Origin: Propionibacteriaceae bacterium P6A17 | GTDB taxonomy: Bacteria; Actinomycetota; Actinomycetes; Propionibacteriales; Propionibacteriaceae | NCBI GenBank assembly: GCA_000619965.1 | Contig: KK211045.1 | Coordinates: 736-64,735, forward strand | Length of the DNA: 64,000 bases | Direction of reading: 5' to 3' | Part shown: in pieces, positions 1-64,000 of the stretch | How the letters are laid out: the number at the start of each line of letters is the position of its first letter | How positions within the stretch are numbered: position 1 is the stretch's first letter | Translations under genes and position numbers: made by a program | The notes under the pieces: generated by a model | The model's database searches: none | What the model was told of the DNA's origin: nothing | Seen by the model: the letters and a program-made list of their open reading frames with translations, nothing else

Positions 1-168
1 CGTGGTCCGCGGAAGTTTGAGGATCGTGGTCCGCGGAAGTTTGAGGATCGTGGTCCGCGGAAGTTTGAGGATCGCGGTCCACGGAAGTTCGACGATCGTG
101 GCCCCCGGAGGTACGACGATCGTGGCCCCCGGAGGTACGACGACCGCGGCCCGCGTCAGCGGGGAGGT
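1..168 (+). repeat. 24-bp tandem repeat coding for octapeptides
   Basis: Seven 24-bp units run from base 1. The first three (1-24, 25-48, 49-72) are identical and encode RGPRKFED. The next units drift to RGPRKFDD, RGPRRYDD, RGPRRYDD and a degenerate last copy. The array probably continues upstream of the window. Identical neighbouring copies suggest recent slippage or gene conversion. Confidence 0.9.
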
Positions 169-1155
169 CGTGATGACGCGCGCGGCGCCCGTCAGTTCGT
201 CGGAGATCGTCGCTCTTCCTGGCGGGACGAGCGTGGCTCCGTCGAGCGTGAGGACCGTCGTCGTGACGAGAGGGTCATCGTCGGCCCGGAGATTCCTGAG
301 GGCTTCGACGAGAAGTCGCTGTCGTTCGGGGTACGTGCGGAGCTGCGCGGATTGTCCAAGGATCGCTCGGAGCGCGTCGCCGCTCACATCTGGGCCGCGG
401 GTCAGCTCGTCGACGTGGATCCGGAGCTTGCGTTCGAGCACGCCGAGACCGCCCGCCAGCTGGCCCCGCGGCTGCCCATCGTCCGGGAGGCCGCCGCGGA
501 GACGGCCTACGCGGCAGGCAAGTACGACGTGGCGCTGCGGGAGTACCGGGCCATTCGTCGCATGTCCGGTGGCGATGAACTGATCCCCGTGCTCGCCGAC
601 TGTGAGCGCGCACTGGGCCGTCCCCGCGACGCCCTGGAGACGCTCGCAGAGCTTGATACCAGGCAGTCGCCGCCCGCTGTGGTCATCGAGGCGGTGATCG
701 TCGAGGCGGGAGCTCGCGACGACCTCGGCCAGCGCGAGGAGGGTTTGCGTCTGCTCAAGCGCGTGGCGCAGCAGGAGGTCGGCCCGGCCTTCGCGCGTGC
801 CCGACTCTTCTACGCCTACGCAGATCTCCTGCTGGCCGATGGCAGGGAAGCCGCCGCCCGTGAGGCGTTCGTTCGCGCGAGCGAACTCGATCGCAGCGGC
901 GAGCTGGACACCTCCGACCGCATCGCGCTGCTCGACGGCGTGACGTTGCCGGAGTCGTTCGACGACGACGAGGAGGACCAGTGGGACGGTGAGGCACGCG
1001 AGGACGACGAGGTCGAGGCGCCCGAGAGCGACGACGTCGAGGCGCCCGAGAGCGACGACGTCGAGGCGCCCGAGAGCGCAGCCGCTGCAGCCCCGTCGCA
1101 CGAGGACGAGCCCTCGGCCGACGAAGAGGGACTTGCCAGCGAGGAGGATCGGTGA
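1..1155 (+). CDS. TPR-like repeat protein with octapeptide repeats (5' end outside window)
   Basis: The frame is open from base 1 with no credible start, so the N-terminus lies upstream. Residues 1-56 are octapeptide repeats of the form RGPR(K/R)(F/Y)(E/D)D. A charged linker follows, then from about residue 110 an alanine-rich helical region (AHIWAAGQLVDVDPELAFEH, LPIVREAAAETAYAAGKYDV) that reads as tetratricopeptide repeats, and a tail with three (D/E)DVEAPES repeats. The gene stands where mycobacteria carry a TPR protein (Rv1691), just ahead of a HAD phosphatase, a small protein and tlyA. It ends in a GTGA overlap with the next gene, so the two are probably co-translated. TPRs usually mediate protein contacts; no partner is known here. 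An internal ATG start near 352 is possible, but it would drop the repeats, which are in frame and show codon-level repetition. Confidence 0.75.
   Translation, partial: RGPRKFEDRGPRKFEDRGPRKFEDRGPRKFDDRGPRRYDDRGPRRYDDRGPRQRGGRDDARGARQFVGDRRSSWRDERGSVEREDRRRDERVIVGPEIPEGFDEKSLSFGVRAELRGLSKDRSERVAAHIWAAGQLVDVDPELAFEHAETARQLAPRLPIVREAAAETAYAAGKYDVALREYRAIRRMSGGDELIPVLADCERALGRPRDALETLAELDTRQSPPAVVIEAVIVEAGARDDLGQREEGLRLLKRVAQQEVGPAFARARLFYAYADLLLADGREAAAREAFVRASELDRSGELDTSDRIALLDGVTLPESFDDDEEDQWDGEAREDDEVEAPESDDVEAPESDDVEAPESAAAAAPSHEDEPSADEEGLASEEDR
1006..1077 (+). repeat. 24-bp tandem repeat in the acidic C-terminal tail
   Basis: Three 24-bp units (1006-1029, 1030-1053, 1054-1077) encode DEVEAPES, DDVEAPES and DDVEAPES. 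The second and third are identical at the DNA level. This is a second octapeptide array in the same protein, unrelated in sequence to the basic N-terminal one. Confidence 0.9.
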
Positions 1156-2141
1156 GGCTCGTCGATTTCTTCGACGCCGCACTGTTCGACCTCGACGGGG
1201 TCGTCTACCTGGGGCCGCGCGCAGTCGACGGCGCACCCGCGGCCTTCGCGGCGCTCCGCTCCAGTGGCGTGAAGGTGGGCTTCGTCACCAACAATGCCGG
1301 CCGCACCCCTGCGACGGTGGCGGCCCACCTCGTCGAACTGGGCATCGAGGCGGGCGAGGGCGACGTGGTCAACTCGACGATGGCGCTGATCTCGATGCTC
1401 GCAGCCGAGTACCCGCGGGGGGCGCGCCTGCTGCCGGTGGGTGCCCCGGCCCTGCCCGAGCAGCTCCGGGTGGCGGGGTTCGAGGTCGTCGAGCAGGCAT
1501 CGCAGCGCCCAGACGCCGTCGTGCAGGGCTACGATCCGCGGCTGTCGTGGCCGCAGCTCGAGGAGGGAATCCATGCGATCCAGTCGGGCGCCCGCTGGTT
1601 CTTGGCAAACCCGGACCTCACCCGCCCCACCGACAAGGGGATCGTCCCCGGTGTGGGCGCCCAGGCGTACGCGGTGCAGGTCTGCGTCGACGTGACCCCC
1701 GCCATCGCAGGCAAGCCCTACCCGCCGCTGCTCGACGAGACCGTGCGCCGGATGCAGGCGCAGCATCCGATCTTCGTCGGCGACCGGCTCGACACCGACG
1801 TCCTCGGCGCGAACAACGTCTCGATGGCGTCGCTGTTCGTCTTCACCGGCGCCCACGGGAAGTGGGACCTCGCCGCAGCAGACCCGGCGCACCGGCCGAC
1901 GACCATCGGCGCCGACGTCGCCGCGCTGCTCAAGCCCGCGCGCACGGCTGTCGTCGATGGCCCCGTGGCGCGCTGTGGGGCCCAGACCGCGACGGCCTCC
2001 GACGGCCGAGGCGTCCTCACCTCGCACCCGTCGGGCCTCGAGGAGGAGCTCGATGCGCTCTGGGCGCTGCTGCAGCTCGCCTGGGGTGAGGTGGGCGTCG
2101 ACATCGCCGACGCGCTGTCGGCGCTGGAGCTCCTACGATGA
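1152..2141 (+). CDS. HAD-IIA family phosphatase (Rv1692-like)
   Basis: A 329-residue HAD-superfamily hydrolase. The nucleophile motif is FDLDGVVY (Asp13 and Asp15), the second motif is FVTNNAGRT near residue 45, and the acidic Mg-binding motif is VGDRLDTD near 211, giving the order typical of NagD/PGPase-type HAD-IIA enzymes. The mycobacterial orthologue in the same position is described as a glycerol-3-phosphate phosphatase. That substrate is carried over from gene order and was not read from the sequence. The GTG start overlaps the stop of the TPR gene (GTGA), and the stop overlaps the start of the next small gene (ATGA), which marks a tight operon. The C-terminal 60 residues extend beyond the HAD core. 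Confidence 0.85.
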   Translation: MRLVDFFDAALFDLDGVVYLGPRAVDGAPAAFAALRSSGVKVGFVTNNAGRTPATVAAHLVELGIEAGEGDVVNSTMALISMLAAEYPRGARLLPVGAPALPEQLRVAGFEVVEQASQRPDAVVQGYDPRLSWPQLEEGIHAIQSGARWFLANPDLTRPTDKGIVPGVGAQAYAVQVCVDVTPAIAGKPYPPLLDETVRRMQAQHPIFVGDRLDTDVLGANNVSMASLFVFTGAHGKWDLAAADPAHRPTTIGADVAALLKPARTAVVDGPVARCGAQTATASDGRGVLTSHPSGLEEELDALWALLQLAWGEVGVDIADALSALELLR

Positions 2142-2338
2142 GCCCGACGCCCCTCGACGGCACGCCCGCGGTCGTCAAGCGCACGCAGCTCGTCGAGCAA
2201 CTGTTGGAGGCGCTCGACGGCGTCGAGGAGCTGGCCGTCGAGGAGCAACTCACGTGGTTGGGCCAGGCGCAGGACGTCCTCTCCGGCGTGCTCCGCGGCG
2301 ATGACGTGGCCCAACTTCGGATCCCGGGCATCGGGTGA
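2138..2338 (+). CDS. small conserved protein between HAD phosphatase and tlyA
   Basis: A 66-residue acidic, mostly helical protein without recognisable motif, membrane segment or signal peptide. Its start overlaps the phosphatase stop (ATGA) and its stop overlaps the GTG of tlyA, so translation is very likely coupled. Mycobacteria have a small gene of unknown function (Rv1693) at the same place. The function is unknown. Confidence 0.75.
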   Translation: MSPTPLDGTPAVVKRTQLVEQLLEALDGVEELAVEEQLTWLGQAQDVLSGVLRGDDVAQLRIPGIG

Positions 2339-3093
2339 GGCTCGACGTCGCTCTCGTCGAGCGCGGTCTCGCGCGCTCCCGCAACCGCGCTGCCCGACTC
2401 ATCGCGGAGGGGAGGGTGCTCGTCGACGGCCAGCTGGCGGCGAAACCCTCGCAGCAGATCGAGGAGGCGACGGTGATCGTCGCCGACACCGAGAAGTGGG
2501 TCTCGCGCGCCGCCCACAAACTCATCGCAGCCCTGGACGCCTCGGACACGCCCGTGCCGGGGCGGGTGCTGGACGCCGGGGCCTCCACCGGAGGGTTCAC
2601 GCAGGTGTGCCTCGCGCGCGGTGCGCGACGGGTGTACGCCGTCGACGTCGGGCACGGCCAGCTCGTCGAGGAGCTCGCCTCCGACCCGCGCGTGGCCGCC
2701 CACGAGGGACTGAACCTTCGCGATCTCACGCTCGCCGACGTCGAAGGGGAGCCCGTCGAGCTCGTCGTCGGAGATGTGAGCTTCATTTCGCTGCGGCTCA
2801 TCCTCGGCCCGCTGCTCGCAGTCTGCCGCGGGACCGCGCTGCTGCTCGTCAAGCCGCAGTTCGAGGTGGGAAGGCAGGGGCTCGACGACGGCGGCATCGT
2901 GCGAGACTCCGGCCTGCGCCACCGGGCGGTCGCGGACGTCATCGCGGAGGCCGAGCGGCTCGGCTGGCGGTGCGACTGGCAGGCGCCGAGCGCGGTGCCG
3001 GGCACGCACGGCAATGTGGAACACTTCGTCCGGCTGCGCGACGCACGAGAGCGGCCCGGGGGCGGGCGCACTGGACCTAGACTGGGCCCATGA
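2335..3093 (+). CDS. tlyA: TlyA-type rRNA 2'-O-methyltransferase
   Basis: A 252-residue protein with an N-terminal S4 RNA-binding domain (about 1-60) and an FtsJ-like Rossmann methyltransferase. The SAM-binding motif VLDAGASTGGFTQV begins near residue 79. DVSFISL and LLLVKPQFEVGR carry the expected Asp and Lys of the K-D-K-E set. Family members methylate 16S and 23S rRNA at capreomycin-relevant cytidines. The GTG start overlaps the preceding stop. The gene ends at the ATG of the malic enzyme gene. The usual nadK neighbour is displaced by that gene. Confidence 0.93.
   Translation: MRLDVALVERGLARSRNRAARLIAEGRVLVDGQLAAKPSQQIEEATVIVADTEKWVSRAAHKLIAALDASDTPVPGRVLDAGASTGGFTQVCLARGARRVYAVDVGHGQLVEELASDPRVAAHEGLNLRDLTLADVEGEPVELVVGDVSFISLRLILGPLLAVCRGTALLLVKPQFEVGRQGLDDGGIVRDSGLRHRAVADVIAEAERLGWRCDWQAPSAVPGTHGNVEHFVRLRDARERPGGGRTGPRLGP
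3078..3083 (+). promoter_or_regulatory. -10 hexamer of probable leaderless promoter for malic enzyme
   Basis: TAGACT lies 6 nt before the ATG at 3090, inside the end of tlyA. No Shine-Dalgarno sequence is visible, which suits a leaderless mRNA in addition to read-through. Confidence 0.45.
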
Positions 3094-4799
3094 GCGAGAC
3101 GCAGGCCCCCTACCTGGAATTGGACAACGGCGAACAAATCCCCATCACGGTACGCGGCTACCAACTGCTGAACCGCCCGATGCTGAACCGAGGCACCGCC
3201 TTCACGCACGAGGAACGACGGGCGCTCGGCCTCGTCGGCCTGCTCCCGCCGGGGCACCAGACCCTCGACGAGCAGGTGCGTCGCGTCTACCGGCAGTTCC
3301 AGCAGCAGCCCAGCGACCTCGCGAAGAACGTCTTCCTCACGCACATGCGCGACCGCAACGAGGTGCTCTACTACCGCCTGATCTCCGACCACATCGAGGA
3401 GATGCTGCCCATCGTCTACACACCCACGATCGGCCAGGCGATCGAGGAGTACAGCCAGTGGTACTCCCGCCCACGCGGCGTCTACCTCTCCATCGAACGC
3501 CCCGACGACGTCGAGGAGTCGTTGCGCAACTACGGCCTCGACGCGGACGAGGTGGACCTCGTCGTCGTCACCGACTCGGAGGGCATCCTCGGCATCGGCG
3601 ACCAGGGGGTGGGCGGCATCGCCATCACGACGGGCAAGCTGGCGGTCTACACCGCTGCCGCGGGCATCCATCCCAGACGGTGCGTGCCCGTCGTGCTCGA
3701 CGTCGGCACCGACAACCTGCGCCTGCTGCAGAGCGAAAACTACGTGGGCGCTCGCCGCGCGCGCGTCCGCGGCGAACGCTACGACGAATTCGTCGACCAC
3801 TTCGTACAGACGGTGCGCAAGCTGTTCCCCAACGCGATGCTTCATTTCGAGGACTTCTCCGCCAGCAACGCACACCGCATCCTCCAGCGCTACCGCGACG
3901 AGCTGTGCACCTTCAACGACGACATCCAGGGCACCGCGTCGGTGGTGCTCGCCGCGGCGCTCGCGGCCGTCCAGCGCACCGGCACCCGCATGCGCGACCA
4001 GCGCATCGTCGTCCACGGTGCGGGCACCGCAGGCGTGGGCATCGCGGACGCCATGCGTGACGTGATGATGCAGGAGGGGCTCACGAGGGAGGAGGCCAAC
4101 GCGCGCTTCTGGTGCCTCGGCAGCCGGGGGCTCATCGTGCGCGGCATGCGGGTGCGCGACTTCCAGGAGCCCTACGCGCGCCCGGCCGACGAGGTCGAGG
4201 GCTGGGACGCCGACGGCGACGGACGCATCGACCTGGCCGACGTCGTCCGCGAGGCCCAGCCGACCGTGCTCATCGGCACGTCCGCCCAGCCCGGCGCCTT
4301 CACCGAGGAGATCGTGCGGCAGATGCGCAAGCACGCCCCGCGCCCCATCATCATGGCGCTGTCCAACCCGACGCCGCTGGCCGAGGCCGTGCCCGCGGAC
4401 CTGCTCGAGTGGACCGACGGTAGGGCGCTGATCGCGACCGGCTCGCCCTTCGCCCCGGTGATCCGCGGCGCCGACCGCTACGAGATCGCCCAAGCCAACA
4501 ACGCCCTGGTCTTCCCGGGGCTCGGTCTCGGGGTGGCGGTGTGCCAGGCGTCGCGCGTGTCCGACGCCATGGTCATCGCCGCCGCGCGCGCCGTCGCCTC
4601 GCTCAGCGAGCAGGATCAGCGCAGGGGCGCGTCGCTGCTGCCATCGGTCAACCAGCTCCGCGTCGTGTCCGCGACGGTGGCCCTCGCGGTCGTCGAGCAG
4701 GCGCAGCGGGAGGGGCTGGCGCAACACATCGTCGAGGACCCGCTGCAGGACGTGCTCGACGCCATGTGGAAGCCGGAGTATGCCAAGGTCGTCCTCTGA
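3090..4799 (+). CDS. NAD-dependent malic enzyme
   Basis: A 569-residue protein of the usual length for the SfcA/MaeA group, which oxidatively decarboxylates malate to pyruvate. The N-terminal domain has MLPIVYTPTIGQAIEEYSQW with the catalytic Tyr, GILGIGDQGVGGI and LHFEDFSASNAHRIL. The metal and malate region TFNDDIQGTASV follows. The Rossmann dinucleotide motif is VHGAGTAGVGIADAM near residue 308. PIIMALSNPTPLAEA near the C-terminus is also family-typical. The ATG overlaps the tlyA stop. The gene sits between tlyA and nadK, which are usually adjacent in actinobacteria, so it looks like a lineage-specific insertion. NAD rather than NADP use is inferred from family resemblance only. Confidence 0.93.
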   Translation: MSETQAPYLELDNGEQIPITVRGYQLLNRPMLNRGTAFTHEERRALGLVGLLPPGHQTLDEQVRRVYRQFQQQPSDLAKNVFLTHMRDRNEVLYYRLISDHIEEMLPIVYTPTIGQAIEEYSQWYSRPRGVYLSIERPDDVEESLRNYGLDADEVDLVVVTDSEGILGIGDQGVGGIAITTGKLAVYTAAAGIHPRRCVPVVLDVGTDNLRLLQSENYVGARRARVRGERYDEFVDHFVQTVRKLFPNAMLHFEDFSASNAHRILQRYRDELCTFNDDIQGTASVVLAAALAAVQRTGTRMRDQRIVVHGAGTAGVGIADAMRDVMMQEGLTREEANARFWCLGSRGLIVRGMRVRDFQEPYARPADEVEGWDADGDGRIDLADVVREAQPTVLIGTSAQPGAFTEEIVRQMRKHAPRPIIMALSNPTPLAEAVPADLLEWTDGRALIATGSPFAPVIRGADRYEIAQANNALVFPGLGLGVAVCQASRVSDAMVIAAARAVASLSEQDQRRGASLLPSVNQLRVVSATVALAVVEQAQREGLAQHIVEDPLQDVLDAMWKPEYAKVVL

Positions 4800-4835
4800 G
4801 CCGTTCGTGGCGCACGGCCGTCGCCGGCCATGTCC

Positions 4836-4841
4836 TAGGGT
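4836..4841 (+). promoter_or_regulatory. -10 hexamer of probable leaderless promoter for nadK
   Basis: TAGGGT lies 6 nt before the GTG at 4848 in the 48-nt gap after the malic enzyme gene. No ribosome binding site is visible. Confidence 0.45.
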
Positions 4842-4847
4842 AGAGGC

Positions 4848-5738
4848 GTGACTCGAACGGTAGCGGTATTCCTCCATCCCGAGAAGGAGGAGGCGATCGT
4901 CGGTGCGGCGTCGTTCATCGACGCCATCGCAGCATTCGGCATGCAGGCGGCCCTGCGCGGCGTCGACATGGTGCGCATCTCCGGACGCACGAGCGGCCCC
5001 ATCCTGGAGCTCGACGAAGCCACCGACATCGAGATCGTCGTGGTCTTCGGCGGCGACGGGACGATCCTGCGCGCCGCGGCGTGGGCGCTGCCGCTCGACG
5101 TGCCCGTGCTCGGCGTGAACCTGGGCCACGTCGGTTTCCTCGCGGAGTTGGAGCCCTCCGACATCTCCGCGCTGCCGCAGACCGTCGCCGAGCGCGACTA
5201 CCACGTCGAGGAGCGGCTCGTGCTCGACATGGTCATCCTCCGCGACGGGCAGGAACGGGCCCGCGCCCACGCGATCAACGAGGTGTCGCTCGAAAAGCTG
5301 GCCCGCGAGCGGATGCTGAACCTGCTGGTGAGCGTCGACGGGAGACCGCTCAGCAGGTGGAGCTGCGACGGCGTGCTGGTCAGCACCCCCACGGGCTCGA
5401 CGGCGTACGGCTTCTCCGCCGGGGGGCCGGTCATCTGGCCCGACGTGCAGGCGATGCTGATCGTGCCGCTGGCGGCCCACGCCCTGTTCAACCGCCCGCT
5501 CGTGCTGAGCCCCACGTCCGTCGTGCGCATCGAGCAGGCCGCAGCCGGGCCGTCGGGCGTGATCTGGTGCGACGGCAACCAGCAGTTCGCGCTGGAGCCG
5601 GGCGACGAGGTGCGCGTCACGTCCGCGGCCCAGCGGCTGCAGATCGCGCGGTTGTCGGAGCAGCCCTTCACCACCCGGCTCGTCAAGAAGTTCGCGCTGC
5701 CCGTCCACGGGTGGGGGAGTGGTCGTGGTGCTCACTGA
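4848..5738 (+). CDS. nadK: NAD kinase
   Basis: A 296-residue ATP- or polyphosphate-dependent NAD kinase that makes NADP. The GGDGT motif (VVVFGGDGTILRAA) is near residue 68, the NE motif is AHAINEVSLEK, and the substrate loop is STPTGSTAYGFSAGGPV near 181. The GTG start fits the leaderless promoter just upstream. The gene overlaps the start of recN, which is the conserved actinobacterial pair. Confidence 0.95.
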   Translation: MTRTVAVFLHPEKEEAIVGAASFIDAIAAFGMQAALRGVDMVRISGRTSGPILELDEATDIEIVVVFGGDGTILRAAAWALPLDVPVLGVNLGHVGFLAELEPSDISALPQTVAERDYHVEERLVLDMVILRDGQERARAHAINEVSLEKLARERMLNLLVSVDGRPLSRWSCDGVLVSTPTGSTAYGFSAGGPVIWPDVQAMLIVPLAAHALFNRPLVLSPTSVVRIEQAAAGPSGVIWCDGNQQFALEPGDEVRVTSAAQRLQIARLSEQPFTTRLVKKFALPVHGWGSGRGAH

Positions 5739-7392
5739 GCTGACCCTCACCGACTTCGGGGTCGTCGAGGCCACCTCGCTCGAACTGCGGCCCGGGCTCG
5801 TGGCGCTGACCGGCGAGACCGGCGCGGGCAAGACGATGGTCGTCTCGGGGCTCGGCCACCTGCTCGGGCAGCGCGCCGACGCAGGCATCGTCCGCAGGGG
5901 TGCGCAGCGCGCAGTCGTCGCGGGGCGCTGGCAGGTCGACGCGGCGACGGCGTCGCTCGTGGCCGGGCTGGGCGGGGCCTGCGACGACGGCGAGCTCATC
6001 ACGATCCGTCAGGTTGCCGCCACGGGCCGATCGAAGGCGGTCGTCGGCGGCGCGCCGGTGCCGGTGTCCGCGCTGGCGGGCCTCGAGCTGGCGACGATCC
6101 ACGGCCAGTCCGAGCAGCTCCGGCTCGGCACCCCGGAGCGGCAACGCGAACTCCTCGACGCCCACGCGCGCCCGGCGGGCCTGGCCCGCTACCGGCAGGC
6201 GTGGGCCGAGCGGGCAGCGGCGGCCGCCGAGCTGGGGGAGCTCGAGTCGGCCTCCCAAGAGCGTGCCCGCGAGGCCGACATGCTGCGCTTCGGACTCGAC
6301 GAGATCGCCGCCGTCGAGCCCCTGCCGGGCGAGGACGAGCAGCTTGCCGCGGAGCAGGCGCGCCTGCTCGATCTCGACGACCTGCGCCAGCTCGCCGCCC
6401 GCGCCCACGCAGCGCTGAGCGGGAACGACGACGACTTCGACGTGCCGTCGGCCGTCGGGCTCGTCGGCGATGCCGCCAAGACGCTCACCACCCTCGCGGA
6501 CCGGGACCCGTCCGCCGACGGCCTGCGCACGCGCGCGCTCGAGGCGAGGCTGCTCGTCGAGGAGCTCGCCCAAGAGCTGGCCTCCTACCTGGCGGACCTC
6601 GTCGACGACCCGCTGCGCCTCGAAGCCGTCTCTGCCCGACGCGCCGCGCTCGCGACGCTCACCCGCAAGTACGGCGCCACCACCTTCGAGGTGATCGACT
6701 GGGCCGGACGTGCGGCTGCACGACTCGGCACGCTCGACGGCTCCGACGACCGCATCGCCGACCTGCGCGTGCGCCTCGAAGCCCTCGACGCGGAGCTCGC
6801 CGAGCTCGCCGGCGGCATCTCGAAGGCCCGACGGGCGGCCGCGGACTCCCTCGCCACAGCGGCCCGGGGCGAGCTGGCAGCGCTGGCCATGCCCCACGCG
6901 AGGCTGGAGTTCGTCGTCGAGGAGCAGGAGCTGGGCCCGCACGGCGCAGACCGCGTGGAGCTGCTGTTCGCCGCCAATCCCGGCTCCCAGCTCGCGCCGC
7001 TCGGCAAGGTGGCCTCGGGTGGCGAGCTGTCGCGCGTGCGCCTCGCGCTCGAGGTGGTATTGGCGGACGCCGACGGTCACACGTTCGTCTTCGACGAGGT
7101 CGACGCGGGGGTGGGCGGTGCCGTCGGTCTCGAGATCGGCCGGCGCCTCCAGCGGCTGGCACAGAACTCGCAGGTGATCGTCGTCACGCACCTGGCACAG
7201 GTGGCGGCATTCGCCGACCAGCATCTGGTCGTGCGCAAGTCCAGCGACGGCGAGGTGACGACCTCCGACGTGGTGGAGGTCTCCGACGACGCCCGAGTCG
7301 CGGAGCTCGCGCGCATGATGGGCGGCAACGCCGACACGCAGGCGGCACGACGGCACGCCCGCGAACTCCTGACGAGCGCCAGTCGGGGCTGA
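5728..7392 (+). CDS. recN: DNA repair protein RecN
   Basis: A 554-residue SMC-like ATPase for double-strand-break repair. Walker A is GETGAGKT near residue 30, a coiled-coil arm spans about 150-370, the ABC signature is ASGGELSRVRLALE near 428, and Walker B is FVFDEVDAGVGG near 451. In-frame GTG codons at 5719, 5725 and 5728 compete as starts. I chose 5728 because the family begins with a Leu-Thr-Glu-Leu-like strand directly before DFGVVE, and the purine tract at 5712-5719 then stands about 9 nt away. The gene overlaps nadK by 11 nt. No LexA-type box is evident upstream. Confidence 0.93.
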   Translation: MLTELTLTDFGVVEATSLELRPGLVALTGETGAGKTMVVSGLGHLLGQRADAGIVRRGAQRAVVAGRWQVDAATASLVAGLGGACDDGELITIRQVAATGRSKAVVGGAPVPVSALAGLELATIHGQSEQLRLGTPERQRELLDAHARPAGLARYRQAWAERAAAAAELGELESASQERAREADMLRFGLDEIAAVEPLPGEDEQLAAEQARLLDLDDLRQLAARAHAALSGNDDDFDVPSAVGLVGDAAKTLTTLADRDPSADGLRTRALEARLLVEELAQELASYLADLVDDPLRLEAVSARRAALATLTRKYGATTFEVIDWAGRAAARLGTLDGSDDRIADLRVRLEALDAELAELAGGISKARRAAADSLATAARGELAALAMPHARLEFVVEEQELGPHGADRVELLFAANPGSQLAPLGKVASGGELSRVRLALEVVLADADGHTFVFDEVDAGVGGAVGLEIGRRLQRLAQNSQVIVVTHLAQVAAFADQHLVVRKSSDGEVTTSDVVEVSDDARVAELARMMGGNADTQAARRHARELLTSASRG

Positions 7393-7403
7393 CCCGCGCC
7401 CGG

Positions 7404-7409
7404 TAGAGT
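7404..7409 (+). promoter_or_regulatory. -10 hexamer of probable leaderless promoter for polA
   Basis: TAGAGT lies 7 nt before the GTG at 7417. There is no Shine-Dalgarno match between them. Confidence 0.45.
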
Positions 7410-7416
7410 CGGCGGG

Positions 7417-10083
7417 GTGAACAAGCTCCTCCTCATCGACGGTCATTCCGTGGCCTATCGCGCCTTCTTCGCGCTTCCCGTCGAGAAGTTCTCGACGTCG
7501 ACGGGCCAGCACACCAATGCCGTCTACGGCTTCACGTCGATGCTCCTCAACGTCTTGCGCGACGAATCGCCCACCCACCTCGCGGTGGCGTTCGACGTGT
7601 CCCGGCACTCGTTCCGCACCGACGAATACGCCGACTACAAGGCCACGCGCGCGAAATCACCGGAGGAGTTCCGGGGCCAGGTGGAGCTCATCAAGCAGGT
7701 CCTCGATGCGCTCAACATCGTCCACGTCGAGAAGGAGGGCTTCGAGGCGGACGACATCATCGCCACCCTCGCGACGGCGGCCTCCGCCGACGGGTACGCG
7801 GTGGGGATCGTCACCGGGGACCGCGACGCGATGCAGCTCGTCGACGAGCGGGTGACCGTCCTCTACCCGCGCAAGGGCGTCTCGGATCTGGCGCGGATGA
7901 CCCCGGACGCCGTCGAGGAGAAGTACCTCGTGCGGCCCGCGCGCTATCCCGAGCTGGCGGCGCTCGTCGGGGAGACCAGTGACAACTTGCCGGGCGTGCC
8001 CGGCGTGGGACCCAAGACCGCGGCGAAGTGGCTGGCCGAGTACGACGGTCTCGACAACCTGCTCGTGCGCTCCGAGCAGGTCAAGGGCAAGGCCGGCGAG
8101 AGCCTGCGCGCCCACCTCGACGACGTGCGCCGCAACCGTCGGCTGAACGCCCTGGTGCGCGACGTGCAGCTCGACGCGCAGCCGGCCGGGCTGGCACGCA
8201 GGGAGTGGGATCCGCAGGCGGTCGCGGAGCTGTTCGACGCGCTCGAGTTCCGCACCTTCCAGGCCCGCCTCACCGAGCTCGGGGGCGCGGCGCCGACGAC
8301 GGAGGCCCCCGGGGAGGGCTTCGAGGTCGACGGGGAGGCGCTCGCCGCCGGCACCGTCGCGGACTGGCTGCGCAGTCACGGCGAGGGCGTCGTCGGGGTC
8401 CACTTCGTCGGGCGCTGGGGGCGCGGCACGGGCGATATCGACGGCGTCGCGCTGGCGACCGCGGGTGGCGCCGCGGCCTATCTGGACACGGCCCAGCTCA
8501 CCCCCGACGACGACGCCGCGCTGGCTGCGTGGCTGGCGTCGGAGCAGCACGCGAAACACGTGCACGACGCCAAGGGCCCGATGCTTGCGCTGCCGGAGCG
8601 CGGCTGGGAGCTGGGCGGCGTGGTGTGCGACACCCTGCTGGCCGCCTACCTGCTGCGGCCCGAGCAGCGCAGCTACGCGCTGGAGGATCTCGCGCAGCAG
8701 TACCTGCACAGGGAGCTGGCCGGTGGGTCGGGCGACGACTCCGACCAGCTCGCACTCGACTTCGGCGACGGCCCGGACGCCACCGATGCCATGGTGCGGG
8801 CTCGCGCGACGGTGGAGCTGGGCGAGACCCTGTCCCGGCAGCTCGCCGACGCCAACCAGCAGGGGCTCCTCACCGACCTCGAGCTGCCGCTGGCCGTGGT
8901 GCTGGCCCGCATGGAGCGCACCGGGGTGGCCGTCGACGTCGACCGGCTGCAGCAGCTCCGGCGCGAGTTCGACGATGCCGTCAACGCCGCCCAGCAGGCG
9001 GCTTGGGACGTGATCGGCGAGCAGGTCAACCTCGGCTCCCCGAAGCAGCTCCAGAAGGTGCTGTTCGAGGATCTGGGCATGCCGCACACCAGGCGCACGA
9101 AGTCCGGGTGGACCACCGACGCCGAGGCGCTGGCTGGCCTGTTCGAGAAGACCGGGCACCCGTTCCTCGAGCACCTGCTCGCGCACCGCGACCGCATCAA
9201 GCTGCGGCAGACCGTCGACGGGCTCATCGCCGCGACGGGCGCCGACGGCCGCATCCACACCACCTATCAGCAGACCATCGCGGCAACGGGGCGGCTCTCG
9301 TCGACCGACCCGAACCTCCAGAACATCCCGATCCGCACCCCGCTCGGCCGCCAGATCCGCACGGCCTTCGTCGCGGGCGACGGCTACGAGGCGCTGATGA
9401 GCGCCGACTACTCGCAAATCGAGATGCGGCTGATGGCCGACGGGTCCGGGGACGAAGGGATGATCGCCGCGTTCAACTCCGGCCGCGACTTCCACAACGA
9501 GATGGCCGCCCGCGTCTTCCACGTCGACCCGGGCGACGTCACCGGCGAGATGCGCGCGCGGATCAAGGCCATGAACTACGGGCTCGCCTACGGGCTGAGC
9601 GCCTACGGGCTGTCCAACCAGCTGAAGATCTCAGTCGGTGAGGCTCGCGAACTCATGGACGACTACTTCGAGCGTGTCGGGGGAGTGCAGCGCTACCTGG
9701 CGGACATCGTCGACGAGGCTCGGCGCGTCGGGTACACGGAGACGATGCTGGGGCGGCGACGCTACCTCCCCGACCTGGGCTCCGACAACCGGCAGCGACG
9801 CGAGATGGCGGAGCGGGCGGCACTCAATTCGCCCATCCAGGGTTCGGCCGCCGACGTCATCAAGCTGGCCATGCTCGCCGTCGACGAGCGACTTGCGGCT
9901 TCCGGGCTGCGCAGCCGCGTGCTACTGCAGGTCCACGACGAGCTCGTGCTCGAGGTGGCCGAGGGCGAGACCGAGCCGCTGACCGAGCTCGTGCGCGAGG
10001 CGATGGGCGGGGCAGCGGATCTGCGGGTGCCGCTCGCGGTCTCGATCGGCGTCGGGGCAAACTGGGAGGCCGCCGCCCACTGA
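7417..10083 (+). CDS. polA: DNA polymerase I
   Basis: An 888-residue repair and Okazaki-fragment polymerase. The N-terminal 5'-nuclease domain (about 1-290) has LLIDGHSVAYRAFFA, FEADDIIATLA, GDRDAMQLV and GVPGVGPKTAAKWL. The middle region (about 300-500) keeps the 3'-exonuclease fold but lacks the acidic DxE metal ligands, so proofreading is probably absent, as in other actinobacterial PolA proteins. The polymerase domain has DPNLQNIPIRTPLGRQIRTA, SADYSQIEMRLMA near 662 and QVHDELVLEV near 839. It ends 37 nt before a convergent sortase-like gene. Confidence 0.97.
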   Translation: MNKLLLIDGHSVAYRAFFALPVEKFSTSTGQHTNAVYGFTSMLLNVLRDESPTHLAVAFDVSRHSFRTDEYADYKATRAKSPEEFRGQVELIKQVLDALNIVHVEKEGFEADDIIATLATAASADGYAVGIVTGDRDAMQLVDERVTVLYPRKGVSDLARMTPDAVEEKYLVRPARYPELAALVGETSDNLPGVPGVGPKTAAKWLAEYDGLDNLLVRSEQVKGKAGESLRAHLDDVRRNRRLNALVRDVQLDAQPAGLARREWDPQAVAELFDALEFRTFQARLTELGGAAPTTEAPGEGFEVDGEALAAGTVADWLRSHGEGVVGVHFVGRWGRGTGDIDGVALATAGGAAAYLDTAQLTPDDDAALAAWLASEQHAKHVHDAKGPMLALPERGWELGGVVCDTLLAAYLLRPEQRSYALEDLAQQYLHRELAGGSGDDSDQLALDFGDGPDATDAMVRARATVELGETLSRQLADANQQGLLTDLELPLAVVLARMERTGVAVDVDRLQQLRREFDDAVNAAQQAAWDVIGEQVNLGSPKQLQKVLFEDLGMPHTRRTKSGWTTDAEALAGLFEKTGHPFLEHLLAHRDRIKLRQTVDGLIAATGADGRIHTTYQQTIAATGRLSSTDPNLQNIPIRTPLGRQIRTAFVAGDGYEALMSADYSQIEMRLMADGSGDEGMIAAFNSGRDFHNEMAARVFHVDPGDVTGEMRARIKAMNYGLAYGLSAYGLSNQLKISVGEARELMDDYFERVGGVQRYLADIVDEARRVGYTETMLGRRRYLPDLGSDNRQRREMAERAALNSPIQGSAADVIKLAMLAVDERLAASGLRSRVLLQVHDELVLEVAEGETEPLTELVREAMGGAADLRVPLAVSIGVGANWEAAAH

Positions 10084-10120
10084 GCGACGGCCTCCGGATG
10101 CGTGGCTGGCTGGTCGGGCC

Positions 10121-10819
10121 TCAGAAGAGGGTGCCGTAGAAGAAGACGCGCGACTTCCACGGGTCGGCGACCTTCTCGTCGACGGTCTTGTCGAAGTCCC
10201 AGCAGATGATCATGGCCACTTCGGAGTCTCCCTCGAAGTCGATCATGGTGTCGGAGTTCTCGTCGTAATCGGCCACCATCACCTTCTTGGCCTCGGTGAA
10301 CCGGTAGCAGGCCACCTCCCCGGAGGCGCCGTAGAGCTTGATGACGTCCCCGTCGGTGAGCTGCGACTTTCCGCCGTCGTAGAGCTCGTTGCCGAGCGCG
10401 CCGCCGTTGCGGTACGTGTGGATCGACAGGATGGCCTTGCCGGGGGTGCCGGGCTTCGGGCCCTCGTTCCACCACGACGCCGTACGCTTCTCGGCCGGCG
10501 GCGGTGCGGCGATGTTGCCCTGCTCGTCACGGCCCAGGGAGAGGACCTTCTCGTCGACCTCCATCGAGCCCTCGATGGTGTAGCGCACCGGCTCGAAACC
10601 GGCGGTGGTCGTCGTGCACTCCAGCGACGGGGTGGGCTCGGGCGAGGCGGCCGGAGAGGAGGCGCTGGGGGAAGTGCTGACCGACTGGCCAGCCGACGGC
10701 TTCTCGGCGCCGGGGCGTGACATCCACAGGCCGAGCGCGACCACCAGGGCGATCACGACGACGGCTGCGACGATTCCTACGACTCTGTTGCGATTCTGCA
10801 CGCGACGGAGTATAGCCAT
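10121..10819 (-). CDS. class F-like sortase, membrane anchored
   Basis: A 232-residue protein with an N-terminal membrane helix (VVGIVAAVVVIALVVALGLW), a Ser/Pro/Ala-rich linker, and a C-terminal domain that reads like a class E/F sortase. The catalytic triad candidates are His in AILSIHTYRNGGALGNELY, Cys in VAMIICWDF and Arg in WKSRVFFYG. QLTDGDVIKLYGASGEVACYRF gives the conserved strand pattern. Sortases join surface proteins to the cell wall or perform housekeeping transpeptidation. No substrate with an LPXTG-like signal is in the window and no pilin genes are adjacent, so it is an orphan. I chose the ATG at 10819 because it directly precedes the basic residues of a signal anchor; an ATG 16 codons upstream is also in frame. 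It is convergent with polA and divergent from rpsA. Confidence 0.65.
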   Translation of the reverse strand: MAILRRVQNRNRVVGIVAAVVVIALVVALGLWMSRPGAEKPSAGQSVSTSPSASSPAASPEPTPSLECTTTTAGFEPVRYTIEGSMEVDEKVLSLGRDEQGNIAAPPPAEKRTASWWNEGPKPGTPGKAILSIHTYRNGGALGNELYDGGKSQLTDGDVIKLYGASGEVACYRFTEAKKVMVADYDENSDTMIDFEGDSEVAMIICWDFDKTVDEKVADPWKSRVFFYGTLF

Positions 10820-10843
10820 GGAGGGCCAACGCACCCCCGTCGG

Positions 10844-10872
10844 TTGACCGCCCACACCGTCTGACATAGGAT
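10844..10872 (+). promoter_or_regulatory. rpsA promoter
   Basis: TTGACC (10844-10849) and TAGGAT (10867-10872) are separated by 17 bp. Transcription would start near 10879, giving a leader of about 110 nt before the rpsA ATG. The leader carries a GGAG 9 nt ahead of the start. It lies in the divergent gap with the sortase gene. Confidence 0.6.
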
Positions 10873-10987
10873 TGACATCGCACTGTGGCTCGTTGTGCCC
10901 TCGGACGGATGGGGGTCAGCATGTCGGGGTCCGCTCCGATCAGTTGCAGTGCGCCCACAGACATCCATCCCATCGGAGCCCTACTAC

Positions 10988-12427
10988 ATGACCTCTCCCA
11001 CTGAGGCGTCAGCCATCGCGGTTGACGATTTCGGCAGCCAGGAAGCCTTCGCCGAGGCCGTCGACGCAACCATGAAATACTTCAACGACGGGGACATCGT
11101 CTCCGGCACCGTTGTGAAGGTCGACCGGGACGAGGTTCTCCTCGACATCGGTTACAAGACCGAAGGCGTCATCCCTTCCAAGGAACTCTCCATCAAGCAC
11201 GACGTCGACCCGTTCGACGTCGTCCAGGTCGGCGACGAGGTCGAGGCCCTGGTGCAGCAGAAGGAGGACAAGGAAGGTCGCCTCATCCTGTCCAAGAAGC
11301 GCGCACAGTACGAGCGCGCCTGGGGCACGATCGAGAAGATCAAGGAAGAGGACGGGGTTGTCTCCGGTACCGTCATCGAGGTCGTCAAGGGCGGCCTGAT
11401 CGTCGACATCGGCCTGCGTGGCTTCCTCCCCGCATCGCTCGTGGAGATGCGCCGCGTCCGCGACCTGCAGCCGTACGTCGGCATGGAGCTCGAGTCGAAG
11501 ATCATCGAGCTCGACAAGAACCGCAACAACGTGGTCCTGTCGCGTCGTGCGTGGCTCGAGCAGACCCAGTCCGAGGTTCGCCACACGTTCCTCACCCAGC
11601 TCCAGAAGGGCCAGATCCGCAAGGGCGTCGTGTCCTCCATCGTCAACTTCGGCGCCTTCGTCGATCTTGGCGGCGTCGACGGCCTCGTGCACGTCTCGGA
11701 GCTGTCCTGGAAGCACATCGACCACCCCAACGAGGTCGTCGAGGTGGGCACCCCGGTCACCGTCGAGGTGCTCGAGGTCGACATGGAGCGCGAGCGTGTC
11801 TCCCTGTCGCTCAAGGCCACCCAGGAGGATCCGTGGCAGACGTTCGCCCGTCTGCACCAGATCGGCCAGATCGTCCCCGGCAAGGTCACCAAGCTCGTGC
11901 CGTTCGGTGCGTTCGTCCGAGTGGGCGACGGCATCGAGGGCCTCGTGCACGTGTCCGAGCTTGCCGAGCGTCACGTCGAGATCCCGGAGCAGGTCGTCGC
12001 CGTCGGCGACGACGTCATGGTCAAGGTCATCGACATCGATCTCGACCGTCGTCGCGTGTCCCTGTCGCTGAAGCAGGCGAACGAGGGTGTCGACATCGCG
12101 GCCGACGAGTTCGACCCGTCGCTGTACGGCATGACCGCCTCCTACGACGAGCAGGGCAACTACATCTACCCCGAGGGCTTCGATCCGGAGACCAACGAGT
12201 GGAAGGAAGGCTACGAGGAGCAGCGCGCTGCTTGGGAGGCCCAGTACGCCGAGGCCCAGGCGCTGTGGGAGGCCCACAAGCGTCAGGTCGAGGAGGCCGA
12301 GTCCGCCGACCGCGAGGCGGCCGTCGAGGCTGGCACCGGCTACGTCTCCGAGTCCTCCTCCGAGGGTTCGCTCGCTTCCGACGAGGCCCTCCAGGCCCTG
12401 CGCGAGAAGCTGACCGGCGGCAACTGA
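10988..12427 (+). CDS. rpsA: 30S ribosomal protein S1
   Basis: A 479-residue protein with four S1 RNA-binding domains (about 30-100, 118-185, 203-275 and 290-362), each with the GxVxxVxxxGxxVxI pattern: GTVVKVDRDEVLLDI, GTVIEVVKGGLIVDI, GVVSSIVNFGAFVDL and GKVTKLVPFGAFVRV. Four domains and about 480 residues are normal in actinobacteria, against six in E. coli. The acidic C-terminal tail is also typical. The start at 10988 gives the standard MTSPTEASA-like N-terminus and is preceded by GGAG. Confidence 0.97.
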   Translation: MTSPTEASAIAVDDFGSQEAFAEAVDATMKYFNDGDIVSGTVVKVDRDEVLLDIGYKTEGVIPSKELSIKHDVDPFDVVQVGDEVEALVQQKEDKEGRLILSKKRAQYERAWGTIEKIKEEDGVVSGTVIEVVKGGLIVDIGLRGFLPASLVEMRRVRDLQPYVGMELESKIIELDKNRNNVVLSRRAWLEQTQSEVRHTFLTQLQKGQIRKGVVSSIVNFGAFVDLGGVDGLVHVSELSWKHIDHPNEVVEVGTPVTVEVLEVDMERERVSLSLKATQEDPWQTFARLHQIGQIVPGKVTKLVPFGAFVRVGDGIEGLVHVSELAERHVEIPEQVVAVGDDVMVKVIDIDLDRRRVSLSLKQANEGVDIAADEFDPSLYGMTASYDEQGNYIYPEGFDPETNEWKEGYEEQRAAWEAQYAEAQALWEAHKRQVEEAESADREAAVEAGTGYVSESSSEGSLASDEALQALREKLTGGN

Positions 12428-12441
12428 TCCGCTGAACGCCT

Positions 12442-12481
12442 GATCGACGGCGCTCTTCCCACAGGGAGGGCGCCGTCGATC
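12442..12481 (+). terminator. strong stem-loop after rpsA
   Basis: GATCGACGGCGC (12442-12453) pairs perfectly with GCGCCGTCGATC (12470-12481). The loop can extend the stem with CCC/GGG. There is no clear T-run, as is common at actinobacterial terminators. It separates rpsA from coaE. Confidence 0.8.
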
Positions 12482-12490
12482 GTCTTGCGG

Positions 12491-12496
12491 CACAAT
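12491..12496 (+). promoter_or_regulatory. -10 hexamer of probable leaderless promoter for coaE
   Basis: CACAAT lies 8 nt before the ATG at 12505, directly after the rpsA terminator. It has only a near match to TANNNT. Confidence 0.35.
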
Positions 12497-12504
12497 CTTG
12501 AACC

Positions 12505-13092
12505 ATGACTCGCATCGCACTCACCGGCGGCATCGCCTCGGGCAAGTCCACCGTCGCCGACATGTTCGCCGAGCAAGGCGCCGTCCTCATCGACTCGGAC
12601 GTCCTCGCCCGCGAGGTCGTCGAGCCGGGCACTCCGGGACTGGAGGCGATCGTCGGGCGCTTCGGGGACGGCATCCTCACCGGCGACGGCCGACTCGACC
12701 GCGCCGCACTGGCCGGGCTCATCTTCGGCGACGACGAGGCGCGCAGGGATCTGGGCGCGATCACGCACCCGCTGGTGGCGCGGCGACGTGAGGAGCTGCT
12801 GGCCGAGGTGCCGGCGGGGCACCTCGCCATCGCGGTGATTCCGCTGCTGGTGGAGAACGGGCTCGAGCGCTCCTTCGACGAGGTGATCGTCGTCGACGTG
12901 CCGGTCGAGCTGCAGCTCGAGCGGCTCATGGCCCGCAACGGCCACACGCGGGATCAGGCGTGGGCACGGATCCGCTCGCAGGCGACGCGCGAGCAACGGC
13001 TCGCCGTCGCGACGCACGTCATCGACAACTCGGGCAGCATCGAGGCCACCCGCGAACAGGTGGCCTCGGTGCTGGGGCGGCTCAGGGCGTGA
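12505..13092 (+). CDS. coaE: dephospho-CoA kinase
   Basis: A 195-residue P-loop kinase for the last step of coenzyme A synthesis. The Walker A motif GGIASGKST is at residues 8-16, the substrate Asp motif LIDSDVLAREV is near 31, and GAITHPLVA and IAVIPLLVENG follow. It has standard single-domain length; the C-terminal UPF0157-type extension seen in mycobacteria is absent. It follows rpsA as in other actinobacteria and ends 27 nt from the convergent metQ. Confidence 0.95.
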   Translation: MTRIALTGGIASGKSTVADMFAEQGAVLIDSDVLAREVVEPGTPGLEAIVGRFGDGILTGDGRLDRAALAGLIFGDDEARRDLGAITHPLVARRREELLAEVPAGHLAIAVIPLLVENGLERSFDEVIVVDVPVELQLERLMARNGHTRDQAWARIRSQATREQRLAVATHVIDNSGSIEATREQVASVLGRLRA

Positions 13093-13119
13093 CCGCCCCG
13101 GTTGCCGGGTTCGGGCTGG

Positions 13120-13947
13120 CTATCGCAGCGACTCGGGAAGCCACCACAGACCGTCGTTGTGCTGCGAGAGATAGGACTTGAACTCGTCGGAACGGTAGGC
13201 GGCGACGATGTCCTTCGCCCACTTCGCGTCCTTGTTGTCCTCGTGAACCGCCACCTGCAGGACGAGGTGGGGGAGGATGTCCTCCTGGAGCAGCGCGGTG
13301 GAGGGGTCGATCTTGGCGTTGTACACGATGGACCCGGTGATGACCGCGTAGTCGAAGTCGTCGAGCGACGCGGCCACCGTCGTGTTCACGAGCTCCTGCA
13401 GATCCAGGTTGTGCGGATTCTCGACGATGTCGTCGGCCGTGACCGTGGCGAGGTCGGCGTCGGGATCGAGCGTGATCCAGCCGGCCTTCTGCAGCAGGGC
13501 GTAGGCGCGCGACGTGTTGGCGGCGTCGTTCGGCACCGCCACGGTCATGCCGTCGACGATTTCGTCGAGCGAGTCGTGCCGGCCCGAGAAGAGGCCGGCG
13601 GGCACCGTCGGGATCTCGCCGATGACGGCGAGCTGACCGCCCTGCTTCTCGTTGAAGTTCTCCGCGTAGGCGGTGTGCTGCTCGACGTTGAAATCGATCT
13701 CCTTCTCCGTCAGCGCGATGTCGTTCTGCACGAGGTCCGACATCTCGACGACCTCGAACGTGTAACCCTGGTCCTCGAGGATCGGGATGATCGCATCCTC
13801 GAACAGCACGGTGTACGGGCCTTGGGCCTTGCCGTACTTCAGGTGGGTTTTGGCGTCGCCGGAGGCTTCCTCGCTGCCCGCGCCGGCGCAACCGGCCAGG
13901 GCGAGGGTGAGGGCGGCGGTGAGTGCCACGATGCGGTGCAAAGCCAT
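13120..13947 (-). CDS. metQ: MetQ-family substrate-binding lipoprotein
   Basis: A 275-residue NLPA/MetQ lipoprotein with the lipobox LALAGC (Cys20). Family-typical segments are EDAIIPILEDQGYTFEVVE, DLVQNDIALTEKEIDFNVEQ, VAVPNDAANTSRAYALLQ and FDYAVITGSIVYNA. It should be tethered outside the cell and feed MetNI. It is last of the metN-metI-metQ operon, 18 nt after metI. The usual ligand is D- or L-methionine, but MetQ-like proteins also bind other sulphur compounds, and the polycysteine leader upstream makes a cysteine link worth testing. Confidence 0.9.
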   Translation of the reverse strand: MALHRIVALTAALTLALAGCAGAGSEEASGDAKTHLKYGKAQGPYTVLFEDAIIPILEDQGYTFEVVEMSDLVQNDIALTEKEIDFNVEQHTAYAENFNEKQGGQLAVIGEIPTVPAGLFSGRHDSLDEIVDGMTVAVPNDAANTSRAYALLQKAGWITLDPDADLATVTADDIVENPHNLDLQELVNTTVAASLDDFDYAVITGSIVYNAKIDPSTALLQEDILPHLVLQVAVHEDNKDAKWAKDIVAAYRSDEFKSYLSQHNDGLWWLPESLR

Positions 13948-13965
13948 GGGGGTTCCTTTCTTGTG

Positions 13966-14643
13966 TCAGGCCTTGTTGCGCGCACGCCGGGCCAGGTGGT
14001 TGCCGAGCGATTGCAGGGATTGGACGAGGACGATCAATGCGACGACGGTGAGTGCCATCAGCGGGGCATTGAACGCCTGGTAGCCGTAGGTGAGTGCGAT
14101 GTCGCCGATGCCGCCGCCACCGATGTAGCCGGCCATCGCGGTGGCGCTGACCAGCGTGACCGCCCCGGTCGTCACGGCCAGCACGATCGACGGCCAAGCC
14201 TCGGGGAGCAGGAAGTGGCGGACAATCTGCCACGTGCTCGCCCCCATCGACTGCGCTGCCTCGACGATGCCCCGCGGCACCTCGAGCAGCGACGCCTCGA
14301 ACAGCCGGGCGATGAACGGCCCGATGTAGAGCGTGAGGGGCACCAGCGCCGCCGTGGTACCGATTCTCGTGCCGACCAGCGCCTTCGTCAGCGGCATCGC
14401 CACCACCATGAGGATGATGAACGGCAGCGACCGCACGACGTTGACCAGTGCCCCCAGCGCGGCGAACACCGGGCGGTTGGGGAGGATGCCGTCGGCGCGC
14501 GTGAGCACCAGCGTGACGGCGATCGGGATGGCGAGGAGGGTGCCCAACAGGAGCGCCCAGCCCACCATGTAGAGCGTTTCGGCGCCCGCATCGACGAGCC
14601 GGTCGGGGGCGATGCCGAAGTGTGTGTCGAAGATCTCGTTCAT
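13966..14643 (-). CDS. metI: MetI-family ABC transporter permease
   Basis: A 225-residue membrane permease with about five transmembrane segments. Its cytoplasmic coupling loop is EVPRGIVEAAQSMGASTWQI, with the EAA-loop pattern for the ATPase contact, and ATAMAGYIGGGGIGDIA is a hallmark of MetI. Its ATG overlaps the stop of metN. Confidence 0.93.
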   Translation of the reverse strand: MNEIFDTHFGIAPDRLVDAGAETLYMVGWALLLGTLLAIPIAVTLVLTRADGILPNRPVFAALGALVNVVRSLPFIILMVVAMPLTKALVGTRIGTTAALVPLTLYIGPFIARLFEASLLEVPRGIVEAAQSMGASTWQIVRHFLLPEAWPSIVLAVTTGAVTLVSATAMAGYIGGGGIGDIALTYGYQAFNAPLMALTVVALIVLVQSLQSLGNHLARRARNKA

Positions 14644-15701
14644 GCTGCGGTGCCTTCCTGCGCGGCGATCTCGAGCGTGTGGAGGTCGAGGTCGGTGATG
14701 TCGTAGCCGGCTTCGAACAAGTGCTGACGCGCCTGACGCAGCGGCAGCGCCGCGCCGAGGGCCTGGACGTTGAGGACGCCGAGCAGGTCGTCGCCGATTT
14801 CCTGGATCGTCGCGCTGAGCAGTCTGGTGGTGACGCCGAACTGGCGGTGCACCTGCGCCAGCGCCTCGGAGCCATTCACGTCGCCCCGGGCCGCGAGCCG
14901 CCAGAGGGCATACGGTTCGGGAGTCTCACGCACCTGCTCCATGAGGCGGCGCGGCACCCGGTCGTCGACGATGGTGCGCACGAACCGTCGGGTGATGTCC
15001 TGCTCGGGATTGGCGAACACGTCGAGGACGGGGCCGGACTCGACGATGCGCCCGCGGCTCATCACCGCCACCTTGTGACACACCTTGGCGATGACGTGCA
15101 TCTCGTGGGTGACGATCAGGATGGTGACCCCAAGCTCCCGGTTCACGCGGGCGAGCAACTCGAGGATCGAATCGGTCGTGTCGGGATCGAGTGCGGAGGT
15201 GGCCTCGTCGGCCAGCAGAATGCCGGGCCGATTCGCGAGCGCACGGGCGATGCCCACCCGCTGCTTCTGCCCACCCGAGAGCTGCCCGGGACGGGCGTTC
15301 GCCTTGTCGGAGAGTTCGACGAAGCCGAGCAACTCGGTCACGCGCGTGCGGATCTCATCGGCGGGCACGCCCGCCAGCTTGAGCGGCATGGCGACGTTGT
15401 CGAACACGCTGCTGCTGGAGAGGAGATTGAACTGCTGGAACACCATGCCGATGCCGCGGCGGTGTGCGGCGAGGCGCTTGCCGCGCAGCCCGGTGACGCC
15501 GCGGCCATCGATCAACACCTCGCCCTCGTCGGGGGGTTCGAGGAGGTTGACGAGCCGCAGGAGGGTGGATTTGCCGGCGCCGGAGGTGCCGACGATGCCG
15601 ACGATCTCTCCGTCGTCGATCGTGAGGTTCACGTCGTCGAGCGCTCGAACCTCTCGGTCGGCGGCGTGGAAACGCTTGTGGATGTGGGTGAGTTCGATCA
15701 C
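14640..15701 (-). CDS. metN: MetN-family ABC transporter ATPase with NIL domain
   Basis: A 353-residue ATPase. Walker A is GTSGAGKST (38-46), the signature is QLSGGQKQRVGIARAL near 138 and Walker B is ILLADEATSALDPD. The C-terminal part from about 270 (VTTRLLSATIQEIGDDLLGV, ALPLRQARQHLFEAGYDI) is a NIL domain, the ferredoxin-like module through which intracellular methionine inhibits MetNI. I chose the GTG at 15701 because AGGAGG (minus strand, 15714-15709) precedes it by 7 nt and the ABC fold begins directly after it. An ATG 20 codons upstream would lie on top of this ribosome binding site. The start codon is part of a 7-nt segment complementary to the leader hairpin. Confidence 0.94.
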   Translation of the reverse strand: MIELTHIHKRFHAADREVRALDDVNLTIDDGEIVGIVGTSGAGKSTLLRLVNLLEPPDEGEVLIDGRGVTGLRGKRLAAHRRGIGMVFQQFNLLSSSSVFDNVAMPLKLAGVPADEIRTRVTELLGFVELSDKANARPGQLSGGQKQRVGIARALANRPGILLADEATSALDPDTTDSILELLARVNRELGVTILIVTHEMHVIAKVCHKVAVMSRGRIVESGPVLDVFANPEQDITRRFVRTIVDDRVPRRLMEQVRETPEPYALWRLAARGDVNGSEALAQVHRQFGVTTRLLSATIQEIGDDLLGVLNVQALGAALPLRQARQHLFEAGYDITDLDLHTLEIAAQEGTAA

Positions 15702-15751
15702 GGGTCGCCCTCCTGGGCATGCAAGGACACTACTGGCGTGGGATGGATGGA

Positions 15752-15784
15752 ACCCGTGCATCGCCCTCAGCGGGCGGAACGGGT
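15752..15784 (-). promoter_or_regulatory. hairpin overlapping the leader-peptide stop codon
   Basis: On the minus strand ACCCGT (15784-15779), whose first base is the last base of the leader TGA, pairs with ACGGGT (15757-15752). GCCC and GGGC extend the stem inside, with a short loop. The segment CACGGGT (15758-15752) can instead pair with ACCCGTG (15705-15699), which covers the metN start codon. The two pairings exclude each other. Confidence 0.55.
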
Positions 15785-15873
15785 CACGCGGAGCAACAGC
15801 AGCAGCATGCGCCAGCGTGCGGCATGACGGGCGCAGCGACGCTCAGGGGAGCGCTCGGCTGGATGCAGGTCAT
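15784..15873 (-). CDS. polycysteine leader peptide upstream of metNIQ
   Basis: A 29-codon ORF that begins MTCIQPSAPL and ends HAGACCCCCSA. Five consecutive Cys codons (TGC TGC TGC TGT TGC, 15807-15793) lie two codons before the stop. It is read in the same direction as metN and ends 82 nt before the metN GTG. Short ORFs ending in Cys runs are known in mycobacteria as cysteine-responsive attenuators of sulphur genes; the role here is inferred by analogy. The ribosome binding site is weak (GAAAGCGAAG, a few nt from the ATG). An internal ATG at 15825 would give a 13-residue version with the same Cys run. Low-complexity GC-rich chance is the main alternative. Confidence 0.6.
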   Translation of the reverse strand: MTCIQPSAPLSVAAPVMPHAGACCCCCSA

Positions 15874-15902
15874 GTGGCTTCGCTTTCGCTGGACTGATGG
15901 CC

Positions 15903-15932
15903 ACACTAGGCGCACACGCAGTGCCGTGTCCA
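15903..15932 (-). promoter_or_regulatory. candidate promoter of the leader-metNIQ operon
   Basis: Minus-strand TGGACA (15932-15927) and TAGTGT (15908-15903) are 18 bp apart. A start near 15896 would leave about 22 nt before the leader ATG. Confidence 0.45.
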
Positions 15933-16014
15933 GTCGAAGCCCATCGCAGCCGCCTGGGTGGCCGCGGGGCGACGTCGGGTGGCGTTCCTTGGCGGGGAAC
16001 AGCCGGACGCGCGC

Positions 16015-16058
16015 CCGGTGCGCGACGACGGCCCCTGCGAGACGTCGTCGGCACCCGG
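16015..16058 (-). terminator. stem-loop after gcvP
   Basis: On the plus strand CGACGACG (16023-16030) pairs with CGTCGTCG (16043-16050). Flanking CCGG...TGC and GCA...CCGG lengthen the stem with small bulges. It lies 25-70 nt beyond the gcvP stop and 83 nt or more before the metN promoter. Confidence 0.55.
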
Positions 16059-16083
16059 ACACGCGTCCTGGGTGGGCCCTGGC

Positions 16084-18912
16084 TCAGGACTCCGGCTCGT
16101 CCTCCCCCCACGGCGGGCAGGTGCAGATGAGGTGACGGTCGCCGTAGACGTTGTCGATACGTCCGACCGCCGGCCAGTACTTGTCGACCCGGCGTGTGCC
16201 GACGGGGAAGGCGCCCTGCTCGCGCGTGTACTTGCGATCCCACTCACCCACGAGATCGCGCGTCGTGTGCGGAGCGTGCCGAAGCGGCGAATCCTCCGGG
16301 GCGACGTCGCCGCGCACGACGGCGTCCGCCTCGTCGGCCATCTCGAGCATCGCGTCGCAGAAGCGGTCGAGCTCGAAGAGCGTCTCGGACTCGGTGGGCT
16401 CCACCATGAGCGTGCCCGAGACGGGGAACGACATGGTGGGGGCATGGAAGCCGTGGTCGACGAGGCGCTTGGCGAAGTCGTCGACCGTCACCTTGGGTGC
16501 GTAGACGCGCGTGTCGAGGATGCACTCGTGTGCGACGCGGCCCGAGTCTCCCGTGTAGAGCACGGGGTAGCGATCCTTCAGCCGCGCCGCGATGTAGTTG
16601 GCGCTCAGGATCGCGGCACGCGTCGCACGACGCAGCCCCTCGCCACCCATGAGCAGCACGTAGATCCACGAGATCAACAGCACCGATGCGGAGCCGAAGT
16701 GCGCCGCCGACACCGCGCCCTCGTCGCCCGTGGCGGGGTCGGTGGGCAGGTGCTCGACGAGGTGCTGCTTCACACCGATCGGGCCCATGCCGGGGCCGCC
16801 GCCGCCGTGCGGGATCGCGAAGGTCTTGTGCAGGTTCACGTGGCTCACGTCGCCGCCGATCTCGCCCAGCTTCACGAGCCCGACGAGCGCGTTCATGTTG
16901 GCGCCGTCGATGTAGACCTGCCCGCCGTACTGATGCGTGATGTCCGCCACCTCACGGATCGTCTCCTCGAAGACGCCATGCGTGGACGGGTACGTCACCA
17001 TCACGGCCGCCAGTGTGTTGCCGGCGGCCTCGGCCTTGGCGCGGAAGTCCTCCACGTCGATGTCGCCATTCTCGCGCGCCCTCACGGCGACGACCTCGAG
17101 CCCGGCCATGTGTGCCGACGCCGGGTTGGTGCCGTGGGCGGACGTCGGGATGAGACAGACTCGGCGCTGCTCGTCGCCGCGCGAACGGTGGTATCGGGCG
17201 ATCGTCATGAGGCCAGCGAACTCGCCCTGCGCGCCCGAGTTGGGCTGCATCGAGAACGCGTCGTAGCCAGTGATCTCGCACAGCTTGGCCTCGAGGTCGG
17301 CGACGAGCTCCCGGTAGCCCTCGGCCTGGTCCGCGGGGGCGAAGGGGTGCAGGGACGCGAACTCGGGCCACGACACCGGCATCATCTCGACCGCCGCGTT
17401 GAGCTTCATCGTGCAGGAGCCGAGCGGAATCATCGCGCGGTCGAGCGCCAGATCCCGATCGGAGAGGCGACGCATGTAGCGCATCATCTCCGTCTCGGCC
17501 CGATTCATGTGGAAGACCTCGTGGGTGAGGTAGTCGCTCGTGCGAAGCTGCTCGTCCGGGATCGACGGCGACGAGGCCATCTCCGGGACCTCGCCGATGC
17601 CGAATGCCTCGAGGAGGCGACGCACCACGTCGCGGCGGGTCGTCTCGTCGAAGCTCATGCCGATCGAATCCGCACCGACAGGGCGAAGGTTGAGCCCGCG
17701 GCGCTCCGCATTCATGAGGATATCCGCCTGCCGCTCCCCGACGTGCACCGTCAGTGTGTCGAAGAACGCGTCCGGGGTCACGTCGAAGCCGGCCGCTCGC
17801 AGCGCCCCGGCGACGGTCACCGTCGTCAGGTGGACGCGCTCGGCGATGCCGCGCAGACCGCGGGGGCCATGGAAGACCGCGTACATCGACGCCATGACCG
17901 CCAGCAGCGCCTGCGCGGTGCAGACATTCGAGGTGGCCTTCTCGCGACGGATGTGCTGCTCTCGGGTCTGCAACGCCAGCCGGTACGCCTTGCGCCCGGC
18001 CGCGTCGACGGAGACGCCGACGAGCCGGCCCGGCATCGTGCGCTTCAGCTCGTCGCGCACCGCCATGAACGCGGCATGCGGGCCGCCGTAGCCCATCGGG
18101 ACGCCGAAGCGCTGCGCCGAGCCGACGCACACGTCGGCGCCCATCGCGCCCGGCTCCTTCACCAGCGTGAGTGCCAGCAGGTCCGACGTGACGATCGCCA
18201 GCGCCTTCGCCGCGTGGAGGGCGTCACACTGGGCGGTCAGGTCGCGCAACTCGCCGTGGGTGCCCAAGTGTGCCAGGCACGCGCCGAAGACCTCGTCGGC
18301 TTTGAGCTCCTCGAGCCTGCCGACGACGCACCGCACTCCCAGCGGGCGCGCCCTGGTCAGGATGACCGAGATGATCTGCGGATGCAGGGCCTCGTCGACG
18401 AAGAACACGTCCGACTTGGACTTCGCTGCGCGGCGCGCCATGCCCATGCCCTCGGCCGCCGCGGTCGCCTCGTCGAGGAGGCTCGCATTGGCGATCGGGA
18501 GGCCGGTGAGGTCGGCGACCATGGTCTGGAAGTTGAGCAGCGCCTCGAGGCGGCCCTGGGAGATCTCCGGCTGGTATGGCGTGTAGGCGGTGTACCAAGC
18601 CGGGTTCTCGAAGATGTTGCGCTGGATCGTCGGCGGGGTCACGGTGCCGTAGTAGCCCTGGCCGATGAGCGACGTCATCACGGTGTTCTTCGCCGCGACC
18701 GCGCGCACCCGCTCCAGTACCTCGCCCTCCGTGAGCGGGGCCCAGTCGAGCGGACGCTCGAGCCGGATGCTCGCCGGCACGGTCTGGTCGATCAGCTCAT
18801 CGAGCGACTCCACGCCGATCGTGGCCAGCATGTGCTCGATCTCCTGCGGGGACGGGCCGATGTGGCGACGGTTCGCGAAGTCGTCGGTGTCGTAGTTGGT
18901 GGGCTCCCACAT
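16084..18912 (-). CDS. gcvP: glycine dehydrogenase (decarboxylating), P protein
   Basis: A 942-residue single-chain P protein, fused from two halves as in most bacteria outside the firmicutes. It decarboxylates glycine with PLP and transfers the aminomethyl group to the lipoyl arm of GcvH. The PLP lysine is in [20 protein letters not shown] near residue 696. The N-terminus has [15 protein letters not shown], and [13 protein letters not shown] and [14 protein letters not shown] are also typical. It is the last gene of gcvT-gcvH-gcvP, 1 nt after gcvH. The dihydrolipoamide dehydrogenase (L protein) gene is not in the window. Confidence 0.97.
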
Positions 18913-18913
18913 G

Positions 18914-19273
18914 TCAGTTGATCATCGCCTCGTAGGCGTCGGCGTCCAGGAGGCCGTCGGTGGCCGTCTCGTCCGCGAGCCGCATCTTGAAGAACCAGGC
19001 GGCGTCGGCGTCGGCATTCACCGCAGCCGGGTCGTCGACGATCGACTCGTTGATTTCCAGGATTTCGCCGTCGAGGGGCGCGGTGATGTCGGAGGCGGCC
19101 TTCACCGACTCGATCACGACGACCTCCTCGCCCTCGGAGACCTGGCGGCCCACCTCGGGCAGCTCGATGAAGATGATGTCGCCCAGCTGCTCTGCAGCAT
19201 GCGGAGTGATGCCGACGGTGGCGATGCCGTCAGCGATGTCGAGCCACTCGTGGTCCTCGGTGTACTTGATCAT
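18914..19273 (-). CDS. gcvH: glycine cleavage system H protein
   Basis: A 119-residue lipoyl carrier. The lipoylation site is Lys58 in [19 protein letters not shown]. It shuttles the aminomethyl intermediate between GcvP, GcvT and the L protein. It lies 11 nt after gcvT. Confidence 0.97.
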
Positions 19274-19284
19274 GGTGTGCTCCT

Positions 19285-20400
19285 TCAGCGCTTGTAGTTG
19301 AGGGTGACGAAGGGGAGTTCGGTGACGGTGACCGGGACGCGCTTGCCGCGCAGGTCGGCGTACACCGTGTGACCAGGCTCCGCACTGGACGGGAGCATGG
19401 CCATGGCGATCGGGCCACCGACGGTGGGACCGAAGCCGCCGGAGGTGACGACGGCGAGGATTTCGTCGCTCGTGTCGTCGGCGAAGAGCTCGACGCCTTC
19501 GCGGATCGGGGCCCGCCCTTCGGGCCGGAGCCCGACGCGGGTGCGGGGGGCGCCGTCGACGAGCTCGGCGCCGATGACGTCCGCGCCCGGGTAGCCGCCG
19601 GCGCGGCTCCCGCCGGGGCGGCGCACCTTCGGGATGGACCAGCCGAGCGCCGCCTGTGCGGGCGTGATGTCGGGCGAGAGGTCATGGCCGTACAGTGGCA
19701 TGCCCGCCTCGAGACGCAGCGAGTCTCGCGCGCCGAGGCCTGCGGGCAGCACGACGCCACCGGACTCGAGCTCCTCGACGAAGCGCACGGCCTCGTCGTT
19801 GGGGACGGACACTTCGAAGCCGTCCTCACCCGTGTAGCCGGAGCGGGACACCCACACCTCGACGCCGTGCCAGTCGAGCACGCGCGAGTCCATGAAGACC
19901 ATCTCGGCTGCCGCGGGGATCAGCCGCGTAAGCTCCTGCTCGGCCAGCGGCCCCTGGACCGCGATCAGGGCCCGGTCGGTGACCTGCTCGACGTCCAGGC
20001 CCTCGACGGCGCGCAGCAGGCCCAGATCGTGGTCGGCTCGGGCGGCGTTCACGACGAGGAACCAGTGACGCTCGTGGTTGGCGAACATGAAGTCGTCCAA
20101 CACGCCGCCCCCATCATCCGTGAAGAGGCCGTAGCGCTGGCGCCACGGTGCGAGACCTGCGACGCTCGCGGGCGTCACGCTCTCAAGCGCGAGCGCGGCA
20201 GCCTCGTGCGACGCGCCCCGCACGATCACCTGGCCCATGTGGCTGACGTCGAACCAGCTCGCCTGCTCACGGGTGTGTTTGTGTTCGGCCATCACCCCGG
20301 TCGGGTACTGCACGGGCATGTCCCAGCCTGCGAACGGCACCATCTTGGCGCCGACGAGGACGTGACGGTCATGAAGCGGAGTCTCCAACAGTGCTGTCAT
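19285..20400 (-). CDS. gcvT: glycine cleavage system T protein (aminomethyltransferase)
   Basis: A 371-residue tetrahydrofolate-dependent aminomethyltransferase that releases ammonia and makes 5,10-methylene-THF. It shows [47 protein letters not shown] and [20 protein letters not shown], all diagnostic. It is first in the operon and lies directly behind the tandem glycine riboswitch. Confidence 0.97.
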
Positions 20401-20452
20401 CTCGTTCCCTCCAGCGGGTCCGGACCTGCCGGCGCCCGACTACTGCGTCGGT

Positions 20453-20602
20453 GCCCCCTCTGTCCTCGTTGCCTGAGATCGTGATCCTTCGGCGGGCCGC
20501 GCGGCCTCTCTCCAGAGTTGTCCGTCGCGCGGTTCGGGGGCCTGAGAGATTACCGGGGCGGTTGCTCCTTCGGCATCGGAAGTCGATTCTCCCGCGCGAC
20601 AG
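20453..20602 (-). ncRNA. tandem glycine riboswitch
   Basis: Read on the minus strand, the leader of gcvT has two glycine aptamers. The first has GGGAGAATC, CCGAAGGAGCAACC and AATCTCTCAGGC. The second has ACAACTCTGGAGAGAGGCC, CCGAAGGATCA, ATCTCAGGCAACGAGGAC and AGAGGGG. These are the conserved blocks of the family, with the short inter-aptamer linker. Tandem glycine switches upstream of gcvT normally activate expression when glycine is high. About 50 nt separate it from the gcvT ATG. Confidence 0.93.
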
Positions 20603-20607
20603 CACCG

Positions 20608-20616
20608 ACAGTAGCA
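20608..20616 (-). promoter_or_regulatory. extended -10 of the gcv operon promoter
   Basis: Minus-strand TGCTACTGT reads as an extended -10 (TGN plus TACTGT, 20613-20608). Transcription would start near 20601, right at the first aptamer. No good -35 is visible. Confidence 0.45.
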
Positions 20617-20683
20617 GGCACCGGCTGCGCGCGCTCGGAGCCGATCGACAAATCGTGGAGATCCCTCGTGGCGGCGGGAAGGG

Positions 20684-22726
20684 CTACTTGTTGGCCTCGA
20701 TCATCTGCCGGAGCTCCTTCTTGAGGTCCGCGATCTCGTCGCGAAGACGCGCCGCGACCTCGAACTGCAGCTCCGCCGCGGCCTGGTGCATCTGGGCCGT
20801 CAGGTCCTCGATGAGTTGCGCCACTTCCTGCTCGGCCATCGAGGCGGTGTCCAGCGCCTTGCCGGAGCCCGACAGCAGCGTGCGGGTGTCGGCGTCCTCG
20901 CGGGCGAGCATCTCGCTCACGTCGGCGATCCTCTTGCGCAGGGGCTGCGGGTCGATGCCGTGCTCCCGGTTGTAGGCCAGCTGGATCTCCCGACGGCGGT
21001 TGGTCTCGTCGATGGCCGCCTGCATCGACGGGGTCACCTTGTCGGCGTACATGTGGACCTGGCCGCCGACGTTGCGGGCGGCCCGGCCGATCGTCTGGAT
21101 CAGCGACCGCTCGGAGCGCAGGAAGCCCTCCTTGTCGGCGTCCAGGATGGCCACCAGCGAGACCTCCGGCAGGTCGAGGCCCTCGCGCAGCAGGTTGATG
21201 CCGACGAGGACGTCGAACTCGCCCAGCCGCAGGTCGCGCAGGAGGTCGAGGCGCTCGAGCGTGGCCACGTCGGAGTGCAGGTAGCGCGTGCGGATGCCGG
21301 CCTCGACGAGGAAGTCGGTGAGGTCCTCCGCCATCTTCTTCGTCAAGGTGGTGACGAGCACGCGCTCGTCACGGTCGACGCGCGCCCGCACCTCCGCGAT
21401 GAGGTCGTCGACCTGGCCCTTCGTCGGCTTGAGCACGATCTCCGGGTCGACGAGGCCGGTGGGGCGGATGATGAGCTGCACGACCCCGTCGGTGCGCTCC
21501 ATCTCGTAGGCACCCGGCGTGGCGGACAGGTAGACGGTCTGCCCCACGCGCTGCTCGAACTCGTCGAAGCGCAGGGGGCGGTTGTCGAGAGCGCTCGGCA
21601 GTCGGAAGCCGTGCTCGACCAGCGTGCGCTTGCGCGAGGCATCGCCCTCGAACATGCCGCCGATCTGCGGGATGGAGACGTGGCTCTCGTCGACGACCAG
21701 CACGAAGTCCTCCGGGAAGTAGTCCAGAAGACACGACGGGGGAGAGCCCGGCGCGCGACCGTCGATGTGCAGCGAGTAGTTCTCGATCCCCGAACAGGTG
21801 CCGATTTGGCGCATCATCTCGAGGTCGTACGTCGTGCGCATGCGCAGCCGTTGGGCCTCCAGCAGCTTGCCCTCCGACTCGAGGTCCTGCAGGCGCGCCG
21901 CCAGCTCCGCCTCGATGCCCGCGATGGCGCGCTCCATGCGCTCGCTGCCTGCGGCGTAGTGCGAGGCAGGGAAGATGTAGACCTCGTCATCCTCGTGCAA
22001 CGTGGCGGCCGTGAGCGGGTGGATGGTGGCGATCCGCTCGATCTCGTCGCCGAAGAATTCGACGCGGACCGCGTTCTCCTCGTACATCGGGTACACCTCC
22101 AGGGTGTCGCCCTTCACCTTGAACGTGCCCCGGCCGCCACCGATGTCGTTTCGCGCGTACTGGATGTCGACCAGGTGCCGCAGGAGCTCGTCGCGGTCCA
22201 TCTCGTCACCGACGCGCAGCGTCACCCGCTGCTGCAGGTACTCCTCGGGGGTGCCGAGCCCGTAGATGGCGGACACCGTCGCGACGACGATCACGTCGCG
22301 GCGCGTCAGCAGCGAGCTGGTGGCCGCGTGGCGCATCCGCTCGACCTCCTCGTTGAGCGAGGAGTCCTTCTCGATGTAGGTGTCCGTCTGCGGCAGGTAC
22401 GCCTCCGGCTGGTAGTAGTCGTAGTACGAGACGAAGTACTCGACGGCGTTGTCGGGGAAGAAATCGCGCAGCTCCGCCGCGAACTGCGCGGCGAGCGTCT
22501 TGTTGGGTTGCATGATGAGCATCGGCCGTTGCAGCCGCTCCGCGAGCCACGCGACCGTCGCGGTCTTGCCGGTGCCCGTCGCGCCCAGCACGACGACGTC
22601 CTTCTCGCCGGCGCGCAGACGTCGCTCGAGCTCGTCGATGGCCTGCGGCTGATCCCCGGACGGCTCGAAATCGGCGTGGACGTGCAGCGGGGCGACTTGC
22701 CGTTGAAGCTCTTCGATGGGGCGCAT
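20684..22726 (-). CDS. uvrB: excinuclease ABC subunit B
   Basis: A 680-residue damage-verification helicase. Walker A is [18 protein letters not shown] near residue 48, the beta-hairpin region is [20 protein letters not shown], and [10 protein letters not shown] and [20 protein letters not shown] follow. A UVR motif ([20 protein letters not shown]) near the C-terminus binds UvrC. I chose the ATG at 22726 because the protein then starts [10 protein letters not shown], like the family, and TAGGCT stands 7 nt upstream. Longer in-frame starts would run through that promoter. Confidence 0.96.
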
Positions 22727-22733
22727 GGCTCCA

Positions 22734-22739
22734 AGCCTA
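22734..22739 (-). promoter_or_regulatory. -10 hexamer of probable leaderless promoter for uvrB
   Basis: Minus-strand TAGGCT lies 7 nt before the ATG at 22726, with no Shine-Dalgarno sequence. Confidence 0.45.
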
Positions 22740-22867
22740 TGCCGGGCCTCCGACAATCTCGGGCGGCCGCCGATCCACCCGCGCCCACGGGCGGTGACGA
22801 AGCGTGGCGCCGGGGGCGTCGTTGTCCCCTTTGCCACGTCGACAGCACCCTAGCAAGGTGCCTTCGA

Positions 22868-23575
22868 CTAGTGCCCCGCGGGTTCGGGCTCGGGGGCTGG
22901 CGGGTCCCCCGCGCCGCTGAGGCTCGGTGCGACGACGCCCCTCGCCACCCAGAGGAACAGGTCCAGCACAGGGCCGATCACGGTGGTCACGTCCTCGTCG
23001 GTGAGCCCGATGCGCGTGGAGTAGCCCTCGTCGGAGACGAGCAGGACGGGTGGCAGCGGCACGGCGCGCGGGCGATCGCGTTCGAGACGCAGCAGGTCGA
23101 TCACGACGGGGGTGGGAAGGTCGATGGGCCGTTCGCCCGCGAGGTCGTGGTGGTGGAGCACCACTTCACGCAGTCGCACGAGCGGGAGGTTCTGCGCGAG
23201 CGTGCTCCAGCCGAACGCGACCGGCATGGGGCGGGAGTCTCCCTCGAGCTCGGACAGCGCGTGCTGCAGGGCCCCGGAGGCCTCGTCGAGCTGGATCTGG
23301 AGCTCGAGGCCGGGCGTCAGCGCCCAACGCTCGAGACGCAGCCGGCGCTGGGGGAGGGGGACGAGCCCCTCGCGGCCGCCGGTGGCGAGCAGCCGCGACA
23401 TCGACAGCGCCCCCTCGACGAGGTGCGCGGCGATGTGTGAGCGCGTCCAGCCGCGCAGTCGGGCAGGTGTGGCCCAGTCCTCCTCGTCGAAGGGGATCGT
23501 GGTGCCCAGCAGCAGCGCCGTCTGCTCGCGGACGGCGTCCAGCACCTCGGCGAACGTCGCAGCGGCCACAGTCAT
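22868..23575 (-). CDS. DinB/maleylpyruvate isomerase-like protein
   Basis: A 235-residue protein of the mycothiol-dependent maleylpyruvate isomerase N-terminal (MDMPI_N)/DinB type. The helical bundle has metal-ligand candidates in RSHIAAHLVEGALSMSRLL (His near residue 50) and REVVLHHHDLAG (His near 140). In this superfamily such His sets bind a divalent metal and support thiol (mycothiol) transfer. It lies between uvrB and uvrA but has its own apparent promoter (minus-strand TACGTT, 23587-23582, 6 nt before the ATG). The substrate is unknown. Confidence 0.7.
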   Translation of the reverse strand: MTVAAATFAEVLDAVREQTALLLGTTIPFDEEDWATPARLRGWTRSHIAAHLVEGALSMSRLLATGGREGLVPLPQRRLRLERWALTPGLELQIQLDEASGALQHALSELEGDSRPMPVAFGWSTLAQNLPLVRLREVVLHHHDLAGERPIDLPTPVVIDLLRLERDRPRAVPLPPVLLVSDEGYSTRIGLTDEDVTTVIGPVLDLFLWVARGVVAPSLSGAGDPPAPEPEPAGH

Positions 23576-23581
23576 GCCGTC

Positions 23582-23587
23582 AACGTA
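23582..23587 (-). promoter_or_regulatory. -10 hexamer of probable leaderless promoter for the DinB-like gene
   Basis: Minus-strand TACGTT lies 6 nt before the ATG at 23575. Confidence 0.35.
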
Positions 23588-23652
23588 TCAAAGCTGGGCC
23601 ACCGTCGGGGTGATGTCTGCTGCCGGAGTCGTCGAGCGGGCATGACTGGCAG

Positions 23653-23680
23653 TGGACACTTTGGACACATGTACTAGAGT
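23653..23680 (+). promoter_or_regulatory. uvrA promoter, probably leaderless
   Basis: TGGACA (23653-23658) and TAGAGT (23675-23680) are 16 bp apart, and the GTG start is 6 nt beyond the -10. A LexA-like palindrome lies between and over the -10. Confidence 0.5.
23661..23676 (+). promoter_or_regulatory. candidate LexA/SOS box upstream of uvrA
   Basis: TTGGACACATGTACTA matches the actinobacterial SOS box TCGAACANNTGTTCGA at 10 of 14 fixed positions and keeps the symmetric ACA-CA-TGT centre. It overlaps the uvrA promoter, where LexA would block transcription. Confidence 0.4.
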
Positions 23681-23686
23681 GATCGC

Positions 23687-26521
<2,835 letters not shown>

Positions 26522-26720
26522 CCGCTTGCAGTGGTGCGCGTCTCGGTCACGATTGCCCCAAGTGCGCCAGCCTCCGTCGAGACCCCGGCAGAGTCCCCTG
26601 TTGGCAAACGCATCGAGTCCAGGCGACCAACCGCGTGCGGTGAGAGCACGCGGCCACCTCGGTGAATCAGCGGAGCCAGGAGGGCGGAGCCGAAGTCTGG
26701 CCGTGGGTGCTGCCCAAGGT
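26522..26720. other. gene-free stretch after uvrA
   Basis: No plausible gene is visible here. Stop codons interrupt the coding-like frames, and no RNA gene or strong hairpin is seen before the inverted repeat at 26721. It opens the repeat-rich accessory segment. Confidence 0.5.
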
Positions 26721-26756
26721 GTGAGGAAGTGGTTGGTCCTCCAACCACTTCCTCAC
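26721..26756. repeat. perfect 16-bp inverted repeat
   Basis: GTGAGGAAGTGGTTGG (26721-26736), a TCCT loop and CCAACCACTTCCTCAC (26741-26756) form a perfect hairpin. It lies 200 nt beyond uvrA, so it may be a terminator, but the lack of a T-run and its closeness to the REP-like copies also suit a repetitive element. Confidence 0.75.
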
Positions 26757-26770
26757 AGTAGGCATCCTCG

Positions 26771-27090
26771 TTGGTCGAGTGGACCGCGGAGCGGTCTGAT
26801 CGAGGCCTTGGGGGCTGGGTTGGGGTCCGCTGCGCTGGGGGTCTTCGTTGGTCGAGTGGACCGCGGAGCGGTCTGATCGAGACCTGCGGCGGCTAACCCA
26901 GTGGGAGCGGGGCATCGGAGGCTGGGCAGCGCTGTTGCCCCGATCACCTGGGGTGTTCGGGGTGTCAGTGGACTGGTTGGTCGAGTGGACCGCGGAGCGG
27001 TCTGATCGAGACCTTGGGGGCTGGGTTGGGGTCCGGTGCGCTGGGCGTCTTCGTTGGTCGAGTGGACCGCGGAGCGGTCTGATCGAGACC
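26771..27090. repeat. four REP-like 37-bp elements in two duplicated pairs
   Basis: Near-identical 37-bp copies start at 26771, 26848, 26977 and 27054. Each begins TTGGTCGAGTGGACCGC, ends GCGGTCTGATCGAGACC (copy 1 ends GAGGCC) and has a GACCGC-GGA-GCGGTC palindrome in the middle. The spacers between copies 1-2 and 3-4 are also nearly the same, so a 114-bp block (26771-26884 and 26977-27090) has been duplicated. All four face the same way. A related element in opposite orientation is at 28645. Confidence 0.9.
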
Positions 27091-27106
27091 TGCCGAGGGG
27101 TGAGTA

Positions 27107-28522
27107 TCAGTGGGGGCCACCCGATGGCTCAACGTCATCCTCAGGTCGGTCGTGCCACCGGTCAGGTGGCTGGGGTGGGTGATCGACCCAAGGATCCTCA
27201 GCAGGGTAGCGGCCGTCGTCGGGCGGTGGCTGTGAGGGGAGCTCCGGGATCGGTGGGGCCGGGACGTCGGGGATGCGCGTCGTCACCGTGCCTCGGCCGG
27301 TGACTTCGAACTCGTATCCGTGCGGCGACCGCCAGCGGAAGACCCCCGGCTCGGGCTGTTCCTCGATCCAGTGCCCGGCGGTCTTGGCTCGGTGGGCGCG
27401 ACGATCGAGAGGGCCGAGATTGCCCATCGACGTGCCGCCTTGCCGTCCGGTGGGGTCGTAGGCGATGGTGTGGTCGACGTCGCAGCCCCTCGCCGGTGTC
27501 GTTGCGTAGGGGAACGTGGAGCGCGGGTTTCGAACCTCGAGCGCGATCCGCTGCGCGACCGACGGCTCGTGCCCGTGGGCATCCGGGACGAGGTTCGGGT
27601 CGATCACCGGCCTGACCGTGACCGTCGACCCCGCCAGGAAGGCGGGAAGCGACTCCGTCAGCAGGCCACCCCACCGCTCGACGTACGCGGCTGGGGCGAG
27701 CGGCAGCGCGCTGGTCTCGTCCGGCTCTTGGGCCGGGACGTGGACGACCAGCTCGACATCCATCAGCGAGTCCTGGCCGATCGCCTGACGGGCGAACACC
27801 CCGAACGCCGCAGCGCGCCGTTGGTCGCGAATGAACTTCTGCGCCTCAGCCTCACTCACGCCCTCCGGCAAAACCGGCACGGGCAACTTCTGCGCGATCT
27901 GATCCAACGCCTGATCGAACAGCACCCCATCGGCGGCGGAGACTTTCCCGAACAGCCCGCAGTGATCGTCCTGGAACCTGCCCACGTACACGAAGCGCTC
28001 GTCTGCGGCGAGGGCGGTCTGCTTCGCTGCGCTCTCTGCGTCCACATCGAGGACCCAGCGCTCCAGCTCGGCGAGGATGGTCCAAGCGGGGTTCATACCC
28101 AGCCAGTGCGAGGCCCGACGGTCCAATTCAAGGGCCGCGTCCTTCGAGAGTTTGCGGCACGCGTCCTCGACCTTGATCGCGAGCCACCACTCGGCCAAGC
28201 CCTCGACGAACCGCTGCCACAAGCGGGGATGCCGCACTTGCACGCTCTTTGCTGCTGCGATGCGCTCCTTCATCGACCCGAAGCTCCGGCCGGTGACGAC
28301 AGCCGCTTCCAGCACGAACGGCTCATACACCCTGGCGACACCGTCTCGGCCCGCCGACAACATCTTGGCCCTCAAGGCCTGGGGCAAGGACAGTTCCTCG
28401 TCCAGCCGATACGACGCCTCCGCGTCCAGCAGCGCCACGATCTCGGCGACCTGCGCAGCCCGCACCGATTGCGTTGCGTGGGCCATCGCCGCCAACGCTG
28501 CTGCAGAACTCTGGTCCACCAT
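27107..28522 (-). CDS. DUF222/HNH endonuclease-like protein (13E12 family)
   Basis: A 471-residue protein with a long helical DUF222 region (about 20-330) and a C-terminal HNH-type domain. The HNH core reads CDVDHTIAYDPTGRQGGTSM then NLGPLDRRAHRAKTAGHW. The DH, the Asn and the last His are kept, but the residues between are diverged from the usual LCRRHHRLKT, so activity is uncertain. These genes are multicopy in actinobacterial genomes and belong to the 13E12 repeat family. The start at 28522 follows a G-rich ribosome binding tract; GTG at 28525 is an alternative. It lies between inverted REP-like elements and next to a low-GC patch, which suggests a mobile or acquired unit. Confidence 0.75.
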   Translation of the reverse strand: MVDQSSAAALAAMAHATQSVRAAQVAEIVALLDAEASYRLDEELSLPQALRAKMLSAGRDGVARVYEPFVLEAAVVTGRSFGSMKERIAAAKSVQVRHPRLWQRFVEGLAEWWLAIKVEDACRKLSKDAALELDRRASHWLGMNPAWTILAELERWVLDVDAESAAKQTALAADERFVYVGRFQDDHCGLFGKVSAADGVLFDQALDQIAQKLPVPVLPEGVSEAEAQKFIRDQRRAAAFGVFARQAIGQDSLMDVELVVHVPAQEPDETSALPLAPAAYVERWGGLLTESLPAFLAGSTVTVRPVIDPNLVPDAHGHEPSVAQRIALEVRNPRSTFPYATTPARGCDVDHTIAYDPTGRQGGTSMGNLGPLDRRAHRAKTAGHWIEEQPEPGVFRWRSPHGYEFEVTGRGTVTTRIPDVPAPPIPELPSQPPPDDGRYPAEDPWVDHPPQPPDRWHDRPEDDVEPSGGPH

Positions 28523-28561
28523 CACACACCCCCGCTCGTTCCCCTCGGCTCCAGTGACCAT

Positions 28562-28620
28562 AGGACTCGTTCAAATGTATGAAACAAGGAAAACAAGATT
28601 ACGGTTTGATAAACAATTCC
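28562..28620. other. low-GC patch upstream of the DUF222 gene
   Basis: About one third of the bases in this 60-nt stretch are G or C, against about 69% in the window. It holds several A/T runs (CAAGGAAAACAAGATTACGG, TTTGATAAACAATT) and probably the promoter of the DUF222 gene on the minus strand, although more than one -10/-35 pair is possible. Such patches are typical targets of Lsr2-type silencers; that is inference. Confidence 0.5.
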
Positions 28621-28644
28621 AAAGTTCTTGTGCGACGTTGACAC

Positions 28645-28680
28645 GTCTCGATCAGCCGCCTGCGGCGGCGACCCGACGAG
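28645..28680. repeat. REP-like element, inverted relative to the 26.8-27.1 kb copies
   Basis: It starts GTCTCGATCAG, the same 11 bases as the reverse complement of the left-hand elements, then has a GCCGCC-TGC-GGCGGC palindrome and GACCCGACGAG. The layout (head, 6-3-6 palindrome, tail) is the same although the palindrome bases differ. With the left copies it brackets the DUF222 gene. Confidence 0.7.
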
Positions 28681-28890
28681 CGGGTGGTGGGGTGTCCCGG
28701 CGGCGACCCGACGAGCGGGTGGCGGGGACTCGACGAGCGGGCGGTGGGGACTCGACGAGCGGGTGGTGGGGTGTCCCGGCGGCGACTCGACGAGCGGGCG
28801 GTGGGGACTCGACGAGCGGGTGGTGGGGTGTCCCGGCGGCGACTCGACGAGCGGGTGGCGGGGTGCGCGAGGTCCACTCGACGGAGGGGT
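28671..28890. repeat. short G-rich direct repeat array with 22/35-bp periods
   Basis: (C/T)CGACGAGCGGG recurs at about 28673, 28708, 28730, 28752, 28787, 28809 and 28844, with a decayed copy near 28878. The steps are 35, 22, 22, 35, 22 and 35 bp. The longer steps carry an extra GTGTCCCGGCGGC. The array lies between the REP-like element and the uvrC promoter. Confidence 0.85.
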
Positions 28891-28937
28891 GACCGTCGGA
28901 CGCTCGTGCTCGGAGGCGGGCTGTCGTCGGGCATCAA

Positions 28938-28943
28938 TAGACT
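28938..28943 (+). promoter_or_regulatory. -10 hexamer of probable leaderless promoter for uvrC
   Basis: TAGACT lies 7 nt before the ATG at 28951. The string GTCGGGC between them recurs identically before rapZ. Confidence 0.45.
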
Positions 28944-28950
28944 GTCGGGC

Positions 28951-30873
28951 ATGGCCGATCCCTCGACGTACCGCCCCCGCACGTCGGACATCCCGACGTC
29001 GCCGGGTGTCTACCGCTTCTTCGACGCGTTCGGCAACGTCATCTACGTCGGCAAGGCGAAGAACCTCCGCAACCGCCTGAGCTCCTACTTCGTGGACCTC
29101 GAGCACAAGCACTTCCGCACGCAGACGATGGTGCGATCGGCGGCTCGGGTAGACTGGACCGTCGTCGGCACCGAGGTGGAAGCCCTTCAGCTCGAGTATA
29201 CGTGGATCCAGGAGTTCGACCCCCGGTTCAATGTCAAGTACCGCGACGACAAGTCCTACCCCTGGCTCGCCATCACCTGGGCTGACGAATACCCGCGCGT
29301 CTTCGTCGGGCGCGGCACGAAGAAGCGCGGCACGAGGTACTTCGGGCCCTACGGGCAGGCGTGGGCCATCCGGGACACGGTGGACCTCCTGCTGCGCGTG
29401 TTCCCGATGCGTTCGTGCACGCGCGGCGTGTTCGACGACGCCCGCCGCTCGGGCCGCCCCTGCCTGCTGGGGGACATCGGCAAGTGCTCCGCGCCCTGCG
29501 TGGGGCGAGTGAGCGTGGAGGAGCACCGCGAGATCGCGGCGCAGTTCATGGCATTCATGGGCGGGCGCACCGGCGACGTCATCGGTCGCGTCGAGCGGGC
29601 CATGTACGAGGCGTCGGCAGACCTCAATTTCGAGCGGGCCGCCACGCTGCGAGACGCCCTCGGTGCGCTGAAGAAGGTGCAGGAGAAGCAGGCCGTCGTG
29701 CTCGGCGACGGGACCCGTGCGGATGTCGTCGGCTTCGCGGAGGACCCGACACAGGTCGCCGTCCAGGTGTTCCACGTCGTCGACGGCAAGATTCTCGGCG
29801 AGCGCGGCTGGGTGGCGGACCGCGCCGACGACCGACCGCTCGTCGAGCTGCTCGACGCCTTCCTGGGGCAGCTCTACCAGGCTGAGGACGCGGAGATCCC
29901 ACCGCTGATCCTGAGCTCGGTCGAAGCCGAGCGCGCCGTCGAGCAAGTGCTCGCGGAGCGTCGGGGCGGCAAGGTGGAGGTCCGCGTCCCGCTGCGCGGC
30001 GAAAAGCGCGCTCTGCTCGACACCTGCGTCCGCAACGCCGAAGTGGCCCTCGAACAGCACAAGCTGAAGCGCGCCACCGATCTCGACACTCGCAACCGCG
30101 CCCTCGAGGAGATCGCAGAGGCGCTCGGGCTCGACGCGCCGCCCCTGCGCATCGAGTGCTACGACATCTCCCACACGATGGGCCAGGAGGTCGTCGGCTC
30201 GATGGTGGTGTTCGAGGACGGACTGGCCCGCAACTCCGAGTATCGCCGCTTCCTCATCAAGGGCTTCGAAGGCTCTGACGACGTGCGCGCCATCCGCGAG
30301 GTGCTCACCCGGAGGCTTCGGCGGCTCAAGGCATCCAACGAGGACGACGACCTGGTCGACGTCACCACCGGCGCCGCGAAGCGCTTCTCGTATGCGCCGG
30401 CGCTGATCGTCGTCGACGGCGGTGCGCCGCAGGTGGCGGCCGCGCAACAGGTGTTCGACGAGCAGGGCGTCACGGGCGAGATCGCGCTGTGTGGGCTGGC
30501 GAAGCGGCTGGAGGAAGTATGGCTGCCGGGGGAGGAGTACCCGCTCATCCTCCCGCGCACCTCCGAGGGGCTGTACCTCCTGCAGCGCGCCCGCGACGAG
30601 GCCCACCGCTTCGCCATCATCTTCCACCGCCAGCGTCGTGGCAAGGCGCTCATCGACTCCATCCTCGACGGCGTACCCGGGCTGGGGGATGTGCGCCGCA
30701 AGGCGCTGCTCAAGTACTTCGGCAGCGTGCGCAAGCTGCGGGCGGCCTCGGCCGACGAGATCGCCGACGTGCCCGGCATCGGGCCGGCGCTCGCCCGGCG
30801 GATCCACGACGTCGTGCAGGCCTCCGGCGGGGAGGCCATCAACCTCACCACCGGCGAGGTGACGGAAGCCTGA
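28951..30873 (+). CDS. uvrC: excinuclease ABC subunit C
   Basis: A 640-residue dual-incision nuclease. The N-terminal GIY-YIG domain (about 14-90) has [20 protein letters not shown] and [10 protein letters not shown]. Four Cys residues ([16 protein letters not shown] then [10 protein letters not shown]) are at about 155-182, a UVR motif is near 215-240, the RNase H-like domain has [20 protein letters not shown] and IVVDGGAPQ, and tandem helix-hairpin-helix motifs end the protein ([31 protein letters not shown]). The reading frame stays open upstream through the repeat array, but the family start and the -10 both support 28951. Confidence 0.96.
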
Positions 30874-31205
30874 CGTCGATGCACCGGCCGATAGGGCGCG
30901 ACAGGCCCGGAGGGGCGCCGGGTCAGGCATTGGTGAGGCCCCATCGAGAGCGCCATGGCGCCCTCCGGGACGTGTTGGGTGGCAGCCGCCAGGACCGCGC
31001 AGCAACTCGCTGTCCCCTGCCATCCGTTGGACCAGGAGGTAGCCCAGTCGTCCGACGTGGGGCGCGTCGCAGGCGTGGTCAGGGTGCGGGTCGTGCTTCG
31101 GACCTTGGCCCCCGGGGTGCCGGGCCGGGCTCGTCGGGCAGGCGCCCCGTCGCCGGCGCTGTGGCTGGGGCGCGCCGGTGGGCGGAGTTGAGCGCCCCCA
31201 CGCGA
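30874..31205. other. gene-free stretch between uvrC and bioY, with one large stem-loop
   Basis: No convincing gene is present. CCCGGAGGGGCGCC (30906-30919) can pair with GGCGCCCTCCGGG (30957-30969) with a one-base bulge, closing a loop of 37 nt. It may terminate uvrC transcription. The rest shows nothing I can name. Confidence 0.5.
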
Positions 31206-31225
31206 TGGTGTTGAATGGTGTTCAA
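31206..31225 (+). promoter_or_regulatory. candidate BioQ-type operator before bioYMN
   Basis: TGAAT-GGT-GTTCA (31212-31224) matches the actinobacterial BioQ operator form TGAAC-N3-GTTCA with one mismatch. The same bases form a 10-bp tandem repeat TGGTGTT(G/C)AA (31206-31215 and 31216-31225). It stands 26 nt before the bioY start. Confidence 0.5.
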
Positions 31226-31250
31226 AACGACCCGTCCAGGAGAATCCACC

Positions 31251-31847
31251 ATGTCCAGCACCGCCGGTGCCCCCGCAGCCTCCCGCTCGTTCCAGGCCCA
31301 GGACCTTGCCTACGTCGCCGTCTTCGCCGCGCTCATCGCCGCGCTGTCGTTGGTCCCGCCGATCCCCGTGGGCTCATTCGGGGTGCCGATCACGCTCCAG
31401 ACGCTGGCCATCTCGCTCACCGCGCTCATCCTCGGCCCGTGGCTGGGCGGCGCCGCAGTACTCCTGTACCTGCTCGTCGGCACCGCCGGTCTGCCCGTCT
31501 TCGCCGGCGGCAAGGCGGGCATGTCCGTCTGGTTCGGCCCCACGGCCGGCTACCTGCTGTCGTTCCTCGTCAACGTCGTCGTCGTTGGGCTGATCAGCCG
31601 CACCTACCTGCGCAAGGGCCTCGTCAAGCTCACGTGGCTGTGGATGCTGCTGACACTGCTCGTGTGCCGTCTGCTGGTCATCTACCCCCTCGGCACCGCT
31701 GGCATCGCACGCGCGGCCGAGAAGCCCTTCACGGCCGTGGCCGCCGTCGACTTGGCGTACTGGCCGGGCGACCTGCTGAAGTCCATCGTCGCAGTCCTCG
31801 TGGCCGTCGCGGTCTTCAAGGCCTTCCCGCGCCTGCTGCGTCGATGA
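31251..31847 (+). CDS. bioY: biotin transporter substrate-binding membrane protein BioY
   Basis: A 198-residue S-component of an ECF vitamin importer with about six membrane segments. Signature stretches are GVPITLQTLAISLTALILGP, YLLVGTAGLPVFAGG and FGPTAGYLLSFLVN. I chose the ATG at 31251 because AGGAGA precedes it by 7 nt. The stop overlaps the bioM ATG (ATGA). With bioM and bioN it forms a complete biotin ECF importer. Confidence 0.95.
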   Translation: MSSTAGAPAASRSFQAQDLAYVAVFAALIAALSLVPPIPVGSFGVPITLQTLAISLTALILGPWLGGAAVLLYLLVGTAGLPVFAGGKAGMSVWFGPTAGYLLSFLVNVVVVGLISRTYLRKGLVKLTWLWMLLTLLVCRLLVIYPLGTAGIARAAEKPFTAVAAVDLAYWPGDLLKSIVAVLVAVAVFKAFPRLLRR

Positions 31848-32539
31848 TCTCGCTGCGCGACGTCCGGGTCGCCGTCCCCGCGCTCAGGCCGGGCGACCCG
31901 GACAAGGTGCTGCTCGACGACGTGAATCTCGAGCTCGCCGAGCGGCGCATCGTCGTCATCGGGGCCAACGGATCCGGAAAGTCCACACTCCTTCGCCTCC
32001 TCAACGGGCTACGCCTTCCGAGCCGCGGCACCGTGACCGTCGACGGCCACGACACGGCCAAGGACGGCAAGCAGGTGCGCAAGCTCGTGGGCTTCATCTT
32101 CACCGATCCGCTCTCGCAGTTGCTCATGTCGACGCCGATCGAGGACGTCGAGCTGAGCTTGCGGGCGTCGGTGCGCGGCAAGGCCGAACGACTGGCCCGC
32201 GCGCAGGCGCTGCTCGATGCGCGCGGCGTCGGGCACGTCGCCCACCAGTCCATCTACGACCTCTCCGGCGGCGAACGTCAACTCGTGTCGCTGACGAGTG
32301 TCCTCGCCGTGGAGCCGACGGTGGTCGTCGCCGACGAGCCCACCACGCTGCTGGACCTGCGCAACAAGCAGGCCCTCCGTGAGATCTTCACCCATCTCGA
32401 CCAGCAACTCGTCTTCTCGACGCACGACCTCGAATTCGCCCTGCTCGCCGAGCGGGCAATCGTCGTCGACGGTGGCCGCGTCGTCGCCGACGACGAGCCG
32501 GGGAACGCCGTCGCGTACTACCGGGACCTGATGAGATGA
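31844..32539 (+). CDS. bioM: energy-coupling factor ATPase BioM
   Basis: A 231-residue A-component ATPase. Walker A is GANGSGKST at 40-48, the Q-loop is FIFTDPLSQLLM, the signature is LSGGERQLVSLTSVL near 141, Walker B is VVVADEPTTLLD and the switch His is in VFSTHDLEFAL. It drives uptake by BioY with BioN. Start and stop both overlap neighbours by ATGA. Confidence 0.94.
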   Translation: MISLRDVRVAVPALRPGDPDKVLLDDVNLELAERRIVVIGANGSGKSTLLRLLNGLRLPSRGTVTVDGHDTAKDGKQVRKLVGFIFTDPLSQLLMSTPIEDVELSLRASVRGKAERLARAQALLDARGVGHVAHQSIYDLSGGERQLVSLTSVLAVEPTVVVADEPTTLLDLRNKQALREIFTHLDQQLVFSTHDLEFALLAERAIVVDGGRVVADDEPGNAVAYYRDLMR

Positions 32540-33162
32540 ACGTCCACGCCAGTCTGCTCGGCGCCTACCACCCCCAGCAGGGGTGGCTGTTCCGGCTGGG
32601 CACCGGCTGGAAGTACCTCCTGCTGCTCGCCCTCTCGCTGCCGCCCATCCTCGTCGGCCGCTGGTGGTTCACCGTCGCCGTCGCACTGCTGGCGCTGGGG
32701 ATGCTGTGGTCGTCGGGCATCGGGCCGCGCAAGGCACTGCGGGTGGGCTGGATGCTGTGGTCCATCCTCGCCACGATGGCCGTCTACCAGCTCATCACGC
32801 TCCAGCCGGAGTTGGCCGTGACCACCCCGGGCAACGTGCTCATCGCGGTGCTCGCATCGAGGATGCTCACGCTCACGACGAGCACCCCCGAGCTGCTCGA
32901 CGCCCTCGTCCGCGGTTTGGCCGGGCTGCGCCGGCTCGGGGTCAACGTCGACCAGATCGCGCTCGCGATCGCCGTGATGGTCCGGTCGATTCCCTACCTC
33001 ATGGGGGCGTTCGACGACTCCCGCGACGCCGCCCGGGCTCGCGGACGCGACGGCAACATCGTGTCCCTGCTGATCCCGACGATGGTGAGTGCGGTCGCCT
33101 ACGCCCAGAGCACGGCCGAGGCACTGCATGCGCGGGGGCTCGCCGAGCGCGAGTCAAGATGA
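32536..33162 (+). CDS. bioN: energy-coupling factor transmembrane protein BioN
   Basis: A 208-residue T-component. It has four to five membrane segments and the two conserved Ala-Arg-Gly coupling motifs, in RDAARARGRDG and ALHARGLAER, that contact the ATPase. It is last in the bioYMN operon and convergent with the lipoprotein gene at 33186. Confidence 0.93.
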   Translation: MNVHASLLGAYHPQQGWLFRLGTGWKYLLLLALSLPPILVGRWWFTVAVALLALGMLWSSGIGPRKALRVGWMLWSILATMAVYQLITLQPELAVTTPGNVLIAVLASRMLTLTTSTPELLDALVRGLAGLRRLGVNVDQIALAIAVMVRSIPYLMGAFDDSRDAARARGRDGNIVSLLIPTMVSAVAYAQSTAEALHARGLAERESR

Positions 33163-33185
33163 CGTCCCCGCGGCCCGGTCGCTCG

Positions 33186-33953
33186 TCACGCGCTCGCCGT
33201 CGCCCGCAGATAGGCGCGCCAGCCGTCGGGATCGCCCAGCGGCTTGGAAATGCCCAGCCGGCGCTGCACCGTGCGCAGCGCATCCTTCGTGGCGGCGTCC
33301 CACTCGGCGGTGACCGGCACCTCGAGGCCGTGGACATGCGTGAGGCTGTGCTGGACGAAGTGCACCTGGACCCGGCTGCCACGGTTGAACACGGTGCGCT
33401 CCGCGCCGTTGACGGCATTGTCGACGTGGATGTGGTTGTGGTGCTGCGCGTTGTAGGCGTACGTCAGCGTGTACGCGAAGTGCGCGTGCAGCGACGCGGC
33501 CAGCCGCCAGTAGTTGCGTAGCTCGGCGGCAGCGGACGTGCCCCACTGGTCGTAGCGGCACGAGACGATGCCCTTTGCATGCTCAAGCCTCGCGATGTCG
33601 AAGGCCCGGCCCACCTGATGGAACGAGTTGCACTTGTCCGTGTATGCGCCGTAGCTCCACACGCGCTGGATCACGCCCAGCCCGGAGAGCTGCGCCCAGT
33701 CGGTGGCCCACGCCTCGAGCTGGCGGAGGAACGCCTCGTCGGAACGCATGGAGACCTGCGGCTTCCCGCCCTCGTAGCCGAGTGCGGCCTGGCCGATGTG
33801 GTCGAAGTCGACGAGTGGCCCGGGCGTGCGGCAGCGTTCGGCCGACCCGCCGGGTGTCCGCACGTTGCTCGAGCCGTCCGACGAACCGCAACCGGTCAGG
33901 AGCGTGGCCCCGGCGCCGGTCAGCAGCACCCGGCGGCCGATCAGGTGTGTCAT
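33186..33953 (-). CDS. M15-like (extensin family) lipoprotein
   Basis: A 255-residue exported protein. The signal sequence GRRVLLTGAGATLLTGCGSS has twin Arg and a lipobox-like LLTGC. The mature part contains NSFHQVGRAFDIA, which is the SxHxxGxAxD zinc motif of M15 D-Ala-D-Ala peptidases, and HNHIHVD, the second zinc HxH. The C-terminal 60 residues (VTAEWDAATKDALRTVQRRL) look like a peptidoglycan-binding domain. A wall hydrolase role is inferred. The ATG at 33953 has GGAGG 7 nt upstream. It is divergent from rapZ and probably not part of that operon. Confidence 0.7.
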   Translation of the reverse strand: MTHLIGRRVLLTGAGATLLTGCGSSDGSSNVRTPGGSAERCRTPGPLVDFDHIGQAALGYEGGKPQVSMRSDEAFLRQLEAWATDWAQLSGLGVIQRVWSYGAYTDKCNSFHQVGRAFDIARLEHAKGIVSCRYDQWGTSAAAELRNYWRLAASLHAHFAYTLTYAYNAQHHNHIHVDNAVNGAERTVFNRGSRVQVHFVQHSLTHVHGLEVPVTAEWDAATKDALRTVQRRLGISKPLGDPDGWRAYLRATASA

Positions 33954-34141
33954 CCCTCCCCCTCCATCCGTTCCGACGCCGTGCCGTCCATGATAGGCAG
34001 GCAGCCGCAGCGAGCACGTTGGCGCGCCCGGGGGAGTGCACGGACCTGCCGAGGATGTGTCGGGCGCTGCCCAGCCGGGGGCTGGAGGCGCGGAGGGTGG
34101 CCGTCGGGGGCGCTTCCGATGCCGCGCGCTGCGCAGGCCGA

Positions 34142-34147
34142 TAGGCT
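34142..34147 (+). promoter_or_regulatory. -10 hexamer of probable leaderless promoter for rapZ
   Basis: TAGGCT lies 7 nt before the ATG at 34155. The intervening GTCGGGC is the same as before uvrC. Confidence 0.45.
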
Positions 34148-34154
34148 GTCGGGC

Positions 34155-35009
34155 ATGGTAAGCGAAGTGGCGATCATCACGGGTCTGTCGGGCGCCGGAC
34201 GGCGCACGGCGGCCCACGCGATGGAGGACCTCGGCTGGTATGTCGTCGACAACCTCCCGCCGGTCATGCTGCCCTCGCTCGCCGACACGGTCTCGGGATT
34301 CGGGGTCGAACGGCTCGCCGTCGTCGCCGACGTGCGCACCCGCGTCTTCTTCGAACAACTGCCGACGGCGATCGCCCGGCTGCGCGAGCAGACGCGGAAG
34401 CTCGCGCTGGTCTACCTCGAGGCCGACGACGACGTCATCGTCCAGCGGCAGGAGTCCAATAGACGGCCCCTGCCGTTGCAGGGCGAGGGGCGCCTCATGG
34501 ACGGGATCGTCAAGGAGCGACATCTCATGGCGGACCTGCGCGCCACCGCCGACATCGTCGTCGACACCTCCCGGCTGAGCGCCCGCCAGCTCGTGCAGCG
34601 CATCGCCAACCACTTCGGCAACGAACGCAGCGACAAGCTGTCGGTGGCCATCATGAGCTTCGGCTTCAAGCACGGGCTGCCCATCGACGCCGACCTCGTC
34701 TTCGACGTGCGCTTCCTGCCGAACCCGTTCTGGATCCCCGAGCTGCGCCCCAAGACAGGGCTGTCGCGCGACGTGGCGGCCTACGTCCTCAAACATCCGG
34801 CCGCGACGGAAATGCTGGACAACATGGTCTCGGTGCTGCGCACCAGCGGTCCCGGCTATCTCGCGGAGGGCAAGCGGCAGGTGACGCTCGCGATCGGGTG
34901 CACCGGGGGCAAGCACCGCTCGACGGCCATGAGCGAGCAGCTCGGACGCCTGCTCGGTGAGCAGGGGATCCCGGCCACCATCATCCACCGGGACATGGAG
35001 AAGGAATGA
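34155..35009 (+). CDS. rapZ: RapZ-family nucleotide-binding adapter protein
   Basis: A 284-residue protein with a P-loop (GLSGAGRRT, 10-18) and a C-terminal domain with MSFGFKHGLP, DVRFLPNPFWIPELR and GCTGGKHRS. The P-loop Lys is Arg here (GRRT), a form also seen in other actinobacterial members. In E. coli RapZ guides RNase E to GlmZ. In actinobacteria the role is less clear, but linkage to yvcK and whiA is strongly conserved. The ATG follows a leaderless-type -10. The stop overlaps the yvcK start. Confidence 0.93.
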   Translation: MVSEVAIITGLSGAGRRTAAHAMEDLGWYVVDNLPPVMLPSLADTVSGFGVERLAVVADVRTRVFFEQLPTAIARLREQTRKLALVYLEADDDVIVQRQESNRRPLPLQGEGRLMDGIVKERHLMADLRATADIVVDTSRLSARQLVQRIANHFGNERSDKLSVAIMSFGFKHGLPIDADLVFDVRFLPNPFWIPELRPKTGLSRDVAAYVLKHPAATEMLDNMVSVLRTSGPGYLAEGKRQVTLAIGCTGGKHRSTAMSEQLGRLLGEQGIPATIIHRDMEKE

Positions 35010-35968
35010 CGACTTCGGCAGCCCGCGGCCCGGCGGTGGTCGCGCTGGGGGGAGGGCACGGACTGTCCGCCTCGTTGCGGGCGCTGCGGCGCGTCACCGA
35101 ACGGCTCACGGCGGTGGTCACCGTCGCCGACGACGGCGGCTCGTCGGGCAGGCTGCGCGACGAGTTCGACATCCTCCCTCCCGGGGACCTGCGGATGGCG
35201 CTGGCCGCGCTGTGCGGGGAGGACGAACTCGGTCGCACCTGGGCCAGCGTGCTGCAGTCGCGGTTCACCGGCTCGGGTGTGCTCGGCGGACATTCCATCG
35301 GCAACCTGCTCATCGCGGGCCTGTGGCAGCAGCTCGGCGACGAGCTGGCCGCGCTCGACATGGTGGGTGGGCTGCTCGGGGTGCGGGGGAGGGTCATCCC
35401 CATGAGCCCCATCCCGCTGGAGATCGAGGCCGACGTGTTGGGCCTCGACCCGTTCGCGCCCGACGAGCTGAACACGCTCACGGGGCAGGCGACCGTCGCC
35501 AAGGCCAAGGCCGAGGTGCGCGCCGTCCGGCTCGTCCCGCAGGACCCGCCGGCGCATCCGGCTGCCGTCGACGCCATCGCCGCGGCCGATGCGGTGGTGC
35601 TGGGCCCCGGGTCCTGGTTCACCTCCGTGATCCCGCATCTGCTGGTGCCGGGCCTGCGCGAGGCGATCGTCGACGCGAGGGCGCAGCGCATCCTGGTGCT
35701 CAACGTGGCCCCCGCATTCGAGACCGCCGGATTCACTGCGGCGCGACACATCGAATTGCTCGCCGACCACGCCCCCGACGTGCGCTTCGACGTGGTCGTC
35801 GCGGACGCCGACTTTGCCCTGCACGACCCCCACATGGCGGACTACGTACATTCGCTGGGAGCCGAGCTCGTCGTCGCGGACGTGGCCTCGCACGATGGCA
35901 CCGCCACGCATGACCCGGATCGGCTCGCACAGGTGTTCTCCGAGATCATCGGCCCAGGAAAGAGGTGA
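35006..35968 (+). CDS. yvcK: YvcK/CofD-like gluconeogenesis factor
   Basis: A 320-residue protein of the UPF0052/CofD fold. It has [16 protein letters not shown] (13-28), [28 protein letters not shown] and [19 protein letters not shown]. YvcK homologues bind UDP-GlcNAc and help balance carbon flow into the cell wall. It lies in the conserved rapZ-yvcK-whiA operon with ATGA overlap on the left. Confidence 0.93.
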
Positions 35969-35976
35969 TCGCCCCC

Positions 35977-36960
35977 ATGGCGTTGACACGGAAGTTGAAG
36001 GACGAGCTCGCCGCGGTGACGGCCCCGCAGGCGAGCGTGCGCGCCGCAGAGGCGATCGCGATGCTGCGTTTCGGTGGCGGCCTGCACCTGGTGGGCGGAC
36101 AGATCGTCGTCGAGGCGGAGCTGGACAGCGCCCCGGCAGCACGTCGCCTGCGGTCGTTCCTGCAGGAGCTATGGGACGTCACCTCGGAGATGGTCGTCAT
36201 CAACCCTTCTGGCATCCACCGCAGCCCCCGCTACACGCTGCGGGTGGTCGCGGACGGTGAAAAGCTCGCGCGGATGGCCGGGCTGGTCGACCCGAAGCGC
36301 CGCCCCGTCCGCGGGCTGCCGCCGCGCGTGATCGCAGGCTCGCAGGCCGAGGCCACGGCCGTCTGGCGAGGGGCGTTCCTCGCTCGCGGATCGCTCACGG
36401 AGCCCGGCCGGTCGATGAGCCTCGAGATCTCCTGCCCGGGTGCCGAGTCGGCGCTGGCGCTCGTCGGGGCGGGCCGCAGGCTCGGGCTGACGGCGAAGTC
36501 ACGCGAGGCGCGCGGTCAGGTGCGGGTGCAGATGCGCGATCAGGAGGCGATCGCCGACCTGCTGACGCGCATGGGCGCCCAGGAGACCCGCCTGCTGTGG
36601 GAGGAGCGGCGGATGCACCGTGAGGTGCGCGCGCAGGCGCACCGGCTCGCGAATTTCGACGACGCCAACCTGCGTCGCTCCGTGCGCGCCGCCGTGGCGG
36701 CCAGTGCCCGCGTGCAACGCGCCCTCGAGATCCTCGGCGACGACGTGCCCGAGCATCTGCGCGCGGCGGGGGAGCTGCGCGTCGAGCATCGCCAGGCCAG
36801 CCTGGAGGAGCTCGGCAAGCTGCACGATCCGCCGCTGACAAAGGATGCGGTCGCCGGGCGGATCCGACGGTTGCTCGCCACCGCGGACAAAGCGGCGCGG
36901 GAGGCGGGCATCGCCGACACGGAGTCGGCGCTGCCGGCGGACCTGCGCGACGAGTCCTGA
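35977..36960 (+). CDS. whiA: DNA-binding protein WhiA
   Basis: A 327-residue sporulation/cell-division regulator family protein. The N-terminal LAGLIDADG-like domains include [16 protein letters not shown] and [20 protein letters not shown]. The C-terminal helix-turn-helix has [23 protein letters not shown] at 35965 overlaps the yvcK stop, but I chose ATG 35977 because the family begins MALT and AGAGGTGAT lies 8-10 nt upstream. In non-sporulating relatives WhiA affects division and chromosome segregation. Confidence 0.93.
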
Positions 36961-37009
36961 ACGCTCGTTCACGCAGGGTGATCGTCGGAGTGATTTCATG
37001 CCCCCGACG

Positions 37010-37037
37010 TTGTGCCCGCAGCAGGCACGGCTAGGAT
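37010..37037 (+). promoter_or_regulatory. gap promoter
   Basis: TTGTGC (37010-37015) and TAGGAT (37032-37037) are 16 bp apart. The start would be near 37044, leaving a leader of about 80 nt with a GAAGGG tract upstream of the ATG. Confidence 0.5.
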
Positions 37038-37107
37038 GAAAACTGTCCGAATGGCGCTGATCGTTAGCCTCGATTCCTCGGGGACGACGTCGGTGCACGA
37101 CAACTGA

Positions 37108-38118
<1,011 letters not shown>

Positions 38119-38144
38119 TTCCTGCTCGCATGCAGCGCTGAGTT

Positions 38145-38175
38145 GGCCCCGCGCTCCCCGAGGGGGCGCGGGGCC
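38145..38175 (+). terminator. GC-rich stem-loop between gap and pgk
   Basis: GGCCCCGCGC (38145-38154) pairs with GCGCGGGGCC (38166-38175), and an inner CCC/GGG extends the stem. TTCCCT follows. It may attenuate rather than stop transcription, because pgk follows in the same direction. Confidence 0.75.
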
Positions 38176-38225
38176 TTCCCTATCCATCCATGCCCGCCCA
38201 TCCGAACCATCCGAGAGGAACATCC

Positions 38226-39434
38226 GTGAGGACCATTGACGAACTCGACGTCGCCGGCAAGCGCGTCCTGATCCGTTGCGATTTCAACGTCCCGCTGGAC
38301 GGCGACGTCATCACCGACGACGGCCGCATCCGAGCCGCGCTGCCCACCCTGACCAAGCTCCGCGAAGCCGGCGCCCGCGTCGTCGTCATGGCGCACCTTG
38401 GCCGCCCGAAGGGGCAGGTCAACCCGAAGTACTCCCTGGCTCCCGTCGCGAAGCGCCTCGGAGAGTTGCTCGGCGTCGAGGTCAAGCTGGCCGCCGACGT
38501 CGTCGGCGACTCCGCGAAGGAGGTCGTCGCTTCCTTGACCGACGGAGACGTCGCCCTCCTCGAGAACGTCCGCTACGAGCCGGGCGAGGAGTCGAAGGAC
38601 GAGGCCGAGCGCCAGACGCTGGCCGCCAAGTACGCGGAGTTCGGCGACATCTTCGTCTCCGACGGCTTCGGCGTCGTCCACCGCAAGCAGGCCTCCGTCT
38701 ACGACGTCGCGAAGCTGCTCCCGAATGCCGCAGGCTACCTCGTCGGCAAGGAAGTCAAGGTGCTGCGCACGCTCACCGAGACCCCGGAGCGCCCGCTCGT
38801 CGTCGTCCTGGGTGGCGCAAAGGTGGCCGACAAGCTCGCCGTGATCGACAACCTGCTCAAGGTCGCCGACACGGTCATCGTCGGCGGCGGCATGGCCTAC
38901 ACCTTCCTGAAGGCCCAGGGCAAGGAGATCGGCAAGTCGCTGCTCGACGAGTCCAACCTTGCCACCTGCGCCGGCTACATCGAGCAGGCGAAGGAGGCGG
39001 GCAAGACGCTGCTCCTGCCCGTCGACGCGCGCGTCGCCGACGGTATGGACTTCGACGCCCGCGAGGTGCTTGGCGAGGTGCAGGAGGTCTCCGTCGACGA
39101 GATCCCCGCAGACAAGCAGGCCCTCGACATCGGTCCGGCCACCGAGGCGCTGTTCGCCGACGCCATCAAGGGCGCGAAGACGGTGTTCTGGAACGGCCCG
39201 ATGGGCGTGTTCGAGATTGAGGCCCTGTCCAAGGGCACGGCCGCCGTCGCCCAGGCGCTCGCCGACTCCGAGGCGTTCAGCGTCATCGGCGGCGGTGACT
39301 CCGCAGCCGCCGTCCGCGTCCTCGGCCACGCCGACGACGAGTTCGGCCACATTTCCACCGGCGGCGGTGCCTCCCTCGAATTCCTCGAGGGCAAGGTGCT
39401 CCCCGGTATCGCAGTCCTGGAAGAGGAGAAGTAG
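38226..39434 (+). CDS. pgk: phosphoglycerate kinase
   Basis: A 402-residue kinase. N-terminal [11 protein letters not shown] and [20 protein letters not shown] bind 3-phosphoglycerate, [17 protein letters not shown] and [18 protein letters not shown] belong to the nucleotide domain, and [13 protein letters not shown] ends the fold. I chose GTG 38226 because GAGAGGAA lies about 5 nt upstream and the family starts close to TIDELD. It is directly followed by tpiA. Confidence 0.97.
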
Positions 39435-40220
39435 ATGACCCGCAAGCCGATCATCGCCGGCAACTGGAAGATGAACCTGAACCACGTCGAGGCCACCGGT
39501 TTGGTGCAGAAGCTCGCGTGGACGCTCGCCGACAAGCAGTTCGACTCGAGCAACGTGGACGCGGTCGTGATTCCGCCGTTCACCAACCTGCGCACCGTGC
39601 AGACGCTGATCGACGGCGACCGCATGCCGCTGCAGCTCGGCGCCCAGGATGTGTCCCAGCACGACTCGGGCGCCTACACCGGTGAGGTGAGCGCCGACAT
39701 GCTCGCCAAGCTGCAGGTGGCCTACGTCGTCGTCGGGCACTCCGAGCGCCGTCAGTACCACGGGGAGACCGACGAGCTCGTCGGCGCCAAGGCCAAGAAG
39801 GTCATCGCAGCGGGCATGACCCCCATCATCTGTGTCGGTGAGGGGCTGGACATCCGCAAGGAGGGCCGTCACGTCGAGTACACCGTCGCGCAGGTCCGCG
39901 GGGCCCTCGACGGACTCACCGCCGAGCAGGTGGGTGCCCTCGTCATCGCCTACGAGCCCGTGTGGGCCATCGGCACCGGCGAGGTGGCCACGCCGCAGGA
40001 TGCGCAGGAGGTGTGCGGCGCGATCCGCGCCGAGGTGCGCGAGTCCTTCGGGGAGGCGGCGGCCGACGCGATCCGCATCCAGTACGGCGGCTCCGTGAAG
40101 TCCGGCTCGATCCGTCAGATCATGGATCAGCCCGACGTCGACGGCGCTCTCGTCGGCGGCGCGAGCCTCCAGGCGGAGGAGTTCGCTGCCATCATCAGGT
40201 TCAAGGACCTGCCTGTCTGA
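39435..40220 (+). CDS. tpiA: triose-phosphate isomerase
   Basis: A 261-residue TIM barrel. Catalytic residues are Lys12 in GNWKMNLNH, His in [11 protein letters not shown] and Glu in [11 protein letters not shown]. The phosphate loop is [10 protein letters not shown]. It starts immediately after the pgk stop with GAAGAGGAGAAG as ribosome binding site. Confidence 0.98.
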
Positions 40221-40238
40221 TCGAAGCCCGCAGGTGCA

Positions 40239-40272
40239 GCGAGGGCCGTCCGGTGATCCGGGCGGCCCTCGC
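40239..40272 (+). terminator. 15-bp stem-loop after tpiA
   Basis: GCGAGGGCCGTCCGG (40239-40253) pairs with CCGGGCGGCCCTCGC (40258-40272) across a TGAT loop, with one G-U pair. It ends the gap-pgk-tpiA unit. Confidence 0.85.
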
Positions 40273-40327
40273 GGCGTCGGTGCGGCAGCAGCGGGGACGC
40301 GAATGTGGATTCTGCGCGGCCGTCGGT

Positions 40328-40333
40328 TACACT
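40328..40333 (+). promoter_or_regulatory. -10 hexamer of probable leaderless promoter for secG
   Basis: TACACT lies 7 nt before the GTG at 40341. Confidence 0.4.
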
Positions 40334-40340
40334 TGCCCGC

Positions 40341-40604
40341 GTGATTGTCCCTCTCATGTCCATGCCCGTGGGCGTCCTGTCCGGGCTCATCATCTTCCTG
40401 AGCATCCTGCTCGCGGGCTCCGTCCTCCTCCACAAGGGTCGTGGTGGCGGCATGTCGGACCTGTTCGGTGGGGGCATGTCCTCGTCGATGGGTGGCGTCT
40501 CCCGTGCCGAGCGGCGTCTGGACCGGATCACGCTCGTGATCGGCCTGCTCTGGCTCATCGCAATCTTCGCGCTGCTGCTCGTCTACCGAGCCGAATCCCT
40601 GTGA
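40341..40604 (+). CDS. secG: preprotein translocase subunit SecG
   Basis: An 87-residue protein with two membrane segments (VLSGLIIFLSILLAGSVLLH and LVIGLLWLIAIFALLLVY) and the Gly/Ser-rich loop GRGGGMSDLFGGGMSSSMGG typical of SecG. It assists SecYE. Position after tpiA is conserved in actinobacteria. The GTG at 40341 directly follows a -10, and in-frame ATGs further in are alternatives. Confidence 0.93.
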   Translation: MIVPLMSMPVGVLSGLIIFLSILLAGSVLLHKGRGGGMSDLFGGGMSSSMGGVSRAERRLDRITLVIGLLWLIAIFALLLVYRAESL

Positions 40605-40649
40605 TTCTTCGCGCGCCCTTGTCCCCGGAACAATTGAAGGAGTAGAGCT

Positions 40650-41006
40650 GTGGCAGGTGGTAACGCCATTCGAGGGAGCCGCGTCGGTGCGGGACCGATG
40701 GGTGAGGCGGAGCGCGGTGACGCGGTACCGCGGATGCACGTCTCCTACTTCTGTGCGAGCGGTCACGAGACGCGGCCAGCGTTCGCCGTCGACGCGCAGG
40801 TCCCGCCGGAATGGGACTGCCCGCGCTGTGGTCTCCCCGCCAATCTCGACGAGCACAACCCGCCGCCGCCGCCGAAGACCGTGCCCTACAAGACGCACCT
40901 CGCCTATGTGAAGGAGCGTCGCAGTGAGGCCGATGCGGAGGCGATCCTTCAGGAGGCCATCACCGCGCTGCGTGCGCGGCGGGCGGCTGGGGAGATCATC
41001 TACTGA
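40650..41006 (+). CDS. rbpA: RNA polymerase-binding protein RbpA
   Basis: A 118-residue actinobacterial transcription factor that binds RNA polymerase and the primary sigma factor and stabilises open complexes. It has the Cys/His zinc-binding set in SYFCASGHETRPAF and WDCPRCGLPANLD, then the KTHLAYVKERRS sigma-interaction helix region. GAAGGAG lies 7 nt before the GTG. Confidence 0.95.
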   Translation: MAGGNAIRGSRVGAGPMGEAERGDAVPRMHVSYFCASGHETRPAFAVDAQVPPEWDCPRCGLPANLDEHNPPPPPKTVPYKTHLAYVKERRSEADAEAILQEAITALRARRAAGEIIY

Positions 41007-41021
41007 TCGCCTCGACGGCAT

Positions 41022-41063
41022 ACGTGAGGGGTCCGGCCTGTCCAATGGCCGGACCCCTCACGT
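41022..41063. terminator. bidirectional terminator between rbpA and pgl
   Basis: ACGTGAGGGGTCCGGCC (41022-41038) and GGCCGGACCCCTCACGT (41047-41063) form a perfect 17-bp stem with an 8-nt loop. It stands in the 67-nt gap between convergent genes. Confidence 0.9.
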
Positions 41064-41073
41064 CATCTCGCTA

Positions 41074-41805
41074 CTAGAACGCGCACTCCTCTGGCGGAGG
41101 CAGTTGGGCTGCGGCCGCCTCGTCGAGGAACCAGATGGTGCTCTGCTCGCCGTGGATGGTGGCCGCCGGCAGCGACTCGTCGCCGGCCAGGGCCCCTGCG
41201 ACGGCGGTGGCCTTGGCCGATCCCGTGGCGATGAACCAGACGGTGGAGCTGCGGTTGAGCGCGACGCGGGTGAGGGTGATCCGCTCCGACGGCGGCTTCG
41301 GGGCATCTTCGACGCCGATGACGAGCCTGGACGTCGGCTCGAAGCTCGCGTGGCCGGGGAACATGGACCCGCAGTGCCCGTCCTCGCCGATCCCGAGCAG
41401 CACGATGTCGAAGTGGGTGTCGCCGAGCTCGGCCTCGTACTCCTCGGCGCTCTCGTGGGCATCCTTGCGGCCGTCGAGGGAGGCCATCATGTGCACGTGC
41501 ATGGAGTGCATGGGGATGGTGCGGGCGAGGCGCTCGACGGCCTGCAGCGAGTTGCGGTCGGGGTCGGTCGAGGGTAGGAAGCGCTCGTCTCCCCACCAGA
41601 AGTGGATGCGACGGAAGTCGATCTCCGATTCGATCGCGTGCTCGGCGAGCCGCTCGTAGACCATGTTGGCGGTGTTGCCCCCGGTCAGGCACACGTCGGC
41701 GCGGCCTTGGGCATCCAGGAGCCGCTCGAGGCGCTGCAGCAGCTCTGCCGCCACCAGGTCGGCCACGTCGGTGCTGCTGGGCACCCGGACCACTCGTCGA
41801 TACAT
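41074..41805 (-). CDS. pgl: 6-phosphogluconolactonase
   Basis: A 243-residue NagB-fold lactonase for the second step of the oxidative pentose phosphate pathway. It shows DVCLTGGNTANMVYERL, FWWGDERFLPSTDPDRNS, LGIGEDGHCGSMFPGH and TRVALNRSSTVWFIATGSAK. ATG 41805 is preferred because AGGAGG lies 6 nt away; GTG 41808 would leave only 3 nt. It overlaps opcA and ends the zwf-opcA-pgl operon. Confidence 0.95.
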   Translation of the reverse strand: MYRRVVRVPSSTDVADLVAAELLQRLERLLDAQGRADVCLTGGNTANMVYERLAEHAIESEIDFRRIHFWWGDERFLPSTDPDRNSLQAVERLARTIPMHSMHVHMMASLDGRKDAHESAEEYEAELGDTHFDIVLLGIGEDGHCGSMFPGHASFEPTSRLVIGVEDAPKPPSERITLTRVALNRSSTVWFIATGSAKATAVAGALAGDESLPAATIHGEQSTIWFLDEAAAAQLPPPEECAF

Positions 41806-42710
41806 CACTGTCCTCCTTGCCGTTCGAGCAGGCTGGCGACGGTCTGCTCGAACACCTCGTCGGCGTCGAGCCGTTGCAGTTCCTCGGTGAGCAGATCCGT
41901 GAGCGGGCGCCGACGCAGGGCAACGGTCCTGGCGGGCCGGCCCGGCACCAGATACTCGGCGGTCATCTCCTCGTGGCGGCGAATGACGATGTCGCCGGCC
42001 TCGGTCTGCAGGGTCACTTCATTGACGCCGACTCCCGGTCCGTCGACGCGCTCGACCGGCACGCCCAGACGGCTGCCCAGCCAGGTGGCCAAGAGCGTCG
42101 CCGGCGCGTTGTCGGGGGCGGAGACGACGCGGCCACCGACGATGGGCGCCCCCACCTGTTCGACGGCGGCGACGAGGAGCGCGCGCCAGCGGGTCAGGCG
42201 TGTCCAGGTGAGATCGGTGTCGCCGGGTCTGTGGTGGCGGGCCCGCATGACGAGCGCGTGCTGCGGGTCGGCGCAGCCGGATGCGTCGGTGATGCGACGG
42301 GTGGCGAGTCGGCCGATCGGGTCGCCGGCCAGGTCGGCGGGGCCCTCGTGCGGCCACCAGACGACGGTGGGGGAGTCCGGCAGCAGCAGGGGCAGCAGGA
42401 CGGTGCCTGCGTGGGCGCGGAGACCGCCGTGGAGGGTGAGGGTGATGAGGTCGCCGGGGAGACCGTCGCCGGTTTCGATCCGGGCGTCCATCTTCGGCTC
42501 GGCCTCGTCGGGGCTGTTGGTGACGACGATGACCCGCGACGGATGCGCGTAGGCCGAGGCCTTTGCGGCCTCGATGGCGTCGTCGAAGTGGCGGTCATCG
42601 GTGGCGATGACCAGCGTCAGGACCAGGCCGCTCGCGCCCGCGCCGCGGTGCGCCTTGGTGAGGGCGGTGGAGATGTCGCGCGAGGTGGTGTCGTGCAGTT
42701 CGATCAGCAT
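41805..42710 (-). CDS. opcA: glucose-6-phosphate dehydrogenase assembly protein OpcA
   Basis: A 301-residue OpcA family protein, which assists assembly or redox control of Zwf. It shows SGLVLTLVIATDDRHFDDAI, TVLLPLLLPDSPTVVWWPHE and DLTWTRLTRWRALLVAAVEQ. It lies 13 nt after zwf and overlaps pgl. Confidence 0.93.
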   Translation of the reverse strand: MLIELHDTTSRDISTALTKAHRGAGASGLVLTLVIATDDRHFDDAIEAAKASAYAHPSRVIVVTNSPDEAEPKMDARIETGDGLPGDLITLTLHGGLRAHAGTVLLPLLLPDSPTVVWWPHEGPADLAGDPIGRLATRRITDASGCADPQHALVMRARHHRPGDTDLTWTRLTRWRALLVAAVEQVGAPIVGGRVVSAPDNAPATLLATWLGSRLGVPVERVDGPGVGVNEVTLQTEAGDIVIRRHEEMTAEYLVPGRPARTVALRRRPLTDLLTEELQRLDADEVFEQTVASLLERQGGQ

Positions 42711-42723
42711 GGGCTTTCCTTCC

Positions 42724-44265
42724 TCACGGCCGCCGCCAGGCGAGGCCGTCGCGGGCCAGCATCTCGTCCGCGGAGCGCGGACCCCACGTGCCTGGCGCGT
42801 ACTGCTCGGGCTGCTCGGGCAGCTCCGCCCAATGCTCCAAGACGGGATCGAGGATGCGCCAGCTCAGCTCGACCTCCTCCTGGAGCGGGAAGAGCGGGGG
42901 TTCTCCCAGCAGCACGTCGAGGATGAGCCGTTCGTAGGCTTCGGGCGAGGATTCGGTGAACGAGCCGCCGTAACCGAAGTCCATCGACACGTCGCGGATC
43001 TCCATCTGCGTGCCGGGCACCTTCGCACCGAAGCGCAGGGTGACGCCCTCGTCGGGCTGGATGCGCAGGACCAGGGCATTGGTGCCGAGGTCCGCGGTGT
43101 CCGTCGCGGTGAACGGCAGGTGTGGCGGGCGCTTGAAGCTCAGCGCCACCTCGGTGACGCGTCGGGGCATGCGCTTGCCGGTGCGGAGGTAGAACGGGAC
43201 GCCCGCCCACCGGCGGTTGTCGATGTCCACGCGCATGGCCGCGAAGGTTTCCGTGCGGGAGTCGTCGGGGACGCCCTCCTCCTGCCGGTAGCCGCGGACC
43301 TCCTTGCCGCCCTGCCAGCCCGGGGCGTACTGGCCGCGGGCGGTGTGCCGGGCCAGGTCCGCCGGGACGCGGGCTGCGGCGAGCACCTTCTGCTTCTCGG
43401 TGCGCAACTGGGCCGCGTCGAAGTTCGTCGGCTCCTCCATGGCGGCCAGTGCGAGCAGCTGCAGCAGGTGGTTCTGCATCACGTCGCGGGCGATGCCGAT
43501 GCCGTCGAAGTAGCCGGCCCGCCCCGCGATGCCGATGTCCTCGGCCATCGTGATCTCCACGTGGCTCACGTGATTGTTGTTCCACAGCGGCTCGAAGAGC
43601 TGGTTGGCGAACCGCATGGCCAAGATGTTCTGCACGGTCTCCTTGCCCAGGTAGTGGTCGATGCGGAACACCTCCTGCGGCTTGAACAGCTGCGAGACGA
43701 CCGCGTCGAGTTCGCGGGCGGATTCGAGGTCGTGGCCGAAGGGCTTCTCGATGACGACGCGGTGCCAGCTTCCCGGCACCTGTTCGGCCAAGCCGTGGCG
43801 CTTGAGCTGGCGCATGACCGGTTCGAAGCCCGAGGGCGGGATCGACAGGTAGAACGCGTGGTTGCCGCACGTGCCGCGCTCCCGGTCGAGCTCGCCGAGT
43901 GTGGTCTTAAGGCGCCCGAAGGCCTCGTCGGAGTCGAAGTCGCCGCTCACGAATCGGATGCCTTCGAGGAGTTGTTCCCACACCTCTTCCCGGAACTCGG
44001 TGCGCGCGTGCTCCTGCACGGCGTCGTGGACGACGCGGGCGAAGTCCTGGTCGGCCCACTCCCGACGTGCGAAGCCCACGAGCGCGAACCCGGGCGGCAG
44101 CAGGCCGCGGTTGGCGAGATCGTAGACCGCGGGCATGAGCTTCTTGCGCGAGAGGTCACCCGTGACGCCGAAGATCACCAGGGCCGACGGGTCTGCGATT
44201 CTGGGCAACCGGCGGTCCTCGGCGGACCGCAGCGGGTTGACGAATGCTCGTTGTTGGCTCTGCAC
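42724..44265 (-). CDS. zwf: glucose-6-phosphate 1-dehydrogenase
   Basis: A 513-residue NADP-dependent dehydrogenase. The nucleotide motif is VIFGVTGDLSRKKLMPAVYD, the catalytic region is VFRIDHYLGKETVQNI, and VIEKPFGHDLESAREL and FYLRTGKRMPRR are conserved. The GTG start stands 6 nt after TAGGCT. Transketolase and transaldolase genes, usually between ctaB and zwf in actinobacteria, are not here. Confidence 0.97.
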   Translation of the reverse strand: MQSQQRAFVNPLRSAEDRRLPRIADPSALVIFGVTGDLSRKKLMPAVYDLANRGLLPPGFALVGFARREWADQDFARVVHDAVQEHARTEFREEVWEQLLEGIRFVSGDFDSDEAFGRLKTTLGELDRERGTCGNHAFYLSIPPSGFEPVMRQLKRHGLAEQVPGSWHRVVIEKPFGHDLESARELDAVVSQLFKPQEVFRIDHYLGKETVQNILAMRFANQLFEPLWNNNHVSHVEITMAEDIGIAGRAGYFDGIGIARDVMQNHLLQLLALAAMEEPTNFDAAQLRTEKQKVLAAARVPADLARHTARGQYAPGWQGGKEVRGYRQEEGVPDDSRTETFAAMRVDIDNRRWAGVPFYLRTGKRMPRRVTEVALSFKRPPHLPFTATDTADLGTNALVLRIQPDEGVTLRFGAKVPGTQMEIRDVSMDFGYGGSFTESSPEAYERLILDVLLGEPPLFPLQEEVELSWRILDPVLEHWAELPEQPEQYAPGTWGPRSADEMLARDGLAWRRP

Positions 44266-44271
44266 GGCCTC

Positions 44272-44277
44272 AGCCTA
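44272..44277 (-). promoter_or_regulatory. -10 hexamer of probable leaderless promoter for zwf
   Basis: Minus-strand TAGGCT lies 6 nt before the GTG at 44265. Confidence 0.45.
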
Positions 44278-44417
44278 GTTGCTCGACCGAAGCCGGCGGC
44301 GCAAGTCCGTCGCCCACGGTGGTCGACGACGCGCGCCAGGTGCCGCGGCGTCGGTCGTCGCGGCGGCCCCAGGGGTGGGACAGGGTACACTGGTCGTCGA
44401 GCGGAGGAGGATGCCGG

Positions 44418-45341
44418 GTGGCCGTCACAACGGAGGGCGCAGCGCGCGCCAGCGCAGGCGATGTGGTGAAGGCGTATGTGGCGCTGACGAAGCCGCGCAT
44501 CATCGAGCTCCTGCTCGTGACGACACTGCCCGCGATGTTCCTCGCCGCAGGCGGCCTGCCCCCACTGATTCCCGCCCTGGCGACGCTGTTCGGTGGTTGG
44601 ATGGCCGCTGCGAGCGCTAATGTCTTCAACTGCATCCTGGACGCCGACATCGACGAGGTGATGCGACGCACCAGGCGGCGCCCGATGCCGCGGCACCAGG
44701 TGGGCACCGTCCCGGCCACGGTCTTCGGCGTCGTCCTGGGGGTGCTGTCGGCGCTGATCCTGGGCTTCGGCGCCAACTGGCTCTCCGCCGCGCTCGCGGT
44801 GCTCGCCAACGCCTTCTACGTGTTCGTGTACACGATGTGGCTCAAGCGTCGGACCTGGCAGAACATCATCTGGGGCGGCATCGCAGGGTGTTTCCCGCCG
44901 CTGATCGGCTGGACGGCGGTGACCAACTCGGTCGCCTGGGCGCCCGTCATCATGTTCGCAATCATCTTCCTGTGGACGCCGCCGCACACGTGGGCGCTGT
45001 CGTTTCGGTACAAGGACGACTACGCGGCCGCCGGGGTCCCGATGCTGCCAGTGGTGCGCTCCGCCAGGCAGGTGGCGGTGCAGATCCTCGTCTACACGGT
45101 CCTCACCGTCGCGGTGTCGTTGCTGCTGTGGCCGGTCACGCCGACGGGCCCCCTCTATCCCATCGTGGCGGCCCTTGCCGGCGCGGTGATGATCTGGGAG
45201 GCCGCGCAGCTCCTGCGACGCGCCAGCGCCGGCCTCGAGGGTGCCGCGCTCAAGGCGATGCGACTGTTCCACTGGTCCAATTCCTACCTGGCCGTGTTGT
45301 TCCTGGCCATTGCCGTCGATCCGCTGATCTTCGGGCGCTGA
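44418..45341 (+). CDS. ctaB: protoheme IX farnesyltransferase (heme O synthase)
   Basis: A 307-residue UbiA-family enzyme with about nine membrane segments that farnesylates heme b to heme o for cytochrome oxidase. The prenyl-diphosphate motif is NVFNCILDADIDEVMRRTRR near residue 72. VALTKPRIIELLLVTTLPAM and FLWTPPHTWALSFRYKDDY are family hallmarks. GTG 44418 is chosen because GGAGGAGG stands 7 nt upstream. It is divergent from zwf. Confidence 0.95.
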   Translation: MAVTTEGAARASAGDVVKAYVALTKPRIIELLLVTTLPAMFLAAGGLPPLIPALATLFGGWMAAASANVFNCILDADIDEVMRRTRRRPMPRHQVGTVPATVFGVVLGVLSALILGFGANWLSAALAVLANAFYVFVYTMWLKRRTWQNIIWGGIAGCFPPLIGWTAVTNSVAWAPVIMFAIIFLWTPPHTWALSFRYKDDYAAAGVPMLPVVRSARQVAVQILVYTVLTVAVSLLLWPVTPTGPLYPIVAALAGAVMIWEAAQLLRRASAGLEGAALKAMRLFHWSNSYLAVLFLAIAVDPLIFGR

Positions 45342-45347
45342 GCCGCG

Positions 45348-45353
45348 TAGGCT
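45348..45353 (+). promoter_or_regulatory. -10 hexamer of probable leaderless promoter for the GalT-like gene
   Basis: TAGGCT lies 6 nt before the ATG at 45360. Confidence 0.45.
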
Positions 45354-45359
45354 CGGCGC

Positions 45360-46685
45360 ATGGAGGTCCTTGTTCGCGAGCCCGACTACCTTGACGTGCT
45401 GGCCGACGGCACGGTCAAGCAACTCAACCCCTTCACGGGGACGGAGGTGTGGACCGTGCCGGGCCGGGGCAATCGGCCGCTCGGACTGCGCCCGGCCGAA
45501 CCTCAGCCGCTGGCCCCGGACGAGCACGGGCGCCACTGCGCGTTCTGCGAGCGACGGTACCTCGAGACCCCGCCGGAGAAATCGCGGCTCGTGCGCCACG
45601 GGGAGGTCTGGGAGCAGCACGACGCCACTCCCGCCAACCAGCTCCTGGACGAGCCGGCGGAGTTTCGTCGGGTGCCGAACCTGTTCGAGATCCTGAGCTA
45701 CGACTACTGGCACGCCAACTACGGCTACGAGTTGTCTGCGGAAATCGCGGCTCGGCGGGAGGCGTACCTCGCCGAGCCCGAGGGCCTGCGCCACGTGCTG
45801 GCCGTCGTCGAGGCCAAGCTGCGCGCCAGCGGGCGCAGCGCGGACGAGATCGCCCGCCTCACACTCGAGGAGAAGCTCGAAGCCGCCTCCGGCTTCTTCG
45901 GCGGCGGGCACGACGTGATCATCGCCCGTAGGCATTTCGTCGACGGGGCCACCGACGACACGCAACTGGCCTCGTCGGGCACGCTCACCAAGGACGAACA
46001 CCGGCGCTTTCTGGCGTTCACGGTCGACGCCGCGCTGCGGCTGTACGAGACCAACCGCTATGCCCGGTACGTGTCCGTCTTCCAGAATTGGCTGAAGCCG
46101 GCCGGAGCCTCGTTCGACCACCTCCACAAGCAGCTCGTGGCTATCGACGAGCGGGGCACGCAGGTGGAGCAGACGTTGGCGAGGCTGCGGGGCAATCCGA
46201 ACATCTTCAACGACGCCGCCGCCAACTTCGCGAGCCGCCGCAATCTGATGATCGCGGAGAACGATCACGCGATCGCGTTCGCCGGATTCGGGCACCGCTA
46301 TCCGACGATCGAGATCTACTCCCGCTCGGAGCAGTCCGATCCGTGGCGCCACACGCCCGAGGAGATCGACGGGGTGTCCGACCTGCTCCACGCCATGCAC
46401 GCCGCCACCGGCCCCGATGTGCCGTGCAACGAGGAGTGGCACCATCGCCCCATCGACGTGCGGGAGGCGATGCCGTGGCGCATCATGCTGAAGTGGCGCG
46501 TCTCCACGCTGGCGGGCTTCGAGGGCGCGACGAAGATCTACCTCAACACCATCGATCCGTTCCTCCTGCGCAATCGGGTCGTCTCGCAGCTGTTCGCGCT
46601 GCGCAGCCTCGGCCACATCGCGCAGGACTTGCGCATCGCCACCGAATGCGAGTGCGCGCCGAACCCACTGCGCTACGCCCGCTGA
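45360..46685 (+). CDS. DUF4921-type, GalT/HIT-like protein
   Basis: A 441-residue soluble protein. It has a CxxC pair (HCAFCERRYLETPPEK near residue 60) like the zinc site of galactose-1-phosphate uridylyltransferase, and an HxHxQ motif (ASFDHLHKQLVAI near 257) like the nucleotidyl-transfer His of the HIT/GalT superfamily. Later NLMIAENDHAIAFAG and GATKIYLNTIDPFLLRN are conserved-looking. I relate it to DUF4921. It may transfer or hydrolyse nucleotides, but the substrate is unknown. Its neighbours (ctaB, TRAP genes) give no hint. It has its own leaderless-type promoter. Confidence 0.65.
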   Translation: MEVLVREPDYLDVLADGTVKQLNPFTGTEVWTVPGRGNRPLGLRPAEPQPLAPDEHGRHCAFCERRYLETPPEKSRLVRHGEVWEQHDATPANQLLDEPAEFRRVPNLFEILSYDYWHANYGYELSAEIAARREAYLAEPEGLRHVLAVVEAKLRASGRSADEIARLTLEEKLEAASGFFGGGHDVIIARRHFVDGATDDTQLASSGTLTKDEHRRFLAFTVDAALRLYETNRYARYVSVFQNWLKPAGASFDHLHKQLVAIDERGTQVEQTLARLRGNPNIFNDAAANFASRRNLMIAENDHAIAFAGFGHRYPTIEIYSRSEQSDPWRHTPEEIDGVSDLLHAMHAATGPDVPCNEEWHHRPIDVREAMPWRIMLKWRVSTLAGFEGATKIYLNTIDPFLLRNRVVSQLFALRSLGHIAQDLRIATECECAPNPLRYAR

Positions 46686-46738
46686 ACCCGACGCGACGAG
46701 CGCCGCCGACGCCCGGAGGTCCCCAGCCGCCGGCGACG

Positions 46739-48709
46739 CTAGATCGACTTCAACGACAGCTTGCCGTCCTTCTTCGCCACCACCATCTGCGCCCCGAGCG
46801 CGACGACCGCCGCAGCCAGTCCGATCATGTCGGTCATGCCGTCGGGGCTCATCAGCAGCAGCGCACCGAGCGCGGTGGCCACACGCAGGGCCCAGTGCAT
46901 CGGCGTCATGAAGTGCCCCTCGACGGCCACTGCCAGCAGCAGCACGCCTGCGGTGCCGGTGAGGATCACGCGGATCGCTTCGACGGGCGTCACGTTCTGC
47001 AGCAGCATGGCCGGGTTCAGCACGAACATGAAGGGGATGATGTAGCCGGCCAGCGCGAGCCGCATCGAGGTGAAGCCGGTGCGCACCGGGTCGCCGCCGG
47101 AGAGGCCTGCCGCAGCGTAGGAGGCGAGCGCCACCGGTGGGGTGATGTTGGCGAAGAGGCCGAAGTAGAACACGAACATGTGCGCCACCAGCGGCTCCAC
47201 ACCGAGCTGCGCCAGCGCCGGCGCAGCCATCGTCGCGGTGATGATGTACGTCGGGATCGACGGCAGGCCCATGCCGAGGATGATCGAGGCGACCATCGTC
47301 AACACGAGCGAGAGCAAGAGGTTGCCGCCGCCGATCGCCACGATCGCGTTCGCGAGCTTCACGCCGAAGCCGGTGAGGGTGACCACGCCGACGATGACCC
47401 CGACGGCGGCACAGGCGACGGCGACGGAGATCGCGGTGCGGGCGCCGTCGTCGAGGGCACCCAGGATGTCGCGCACCGACATGCGGGTGGCGGGGCGCAG
47501 CTCGGCGATGATGACGGTGACGATGATGGTCAGCAGCGCCGAGAAGAGGATCGTGCGCCCCGAGAAGAACAGCATGTAGATGAGGAAGATGAGCGGGATC
47601 AGCAGATGGCCTCGCTCCTTCATCACTGCGCCCACGGCCGGGAGGTTCTGGCGGGAGATGCCGGACAGACCCTGACGGGTGGCGCGCAGGTGCACCTGGG
47701 CGATGATGCCGAGGTAGTAGAGCAGGGCGGGCACGATGGCGGCGACCGCGATCGTCCGGTAGGGCAGGCCGAGCGTCTCGGCCATGATGAACGCCGACGC
47801 GCCCATGACCGGCGGCAGGATCTGGCCGCCGACGGAGGCGGTGGCTTCGACGGCGCCCGCGAAGTCCTTCTTGTACCCGACCTTCTTCATCAGGGGGATC
47901 GTGAATGCGCCGGTGGTGACGACGTTCGCGACAGCGGCCCCGTTGATGGAGCCGAGGAAGCCGGATGCGACGACGGCCACCTTCGCGGGCCCGCCGCGTC
48001 CCTGACCCGCGATTGCGAGCGCGATGTCGTTGAAGAACTGGCCCATGCCGGAGCGCTGCAGCACGGCGCCGAACAGGATGAACAGGAAGATGTACGAGGC
48101 GGAGACGGCGATGGCCGTGCCGTAGATGCCCTCGGTGGTCAGGTAGAGGAAGCCGACGATTGACTCGAAGTCGAATCCGCGGTGGCGGAACAGGCCGGGC
48201 AGCGAGCGCCCCACGAGTCCGTAGAGGAGAAACACGATCGCCAGGATCGGCAGCGCCCAGCCGGTCACCCGTCGCGCGGATTCCAGCACCAGCACGACGA
48301 GCACCGCACCGACCACCACATCCATCGTCTCCGGCCGGCCAGCGCTCGCGATGATCTGGTCGAAGCGGACGAGCATGTAGAGGAACGTCGCCGCGGAAAG
48401 TGCCATCAGGATCCAGTCGTACCAGGCGATCCTGCTCCGATCCGACTTGCGCGTCATCGGGTAGAGCGCGAAACAGAGCACGAGGATGAGGCCGACGTGC
48501 AGCGAGCGGTGGATCATCACCGGCGGCGTGCCGATGTAGGACACCACCATGTGGTAGACGGAGAACGCGATCGCGAGGACGGAGATGGCGAGCGCCACGG
48601 GGCGCCACGTGATGTGCCGGACCCGGGCCTCGCGGTCGAACTTCTCCAGCACGGCCTCGGCCGACGGCTGGTCCACCGTGGACGCGTCGGAAGTCTGTGG
48701 GGTGGTCAT
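46739..48709 (-). CDS. TRAP transporter fused membrane subunit (4TM-12TM)
   Basis: A 656-residue membrane protein with at least 15 hydrophobic segments, matching the fused DctQ-DctM permease of TAXI-type TRAP systems. GSINGAAVANVVTTGAFTIP, ASVGGQILPPVMGASAFIMA, LGMGLPSIPTYIITATMAAP and GLFANITPPVALASYAAAGL are the hallmark motifs. It uses an ion gradient for import. AAGGAG lies 6 nt before ATG 48709. It is last in the TAXI-DUF1850-TRAP operon, overlapping DUF1850. The substrate is not readable. Confidence 0.9.
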   Translation of the reverse strand: MTTPQTSDASTVDQPSAEAVLEKFDREARVRHITWRPVALAISVLAIAFSVYHMVVSYIGTPPVMIHRSLHVGLILVLCFALYPMTRKSDRSRIAWYDWILMALSAATFLYMLVRFDQIIASAGRPETMDVVVGAVLVVLVLESARRVTGWALPILAIVFLLYGLVGRSLPGLFRHRGFDFESIVGFLYLTTEGIYGTAIAVSASYIFLFILFGAVLQRSGMGQFFNDIALAIAGQGRGGPAKVAVVASGFLGSINGAAVANVVTTGAFTIPLMKKVGYKKDFAGAVEATASVGGQILPPVMGASAFIMAETLGLPYRTIAVAAIVPALLYYLGIIAQVHLRATRQGLSGISRQNLPAVGAVMKERGHLLIPLIFLIYMLFFSGRTILFSALLTIIVTVIIAELRPATRMSVRDILGALDDGARTAISVAVACAAVGVIVGVVTLTGFGVKLANAIVAIGGGNLLLSLVLTMVASIILGMGLPSIPTYIITATMAAPALAQLGVEPLVAHMFVFYFGLFANITPPVALASYAAAGLSGGDPVRTGFTSMRLALAGYIIPFMFVLNPAMLLQNVTPVEAIRVILTGTAGVLLLAVAVEGHFMTPMHWALRVATALGALLLMSPDGMTDMIGLAAAVVALGAQMVVAKKDGKLSLKSI

Positions 48710-49200
48710 GATGTGCTCCTTCCATGGTCGGTGCCTGCGGTGTGGCCGGACACCAGGAGTTCGACGAGTGCGTGGTGGGGGAGGTCCCCTGGCGCGACGA
48801 CCACCTCGCCGTCGACGCGGAGAGTGTGCCCGACGTCGTGGGAGTGGACCCACGCGAGCTGCTCGACGGTGCGGTCGATGCCGGTGACGTGGATGATCCC
48901 GTCCTCGACGCGTGCCTCGCCTTCGCTGGGGACCCCCGCCCCGTAGCCCTCGAGCAGGGTCTCGCGCAGCCGGAGGTGGTCGTCGTGCAGCTCCCAGACC
49001 TCGACCCATCGCGTGTGTTCGATCGAGTGCGTCCACGACATCTCGATGAGTTGCCCGTCGTGGGCGGGCAGCCGCAGGTGGACGTCGCCCGTGCGTTGGT
49101 CGCGCACCTGCAGCTCCGGGCCCGACGGGGCACAGCCGAGCACTGCGACGAGGCAGGCTGCGGCCGCGCCCCGTCGGACCGCGGAGCGCAGGCCGGGCAT
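48706..49200 (-). CDS. DUF1850 lipoprotein of TRAP operon
   Basis: A 164-residue protein with a signal peptide and lipobox AVLGCAPS. The core has IEMSWTHSIEHTRWVEVWEL, which is the DUF1850 pattern, and GYGAGVPSEGEARVEDGIIH. DUF1850 genes are typically found between TAXI receptors and fused TRAP permeases, as here. Both ends overlap neighbours (TGATG and ATGA). The role is unknown but is likely tied to the transporter. Confidence 0.8.
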   Translation of the reverse strand: MPGLRSAVRRGAAAACLVAVLGCAPSGPELQVRDQRTGDVHLRLPAHDGQLIEMSWTHSIEHTRWVEVWELHDDHLRLRETLLEGYGAGVPSEGEARVEDGIIHVTGIDRTVEQLAWVHSHDVGHTLRVDGEVVVAPGDLPHHALVELLVSGHTAGTDHGRSTS

Positions 49201-50162
49201 CAGCCCTGCGCCCCCTGGATATCGACGCCCTGCTCCTCGTAGTACTTCTTGGCGCCGGGGTGCAGCGGCGGCACGAGGCCGTCGGTGACGGTGTCGAGGG
49301 TGATCTGCTTGGCCGCGTTGTGGGCGGCGTGGATCTCGTCGATGTTCTCCCAGAACGCCTTGGTGATCTCGTAGGCTGCCTCGTCGGAGAGCTTCGGGGA
49401 GAGCAGCATCTGGTTCATGATGGAGGCGGTGGTGACGTCCTCCGCCTGGTCGTAGGTGCCGCCGGGGATGGCCGCCTCGGAGAAGAACGGGTACAGCTCG
49501 AGCAGCTTCTTCATCCCGTCGCCCTCGATGGGGACGGCGACGACGTCGTGCGACGTCACGAGGTCCATGACCGACGAGTTGGGCAGGCCGGAGGTGACGA
49601 ATGCGGCGTCGACCTGACCGTTCTTCATCTGGTCGATGGCCTCGGCGTAGGAGAGGAAGTCCTCGTTGATGTCGTCGTAGTTCATGCCGTGGGCCTCGAG
49701 GATCATCTGTGCGTTGAGCTCGACGCCCGAACCGGAGTCGCCGACGCCGACGCGCTTGCCCTTGAGGTCGGCGACCGACTTGATGCCGGACTGCTCGGTG
49801 GTGATGATCTGGACGAAGTTGGGGTAGAGGGCAGTCATCGCGACGAGGTCGGTGTGTGCGTTGTCCTTGAAGGGGCCGGTGCCATCCATCGCCTGCCGAG
49901 TGGCGTCGCCCATCGCGAAGGCCATCTCGGCCTTGCCGTCGGCGATGAGGTTGACGTTCTCCACGGAGGCGCCGGTGGCCTGCACGGACGACTCGGCGCC
50001 GAGCTTCTCGGAGAAGACCTTGGACATCGAGGCGCCGATGACGTAGTAGGGGCCGGACGTGCCGCCGGCGGCGATGGTGACGAAGTCGGCTCCGCCACCG
50101 CCTCCACACGCGGAGAGGGTCAGCGCGGTCACGGCGACGGCCGCAGCAATCTTCTTTCGCAT
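49200..50162 (-). CDS. TAXI-family TRAP substrate-binding lipoprotein
   Basis: A 320-residue solute receptor. The lipobox is LTLSAC, followed by Gly residues. The mature part shows TIAAGGTSGPYYVIGASMSK, VENVNLIADGKAEMAFAMGD, DLKGKRVGVGDSGSGVELNA and IPGGTYDQAEDVTTASIMNQ, typical of TAXI proteins. It should deliver substrate to the fused permease. It heads the operon. Confidence 0.92.
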   Translation of the reverse strand: MRKKIAAAVAVTALTLSACGGGGGADFVTIAAGGTSGPYYVIGASMSKVFSEKLGAESSVQATGASVENVNLIADGKAEMAFAMGDATRQAMDGTGPFKDNAHTDLVAMTALYPNFVQIITTEQSGIKSVADLKGKRVGVGDSGSGVELNAQMILEAHGMNYDDINEDFLSYAEAIDQMKNGQVDAAFVTSGLPNSSVMDLVTSHDVVAVPIEGDGMKKLLELYPFFSEAAIPGGTYDQAEDVTTASIMNQMLLSPKLSDEAAYEITKAFWENIDEIHAAHNAAKQITLDTVTDGLVPPLHPGAKKYYEEQGVDIQGAQG

Positions 50163-50256
50163 GAGAACTCCCTTGTCTCTTGTGAATCAGCCTGGGTCAT
50201 TCCGCCGGCGTCCGGCGGGGCCGTCGAAGTGTCCCACACGGTTCATATACGACGGC

Positions 50257-50281
50257 GCGTGCGGTAGACGGTACCGCACGC
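50257..50281. promoter_or_regulatory. 25-bp inverted repeat upstream of the TAXI gene
   Basis: GCGTGCGGTA (50257-50266), five bases and TACCGCACGC (50272-50281) are perfectly symmetric. It lies 95 nt before the TAXI start and 24 nt after the stop of the gene at 50304. It may be an operator for the TRAP operon or a terminator for the upstream one; an AT-rich GTATATGAAC follows toward the TAXI gene. Confidence 0.55.
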
Positions 50282-50303
50282 CCCGCCCAACGGGCCAGTG
50301 CTC

Positions 50304-50861
50304 TCAGAATTGTGTGAGCCAGTCCTTCCACCACTGCTTGACTTGTGGTACACGCGCAGGGTCGTCGAGGCCGTCATGGTTGACCGCCACGGTGGCCTTG
50401 TCGCCTGCAGGCTTGGTCTGGATGTTGATGCTCACCTTCGAGCCGTCGGCGAGCCGCACCCGCCAGTAGCGCCACTTCTCGGTCGCGCTCGTGGTCGGGG
50501 AGCTCTCGACGGGGACACCGACGAAGTCCTCGCGCCCGTCGCCTGACGCGGCCATGCGGGCCAGGACCTCGTCCATCGTGCCGGGGAGCGTGCGGGAGAC
50601 CGTCGCGGAGTAGCTGCCGTCGCAGCGTTCGCCGATCCCACGTCGGCCGATGTGCTGTTCGAAGGCGACGGTCACGCCCTGCGCCCACCATTCGGGGCTT
50701 CGGGATCGGCCCTGGGTGAGGATCCGATCCAGCGCGAGCGCGGCCAGCGCCGTGTGGTCGAGGTCACGGTGTGGCTCGAAGAAGGCAATCCAGTCGTTCC
50801 AGGCGATGCCGGTGCCGGTCTCGAGGGCGGTGATGCGGGAAGGAGGGATGTCCATGGTCAT
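50304..50861 (-). CDS. DUF4287-like protein with degenerate SRPBCC-like part
   Basis: A 185-residue soluble protein. The N-terminal part (GIAWNDWIAFFEPHRDLDHT, SPEWWAQGVTVAFEQHIGRR) resembles DUF4287, and the C-terminal part (RYWRVRLADGSKVSINIQTK, VNHDGLDDP, WWKDWLTQF) resembles an AHSA1/SRPBCC domain. Its ATG overlaps the DinB stop. It ends the M3 peptidase-DinB-this gene operon. The function is unknown. Confidence 0.55.
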   Translation of the reverse strand: MTMDIPPSRITALETGTGIAWNDWIAFFEPHRDLDHTALAALALDRILTQGRSRSPEWWAQGVTVAFEQHIGRRGIGERCDGSYSATVSRTLPGTMDEVLARMAASGDGREDFVGVPVESSPTTSATEKWRYWRVRLADGSKVSINIQTKPAGDKATVAVNHDGLDDPARVPQVKQWWKDWLTQF

Positions 50862-51430
50862 CGGGTCCGTTCTGCGAGTTCGGTGAGTCGCGCGTGATGG
50901 GCGGGCAGATGGGCGACGTCGTCCGCCATGTTGGGGTTGGCGGGGCCGAGGCCCACGAGGCCGTCGATTCCTTCGCGCAGGATGTCGGCGTGGCCGGCGT
51001 GCCGGTGCAGCTCGGCGATGACGTGGATGAGCAGCCGGCCCAAGGTGGTGTCGGCTCGTGCTCCCCACCACGGCACGTGGGCCGGCGCGTCGAGGGGGAG
51101 CGCGGCGATCGTCGCATCTGCGGCGGCAGCGACGGCCCGGTGCAGTGCCAGGATCTCGTCGACGGTTTCGTCGGCGGTGGCGTAGAGGTCGATGTTCGGG
51201 TCGGCGTCCCAGTCGCATTCGGGCATGGCGACGTCGCTCGTGCGGCCCACGCACGTGACGAGATAACCGTGCTCGACGATCGCGCAGTGTTTGACGAGCC
51301 CCAGCAAGTTGGTGCCGGTGGGGGTGCGAGGCAGCCGAAGGTCGTACTCCTCCAGCCCCTCGCACTTCCACAAGAGAGCCTCGCGCGCGGCACGCAGGTA
51401 ACGCGCGAGGTCATCCTTGGTGTCGGTCAT
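50858..51430 (-). CDS. DinB family protein (DUF664-like)
   Basis: A 190-residue four-helix bundle protein. Candidate metal ligands are His in LVKHCAIVEHGY and His in IHVIAELHRHAGHADILREG, spaced as in DinB/DUF664 proteins. The substrate is not known; many actinobacterial members use mycothiol. It overlaps the M3 peptidase stop and the next gene start. Confidence 0.75.
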   Translation of the reverse strand: MTDTKDDLARYLRAAREALLWKCEGLEEYDLRLPRTPTGTNLLGLVKHCAIVEHGYLVTCVGRTSDVAMPECDWDADPNIDLYATADETVDEILALHRAVAAAADATIAALPLDAPAHVPWWGARADTTLGRLLIHVIAELHRHAGHADILREGIDGLVGLGPANPNMADDVAHLPAHHARLTELAERTR

Positions 51431-53367
51431 GCCAGGCTCAACCCGAGACGGTCGAGCAGCGGCTGCAGCTGCGGGTCGCGGCCGCGGAAGGCACGCCAGG
51501 TTTCCATGGCGTCCACGCTGCCGCCCTGCCCCAGCAGGGTGCGACGGAAATGCTCGCCGTTGGCGCGTGTCCCGCCACCGTTCTCCTCGAACCACGCCAC
51601 CGCGTCGGCGTCGAGGACCTCGGCCCAGGTGTAGCCGTAGTAGCTGGCCGCGTAGCCTCCGCCCCAGATGTGCGCAAAGTACTGCGTGCGGTAGCGCGGT
51701 GGGCAGATCGGGTCGTCGAGCCCGTGGCGCTGCAGCGCGGCCTGCTCGAAGGCGGCCACCTCGTCGGCCGAGGTGGGCAGCTCGTCGAGTGGGGTGGAGT
51801 GCCACACGTAGTCGAGGACGGCGGCGATGAGCGCCTCCGCCTTCGCGTAGCCGAGGCCGAACTCGTTGGCGGCCTTCAGCTTGTCGAGCCACTCTGCGGG
51901 CAGGACGCGGCCGGGCTGCCAGGCCCAGTGCTCGTTGACCTGGCTGGGGAACTCGACGAAGTCCCGCGGCACCGCGGTGCCCGAGCGCGACGGGTACTTG
52001 GCCGTGCCGAACAGGCCGTGCAGGGCGTGCCCGAACTCGTGGAACATCGTGATGACCTCGTCCCAGCTGCACGTGGGCACGGACTTGCGGTAGTTGCAGT
52101 TGTTGGTGACGATCGGCACCTCGTCGGTGCGGCTCGAGACCTCGTTGATGGCGGTCATCCACGCGCCGCCGTTCTTCGTCGGGCGGGCCCACAGGTCCAT
52201 GAGGAAGAAGCCGACGGGGGACCCGTCGTCGTCGGTGATCTCGTAGACCTGCGATCCCTCGACGTGGCCGCGCAGGTCCTCGCGGAGGGTGAACTGGATG
52301 CCGTACAGCTCGGTCGCCGCGTCGTAGCACGCCTGGACCACCTTCTCGACGGTGAGGTACTCGTCGAGCTGGGACTCGTCGAACGCGAAGCGGTCCTTGC
52401 GCACCTTGGCCTCGACGAAGGCCCAGTCGGCGGCGGTGAACTCTGCGCCGGGGTTGATGCTCTTGTACGCCTCCGCGAGCTGCGCGGCCTCGTCGCGGGT
52501 CTTGGCGAGGGCGGCCTGCGCCATGGGGATGAGCACCTGCTCGATCGCCTCGGTGGTCTTCGCGGTGCCCTGCGACGCGACGAGCGCGGCGTGGCTCGCG
52601 AAGCCGAGGAGCGTGGCGCGCTCGGCGCGCAGGCGGGCCATCTCGACGAGGGTCGGCCGCGTGTCGATCTCGCCGAGCGCGCGGTTGAGGGACGCGTCGA
52701 GGAGGCGACGGCGCAGCCCGGCGTCGGCGATCTTCGCGCCCAGCGGCTGCTGCGTGGTGTTGATGAGCTGGAGGCGGAGCCCCTCGTCGGTGCGGAGGGC
52801 GTCGATGTCGGAGGGGGAGAGGCCCTCGAGCTCGTTCTCGGCGACGGTGATCGTCGCGGCGTTGCGGGCCTCGCGGTTGAGGCGCTCGAACGTGGTCTGA
52901 AGCTCGGCGAGGCGGCCGTTGATCTCGCGCAGGCGGGCCTGGCCCTGCTCGTCGAGGGCGACGCCGGCGCGCTCGAAGTCCTTGATGAGTTCGGAGAGGT
53001 GGTGGCGGTCCTCGTCGTCGGCTGGTTCCTCGCCGGAGACGATGCGGGCCTCGAGAGCCTTGAGGCGGTCGTAGGTGCCCCGGTCGAGCTGGATGGCGTC
53101 CTCGTGGGCGGCGAGCTTCGGCGCGTACTCTTCGGCGAGCCGCTCGAACTCGTCGTTGGTGTCGGCGGACTTCATCGAGAAGAAGACCGACAGCAGGAGG
53201 TTGAGCGGGCCGCGGGCCTCCTCCCAGGCATCCAAGACGTTCGCGCGGGTGGCGGGGCCGTCGTCGTCGCGGAGGCGTGCCAGCCCGTCGCGCTGGTGCG
53301 CCATCGCGGCGTCGATCTCCTCGCGGAAGCGGGTGGCGGTGTAGTCGGCGAACGGCGGCAGTGCCAT
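51427..53367 (-). CDS. M3 family metallopeptidase (oligopeptidase/Dcp-like)
   Basis: A 646-residue cytosolic peptidase. The zinc motif is MFHEFGHALHGLF (HEFGH) with the third ligand Glu in PSQVNEHWAWQ. LDLWARPTKNGGAWMTAINE and YYGYTWAEVLDADAVAWFEE are typical of the Dcp group. It likely trims cytosolic peptides. AAAGGA is 7 nt before ATG 53367, and TAGAGT (minus, 53407-53402) may be its -10. Confidence 0.92.
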   Translation of the reverse strand: MALPPFADYTATRFREEIDAAMAHQRDGLARLRDDDGPATRANVLDAWEEARGPLNLLLSVFFSMKSADTNDEFERLAEEYAPKLAAHEDAIQLDRGTYDRLKALEARIVSGEEPADDEDRHHLSELIKDFERAGVALDEQGQARLREINGRLAELQTTFERLNREARNAATITVAENELEGLSPSDIDALRTDEGLRLQLINTTQQPLGAKIADAGLRRRLLDASLNRALGEIDTRPTLVEMARLRAERATLLGFASHAALVASQGTAKTTEAIEQVLIPMAQAALAKTRDEAAQLAEAYKSINPGAEFTAADWAFVEAKVRKDRFAFDESQLDEYLTVEKVVQACYDAATELYGIQFTLREDLRGHVEGSQVYEITDDDGSPVGFFLMDLWARPTKNGGAWMTAINEVSSRTDEVPIVTNNCNYRKSVPTCSWDEVITMFHEFGHALHGLFGTAKYPSRSGTAVPRDFVEFPSQVNEHWAWQPGRVLPAEWLDKLKAANEFGLGYAKAEALIAAVLDYVWHSTPLDELPTSADEVAAFEQAALQRHGLDDPICPPRYRTQYFAHIWGGGYAASYYGYTWAEVLDADAVAWFEENGGGTRANGEHFRRTLLGQGGSVDAMETWRAFRGRDPQLQPLLDRLGLSLA

Positions 53368-53421
53368 GGCAATCCTTTCGAAGGCGCGAGTGTTGCGCCG
53401 ACCACTCTATGCCCGCGCGCC

Positions 53422-54318
53422 TCAGCCTGCGCGCACTTCGGTGCGTGCCGGACCACGCGTGCCGAACAGGAGCCAAGCTGCGGCGGCGGTGAACACGGTG
53501 AGCCCGAGCATGTGCAGCCAGACGACGCCCGCGGGGATGCCGAGGAAGTACTGGATGTAGCCGATGAGACCTTGCAACGCCACCACGGAGACGAACATGC
53601 GCGCGAGCCGGGCGGCGCCGTCGATGCGGGCGCGTGTGAACGCCACGAGCGCGATGACCGCGAAGATCACGACGAGCCACGCGGACACGGAGTGGACCCT
53701 GGCGATGGCTTCGATGTCGAGACCGTTGCGGGGAGCGTCGGCATCGCCGGCGTGTGGGCCGGCTCCGGTGGTGAGGGTGCCGGTGAGGATGCTCGCCATG
53801 GCGACGCAGAACGTGGCGACGACGAGGCCCCGCAGGTTGCGGGGGAGTTCGACGGGTGCGTCACCGCGGCCGAGCAGCACACCCCATGCGCACAGGACGA
53901 TCAGCGGAATCGACGCAGTGAGGTGGAAGGCGACGATGAACGGGTTGAGTCCCATCCACACCGTGATGCCGCCCACGACGGCCTGCACGATGATGCCGAT
54001 GCCGACGGTCAGTGTCACCCACCAGAGCTTGGAACGGGAGCCGTGCGCTCGTCGAGCGGCGAGGAATGCGCCGAGCGCGACGATGCAGAGGACGATCGTG
54101 AGGGTGCGGTTGCCGAACTCGATGGCCCCATGGATGCCCAGCTCGGCGTGGGGGACGAGACGGTCCGGGGTGCACAGCGGCCAGTCGGAGCAGCCCAGGC
54201 CGGAGCCGGTGAGGCGCACGACGCCGCCGGTGACGACGATGCCCATGTTGCACAACAGCGAGGCCCACAGCCACCGCATGAGGGCCTTCTTGCCGTCGAT
54301 GAGCGTTACGAGGTCCAT
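53422..54318 (-). CDS. ctaA: heme A synthase
   Basis: A 298-residue COX15/CtaA membrane protein with eight segments that oxidises heme o to heme a. Heme-ligand His residues are in ELGIHGAIEFGNR, IVAFHLTASIPL, IARVHSVSAWL and GVVWLHMLGLT. The extracellular GSGLGCSDWPLCTPDRLVPH carries the paired Cys of the family. ATG 54318 is preferred (AAAGGTG upstream), giving a 13-nt overlap with the permease gene. It works with CtaB at 44.4 kb. Confidence 0.93.
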   Translation of the reverse strand: MDLVTLIDGKKALMRWLWASLLCNMGIVVTGGVVRLTGSGLGCSDWPLCTPDRLVPHAELGIHGAIEFGNRTLTIVLCIVALGAFLAARRAHGSRSKLWWVTLTVGIGIIVQAVVGGITVWMGLNPFIVAFHLTASIPLIVLCAWGVLLGRGDAPVELPRNLRGLVVATFCVAMASILTGTLTTGAGPHAGDADAPRNGLDIEAIARVHSVSAWLVVIFAVIALVAFTRARIDGAARLARMFVSVVALQGLIGYIQYFLGIPAGVVWLHMLGLTVFTAAAAWLLFGTRGPARTEVRAG

Positions 54319-55060
54319 TGGAACACCTTTCTGGCAAGGACTGTCGCCGCGAGGGCCCAGCAGGCCACGACGAGGAGGGGGAGCCATTCGACGAGGCCTG
54401 CTCCGCCCGCACGGAGCGATTCACCGACGGCGGCCGTCGGCAGCGCATTCACGACCGGTTGCGCCCACGCGGGGTATGAAGCGACGGGGACGACGATGCC
54501 GAGCGGCACGCCGACGAGGAACAGCAGGTTGGCCAGCGCGAGTGTCGTCTCGGGGCGGAGCGACCCGGCGATTGCGAGCCCCAGCGCGATGAACGCCGCA
54601 AGCCCGACGACGCACGTCACCCCCGTGATCAGCCAGGGCAGCGGCGCGGTCGACGGCTGCCAGCCCATGGCCAGCCCCACGACCGCGAGCACCGCCACTT
54701 GCCCGAGTGTGATCATCGCGATGGACAGCCCCTTGCCCAGCAGGATTCCCTCCTTGCCGAGCGGGGTTGCGGCGATGCGTTCGAGCACGTTGTAGCGGCG
54801 CTCGAAGCCAGTGGCGATTGCGAGGGTCGTGAGCCCCGACGACCACAGCACCACTCCCAGCACCGACGGCGCGAGCGCCTGGAACCCCAGCCCGAAGCGG
54901 TCGCCCCACAACTTGCCGCCGACGAGGATCGCGAGCGGGAACACGACCGCGAGGATGAGCTGCTCGCCGTTGCGAAGGATCAGCCCGGATTCCATCTTGG
55001 CGTGCTGCCAAATCTGGCGTCGGCGCGAGGCGGCCGCAGGGCGGGGCGTGAAGTCGAGGG

Positions 55061-55064
<4 letters not shown>
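54306..55064 (-). CDS. ABC-2 type transporter permease
   Basis: A 252-residue membrane protein with about six segments of the ABC-2 exporter type (EQLILAVVFPLAILVGGKLW, NVLERIAATPLGKEGILLGK). It pairs with the ATPase gene that overlaps its start. The pair lies next to ctaA and the suf cluster in many actinobacteria. The substrate is unknown. Confidence 0.85.
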
Positions 55065-55765
<701 letters not shown>

Positions 55766-55772
55766 GCCAATC

Positions 55773-55778
55773 AGCCTA
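55773..55778 (-). promoter_or_regulatory. -10 hexamer of probable leaderless promoter for the ABC-ctaA operon
   Basis: Minus-strand TAGGCT lies 7 nt before the ATG at 55765. Confidence 0.45.
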
Positions 55779-56130
55779 GGCCATGGGGACGGCTGACACG
55801 TAGTTGGCCGCCGGCTGCGCGCCGAGCGCGAAGGACTTTGGGAATTGCCTCTTGCACGGTCCCGTTCCGACTGTCACGTTGTTCCCGATGCGGGCGGATG
55901 CGCGAGTCGCCGCAGGCCTCGTTGGCTCGGTGTTGAGTAGGGGTTTGTGGTGGTTGGTCGTCGTGGGTGTGGCCGGTGGGCCGGTTGTTTCCGAGCACGG
56001 TGATCGCGGCGGCCACCGCAGGCACGGTGCCCTCGGCGAGCCCTTCGTCGAGGATGGCATCGGCGCCAGTGCGTGGGCCAGGGTTTGTGGATTGTCGTTG
56101 ACGATCACCATCAACGCCGAGCCGATCATT
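55779..56130. other. gene-free stretch before the Rhs remnant
   Basis: Both strands stay open in places, as expected at high GC, but none of the frames shows a recognisable domain or a ribosome binding site. It may be the decayed upstream part of the Rhs gene. Confidence 0.45.
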
Positions 56131-56384
56131 GGTGACTTGGCGTTCGCGATTCCCCGCGGGGATGCGTCCGCGACCCTCGGGCTGGCAGCTGACGGGGAAG
56201 CGGCGGAGGGGCTTGATGCTTGGATCCGCTACACCGAATACGGCACACCAGTGGCCACACCACCAGCAGGCGGCGCTGGTGCCGCGGCCAACGGCTACGT
56301 CTGGCGCAGAACACAACGACACACCACCACTGGCAGCGGCATCCCGCTCATGGGAGCGCACCTCTACAACCCCACCACCGGTTG
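56131..56384 (+). pseudogene. remnant of Rhs/YD-repeat core domain
   Basis: The plus frame reads GDLAFAIPRGDASATLGLAA, YTEYGTPVATPPAGG, NGYVWRRTQRHTTT, then IPLMGAHLYNPTTGW. This follows the end of Rhs repeat-associated cores, which in actinobacteria run DEYGNP..., GYGWLGxKQR..., LMGVRLYNPTTGRF. The Gly-Trp-Leu-Gly and the final Arg-Phe are lost, and no full-length gene surrounds it. Rhs proteins are large secreted or wall-linked toxins and adhesins. The fragment interrupts the usual ABC-sufR spacing. Confidence 0.6.
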
Positions 56385-56660
56385 GCCGATTGGGTCGGCT
56401 GTGGCGAGCTGTGTTCCGGGCCTGATTGGCCGTTTCGGGCGAGGTCACCGGTGGGGGACTCGGCCAGCACGGCTCCCGCGTCTCATTGGGATCTCCGGGC
56501 AAGCACTGAGCCACTCGGGCCTGCGCCCGAATCCCGATGCCCGGAGTCCAGCGCCACTTGGCCCGGGGATCCGCCGTCGCCATCAATGACACTCCTGGCC
56601 CGGAGCGCGCATGCGCCGACCTTCCGCGGACGAGCCATGTCGCTAGCCGGTCCGGACTTG
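56385..56660. other. gene-free stretch between the Rhs remnant and the suf promoter
   Basis: No supported gene is seen. A GCGCATGCGC palindrome is present near 56608. The stretch may be decayed Rhs sequence. Confidence 0.4.
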
Positions 56661-56665
56661 TGAGG

Positions 56666-56684
56666 TTAGGTGAGCCTCGCTTGA
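56666..56684 (+). promoter_or_regulatory. candidate DtxR/IdeR iron box before sufR
   Basis: TTAGGTGAGCCTCGCTTGA matches the 19-bp consensus TWAGGTTAGSCTAACCTWA at 14 positions, with the left half-site almost perfect. It overlaps a possible -35 (TTGATT, 56681-56686). Binding would let iron repress the suf operon. Confidence 0.45.
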
Positions 56685-56709
56685 TTCTCGGCCGACAATT
56701 GGCAAGGAT
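56681..56709 (+). promoter_or_regulatory. candidate sufR operon promoter
   Basis: TTGATT (56681-56686) and AAGGAT (56704-56709) are 17 bp apart. The start would be about 22 nt before the sufR ATG. A GCAA-GGA-TTGC inverted repeat (56702-56712) overlaps the -10 and could be a SufR site. Confidence 0.4.
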
Positions 56710-56737
56710 TGCGTTTGTTAATCATTGGAGGAGACTG

Positions 56738-57382
56738 ATGGACGCACCGACCAGAGAGCGAGTCGTGCACCTGATCCTTCACAACGGTCCCCAGACCGCG
56801 AAGGAGCTCGCCGACGCGCTCGAGCTCACTCCCGCGGCAGTGCGGAGGCACCTCGCTGCGCTCCTCGACGACGGCACGCTCGCCTCCCGCGAGGAGCGGG
56901 TCTACGGCCCGCGGGGCCGCGGGCGCCCGTCGAAGGTGTTTGTCCTCACCGATGCCGGACGCTCAGAGTTTCAGCAAAGCTACGACCGATTGGCGCTCCT
57001 CGCCTTCGAGAAGCTGAGCGCCTCGGCCCTCACCGAGCTCGCGGAGGAGCGTGTCGCTTCGATCGAGGAGCGCTTTCAGCGGGTGCGTGAGGAGGACCCG
57101 GAGCGGGACGCCGTCGACATCCTCGTCGACGCGCTCGAAGCCGAGCATTACGCGGCCGGCGTCCGTCCGGCCCGCGCGGGGCACCAGATCGTGCAGTACC
57201 ACTGTCCGGTTGCCGACGTCGCCGCCCGCTACCCGATCCTGTGCGAGATCGAGACGAAACTCTTCGGCAAACTACTGGGCTCGCACGTCCAACGGCTCGC
57301 CACCATCGCCCATGGCGACGGCGTGTGCACCACGCACGTGCCCGCCAAGCTCCCCACCCCACAGATTCCCAAGAGAAAGTGA
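56738..57382 (+). CDS. sufR: Fe-S-responsive transcriptional regulator SufR
   Basis: A 214-residue ArsR/DeoR-like repressor. The N-terminal winged helix ([48 protein letters not shown]) binds DNA. The C-terminal Cys residues in [19 protein letters not shown] and [10 protein letters not shown] are placed as Fe-S cluster ligands. With a cluster SufR represses suf; loss of the cluster derepresses it. GGAGGAG lies 4 nt before the ATG. It is first gene of the operon. Confidence 0.93.
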
Positions 57383-57386
57383 TCCC

Positions 57387-58829
57387 ATGACGCAGACTGC
57401 ACCGCAGGCGCCGGGCACCGGCGCCACCCAGGACGAGCACATCGAGGCACTGTCCAAGTACCAGTGGGGCTGGCACGATTCCGACACCGCCGGCGCGGCG
57501 GCCAGGCGCGGCCTCAACGAGGAAGTCGTCAACAACATCTCGGACATGAAGAACGAGCCGCAGTGGATGCGTGAGCTCCGCCTGAAGTCGCTCGCGCTGT
57601 TCGAGAAGAAGCCGATGCCGACGTGGGGTGCCGACCTGTCGGACATCGACTTCGACAACATCAAGTACTTCGTCCGCTCCACGGAGAAGCAGGCCCAGAC
57701 CTGGGACGACCTGCCCGAAGACATCAAGAACACCTACGACCGGCTCGGCATCCCGGAGGCGGAGAAGGCTCGCCTCGTCGCCGGCGTCGCCGCGCAGTAC
57801 GAATCCGAGGTGGTCTACCACAAGATCAACGAGGAGCTCGAGCGCCAGGGCGTCATCTTCCTCGACACCGACACCGCACTCAAGGAGCACGAGGACATCT
57901 TCCGTGAGCACTTCGGTACGGTCATTCCGATCGGCGACAACAAGTTCGCGTCGCTGAACTCGGCTGTGTGGTCCGGCGGCTCGTTCATCTACGTGCCGAA
58001 GGGCGTTCACGTCACCATCCCGCTGCAGGCCTACTTCCGCATCAACACCGAGAACATGGGCCAGTTCGAGCGGACGCTCATCATCGTCGACGAGGACGCC
58101 TACGTGCACTACGTCGAGGGTTGCACCGCGCCGATCTACAAGTCCGACTCGCTGCACTCGGCCGTCGTCGAGATCATCGTGAAGAAGGGTGCCCGCTGCC
58201 GCTACACGACGATCCAGAACTGGTCGACGAACGTGTACAACCTCGTCACCAAGCGCGCCGTCTGCGAGGAGGGCGCGACGATGGAGTGGATCGACGGCAA
58301 CATCGGCTCCAAGGTCACCATGAAGTACCCGGCCGTCTACCTCATGGGCCCGCACGCCAAGGGCGAGACCCTGTCGATCGCGTTCGCGGGCGAGGGGCAG
58401 CATCAGGACACCGGCTCCAAGATGGTGCACTGCGCACCGCACACCTCGAGCTCCATCGTCTCGAAGTCCGTCGCCCGCGCCGGCGGCCGCGCCGCCTACC
58501 GAGGCCTCGTCCAGGTGCAGCCGGGCGCGACCCACTCCAAGTCGGGCGTCATGTGCGACGCGCTTCTCGTCGACACCGTCTCCCGTTCCGACACCTACCC
58601 CTACGTGGACGTGCGTGAGGAAGACGTGTCCATGGCGCACGAGGCCACCGTCTCGAAGGTGTCCGAGGACCAGCTCTTCTACCTCATGAGCCGCGGCATG
58701 GACGAGGTCGAGGCCACCGCGATGATCGTGCGCGGCTTCATCGAGCCCATCGCACGGGAACTGCCCATGGAATACGCCCTCGAGCTCAACCGCCTCATCG
58801 AACTGCAGATGGAGGGTGCGGTCGGCTGA
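57387..58829 (+). CDS. sufB: Fe-S cluster assembly protein SufB
   Basis: A 480-residue scaffold subunit of SufBC2D. It shows [70 protein letters not shown] and [12 protein letters not shown]. The reading frame is continuous, so the intein found in mycobacterial SufB is absent. It starts 4 nt after sufR. Confidence 0.97.
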
Positions 58830-58878
58830 CCAGCCGCCGACACCCGCCACCGACGACCCTGCACGAGAAAGAACACCA

Positions 58879-60033
58879 TTGACCAACACCCAGCCGAACG
58901 TGGCCGGCGCGATCGAGCGCGTCGAGTCCCATCTGCACCCCATCCCCTCCTGGGACCTCGCCGACCACCCGCAGCCCACCGGCCGTGAGGAGATTTGGCG
59001 GTTCACCCCGAAGCGCAAGTTCAAGGCCCTGTTCGACGAGACCGTCACCCCGGGCTCGCTCGAGTGGGAAGGGACCTTCCCCGACGGCGTCACCGTCACC
59101 GAGATCACCGCCGAGCAGGCCCGTGGGCTCTCCAGCGAGGCCCCCGTCGACCGCGTGGCCGCGCTCGCCGCGGATCTCGCCCCCAACCGCACCCTCATCG
59201 AGATCGCGCCCGAGGCCGAGCTGGCCGAGCCGGTGACGCTCGTCGCCCGCGGCCAAGGCGGCGAGGCTCGCGACCAGTACATCGTCAAGGTGGGCGCGTT
59301 CGCCAAGGCGACGATCATCATCCGTTTCGAGGGCGTGGCCAGCTACGCGGAGAAGGCGGAGTTCATCGTCGGCGACGGCGCGAACGTCAACATCGTCACG
59401 CTCCAGGACTGGGACGCCGGCGCCGTGCACGGAGGGCAGCGCTCGGTGCTCGTCGGGCGTGACGCGCACGTGAAGTCCGTCACCGCGTCCCTGGGCGGCG
59501 ACGTCGTGCGCATCCAGGAGAACATGCGCTACGCGGCCCCCGGCGGCGAGCTGGAGAGCTACGGACTGTACTTCGTCGAGTCGGGGCAGCACGTGCAGCA
59601 CCGCCTGTTCGTCGACCACAACCAGCCGAAGACGAAGTCGAACGTCGACTACCGTGGCGCGCTCCAGGGCAAGGGGGCGCACTCGGTGTGGATTGGCGAC
59701 GTGCTCATCCGCAAGAACGCCGAAGGCATCGACACCTACGAATCCAACAAGAACCTGCTGCTCACCGAAGGCTGCCAGGCCGATTCCGTGCCGAACCTCG
59801 AGATCGAAACGGGCGAGATCGAGGGCGCCGGCCACTCGTCGACCACCGGCCGCTTCGACGACCTGCAGCTCTTCTATCTCATGAGCCGCGGCGTACCGGA
59901 GCGCGAAGCCCGTCGCCTGATTGTCCAAGGATTCTTCGTCGAAATCATCCGCCGCTTCGGCGTGGCCGAGATCGAGGAGCAGATGACGGCTCGCGTCGAG
60001 CGCGAGATCGAGGCCATCGAGGGCCGCGCATGA
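58879..60033 (+). CDS. sufD: Fe-S cluster assembly protein SufD
   Basis: A 384-residue SufB paralogue in the SufBC2D scaffold. Diagnostic stretches are VDHNQPKTKSNVDYRGALQG, GIDTYESNKNLLLTEGCQAD and [20 protein letters not shown]. The best start is TTG 58879 (LTNTQPN) after GAGAAAGAACACCA. A GTG at 58816 would overlap sufB and has GGAGG with no spacing. TTG starts are rare in this window. It overlaps the Rieske gene (ATGA). Confidence 0.93.
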   Translation: MTNTQPNVAGAIERVESHLHPIPSWDLADHPQPTGREEIWRFTPKRKFKALFDETVTPGSLEWEGTFPDGVTVTEITAEQARGLSSEAPVDRVAALAADLAPNRTLIEIAPEAELAEPVTLVARGQGGEARDQYIVKVGAFAKATIIIRFEGVASYAEKAEFIVGDGANVNIVTLQDWDAGAVHGGQRSVLVGRDAHVKSVTASLGGDVVRIQENMRYAAPGGELESYGLYFVESGQHVQHRLFVDHNQPKTKSNVDYRGALQGKGAHSVWIGDVLIRKNAEGIDTYESNKNLLLTEGCQADSVPNLEIETGEIEGAGHSSTTGRFDDLQLFYLMSRGVPEREARRLIVQGFFVEIIRRFGVAEIEEQMTARVEREIEAIEGRA

Positions 60034-60368
60034 GCTGGATCCGCGTCGCGTCCGTCGACGAACTCACCGACGACGTCCCGCTCGCCGTCGACGTGCCCGT
60101 GGACGGCGACGAGCTACCCCTCGCGATCGTCCGGCACCAGGGCGCGCTCTACGCCATCTGGAACGAGTGTTCGCACGGCAACGTCGAACTTAGCGAGGGC
60201 GACGTCGCCGACGGCGCGATCGAGTGCTACCTGCACGGCTCGCGGTTCAGCCTCGCCACGGGCGAGCCGCTGACCATGCCCGCCACCCAGCCGGTCCGTG
60301 TGTTCCCGGCGCGCATCGACGGCGACGACGTACTCGTCGACGTCGCCAACCCCACTGAAGACTTCTAA
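60030..60368 (+). CDS. Rieske-type [2Fe-2S] ferredoxin of the suf operon
   Basis: A 112-residue protein with the Rieske ligands CxH in WNECSHGNVELSEGD and CxxH in ECYLHGSRFSLATGEP. Actinobacterial suf operons usually carry such a gene between sufD and sufC, often annotated as a non-heme oxygenase ferredoxin subunit. It may supply electrons for assembly, but this is unproven. Confidence 0.92.
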   Translation: MSWIRVASVDELTDDVPLAVDVPVDGDELPLAIVRHQGALYAIWNECSHGNVELSEGDVADGAIECYLHGSRFSLATGEPLTMPATQPVRVFPARIDGDDVLVDVANPTEDF

Positions 60369-60394
60369 GCAACAACCAACAGGAGAACCTGCAC

Positions 60395-61153
60395 ATGTCC
60401 ACTCTCGTCATCTCCGACCTCCACGCCGACGTCCTCACCGAGGAGGGCCCGAAGCCGATCCTCAAGGGCGTCAACCTCACCGTGAACCCGGGCGAGATCC
60501 ACGCGATCATGGGCCCCAACGGCTCGGGCAAGTCCACCCTGGCCTACGCCATCGCCGGGCACCCGAAGTACGAGATCACCTCCGGCTCCGTGACCCTCGA
60601 CGGCACCGAGCTGACCGAGCTCAGCGTCGACGAGCGAGCCAAGGCCGGCCTGTACCTGGCGATGCAGTACCCCGTCGAGGTGCCGGGGGTGTCCGTCGCG
60701 AACTTCCTCCGCTCCGCCAAGACCGCACTCGACGGCGAGGCCCCCAAGATCCGCACGTGGGTCAAGGACGTGGAGGAGGCACTGGGCCGTCTCAGCCTCG
60801 ACAAGTCGTTCTCCGGCCGCTCCGTCAACGAGGGCTTCTCCGGCGGCGAGAAGAAGCGTCACGAGATTGCCCAGCTCGAGCTGCTGAACCCGAAGGCCGC
60901 GATCCTCGACGAGACCGACTCCGGCCTCGACATCGACGCGCTCAAGGTGGTCTCCGAGGGCGTCAACCGCTACGCCTCGGCAGGCGACAAGGCCGTCATC
61001 CTCATCACGCACTACACCCGCATCCTGCGTTACATCGACCCGACGTTCGTCCACGTCTTCGTCGACGGTCACGTCGTCGAGTCGGGCGGCCGCGAGCTGG
61101 CCGACAAGCTCGAGGCGGAGGGCTACGAGGCCTACGTGAAGGCAGCCAAGTGA
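60395..61153 (+). CDS. sufC: Fe-S cluster assembly ATPase SufC
   Basis: A 252-residue ABC-type ATPase without membrane partner. Walker A is GPNGSGKSTLAYAIAG near residue 41, the signature is FSGGEKKRHEIAQLELL and Walker B is AAILDETDSGLDIDALK. AGGAGAA precedes the ATG. The stop overlaps the sufS GTG. Confidence 0.97.
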   Translation: MSTLVISDLHADVLTEEGPKPILKGVNLTVNPGEIHAIMGPNGSGKSTLAYAIAGHPKYEITSGSVTLDGTELTELSVDERAKAGLYLAMQYPVEVPGVSVANFLRSAKTALDGEAPKIRTWVKDVEEALGRLSLDKSFSGRSVNEGFSGGEKKRHEIAQLELLNPKAAILDETDSGLDIDALKVVSEGVNRYASAGDKAVILITHYTRILRYIDPTFVHVFVDGHVVESGGRELADKLEAEGYEAYVKAAK

Positions 61154-62394
61154 CCTACGACGTCGAGGCCATCCGGGCCGAGTTCCCCATCCTGCAGCGG
61201 CAGGTGGGGGACTGGCCGTTGGCCTATCTCGACTCCGCCAACACCTCGCAGAAGCCGCGGGTCGTCGTCGAGGCCATCGAGGAGCACTACCTGCGCCACA
61301 ACGCCAACGTCGCCCGCGCCATGCACATGCTCGGCGCCGAGGCGACGGAGGCCTACGAGGGGGCGCGGGCCAGGATCGCACAGTTCATCGGGGCGGCGCG
61401 ACCGGAGGAGATCGTCTTCACGAAGAACGCCTCCGAGGCACTCAACCTCGCTGCGCACACCCTGGGTGCGGGGCTCGGCCCCGGCGATGAAGTCGTCACC
61501 ACCGTGATGGAGCACCACTCCAACATCGTGCCGTGGCAGATGCTGTGCGAGCGCACGGGCGCCACACTCCGGTGGTTCGACGTGACGCCCGACGGTCGGC
61601 TCGATCTCGACAAGGCCGAGGCCGACGGGCTCATCAACGAGCGCACGAGGATCGTCACCCTCACGTGGGTGTCGAATGTGCTGGGCACCCGCAACCCGGT
61701 GGCGAAGGTCGCCGAGCTCGCCCATGCCGTGGGGGCGAAGGTCGTCGTCGATGGCTCACAGGCGGTGCCGCACCAGCGCACCGACGTGGCCTCGCTCGGC
61801 GCGGACATCCTGGCGTTCACGGGACACAAGATGTGTGGGCCCACCGGCATCGGTGTCCTGTGGGGACGGCACGACCTGCTGGAGACGCTGCCGCCCTTCC
61901 TGGGCGGCGGTGAGATGATCGAGATCGTCGAGATGGAGCGTTCGACGTTCGCCGCGCCGCCGTACCGGTTCGAGGCCGGCACCCCGCCGATCGCGCAGGC
62001 CGTCGGGCTCGCCGCAGCGTGTGACTTCCTCGACGGCATCGGCCTGGACGCGATCGAGGCACACGAGCACGCGATCACCGAATACGCCCTCGACAAGCTG
62101 CTCGCCATCGACGGATTCCAGTTGCTGGGCCCGTCGGACGTGTACGAGCGTGGGCCCGCGATCTCCTTCAACATCGACGGCGTCCACCCCCACGACGTGA
62201 TGCAGCTCTTCGACAGCCGCGGCGTCGCCATCCGTGGCGGTCACCACTGCGCGCGCCCACTGCACCGTCGTTTCGGCGTGCAGTCGTCGACGCGTGCCAG
62301 CTCCTACCTATACACGACGACGGCCGAGATCGACGCGCTCGCCGACGCGATGGTCTACACCCGCGACTACTTCGCGCCGAGGTTCGGAGGCTGA
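61150..62394 (+). CDS. sufS: cysteine desulfurase SufS
   Basis: A 414-residue PLP enzyme that takes sulphur from cysteine. The PLP lysine is in ILAFTGHKMCGPTGIGVLWG, the cofactor His is in TTVMEHHSNIVPW and the catalytic Cys is in IRGGHHCARPLHRRFG. GTG 61150 overlaps sufC (GTGA). It passes sulphur to SufU. Confidence 0.97.
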   Translation: MTYDVEAIRAEFPILQRQVGDWPLAYLDSANTSQKPRVVVEAIEEHYLRHNANVARAMHMLGAEATEAYEGARARIAQFIGAARPEEIVFTKNASEALNLAAHTLGAGLGPGDEVVTTVMEHHSNIVPWQMLCERTGATLRWFDVTPDGRLDLDKAEADGLINERTRIVTLTWVSNVLGTRNPVAKVAELAHAVGAKVVVDGSQAVPHQRTDVASLGADILAFTGHKMCGPTGIGVLWGRHDLLETLPPFLGGGEMIEIVEMERSTFAAPPYRFEAGTPPIAQAVGLAAACDFLDGIGLDAIEAHEHAITEYALDKLLAIDGFQLLGPSDVYERGPAISFNIDGVHPHDVMQLFDSRGVAIRGGHHCARPLHRRFGVQSSTRASSYLYTTTAEIDALADAMVYTRDYFAPRFGG

Positions 62395-62396
62395 CC

Positions 62397-62846
62397 ATGG
62401 ACGTTGACGAGCTCTACCAGACGATCATCCTCGACCACTACCGCGAGAAGCACCACAGCGGATTGCGGGACCCGCACGACGTCGAGGTGCATCACGTCAA
62501 CCCATCATGTGGCGACGAGCTGACCCTGCGCGTGCACCTCGCGGGCGGCAACGTCGAGGACGTGTCGTACCACGCAGAGGGCTGCTCGATCTCGCAGGCT
62601 TCTACGTCGATCATGACGGACCTGCTGATCGGCAGGGACGTCCAAGACGCGTTGGCGATGCACGACGAGTTCCTGCACGTCATGCAGTCCAAGGGTGAGG
62701 AGACACCCGACGAGGACCGGTTTGAGGACGCGATCGCGTTCGCCGGCGTCGCGAAGTTCCCGGCGCGCGTGAAGTGCGCGCTCCTCGGATGGTCTGCGGT
62801 CCGCGACGCCATCCTCCAAGCCCAAGCGAAGGAGCAGCAGCAATGA
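62397..62846 (+). CDS. sufU: SufU zinc-dependent sulfurtransferase
   Basis: A 149-residue IscU-like protein. Zinc ligands are in HVNPSCGDELTL, AEGCSISQAS and ARVKCALLGW (three Cys plus Asp). In Gram-positives SufU accepts persulfide from SufS rather than serving as scaffold. It starts 2 nt after sufS and overlaps sufT. Confidence 0.96.
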   Translation: MDVDELYQTIILDHYREKHHSGLRDPHDVEVHHVNPSCGDELTLRVHLAGGNVEDVSYHAEGCSISQASTSIMTDLLIGRDVQDALAMHDEFLHVMQSKGEETPDEDRFEDAIAFAGVAKFPARVKCALLGWSAVRDAILQAQAKEQQQ

Positions 62847-63214
62847 CTGAATCCCGCCCCAGCGACCTCGTCGACGACGAGTTCCCCGACGGCCCGCCGT
62901 CGGCGATCCCGAGCGAGGACGACATCACCGAGGCGATGAAGGACGTCGTCGACCCTGAATTGATGGTCAACGTCGTCGATCTTGGCCTCCTGTACGGTGT
63001 CGCCGTCGACGCCGAGGGCAACGTGACCCTCGACATGACGCTCACCTCACCGACGTGCCCGCTGACCGACAAGATCGAGTACGACACGAAGTACGTCCTC
63101 GACGGGCTGGCCAACTCGGTCACCATCAACTGGGTGTGGCTGCCGCCGTGGACGCTGGACATGATCACCGACGACGGCCGCGAGCAGTTGCGTTCGATCG
63201 GGTACAACATCTGA
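62843..63214 (+). CDS. sufT: SufT/MIP18 family protein (DUF59)
   Basis: A 123-residue DUF59 protein. It has VVDPELMVNVVDLGLLYGV and MTLTSPTCPLTDKIEYDTK with the conserved Cys. Homologues help maturation or transfer of Fe-S clusters. It is the last gene of the suf operon. Confidence 0.94.
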   Translation: MTESRPSDLVDDEFPDGPPSAIPSEDDITEAMKDVVDPELMVNVVDLGLLYGVAVDAEGNVTLDMTLTSPTCPLTDKIEYDTKYVLDGLANSVTINWVWLPPWTLDMITDDGREQLRSIGYNI

Positions 63215-63234
63215 TCGGGCGCCGACCCTCGTCG

Positions 63235-63279
63235 GAACGCCCGGCGTGCTCCCCGGATGGGCAGTGCGCCGGGCGGTTC
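63235..63279 (+). terminator. stem-loop after sufT
   Basis: CGCCCGGCG (63238-63246) pairs with CGCCGGGCG (63267-63275) and GAAC/GTTC extends the stem with a bulge. The loop is 20 nt. It probably ends the suf operon. Confidence 0.6.
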
Positions 63280-63291
63280 GCGTTCCAGGAC

Positions 63292-63297
63292 TAGAGT
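63292..63297 (+). promoter_or_regulatory. -10 hexamer of probable leaderless promoter for the rarD-like gene
   Basis: TAGAGT lies 8 nt before the GTG at 63306. Confidence 0.4.
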
Positions 63298-63305
63298 TGG
63301 CGGCC

Positions 63306-64000
63306 GTGACGAAGGACGAGCGGATCGGGTGGCTGTCTGGTTTCTCGGCGTACCTGTTGTGGGGCGTGTTCCCGCTGTACTTCGTGCTGTTCCAGCGCAC
63401 GGGCGCGCTCGAGGTGGTGGCGCACCGGATCGTGTGGAGCTTCGTGTTCTGCATGCTCCTGCTGGTGGCGCTGCGCGGGGTGCGGCGCTTCGTCGGACTG
63501 TGGCGTGACCGACGGACCGCCCTGCTGCTCGCAGCGGCGGGAGTGCTCATCACGCTCAACTGGTCGCTCTACGTGATTGGCGTCCTGAGCGGCCGAACGA
63601 TCGAGGCTGCGCTCGGGTACTTCATCAATCCGCTGGCGGCGGTGGCGTTCGGCGTCGTGGTGTTCCGCGAGCGACTCCGCCTGCTGCAGAAGGTGGCGCT
63701 GGTGTTCGGCGCGCTGGCCGTCGTCGTCATGGTGGTGGCATACGGGCAGGTGCCGTGGATCGCGCTCGGGCTGGCGGCGTCGTTCGCGTCCTATTCGGTG
63801 GTGAAGAAGCTCGTGGGGGCGAAGGTGCAGGCCGTCGACGGGCTGGCGTCGGAGACCGCCGTGATGGTGCCTCTGGCGCTCGGATACCTGCTGTTCCTCG
63901 CGGTGCGGGGCGCCGGCTCGTTTTCCCTGTCGGGCTACGGGGCGCTGCTCGCGACGACGGGCGTCGTGACGGCGGTGCCTCTGTTGTTGTTCGCGGTGGC
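63306..64000 (+). CDS. rarD: RarD-like EamA-family transporter (3' end outside window)
   Basis: At least 231 residues of a multi-span membrane protein, cut by the window end. It begins MTKDERIGWLSGFSAYLLWG, followed by PLYFVLFQ, VVAHRIVWSFVFCMLLLVAL, TLNWSLYVIGVLSGRTIEAA and LGYFINPLAAVAFGVVVFRE, which are the RarD hallmarks. RarD proteins are EamA/DMT permeases whose substrate is unsettled. About seven membrane segments are visible. Confidence 0.88.
   Translation, partial: MTKDERIGWLSGFSAYLLWGVFPLYFVLFQRTGALEVVAHRIVWSFVFCMLLLVALRGVRRFVGLWRDRRTALLLAAAGVLITLNWSLYVIGVLSGRTIEAALGYFINPLAAVAFGVVVFRERLRLLQKVALVFGALAVVVMVVAYGQVPWIALGLAASFASYSVVKKLVGAKVQAVDGLASETAVMVPLALGYLLFLAVRGAGSFSLSGYGALLATTGVVTAVPLLLFAV

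Follow-up and report, generated by a model that had tools for sequence, protein, structure and literature searches.

In Propionibacteriaceae bacterium P6A17, an operon encoding a MetNIQ-type importer is preceded by a short ORF with a cluster of Cys codons beside its stop, and this ORF is probably a leader peptide that senses tRNA-Cys and, once cysteine becomes scarce, switches on an importer of the cyst(e)ine type. From the sequence comparisons below we infer that the leader is translated and that the Cys codons just before the stop gauge the amount of charged tRNA-Cys; upon cysteine shortage the ribosome would pause at the Cys cluster, and pausing would, by analogy with known attenuators, lead to higher expression of the downstream metNIQ-type genes. 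The direction of control and the nature of the substrate belong to the same proposal. The locus lies in a stretch of 64,000 nucleotides of contig KK211045.1 (the window) and its features are collected in Table 1.

Table 1. Features of the leader and importer locus (window positions)
Feature	Position	Strand	Description
Promoter-like TGGACA-N18-TAGTGT	15903..15932	-	weak; 8/12 by eye; below scanner threshold; upstream of leader
Leader ORF	15784..15873	-	29 codons, MTCIQPSAPLSVAAPVMPHAGACCCCCSA and stop; homologous ORFs before metN in L033, L034, L035, L036
Conserved core PHAGACCCCC	15793..15822	-	alignment of five leaders; five Cys codons at 15793-15807
Predicted hairpin ACCCGTT..GCACGGGT	15750..15785	-	starts at leader stop
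metN Shine-Dalgarno AGGAGGG	15708..15714	-	sequence
metN-like ATPase	14640..15701	-	GTG start; Pfam ABC_tran and NIL; NCBIfam MetN 359 bits (cut-off 499.7)
metI-like permease	13966..14643	-	Pfam BPD_transp_1; NCBIfam MetI 188 bits (cut-off 212)
metQ/NlpA-like lipoprotein	13120..13947	-	E/D-QH clade without methionine signature; Pfam Lipoprotein_9

A conserved leader ORF upstream of metN

The sequence-only reading had described a 29-codon ORF with five consecutive Cys codons that lie two codons before the stop, ending 82 nt before the metN GTG. Both statements hold on the minus strand: the run reads TGC TGC TGC TGT TGC, followed by Ser-Ala-stop, and positions 15702-15783 separate the leader stop from the GTG (15699-15701). 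Taken alone, such a run is no more frequent in its own genome than expected by chance, with two matches to (TGY)5 in 2.73 Mb and also two for the reversed control pattern; the second (TGY)5 place (L002) spans larger open frames and does not belong to a comparable leader. The significance of the leader derives from its conservation and not from the Cys run itself. The leader peptides gave no matches in NCBIfam and Pfam, and no cis-regulatory RNA of Rfam (SAM riboswitch, T-box) matched at the leader at the gathering threshold. The sole Rfam match in the window was a glycine riboswitch away from the leader (RF00504, 20520-20604, minus strand, 56.1 bits), located upstream of glycine-cleavage genes on the same strand.

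A search with MetI in 198 genomes of the family returned exactly five members of the close subfamily (418-458 bits, next best 222), and the relatives of the window protein at 71-72% identity were found in only four other genomes. In all five genomes (five loci; two genera are represented, and three of the assemblies are metagenomic) metN is preceded by a homologous in-frame leader, which reads MRSYGVGRPVVAFDVARPTVPLAGACCAC in L033, MRQEARRHTLPAFDVASPVVPLAGACCGCRTL in L034, MRTYGQGRPAAAFLVATPVVPLAGACCGCPTA in L035 and MKRVHVPGEPIAPLSVADPVIPLAGACSACPAA in L036, each followed by a stop. The leaders align without gaps over 17 codons up to the last conserved Cys and share the end P(L/H)AGAC(C/S)xC, situated 0-4 codons before the stop, while the flanking DNA is not alignable (identity 0.24-0.34). 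Identity at codon positions 1, 2 and 3 is 0.79, 0.81 and 0.64. The amino-acid score in frame 0, the frame in which conservation at that level is highest, is 669 versus 392 +/- 75 in column shuffles, a value reached by 2 of 2000 shuffles, and the frame is kept although the spacing between motif and stop varies.

The number of Cys residues in the cluster ranges from two (L036) to five. Judged from the alignment, what is conserved is not a stretch of five Cys but P(L/H)AGAC(C/S)xC, and the five Cys of the window are an enriched version of this motif. Of the earlier expectation of a conserved in-frame Cys run, the cluster was retained in all five loci and the run of five was not; neither the absent Cys runs nor the frame breaks looked for in orthologous metN leaders were encountered. 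Elsewhere in the 198 family genomes the motif matched in other or longer frames that are not linked to the importer, and the 395 genomes of the class yielded one stray match, again within a longer frame. In the five genomes, a search for Cys leaders beside the PALP and Cys/Met-PLP (trans-sulfuration-type) genes gave nothing convincing. All five leaders use TGT for the last conserved Cys, yet TGC and TGT occur 11:4 in the window genes counted. By our reading, the end of a gcvP-like gene is the upstream neighbour of the leader in both L033 and the window.

Possible modes of control by the leader

How pausing on the leader would affect the importer genes was considered in several ways. Translation of the leader could govern whether transcription ends early, most likely through Rho, in the stretch before metN that is rich in C and poor in G; we regard this as quite possible although short of probable. 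C exceeds G in each of the five gaps before metN (C minus G 0.09-0.21), and Rho has been proposed for mycobacterial cys leaders in an earlier study (PMC1262725). The bias is modest, being equalled by 0.5-15% of random stretches; a C-rich gap in five of five loci that is modestly above background makes Rho-dependent control possible. The scan for promoters and terminators at the window locus reported neither a strong promoter nor an intrinsic terminator, and what had been called a plausible promoter before the leader was reduced to the weak match in Table 1. The hairpin behind the leader stop (-19.8 kcal/mol, z -2.4) is significant in the window only (z -1.4 to +0.7 in the orthologs) and was discarded as a conserved structure.

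Somewhat unlikely, in our view, is control at the level of translation, in which the Cys-codon region would pair with the metN ribosome-binding site (RBS) and a stalled ribosome would set the RBS free. In the minimum-energy fold of the window, the Cys codons pair with CAGUAGUG..GCAUGC just before the Shine-Dalgarno sequence, the leader end of L033 pairs close to this site, and a mechanism based on pairing with the RBS is reported for mycobacteria, namely M. smegmatis (PMC9031893, PMC13236596). Against this, the pairing is absent from the folds of L034, L035 and L036, leader-RBS duplexes are no stronger than those of dinucleotide shuffles in any genome, and masking the Cys codons did not clearly raise the predicted accessibility of the RBS in the window. 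Sequestration of the RBS by the Cys tract is not supported across the orthologs, as modelling gave no consistent effect with the ribosome absent, initiating, stalled at the first or last Cys, or at the stop. Across the five loci we found no conserved pair of mutually exclusive RNA structures acting on the RBS or on a terminator.

The residues that precede the Cys cluster are conserved as well, so that a contribution of the nascent chain may exist. VAxP(V/T)(V/I/M)P(L/H)AGAC might be an arrest element that, at low levels of Cys-tRNA, aids stalling from within the ribosomal exit tunnel, with as few as two Cys codons sufficing; we consider this unlikely. A leaderless transcript of the mycobacterial type was not apparent: no -10 element was seen by eye at the distance required for a leaderless start in the five upstream sequences, and in L034 the leader ATG is preceded by GGAGGAC.

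The importer, its MetQ clade and cysteine T-boxes

The genes behind the leader belong to the MetN, MetI and NlpA subunit families, as expected for MetNIQ, and all three products score below the NCBIfam cut-offs for methionine transporters (for MetQ 120 versus 374; for the others see Table 1). In Neisseria MetQ, the thioether packs against Y81, F98, H100 and Y103, the amino and carboxyl groups are bound by R156, N213 and N238, and the replacement N238A weakens binding of L-Met over 10^5-fold (PMC6739813). Four of these seven contacts are replaced in the window MetQ (Y81L, F98E, N213T and N238L), with H100, Y103 and R156 kept, so that the set of methionine-contacting residues that marks a MetNIQ transporter is incomplete. 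Across the clade to which this MetQ belongs, the residues found at these four positions are mostly L/A, E/D, T/P and L/I. The acidic residue in place of F98 could touch a second charged group, for instance that of cystine. The AlphaFold model (pLDDT 87) agrees with MetQ structures; its nearest PDB entries are those of Nm MetQ, which is also the closest solved relative that we found, and no structure of a member of the clade with ligand was seen. The most likely substrate of the importer is cysteine, cystine or some other source of cysteine.

It is quite unlikely that the importer still transports methionine and is co-regulated with cysteine since methionine can feed cysteine synthesis. The MetNIQ fold and family membership, as well as the presence of trans-sulfuration-type PLP enzymes in the genome, agree with such a role, but N238, critical for L-Met in Nm MetQ (PMC6739813), is a Leu, Y81 and F98 are replaced too, none of the three subunits reaches its cut-off, and a canonical metNIQ copy coexists in the genome (L222). 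That copy carries the methionine signature (DDYVLPN, NYFQHLPY, NDVSNQAR and AIVNANF) and is not preceded by a Cys leader.

We also observed a different conserved leader ORF upstream of canonical metNIQ copies, in which Met and Cys codons adjoin the stop; it lies about 80-195 nt before metN and is a candidate Met/Cys-sensing leader. Examples are MTTTSDRIPATEATMTPGARCMCRMCAF and ORFs ending in ARLLPAVPAMMMRVRMCCR and ARLHTAAPAMMCMRMCCC, each followed by a stop; none has a match in Rfam or NCBIfam. It was found near position 1732 in L076 and in about a dozen other Streptomyces loci (L074, L077, L081, L083, L084, L089, L092-L094, L098, L108 and L111), in L091/L110, in Tessaracoccus (L012, L015 and L028) and in L158.

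In the MetQ tree, the window protein falls in one clade with proteins of Propionibacteriaceae, Megasphaera, Acidaminococcus, C. ljungdahlii, Corynebacterium and Bifidobacterium (support 0.999). T-boxes precede the importer genes of the Firmicutes in this clade, with 96.4 bits in L039 and 95.3 bits in L049, and with scores below the gathering score of 93 in L037 (88.9 bits) and L054 (80 bits). Another 11 T-boxes (88-105 bits) were found in nine genomes of the Acidaminococcus order. The specifier loop reads GAA-UGC in L039, L037 and these nine genomes; in L049 (GAACG-UGC-A) and L054 (AAG-UGC-A) the placement is our own reading. Cys T-boxes upstream of transporter genes of C. perfringens respond to cysteine (PMC2940859). 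The occurrence of T-boxes with a UGC specifier on the same MetQ clade speaks for a leader that senses Cys as well as for a substrate related to cysteine, and suggests that two phyla have placed this clade under control by tRNA-Cys with devices that are unrelated. The proposal of the sequence-only reading that the importer answers to charged tRNA-Cys rather than to SAM thereby gains independent support, as it does from the four lost MetQ contacts, with attenuation as its putative step; the same two observations favour import of a cysteine source, as had also been suggested.

The next gene after the T-box is metN or, if the T-box is located at a greater distance, one encoding an M20-type amidohydrolase. 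The latter gene is found between the Cys T-box and metNIQ in L037 (816-1970) and L049 (496-1680), an arrangement that L181, L185 and L186 resemble, and it hints at an N-acylated cysteine as substrate. In L183 (2004-2571) and L179 (1783-2407), tandem Cys T-boxes precede the same importer. A second MetI copy of A. fermentans has a SAM riboswitch instead (L164, 80.2 bits). Control by a leader is not universal in the clade, because no Cys leader was found near metQ in the Corynebacterium relatives and only one of three Bifidobacterium loci has a Cys-rich ORF (L050, ending in GCLCLAAACAVCSSA and a stop), with two relatives lacking it. Upstream of metQ in L038, a member of the same clade, we noticed a palindrome (TAGAC-N6-GTCTA) that resembles the McbR operator of Corynebacterium.

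A fortuitous ORF, lying on upstream DNA that is conserved for some other reason, is highly improbable as an explanation of the leader: the chance-level frequency of the Cys run and the partial conservation of the core at third positions (e.g. in the last conserved Cys codon) would fit, but amino-acid conservation exceeds that of the shuffles and is highest in frame 0, the frame survives a variable distance to the stop, and the link to Cys recurs independently in the T-boxes.

Relation to known systems and implications

Cys-responsive leader-peptide attenuators are characterized by a short ORF whose Cys codons lie close to the stop; the cysteine-related role of the downstream gene that membership of this class also implies is suggested here by the T-boxes and the MetQ pocket. 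The polycysteine leader sORFs of mycobacteria, known from M. smegmatis (Canestrari et al. 2020), are, as outlined in PMC9031893 and PMC13236596, similar in being short ORFs with Cys codons near the stop that precede a sulphur-related operon in an actinobacterium. Compared with these, the leader in P6A17 differs in its target, an importer, in its conserved P(L/H)AGACxxC instead of a plain Cys run, and in the lack of any sign of a leaderless transcript. It differs likewise in that sequestration of the RBS is not conserved, as pairing of the Cys tract with the downstream RBS was seen solely in the folds of the window and L033 and not above shuffles. Candidate Cys leader peptides were also put forward for cys operons of Mycobacterium and P. 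acnes and for cbs in B. longum (Seliverstov et al. 2005, PMC1262725). They share the Cys codons near the stop and the lack of a conserved terminator, and P. acnes is of the same family; the downstream gene is different, and the likeness noted here is one of arrangement.

The Cys T-box leaders (RF00230, UGC specifier) likewise sense the charging of tRNA-Cys and precede the same importer clade in Firmicutes, but a T-box is a tRNA-binding RNA that involves no peptide, and the machinery is unrelated. With the MetNIQ methionine importers, the system shares the fold, the gene order N-I-Q and the subunit families; it is set apart by its altered MetQ contacts, by its NCBIfam scores and by control of a Cys type instead of a SAM/Met type. 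Our literature search returned no description of a cysteine-regulated MetNIQ clade; specialist T-box surveys were outside that search and priority is therefore not claimed.

A MetNIQ-type clade that is present in both Actinobacteria and Firmicutes, and that is liable to be annotated as methionine importer, thus probably serves cysteine. The sensing of tRNA-Cys on this clade, by a leader peptide or by a T-box, would provide a cheap and testable rule for the re-annotation of substrate specificity, and the importers of the Propionibacteriaceae would join the genes that are thought to be under the control of Cys-codon leaders. Conservation of the leader peptide makes a role of the nascent chain testable as well; if such a role is real, the leader would be an arrest peptide that senses an amino acid and governs a MetNIQ-type importer reassigned to cyst(e)ine.
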